A program made the translations under genes and the position numbers. The notes beneath the pieces were generated by a model. The model saw only the letters and a program-made list of their open reading frames with translations. It did not search any database and was not told the DNA's origin. A stretch of DNA of 8,779 nt from a bacterium (GTDB lineage: Bacteria > Bacillota > Clostridia > Oscillospirales > Acutalibacteraceae), in contig JAHKZS010000005.1 of assembly GCA_020626545.1 (NCBI GenBank), positions 1 to 8,779 on the forward strand, read 5' to 3'. Shown here piece after piece: positions 1-8,779 of the stretch; position 1 is the first letter of the stretch; each line of letters starts with the position of its first letter.

Positions 1-5
1 CTCAT
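1..5 (-). CDS. rpsS: Start of 30S ribosomal protein S19 (partial, cut by window edge)
   Basis: Only the start codon and two bases of the second codon (AG, as in a Ser or Arg codon) lie in the window. A strong ribosome binding site, AAAGGAG at 13-19, sits seven bases upstream, and the codon follows the rplB stop by 20 bases. The identity rests on the conserved S10-operon order, in which S19 follows L2, and on S19 proteins commonly beginning Met-Ser-Arg. No protein sequence is visible to confirm it. Confidence 0.7.
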
Positions 6-25
6 AATTAAGCTCCTTTCCTGCC

Positions 26-859
26 TTACTTACCGTTTCTTCTGCGAACGATTAATCTATCGCTCTGCTTATGCTTCTTACGAGTCTTATAACCGAGTGC
101 CGGTTTACCCCAAGGGGTAACAGGTCCGGGACGGCCAACAGGTGATTTACCCTCACCACCACCGTGGGGGTGGTCATTCGGGTTCATAACAGAACCGCGG
201 ACTGTCGGGCGCCAACCCATATTTCTCTTACGACCGGCTTTACCGATCTTAACATTCTCGTGGTCAGTGTTGCCGACCTGGCCGATTGTTGCCATACAGC
301 CTTCGGGAACGTTACGAAGCTCTGAACTCGGAAGTCTTAAAAGAGCTAATCCGTTTTCTTTAGCCATGAGCTGAGCCATGTTACCGGCGGAACGAGCGAG
401 CTGAGCGCCGCGTCCGGGATAAAGCTCAACGTTGTGGACAAAAGTACCTACAGGGATATTCTTAAGCGGAAGCGCGTTACCCGGCTTGATATCAGCGTCA
501 GGGCCCGCGACAACTGTGTCGCCTACTTTTAATCCCTCAGGAGCAACAATATAAGCTTTCTCGCCGTCTGTGTATTCGATTAAAGCGATAAAAGCTGAAC
601 GGTTCGGATCGTACTCTAAAGTAGCGACCTTACCTTCTACGCCGAATTTCTGGCGTTTGAAATCAATAATACGGTACTTTCTGCGGTTACCGCCGCCACG
701 ATGGCGAACAGTAATTCTGCCGTAGCTGTTACGGCCTGAATGCTTCTTTAAAGGAGCGAGTAAGCTCTTTTCGGGAGCAACCTTTGAAAGTCCGGAGTAG
801 TCAGTAACCGACTTATTTCTCATAGAGTTAATCGTCGACTTGTAAACTTTAATAGCCAT
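26..859 (-). CDS. rplB: 50S ribosomal protein L2
   Basis: L2 is a primary 23S rRNA-binding protein near the peptidyl-transferase centre and is needed for subunit association. The 277-residue product has the usual bacterial length. It carries the family hallmarks: an N-terminal OB-fold part with [15 protein letters not shown] (residues 53-67), a middle SH3-like part containing [13 protein letters not shown] (147-159), and the near-invariant [20 protein letters not shown] (226-245), whose His230 corresponds to the functionally important His229 of E. coli. The basic tail is [10 protein letters not shown]. Translation starts at 859 behind GAGGAG. The gene lies fifth in the S10 operon as expected. 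The oddity is upstream: 239 bases separate it from rplW, where most genomes have a few tens at most, and a promoter-like sequence there could give rplB and later genes extra transcription. Confidence 0.98.
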
Positions 860-1098
860 TTAATTCACTCTCCTCATGATGGCTTTGCGGAAATATGGCG
901 ATTCCCATACATTCAAAATACTTATTCGATATCTTCGCGTATATATAATGTATACGAAAAGTGATATCAAGCCTCGTTACTCGTCGCTTCTCCTCTCTTA
1001 ACTCCCACTCGTCTAATCCGCTTCGAGTTCTTCGAACTCTTTACGGCTTAGTCCTCGCCGGTCGTTAAATCGAGGGCTCCGAGTCTCGGCTCTAAGTA
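860..1098 (-). other. Hairpin-rich 239-base non-coding insert between rplW and rplB
   Basis: No credible reading frame is present on either strand. Several inverted repeats are visible: GATATC-bounded arms at 928-968 with an AT-rich centre; GAGTTC-TTC-GAACTC at 1025-1039; CCTCG/CGAGG at 1053-1075; and CCGAG-T-CTCGG at 1079-1089. Between about 961 and 1060 the transcribed strand is purine-rich, with repeated GAGT and CGAG words, unlike the neighbouring genes. Short palindromes and biased composition in a normally compact operon suggest an inserted small interspersed repeat. A structured RNA spacer or processing site is the alternative. I see no transposase, and I could not identify a clear target duplication. 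Only the rplB ribosome binding site (GAGGAG near 870-875) has an assignable function. Confidence 0.6.
942..970 (-). promoter_or_regulatory. Possible internal promoter ahead of rplB
   Basis: On the minus strand, TTGATA (965-970) and TATATA (942-947) are separated by exactly 17 bases, a plausible sigma-A promoter with a start near 935, about 75 bases before rplB. The -10 matches consensus at only four of six positions. The whole element overlaps the inverted repeat at 928-968, so the AT-rich resemblance may be accidental. Confidence 0.35.
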
Positions 1099-1392
1099 TT
1101 ACATCATGCCTTCAAAAAATTCAATATTCTTGCTGTCCTCTGTTAAGGTTACTATAGCCTTTTTCCAGGACTTAGTGTAGCCTCCGTTATTCTGACCCTG
1201 ACGACGGAACTTTCCGCGTACATTAACGGTGTTAACCTTAGCTACTTTTACACCAAAGATTTCCTCGCAAGCCTTAGCGATTTCAATCTTGTTAGCAGTT
1301 TTAGCAACCTCAAAGGTGTACTTCTTGTCAACGGCGCCGAGCATACTTTTCTCGGTAATAACCGGACGAATGATAATATCCTGAGCTATCAT
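1099..1392 (-). CDS. rplW: 50S ribosomal protein L23
   Basis: L23 binds domain III of 23S rRNA at the exit of the peptide tunnel, where it docks trigger factor and SRP. The 97-residue product is typical in length. It shows the family start [13 protein letters not shown] (residues 5-17), the central [23 protein letters not shown] (positions 39-61) and the loop before [14 protein letters not shown] (70-83). The start codon overlaps the rplD stop by four bases (ATGA), with GAGGAGG seven bases upstream inside the rplD end, so translation is probably coupled to L4. Its stop is followed by the unusual 239-base insert, not directly by rplB. Confidence 0.97.
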
Positions 1393-2012
1393 GCGTATAC
1401 CTCCTCGATTTTGCTTACCGCGTCTTTTACGATAACAAGCTTATCAGCGTTTAAGATATCGTAAACGTTAAGCTCGTTAACCTGAGCGGTTTTAACGCCC
1501 TTAATATTAGAAGCGGATTTGATAACCTTTTTGTCTACCTCAGGCAGAACGATTAAGGCTTTATTATCTACTCCGATAGCTGTGAGCATTTCTGCTACAA
1601 CCTTGGTTTTGAACTCGTCGAGAGCGATAGCGTCTACAACGATAATCTCGCTTTCGGCTGCTTTAGAAGAAAGAGCCGACTTCATAGCAAGTCTCTTAAC
1701 CTTTTTGTTTACGGAGAAGCTGTAATTTCTCGGCTTAGGAGCGAAAACTACGCCGCCGTGAGTCCACTGGGGAGCTCTTGTCGAACCCTGACGAGCACGT
1801 CCTGTACCCTTCTGTCTCCAAGGCTTTTTACCGCCGCCGGAAACTTCGGATCTTGTGAGGGCTGACTGTGTGCCCTGACGCTGATTCGCGAGGTAGCTTA
1901 CTACCATCTGATGCATAACAGCTTCATTAGGCTCGATACCGAAGATAGAATCGTTTAAATCAACTGTGCCTACCTTCTTGCCTTTCATATCTACTACATT
2001 AATACTTGGCAT
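1389..2012 (-). CDS. rplD: 50S ribosomal protein L4
   Basis: L4 is a 23S rRNA-binding protein whose extended loop lines the peptide tunnel. The 207-residue product has normal length. It contains the diagnostic loop with [20 protein letters not shown] followed by [19 protein letters not shown] (residues 45-83), then [11 protein letters not shown], and ends in an alpha/beta domain (about 120-207). GGAGG lies seven bases before the start, and the gap to rplC is only 16 bases. In E. coli, L4 also represses its own operon by binding the S10 leader; the long rpsJ leader at 3053-3364 makes a comparable control conceivable here, but the sequence does not prove it. Confidence 0.98.
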
Positions 2013-2028
2013 TTAAAGTCCTCCCTTC

Positions 2029-2661
2029 TTACGCTTTAACGGCATCTTTGATAACTACGATGCCCTTATTCGGTCCCGGGATAGCGCCCTTGATCGCGAT
2101 TAAGTTATTCTCAGCGTCAACCTTAACTACTGTAAGGTTCTGAACTGTAACTTTCTCAGCACCAAGACGACCGTTCATCTTCTTACCCTTGAATACTCTC
2201 GAGGGAGATGAACACATACCGATTGAACCGCCGTGACGTACGTTAGGACCTGTACCGTGGGATTCCTTAAGTCTGTGGAAATTCCAGCGCTTAATTACAC
2301 CTGCTGTACCTTTACCTTTGCTGGTACCTGTAACGTCAATCTTGTTTCCTGCTTCAAAGGTGTCAGCCTTAACGATATCGCCGATTGTATAAGCGTCTGT
2401 GTCGTCAAAACGGAATTCCTTTAAAACTTTCTTGGGAGCAACATCGTTCTTAGCGAAATGACCGGCGATAGGTTTCTTAACCTTGTTAGGTTTTAAATCA
2501 CCGAAGCCGAGCTGAACTGCTGCGTAACCGTCGTTTTCTACTGTCTTCTTAGTAACTACGGCACAAGGGCCTGCTTCTACTACAGTAACAGGAACGACTT
2601 TACCTGTCTCGTCGAAAATCTGTGTCATACCGATTTTCTTTCCGATTAATGCTCTTTGCAT
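2029..2661 (-). CDS. rplC: 50S ribosomal protein L3
   Basis: L3 nucleates 50S assembly, and its long central extension reaches the peptidyl-transferase centre. The 210-residue product starts [20 protein letters not shown], a clear L3 beginning. It carries the extension motifs [17 protein letters not shown] (residues 112-128), [14 protein letters not shown] (135-148) and [17 protein letters not shown] (151-167). The short form with Met-Cys after GSIG, where E. coli has the methylated Gln150 region, is normal for Firmicutes. A strong AAGGAGG site precedes the start. The 79-base gap upstream to rpsJ holds a small GNRA-type hairpin. Confidence 0.98.
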
Positions 2662-2689
2662 TTTCTATTTCCTCCTTATTAGGTTATTG

Positions 2690-2705
2690 GTCGGGTTGCC
2701 CCGAC
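2690..2705 (-). other. GTCGGG-GCAA-CCCGAC hairpin in the rpsJ-rplC gap
   Basis: A perfect six-base-pair stem is capped by GCAA, a GNRA tetraloop, on the transcribed strand, 28 bases before the rplC start. A weaker TTTACC/GGTAAA pairing (2707-2735) lies just upstream. No U-run follows, so it is not a terminator. It may stabilise or space the mRNA, or mark a processing site; function unknown. Confidence 0.45.
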
Positions 2706-2740
2706 ATTTACCCTGTCTGCTTGTAGGTTGGTAAAGTAGA

Positions 2741-3052
2741 TTATAATTTAATCTCGATATCAACACCGGCAGGGAGCTCTAAGCTCATAAGAGCCTCGAC
2801 TGTCTTGTTTGACGGTCTTAAAATGTCGATAAGACGTTTGTGAGTTCTCATCTCGAACTGCTCACGGCTGTCCTTGTACTTATGAACAGCACGAAGAATA
2901 GTAACAACCTGCTTCTCTGTAGGGAGCGGAACGGGACCTGAAACTCTGGCGCCTGTTCTCTTAGCTGTCGCTACAATCTTCTCAGCAGAGCTGTCTACGA
3001 GCTGATGATCGTAACCCTTTAATCTTATACGAATTTTTTCTTTGACTGCCAT
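2741..3052 (-). CDS. rpsJ: 30S ribosomal protein S10
   Basis: S10 is a late-assembly head protein of the 30S subunit and, as NusE, also a transcription antitermination factor that pairs with NusB and NusG. The 103-residue product matches the family in length and sequence: [20 protein letters not shown] (residues 6-25), [16 protein letters not shown] (32-47) and the loop [20 protein letters not shown] (68-87). A near-perfect AAGGAGG is placed eight bases before the start. It is the first gene of the operon, behind a consensus promoter and a leader of about 310 nt. The gene upstream is an unrelated secreted protein, not the tuf/str cluster that often precedes S10 in Clostridia. Confidence 0.98.
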
Positions 3053-3364
3053 TATCGTCGCCTCCTTAAAAAATTTGGCGGGCGTTCCTTGAAGTTTTCC
3101 ACAGAGCCGGGTGTTCCCAACCTCCGCGTTTTTAAAACCGATTAACTTTTAAAGCCAACCGGTACCTCAAGACACAATTTAAGCTATACGGCATAGCAAC
3201 TCTTATGCGCACGCTTAAAAACTATAACTTTCGCCCGGTTTAAAATCGGACATACTCCACGGAAAAACCGGCTTATAAAAGCCGCAACCTCCCGCTTCAT
3301 CGCACATCATTTGCAGTCGATATCACGCAAAAAGGCGCAAAATACCCCTATTACGCGATAATGC
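3053..3364 (-). ncRNA. Long structured 5' leader of the S10 operon
   Basis: About 310 bases separate the predicted transcription start from rpsJ with no convincing gene between. On the transcribed strand I see these helices: CGGCTT-TTAT-AAGCCG (3269-3284); a second pairing CCGGTTT/AAACCGG (3265-3271 with 3235-3241) that shares bases 3269-3271 with the first and so excludes it; GCTAT/ATAGC (3183-3197); and ACCGGTT/AATCGGT (3137-3163). CGGGCG (3232-3237) can also pair with CGCCCG (3079-3084) close to the ribosome binding site. The 5' part holds GATGAAGCGGGAGGTTGC (3285-3302), a segment I recall as conserved before rpsJ in many Clostridia. Ribosomal operons are often controlled by their own protein products through such leaders; which protein binds here, if any, is unknown. 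Confidence 0.7.
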
Positions 3365-3370
3365 TTGACT

Positions 3371-3399
3371 ATTATACTATATATACACGTGAATTTCAA
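3371..3399 (-). promoter_or_regulatory. Promoter of the S10 operon
   Basis: TTGAAA (3394-3399) and a perfect TATAAT (3371-3376) are separated by exactly 17 bases on the minus strand, a strong sigma-A promoter as expected for ribosomal genes. Transcription should start near 3364. The region just upstream is AT-rich with A/T runs (3410-3428) that could act as an UP element. Confidence 0.9.
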
Positions 3400-3462
3400 G
3401 GAAAATCGGTAAAAAACCTGTAATTTTTGTATGTAGAATATGGCAGAAATTCTATCATTAAT

Positions 3463-3481
3463 TTTGTGCAAAACGCACAAA
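3463..3481 (-). other. Second hairpin TTTGTGC-loop-GCACAAA behind the terminator
   Basis: A perfect seven-base-pair inverted repeat with a five-base loop begins right after the terminator stem, in the sense of transcription. It has no U-run of its own. It could reinforce termination in front of the S10 promoter, or be a protein-binding palindrome. Confidence 0.4.
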
Positions 3482-3482
3482 C

Positions 3483-3514
3483 ACCGGGAAGATAATCAAA
3501 ACTATCTTCCCGGT
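3483..3514 (-). terminator. Intrinsic terminator after the secreted-protein/small-peptide unit
   Basis: A perfect 12-base-pair stem (ACCGGGAAGATA with TATCTTCCCGGT) encloses an eight-base loop, 20 bases after the stop of the small gene at 3535. The bases that follow on the minus strand (GTTTGTGCGTTTT) are only moderately U-rich, so termination may be imperfect. It isolates the S10 operon promoter from upstream transcription. Confidence 0.75.
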
Positions 3515-3534
3515 CAAAACTGTTAGCTATTAAA

Positions 3535-3636
3535 TTATTTCCCGGCGTACAACGCTACTACCAGTATAGAACCCGCCATTAAAAGCGCGCAGACTATAGC
3601 TACTATACGCACAAAGAGCTTTTGTCTTTTGTTCAT
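3535..3636 (-). CDS. 33-residue single-pass membrane peptide
   Basis: The product is short: a basic start MNKRQKLFVR, then one hydrophobic helix of about 21 residues (11-31, IVAIVCALL... to ...VVALYA), ending Gly-Lys. By the positive-inside rule the amino end should face the cytoplasm. The case for a real gene is its position. An AGAGG site overlaps the stop codon of the upstream secreted protein, six bases before the ATG; the gap between the two genes is nine bases; and the terminator follows 20 bases later. It would therefore be translated from the same mRNA. I do not recognise a family, although tiny clostridial membrane peptides of this build are common. It could assist membrane insertion or export of the upstream product, but that is only inference from context. 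Confidence 0.65.
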   Translation of the reverse strand: MNKRQKLFVRIVAIVCALLMAGSILVVALYAGK

Positions 3637-3645
3637 TTTTAACCT

Positions 3646-5142
3646 CTACACCTTAAACGTAATATTGTAAGAATATTTTTTAGAAGAACCTATAACCTTA
3701 GCGGTAATCTTAGCGGTAGCTCTGCTGTGGCACTGTTTTATCCAGTAGGTACAGCTCGGACTCCAGCGGATAATATCGTACGGATCCAGTCCTTTCTGCT
3801 CCATTAACCATCCGCAGAATATAGCGCACCAGTTAGCAGCCGCGTAACAACCCATTATCTTTTTCCAGGCTTTAGTGTGGTTATAATAATTTCTTCCTCG
3901 TTTACCGATTTGCTTCTTAGCTAAATCGGCGAGCTTTTTCGCTTCTTTTCTCGAGGTGTACTGGGATAAATCTATAAAACCGACAATCTGGGAATTGTGT
4001 TTATAGTTTCTATAAACCTTTTTCGAAACGACAGATTTACGGTAGTCGTTCGCCTTAGTATTTCCCTCAATAGTAGTTATATTGTTTTTAGTAACCTTAT
4101 AAACGACTCCTACGTGATTCGCGAGGTAACCGTCATTAGTGTACCAATGGAAAAGTATAAAGTCGCCCTTTTTCGGAGTATAACGTTTCCTCTCCTTAAA
4201 GGCGGACACACTCTTACCCTTTACGTTACCATAGGAGGTTACCGAAGCTATATCGTCGTCCTTGGTCGAGTATTTTACGGGAGTTTGGGAAGAAAGGTTC
4301 TTCACCTTAAAGTAGCTATTAACGCTTTCTTTATAGTTCTTTAAGTAGAGCTGTCCCGAATACTTTTTGTTCTTCTTATAGCGGACGTTCTTATTCTTAA
4401 AGTTACCCGTATTATTTTTGCCCTTAAAATACTTTACGTAGTAGTTACCCTGAACGGAATAGTTCTCGGTTTTCTTAGAATAGGAAGCGACCTTATTAAT
4501 CTCGGTCTTTTCCTTTTGATCCAAGAAAAGTACCCACATACGCTCGGAGCCGACCTTGAGGTTAGCTATACCGCATGAGTTTACGGTTTCATCCTTGGCG
4601 TAATCCGAGGTCTTATACTTTTTATACAGATTCAAGTATGTAGCGCCTTTGGCAAAGATATACTTCTCGGGAAAACCGCCCGATACCTTTTTAGCGGAGA
4701 GCTTCTTGCTGTAATTTACAGCGAGCATAGCGGCTCTCTTATAAGCCTTTTCGGTTAACTCAACGTCATTTTTCAGTTTGTTAATTTCCTTAGAGCTTCT
4801 GTAAGAGTTTACGGAGTTAAGAACTTTTTTGTTGTACTGCTCAATAGTTGAGCCCTTTACCTTGAGCTTAGTTGTCGGAGATTTTACCGATTTTTTCTCT
4901 GTAGCGGGTTCGGTTTCCGCGGGAGTGGTCGTCTCAGGGACGGTTTCTTCCTCCGTAGAACTCGGTTCTGTTACCGCTTCGGTTTCAGAGGTTTCTGTTT
5001 CGACGGTTTCGGATACCGCTTCCGTCGGCTGAGTAACCCCGGTAGATTCAGTTTCTTCCACAGCGGAGTACGGCGTTACCATAAACACCGAAACAATCAT
5101 TACCGCCGCTATGATAAGAGAAACGGTTCTTTTAAAATGCAT
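3646..5142 (-). CDS. Secreted CAP-like protein with a rearranged CHAP-type peptidase domain
   Basis: A probable cell-wall or extracellular protein of 498 residues. A signal peptide (about 1-27, cleavage near YSA) is followed by a Thr/Ser/Glu-rich low-complexity linker (28-83). Residues about 103-210 resemble a degenerate CAP/SCP domain (VLNSVNSYRSSKEINKLK, CGIANLKVGSERMWVLFLD) without the usual His/Glu pocket. Residues about 289-315 look like a Big2-type fragment (VKYSTKDDDIASV). The last part has the motifs of a CHAP amidase/endopeptidase in inverted order: the half with TPKKGDFILF, NHVGVV (His343) and TTIEGNT (359-361) spans about 318-395, then the half with AKKQIG and NWCAIFCGW (Cys439) spans about 401-472. 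Such domains cut peptidoglycan peptides or amide bonds. The ribosome binding site is weak (AAGG, 11 bases away), but the next Met would destroy the signal peptide. A promoter lies directly upstream. Confidence 0.85.
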   Translation of the reverse strand: MHFKRTVSLIIAAVMIVSVFMVTPYSAVEETESTGVTQPTEAVSETVETETSETEAVTEPSSTEEETVPETTTPAETEPATEKKSVKSPTTKLKVKGSTIEQYNKKVLNSVNSYRSSKEINKLKNDVELTEKAYKRAAMLAVNYSKKLSAKKVSGGFPEKYIFAKGATYLNLYKKYKTSDYAKDETVNSCGIANLKVGSERMWVLFLDQKEKTEINKVASYSKKTENYSVQGNYYVKYFKGKNNTGNFKNKNVRYKKNKKYSGQLYLKNYKESVNSYFKVKNLSSQTPVKYSTKDDDIASVTSYGNVKGKSVSAFKERKRYTPKKGDFILFHWYTNDGYLANHVGVVYKVTKNNITTIEGNTKANDYRKSVVSKKVYRNYKHNSQIVGFIDLSQYTSRKEAKKLADLAKKQIGKRGRNYYNHTKAWKKIMGCYAAANWCAIFCGWLMEQKGLDPYDIIRWSPSCTYWIKQCHSRATAKITAKVIGSSKKYSYNITFKV

Positions 5143-5211
5143 CTTTTCACAACCTTATTTTAGTTAATATTCCACTTCCAAATATCCGATAACTTAAATG
5201 CTATCTTTTCT

Positions 5212-5240
5212 ATTATATTATATTTCAGGTTATTTTTCAA
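5212..5240 (-). promoter_or_regulatory. Promoter of the secreted CAP/CHAP protein gene
   Basis: TTGAAA (5235-5240) and TATAAT (5212-5217) stand 17 bases apart on the minus strand, a near-consensus sigma-A promoter giving a leader of about 60 bases. The -35 lies inside the palindrome TTTTCAA-G-TTGAAAA (5234-5248), so a dimeric regulator could cover it. Confidence 0.75.
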
Positions 5241-5264
5241 GTTGAAAAGTTTTGGGCACGTTTA

Positions 5265-5885
5265 TCAGACATCCTTACCCATCTCTGAATTGTACAATTT
5301 CCTCTTGCTCTCCCAGCAGCTTTTGTCCTCGTCGGTAATAGCGCGGTGAACCTTACAGGGATTTCCGAACGCTACGCAATTATCGGGAATATCCTTAGTC
5401 ACAACCGAGCCCGAACCGATTACAACGTTACTTCCGATAGTAACCCCCGGGTTAATTGTAACCGAACCGCCTATCCAGACGTTATCGCCGATTTTTATCT
5501 CGTCGGCGTATTCAAGCCCTGTATTTCTGACCTCGAAATCTACCGGATGTCCCGCGGTATAGATACCGCACATCGGACCTATAAGCACATTATCGCCGAT
5601 AGTAACCTTCGCGCAGTCGATAATATGAAGGTTATAGTTAGCGTAAAAGCCGTCGCCCACAGAGATATTCTTACCGTAGTCGCAGTAAAACGGCGGTTCG
5701 ATATAGAGAAACTCGCCCGAGTTGCCGAGGATAGCGCGCAGAAGCTCTACTCGCTCCTTATTTTTATCCATAAGCATACTGTTAAATTTAAACAACTTCG
5801 CCTTACACTCTCTCATATCGGAACGAAGTTCATCGTCAAGAGCGTTATAGAGTTTACCGCTCAACATTCTTTCTTTTTCAGTCAT
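5265..5885 (-). CDS. Maltose/galactoside-type O-acetyltransferase (left-handed beta-helix)
   Basis: A cytoplasmic acetyl-CoA-dependent O-acetyltransferase of the LacA/Maa group, which acetylates sugars such as maltose, glucose or galactosides. From this start it has 206 residues, slightly longer than most relatives. The N-terminal MTEKERMLSGKLYNALDDEL matches the Maa-type helical domain. EPPFYCDYGKNISVGDGFYA (63-82) opens the beta-helix, whose hexapeptide turns (VTIGDNVLIG, IKIGDNVWIGG, VTIGSNVVIGSGSVV) run to about residue 170. The catalytic His is His113 in TAGHP, and GNPCKV closes the helix. I place the start at 5885 because GGTGA (5891-5895) is five bases upstream; the frame is open to TTG at 5897, with another ATG at 5891, but neither has a site. 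The true acceptor cannot be read from sequence. Confidence 0.92.
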   Translation of the reverse strand: MTEKERMLSGKLYNALDDELRSDMRECKAKLFKFNSMLMDKNKERVELLRAILGNSGEFLYIEPPFYCDYGKNISVGDGFYANYNLHIIDCAKVTIGDNVLIGPMCGIYTAGHPVDFEVRNTGLEYADEIKIGDNVWIGGSVTINPGVTIGSNVVIGSGSVVTKDIPDNCVAFGNPCKVHRAITDEDKSCWESKRKLYNSEMGKDV

Positions 5886-5888
5886 AAT

Positions 5889-5895
5889 CATCACC
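5889..5895 (-). promoter_or_regulatory. Ribosome binding site deciding the acetyltransferase start
   Basis: GGTGATG on the minus strand places GGTGA five bases before the ATG at 5885. It is weak, and it overlaps the alternative ATG at 5891, which has no site of its own. This favours the start that gives the family-typical beginning MTEKERM. Confidence 0.5.
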
Positions 5896-5902
5896 AAATT
5901 AT

Positions 5903-5908
5903 ATTATA
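5903..5908 (-). promoter_or_regulatory. Possible -10 box of the acetyltransferase gene
   Basis: A perfect TATAAT lies about 18 bases before the start codon, just after the thiT terminator. The correctly spaced -35 (TTTTCT, 5926-5931) is poor and sits in the terminator's U-tract and stem, so the promoter is doubtful. A second TATAAT (5898-5903) overlaps it. Confidence 0.4.
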
Positions 5909-5920
5909 ACACTTTTAAGC

Positions 5921-5950
5921 GCAAAAGAAAACCGCCCTTTCGGACGGTTT
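5921..5950 (-). terminator. Intrinsic terminator of thiT
   Basis: On the minus strand AAACCGTCC pairs with GGGCGGTTT (one G-U) around a GAAA tetraloop (5929-5950), followed by TTTTCTTTTGC. It lies three bases after the thiT stop codon. A textbook rho-independent terminator. Confidence 0.9.
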
Positions 5951-5953
5951 AAA

Positions 5954-6769
5954 CTAAGCTGATTTTTTTCTAATTACATTCGCGATAATTTGGAAAACAA
6001 CGCAAAGCACAAGTCCTATAGCAGAGGCGATAATAATAAGCGGTACGTTAACAGACGATACAAGCGAGAAATCAAGTTCGCCCGACTTAGCGTTCTGAAG
6101 CGGAATGAAGAACGCGAGAGAGTCGATAACTACCGCCGCTACAATCGAGAGTATGCTCAATGAGCCGAACACCATAGCCGCAGGCGAGGAAGCGGTTTTC
6201 GCGGCTCTGGTAATTTTTTCACCGCTAAAGTCTAGAGTCTTACAAATCCAGAACGCCATAGCGACGTTGATAATAGTCTCGGGAATCATATATGTAGCGT
6301 TATAGCTGAGCGAATAAATAAGCGCGGCTCCCGTCGGGATGGAGATTCCCGCCCATACGGTACAGCCCGAAATTACGTGGAAGAAATATCTTATACAGCA
6401 AACAAACAACGCGCCCAAAGCCGCGGCGTAGCCTTTATCCTTAATCTGTTTGGAGAAAATACCCGCAAGTCCAAAAAACGAGAACGCGAATATATAGTCG
6501 AGAAGGATAATAGCTATAGCCGCTCCCGCGGAAGTCGCGTAGGAGAGGTTGTTCAAGCCGAACAAGAGCTGGATTATGCTGTATACAAAGCCCGCAATCA
6601 TACCCCATTTTGTGCCGTAACGGAAAGCTACTATCAAAATCGGCACCATACTAAACGCCGTTATACTTCCGCCGTAAGGCAGCTCAAAAATCTTTACCAT
6701 ACTTAAAACCGTCGCTAAAGCTAAAAGCAGAGCGGTTTCAGTAAGCATCAAAACTCTTTTTCTGTTCAT
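5954..6769 (-). CDS. thiT: Thiamine-specific ECF transporter S component with C-terminal extension
   Basis: ThiT (YuaJ) is the membrane subunit that binds thiamine and works with the shared EcfA-EcfA'-EcfT energising module, encoded elsewhere. The core (about residues 1-190) shows about six membrane segments and family motifs: KIFELPYGGSITAFSMVPI (26-44 from this start), FRYGTKWGMIAGFVYS (49-64), LLDYIFAF (89-96), YFFHVISGCTVWAG (128-141, with His and Trp of the known thiamine pocket) and YNATYMIPE (156-164). The TPP riboswitch directly upstream confirms the substrate. The product has 271 residues where ThiT usually has about 190-200; the surplus is a further hydrophobic hairpin at about 197-267. 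I chose 6769 as the start because AAAGGAG is eight bases upstream, versus two for the ATG at 6775. Confidence 0.93.
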   Translation of the reverse strand: MNRKRVLMLTETALLLALATVLSMVKIFELPYGGSITAFSMVPILIVAFRYGTKWGMIAGFVYSIIQLLFGLNNLSYATSAGAAIAIILLDYIFAFSFFGLAGIFSKQIKDKGYAAALGALFVCCIRYFFHVISGCTVWAGISIPTGAALIYSLSYNATYMIPETIINVAMAFWICKTLDFSGEKITRAAKTASSPAAMVFGSLSILSIVAAVVIDSLAFFIPLQNAKSGELDFSLVSSVNVPLIIIASAIGLVLCVVFQIIANVIRKKSA

Positions 6770-6777
6770 TTTCATTA

Positions 6778-6784
6778 CTCCTTT
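6778..6784 (-). promoter_or_regulatory. Ribosome binding site deciding the thiT start
   Basis: AAAGGAG lies eight bases before the ATG at 6769 and only two bases before the in-frame ATG at 6775. The spacing favours 6769. Confidence 0.8.
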
Positions 6785-6811
6785 TATATATTCATATTTT
6801 ATATATTCATA
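6782..6811 (-). repeat. Exact 15-base tandem duplication between riboswitch terminator and thiT
   Basis: TTTTATATATTCATA (plus strand) occurs twice head to tail, at 6782-6796 and 6797-6811. The copy nearer thiT runs into the ribosome binding site. It lengthens the AU-rich, presumably unstructured segment before translation starts. It looks like a recent slippage duplication. Confidence 0.85.
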
Positions 6812-6817
6812 ACACAG

Positions 6818-6844
6818 AAAAAGCGCCGTACTAAAGCACGGCGC
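6818..6844 (-). terminator. Riboswitch-controlled terminator (expression platform)
   Basis: GCGCCGTGC-TTTA-GTACGGCGC forms a nine-pair GC-rich stem on the minus strand, followed by five U residues and a C. It stands just after the TPP aptamer and 49 bases before thiT, so it should stop transcription when TPP is bound. An AGTAT/ATACT pairing (6853-6866) between aptamer and terminator may belong to the alternative fold. Confidence 0.9.
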
Positions 6845-6857
6845 AAAAATGCAGTAT

Positions 6858-6945
6858 AAACATACTTCCTACGTCGGCATTATCCGAATCAGGTCTAGGG
6901 TATAATCTCAGCCGAATATATGTAAATCAGCACCCCTGTGTTATT
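6858..6945 (-). ncRNA. TPP (thiamine pyrophosphate) riboswitch aptamer
   Basis: All conserved aptamer blocks are in order on the minus strand: GGGGTGC (6930-6936), CTGAGA (6906-6911, the pyrimidine-sensing THI-box core), ACCCT, CCTGAT (6888-6893), GGATAATGCC (6876-6885, pyrophosphate-side helix) and GTAGGAAG (6865-6872). Outer bases AUAACA and UGUUUAU can close P1. With the terminator that follows, it should switch thiT off when intracellular TPP is sufficient. It is the standard thi-box arrangement for thiamine uptake genes. Confidence 0.96.
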
Positions 6946-6955
6946 TTGTAAATAA

Positions 6956-6984
6956 AGCATACTACTTTTATTCAAAAAAGTCAA
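6956..6984 (-). promoter_or_regulatory. Promoter of the riboswitch-thiT unit
   Basis: TTGACT (6979-6984) and TATGCT (6956-6961) are 17 bases apart on the minus strand. The -35 abuts the nadC stop codon directly. A start near 6949 would put the aptamer at the very 5' end of the RNA, as expected. The -10 matches four of six consensus bases. Confidence 0.7.
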
Positions 6985-7824
6985 CTACTTAATTATCTTA
7001 AGCGAAATATCGAAAGCCTTTACCGAGTGGGTTATCGCTCCCATAGAGATAATATCCACACCCGTTTCGGCTACAGCGCGTAAGGTTTCGTCCGTTATTC
7101 CGCCCGAAGCCTCGAGCTTAGCTTTTCCGCCGGTAATCTCGACCGCTTTTTTCATATCCTCACAGCTCATATTGTCGAGCATAATAATATCTACGTCAAC
7201 CGAAAGCGCTTCTTTAAGCTCGTCGAGGTTTCTGACCTCGAGCTCGATTTTTACGGTATGACCGAGCTTCTTTCTGAGCGAGTTTACGGCGTTTGTGATA
7301 CCGCCGCCCGCGTCAACGTGATTATCTTTAAGCATAGCGCAGTCGGAAAGATTATAGCGGTGGTTCTTACCTCCGCCTACGGTTACGGCGTATTTCTCGA
7401 GCGGTCGAAGTCCGGGGAGAGTTTTTCTTGTATCGGCGATAGAAGCCTTAGTACCCTCGATAATTTTAACCGCGCTGTTCGTAGCCGTAGCGACTCCGCT
7501 CATATGCTGGAGCAGGTTTAAAGCGGTTCTCTCGCCCTTTAGAAGCGTTCTTGTATTACCGCTGATTTTAGCGATAATGTCGCCCTTTTTAAGAACGTCG
7601 CCGTCGTGCTTAAACACCTCGGCTTTAAAGTCGGGCTGGATTATCTCGAACACTCTGAGAGCTATATCCATTCCCGCTAAAACTCCGTCGGCTTTAGCGA
7701 TAAACTGAGCCGAGCCCTGCTGAGTTTCGGGTATAAGGTAGTCGGTAGCGGCGTCGACGTAGTTAATATCCTCTAAAAGCGCGTCCTCGATAAGACGGTC
7801 TACGTAAATTTTATTAAGCATCAT
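6985..7824 (-). CDS. nadC: Nicotinate-nucleotide pyrophosphorylase (quinolinate phosphoribosyltransferase)
   Basis: Converts quinolinate and phosphoribosyl pyrophosphate to nicotinate mononucleotide with loss of CO2, the committed step joining de novo synthesis to the NAD pathway. The 279 residues match the usual length. The N-terminal domain (about 1-105) precedes the barrel with GERTALNLLQHMSGVAT (97-113), DTRKTLPGLRPLEKYAV (131-147), GGGKNHRYNLSD (150-161), KDNH (166-169), ELEVRN (194-199), IIMLDNMS (213-220), EASGGI (238-243) and ISMGAITHS (259-267). These carry the Arg/Lys/His residues that hold quinolinate and PRPP. The start overlaps the nadB stop (ATGA), with GAGGG nine bases upstream; a second Met follows at once. 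No terminator separates it from the thiT promoter and riboswitch. Confidence 0.97.
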   Translation of the reverse strand: MMLNKIYVDRLIEDALLEDINYVDAATDYLIPETQQGSAQFIAKADGVLAGMDIALRVFEIIQPDFKAEVFKHDGDVLKKGDIIAKISGNTRTLLKGERTALNLLQHMSGVATATNSAVKIIEGTKASIADTRKTLPGLRPLEKYAVTVGGGKNHRYNLSDCAMLKDNHVDAGGGITNAVNSLRKKLGHTVKIELEVRNLDELKEALSVDVDIIMLDNMSCEDMKKAVEITGGKAKLEASGGITDETLRAVAETGVDIISMGAITHSVKAFDISLKIIK

Positions 7825-8779
7825 AAATTTATTCCCTCTTTCAATTCACCTAAAATAATACCCGCCACAATCGCGATAGAGCGAGCCTCGATAAAGTCGG
7901 GCGTAAGTTCATAGTTACCCGTAATAAGATCGTTTACGATTTTATCGACCTCGGTATAGCTCTCCTGATATTTTTCGGGCTTGGGCAGTACAAAGTACGT
8001 GTCCTGCATAATCTTTCTGATTTCTGTACGGATACCCTTAGGAAGCTCTCTGCCCTTTCCGTCGGTAAGCTTCGGTGCTGCGCCTAAAGGTTTTTTACCG
8101 GATTTTTTAAGCTTTTCAATCATATTCTCGGCGGCGCTTCTCGAATAGACGAGCGCTTCCAAAAGCGAGTTACTCGCTAAACGGTTAGCTCCGTGAACTC
8201 CCGTATGGCTACATTCGCCGGCGGCGTAAAGTCCCTCGACTGTAGTCTGAGCGTTAGCGCCTATCTGGATTCCGCCCATTAAGTAGTGCTGGCACGGAAA
8301 TACCGGGATTTTATCCTTAGTCATATCGACGCCTTCCTCAAGACATCGGCTGTAAATCATCGGGAAACGCTGTTTTATAAACTCTGGGTCTTTGTGAGTA
8401 ATATCGAGGTAGAATTTTTCGCTTCCCGTAGCAATCGACTCGCGGATTACCGCGTTGGAAACTACATCCCTCGGAGCGAGCTCTCCCCTCTCGTCGTATT
8501 TAAAGGCGAAGCGTTCACCCTTACAGTTGAGATAAACAGCTCCCTCGCCTCTGACGGCTTCGGATATCAGAAAACGCTCTCTCTCGTTTTCCGCGGCGAA
8601 GGCGGTAGGATGGTACTGGATTCTGGAGAGGTGCTTTATCTCGGCGCCGAGCATATGGGCGAGCGCGATTCCGTCGCCTGTGGCTACAGCGGAGTTCGTG
8701 GTGTACTGATAAACTCGTCCGATTCCGCCTGTCGCGATAAGCACGAACCTGGCGCCGACTTGGCTTATTTCAGTTCCGC
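7821..8779 (-). CDS. nadB: L-aspartate oxidase, C-terminal part (runs off the window)
   Basis: FAD-dependent enzyme that oxidises L-aspartate to iminoaspartate, which NadA condenses to quinolinate. About 319 codons are visible; the frame stays open to the window edge, so the N-terminal FAD/NAD-binding part lies outside. Motifs from the visible start: IATGGIGRVY, YHPTAF, the GEGAVYLN and LAPRDVVSNAV region with the catalytic Arg of the succinate dehydrogenase/fumarate reductase flavoprotein family, DITH, HYLMGGI, then LYAAGECSHTGVHGANRLASN and SLLEALVYS for FAD binding. The His-Thr-Gly segment and pairing with nadC favour NadB over fumarate reductase. The helical tail ends soon after EARSIAIVAGII, apparently short of the SRGAHYR-like ending I associate with many relatives. 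The next gene, nadC, overlaps by four bases. Confidence 0.95.
   Translation of the reverse strand, partial: GTEISQVGARFVLIATGGIGRVYQYTTNSAVATGDGIALAHMLGAEIKHLSRIQYHPTAFAAENERERFLISEAVRGEGAVYLNCKGERFAFKYDERGELAPRDVVSNAVIRESIATGSEKFYLDITHKDPEFIKQRFPMIYSRCLEEGVDMTKDKIPVFPCQHYLMGGIQIGANAQTTVEGLYAAGECSHTGVHGANRLASNSLLEALVYSRSAAENMIEKLKKSGKKPLGAAPKLTDGKGRELPKGIRTEIRKIMQDTYFVLPKPEKYQESYTEVDKIVNDLITGNYELTPDFIEARSIAIVAGIILGELKEGINL

Follow-up and report, generated by a model that had tools for sequence, protein, structure and literature searches.

An 8,779-nucleotide stretch of DNA from a gut bacterium that is likely a Ruminococcus (hereafter the window, meaning the whole stretch analysed) carries a gene for a 498-amino acid protein in which the histidine-bearing half of a CHAP peptidase domain is encoded ahead of the cysteine-bearing half. 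The question is whether the two halves form one circularly permuted enzyme or are what a decayed tandem repeat has left behind. We consider it very probable that the product of this gene, likely secreted, contains a permuted CHAP domain that by prediction sits within a loop of a Big_2 Ig-like domain and likely still acts as a peptidoglycan hydrolase.

Order of the two halves

The gene and its predicted parts are as follows (coordinates of the window):

3646–5142, minus strand: whole gene (498 amino acids), with signal peptide, T/E/P-rich linker, CAP-like domain and Big_2 domain with predicted permuted CHAP insert
5059–5142, minus strand: likely signal peptide, a hydrophobic N-terminus (residues 1–28, end placed by eye), from the sequence and a model helix at residues 3–20
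4876–5058, minus strand: T/E/P-rich linker (residues 29–89), mostly predicted to be disordered (pLDDT <50 at residues 21–86; alignments)
4513–4857, minus strand: CAP-like domain (residues 96–210), under the Pfam cut-off
4210–4428, minus strand: predicted Big_2 Ig-like domain, first part (about residues 239–311)
3973–4209, minus strand: permuted CHAP, His half (residues 312–390) with TPKKGD, HVGVV and TIEGN (Pfam CHAP profile 41–81; half-HMM)
3952–3972, minus strand: short joint of the old C- and N-termini (residues 391–397), between model strand 386–390 and helix 398–410 (compare L046, below)
3724–3951, minus strand: permuted CHAP, Cys half (residues 398–473) with AKKQIG, NWCAIFCGW and SPSC..WI (swapped Pfam and profile tests)
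3649–3723, minus strand: predicted Big_2 domain, last part (residues 474–498), RATAKITAKV...ITFKV
4114–4116, minus strand: codon of His343, predicted catalytic histidine, invariant in 22/22 family proteins
4066–4068, minus strand: codon of Glu359 (EGN), invariant in 22/22
4060–4062, minus strand: codon of Asn361 (EGN), invariant in 22/22
3826–3828, minus strand: codon of Cys439, predicted nucleophile, invariant in 22/22

The permuted CHAP is predicted to be nested in the Big_2 Ig-like domain, C-terminal to the CAP-like domain. The Big_2 (PF02368) assignment is itself a prediction, scored against a Pfam cut-off of 22.8 with the CHAP insert left out, and the 498-amino acid protein scores 16.2 bits with Pfam CAP (PF00188), under the cut-off of 21.1. 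The T/E/P-rich linker is absent from the shorter relatives P0016–P0023 in the alignments.

Reading of the ORF placed His343, the EGN motif (residues 359–361) and Cys439 where the original prediction had put them, with the His half ahead of the Cys half. Pfam CHAP (PF05257) matched the whole protein at residues 315–361 over profile positions 39–81 of 81, at 27.9 bits (cut-off 26). The domain on its own scored 29.2 bits in the natural order, over profile positions 41–81 alone, and 40.6 bits over positions 6–81 once residues 312–391 and 392–473 had been exchanged; swapping also raised P0021 from 31.2 to 43.3 bits and P0023 from 31.2 to 43.7 bits. Because Pfam CHAP in the natural order matches the His half alone, permuted proteins are easily mistaken for partial domains.

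A profile of ordinary-order CHAPs was also built from 71 rows of the fetched genomes (the 77 ordinary rows of the tree minus six long-branched ones); these rows had been chosen with half-HMMs from the permuted family, which may favour similar halves and builds in no order. With this profile the 22 family proteins scored 65.6–83.8 bits in the natural order, over profile positions 71–142 or 72–142, and 112.6–134.4 bits with the halves swapped, nearly the whole profile then being covered. The swapped search, which the original prediction had proposed, therefore raised the score in all 22 proteins, by 45.8 to 58.2 bits. Shuffled Cys halves (20 per protein, 440 in total) peaked at 91.6 bits, below the lowest swapped score of 112.6, and of the rotations, made in steps of 10 residues, the best-scoring in 22/22 proteins was that at residue 80, adjoining the junction. 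Matches to TIGR02594 lay far under its cut-off of 70.55 bits and were merged by swapping into one stretch (18.9 bits, profile 13–115). Endolysin families of PHROGs matched over the His half, and a search of PDB sequences with the protein returned no relevant chain.

A CHAP domain has its Cys half before its His half, and this order is reversed in all 22 family proteins, in which the Cys–His–Glu–Asn set is nonetheless invariant in sequence; a Cys–His–Glu–Asn relay is named in the title of one reference. Assembly error as the source of the order is countered by the same order in independent assemblies. Circular permutation of a CHAP, as originally proposed, is supported by the profile tests, by the order shared among relatives and by a model that aligns with permuted NlpC/P60 enzymes over both halves.

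Conservation and occurrence in the genus

The homologue search returned 20 proteins with the C-terminal part and 23 clusters from the alignment. Of these clusters, P0002 is the window's own, and P0024, an ordinary-order CHAP, matches over a quarter of the query; the remaining 21 have the same order as the window protein. Orthologues with the same order, for which the original prediction had suggested looking, hence make up 21 of the 22 proteins from outside the window, P0024 being the exception. A full-length relative is present in 11 of 161 genomes of the genus, the window genome included. An upstream Cys half or a downstream His half that the gene had lost, a finding that would speak against permutation, was looked for and not detected in these 11 genomes. 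The permuted gene is found in ten named records, seven of Ruminococcus and three of uncultured Clostridia; red deer, Lapin and dairy cattle abomasum are named in their titles.

The retention of Cys, His and EGN stated in the original prediction extends to the whole family, His343, Glu359, Gly360, Asn361, Trp438 and Cys439 being invariant in 22/22 proteins. Between the window and L054, its closest pair, dN/dS was 0.047 in the His half, 0.054 in the Cys half, 0.046 in the CAP-like domain and 0.067 in Big_2, and this pair is under purifying selection. In 8/9 pairs non-synonymous divergence was lower in both CHAP halves than in the CAP-like and Big_2 parts, the exception being L054; the eight more distant pairs are close to saturation at synonymous sites.

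The best surviving alternative, which we nevertheless hold to be improbable, is that the domain retains the permuted CHAP fold for binding and is in practice no enzyme. The CAP-like part of the protein lacks the His and Glu residues of the CAP paralogues in the genus, which we take to belong to the CAP tetrad, so that one domain may already be non-enzymatic; the catalytic residues of the CHAP, however, are invariant in relatives down to 44% domain identity. CAP paralogues with a different C-terminal part were seen in genus genomes (L126, L127 and L129–L134), including G000, G306, G337, G309, G295, G322 and G312, all of which also have the permuted gene. There is also a CAP protein that lacks the insert and matches Big_2 weakly.

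The 498-amino acid gene lies upstream of ribosomal-protein genes beginning with rpsJ (gene names assigned by eye). As in the window, rpsJ is found downstream on the same strand in five of the ten named loci (L054, L055, L056, L058 and L059); the contig of L057 ends before the rpsJ position, and L060–L063 have neither rpsJ nor the 33-amino acid ORF described next (E ≤ 0.01) within the available locus DNA. This ORF (3535–3636, minus strand; MNKRQKLFVRIVAIVCALLMAGSILVVALYAGK), with one likely membrane span, starts 9 bases past the stop of the gene, and a similar one follows the permuted gene in six of the ten named loci (L054–L059). It has matches (E ≤ 0.01) in 47 of the 161 genus genomes, and it need not belong to the permuted gene, since only 7 of these 47 are among the 11 that carry it.

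An ORF census of 113 loci, in which duplicates were kept, gave 70 in Cys-His order, 23 in His-Cys order (the window three times, ten genomes and the same ten as named records), one His-Cys-His-Cys, 16 with a His half only and three with a Cys half only. Among the matches in 200 family (a few of them of the genus itself), 394 order, 391 class and 398 phylum genomes, no His-Cys order was seen outside the genus (E ≤ 1e-3 for the family, 1e-9 for the order, 1e-9 for the class and 1e-8 for the phylum). At most 7 or 9 candidates were scored per genome and loci were taken from part of the matches; this is weak evidence for the absence of permuted CHAPs elsewhere. Five candidates with His-into-Cys matches (G265, G266, G159, G171 and L087 of G372) all proved to have ordinary order in sequence, as did the His-half-only loci L024, L079 and L109 once read. 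L101 and L108 may be frameshifted genes, since each has an ordinary CHAP whose Cys half is in one frame and whose His half is in another.

Among six loci from viral contigs, five gave a near full-length match to the ordinary-order profile and one was cut by the contig end; query A4 found nothing in the viral contigs. None of the matching records (six phage and two plasmid) covered 80% of the permuted domain, and none of the three matching phage records covered 80% of P0025 (a second family, described below). The best structural match of the permuted domain in BFVD was the predicted model of A0A8S5LWX4, a 303-amino acid C51 protein of the phage Siphoviridae sp. ctabX13 (160 columns, 28% identity, E 3.9e-5), which may be a tandem or a permuted CHAP; the phage name ctabX13 gave nothing in the open-licence PMC literature.

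Predicted fold and activity

In the predicted structure, residues 312–473 would fold as a single papain-like core in which the Cys439 helix packs against the sheet bearing His343 and Glu359/Asn361. The old termini appear to be joined through about seven residues (391–397), and the new termini would fall in the connection that, in ordinary CHAPs, runs from the helix of the Cys half into the first strand (TPKKGD). Since the cut opens a single connection, the new ends should be close together, and such ends would suit insertion into the Ig loop between GNVKGK and RATAKITAKV. By analogy with ordinary CHAPs, Cys439 would be the nucleophile, activated by His343 as the base with support from Glu359/Asn361, and would cut an amide of the wall peptide, while the CAP-like and Ig-like parts would keep or position it extracellularly. 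We infer that the permuted CHAP hydrolyses the wall in this manner.

The alignment of the predicted domain with permuted NlpC/P60 enzymes spanned both halves; with most ordinary CHAP structures it was confined to the His half. The permuted NlpC/P60 core, with His before Cys, is recognizable in the sequence order, and 11 of the first 12 VIA rows extend past Cys439 in the predicted model. Viral 2A rows among the structural matches are presumably permuted relatives. The structural alignments over both halves being best with the LRAT/PLAAT and YiiX groups, the enzyme might be permuted but retargeted, its substrates being lipids or acyl groups, as for those enzymes, instead of wall peptides, and the abstract of PMC3142127 describes a hydrophobic S1 pocket in permuted NlpC/P60 enzymes. 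Such retargeting seems to us quite unlikely, for the domain is a CHAP by sequence (27.9 bits in the whole protein and 40.6 when swapped), Pfam reported neither LRAT nor C92, the closest relative in the trees is an ordinary CHAP and the structural likeness may stem from the order alone. Neither PF04970 nor PF05708 was reported at E ≤ 10 with the halves in either order, a search in which HMMER filters may drop weak matches.

Origin and comparison with known systems

When the halves are brought into equal order, the nearest relative of the window family is L046, an ordinary CHAP from this genus, with support of 96/93 (90-row tree) and 93/92 (45-row tree). It belongs to a 782-amino acid protein, unlike that of the window in architecture, with the Cys half at residues 489–557 followed by the His half at 565–628. 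The window family's own branch had values of 91/87 (not starred) in the 45-row tree and 96/79 in the 90-row tree.

A second family (P0025–P0027; L045 of genome G248) comprises three protein clusters, two of them 87% and 79% identical to the first. After a hydrophobic N-terminus these proteins have a His half, a Cys half, a degenerate His half and a degenerate Cys half (H-C-H*-C*). P0025 carries DHVGIV and EGN in its first His half and WCAMF in its first Cys half, whereas its second His half lacks the HVG histidine and EGN (NAGII, VCGS) and its second Cys half lacks the WC motif. The two His halves are alike (pairwise E 8e-6) and the second Cys half is weakly recognized (7 bits). An active-looking His half before an active-looking Cys half is thus common to both families in the same genus, but here a degenerate His half and a weakly recognized Cys half follow, and the second family is not the sister of the window's in the best trees; P0025 and P0027 have no CAP or Big_2 match. 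A single origin of the two permuted families (13 rows against 32) had a p-AU of 0.171; it is neither demonstrated nor rejected.

The least credible reading, the original prediction's own alternative, takes the window domain as two unpaired halves from a tandem CHAP array that has decayed, the active site no longer functioning; P0025–P0027 show that arrays with decayed halves (H1-C1-H2*-C2*) exist in the genus, but we think this highly unlikely for the window family, since its halves are complete, their catalytic residues His343, Glu359, Asn361 and Cys439 are invariant, dN/dS is about 0.05, non-synonymous divergence in both halves is lower than in the CAP-like and Big_2 parts in 8/9 pairs and no further half was detected in 11 genomes.

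The H-C-H*-C* layout could be a remnant of permutation through tandem duplication. None of the ORFs fetched was an ordinary tandem C-H-C-H protein. A more speculative view, to which we give limited credence, is that this Ruminococcus clade shows permutation in progress, in L046, the H-C-H*-C* proteins and the finished Ig-loop domain, that it went through tandem duplication, perhaps twice, and that it was kept because it placed the ends near each other, allowing insertion in the Ig domain.

For the known permuted papain-like families (LRAT, YiiX), we know of no close unpermuted relative. A permuted CHAP together with an ordinary relative in the same genus, a family with leftover halves and an insert-free CAP protein makes the path and the cost of natural permutation testable on close sequences. 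The domain is predicted to fold normally and is probably active, and would offer a natural case of how enzymes survive rearrangement of their halves; set in Big_2, it could also serve as a model from nature for building a wall hydrolase into an Ig scaffold.

Among the matches listed, the open-licence PMC literature held no paper on a permuted CHAP, and none was named in titles or the starts of abstracts; we therefore call the permuted CHAP new, permuted papain-like NlpC/P60 enzymes being already known. An excerpt of PMC10318531 gives the permuted members of the cluster as mainly C97, C92 and LRAT, and none of the seven mentions of CHAP in it names a permuted one.

Compared with the CHAP family PF05257 (AcmB/LytN-like; LysK, LysGH15), the window protein belongs to the same family by sequence, with GD before the first strand, HVG(I/V)V, EGN and WC, but has the His half first and a predicted insertion in an Ig-like domain. 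The AcmB/LytN-like family is canonical in order according to the excerpt of PMC3142127, and is the CHAP family in the list of PMC10318531. RflaF_05439, a tandem NlpC/P60 protein of Ruminococcus flavefaciens, shares with our case Ruminococcus and duplicated papain-like modules but has ordinary order, with Cys109, His215 and Gln230 (excerpt of PMC3573020). The permuted LRAT/PLAAT (PF04970) and YaeF/YiiX C92 (PF05708) enzymes share with the window protein His before Cys and the sheet half before the helical half, whereas the window protein is much closer in sequence to ordinary CHAPs, so that the CHAP permutation looks separate from, and more recent than, that of LRAT and C92.
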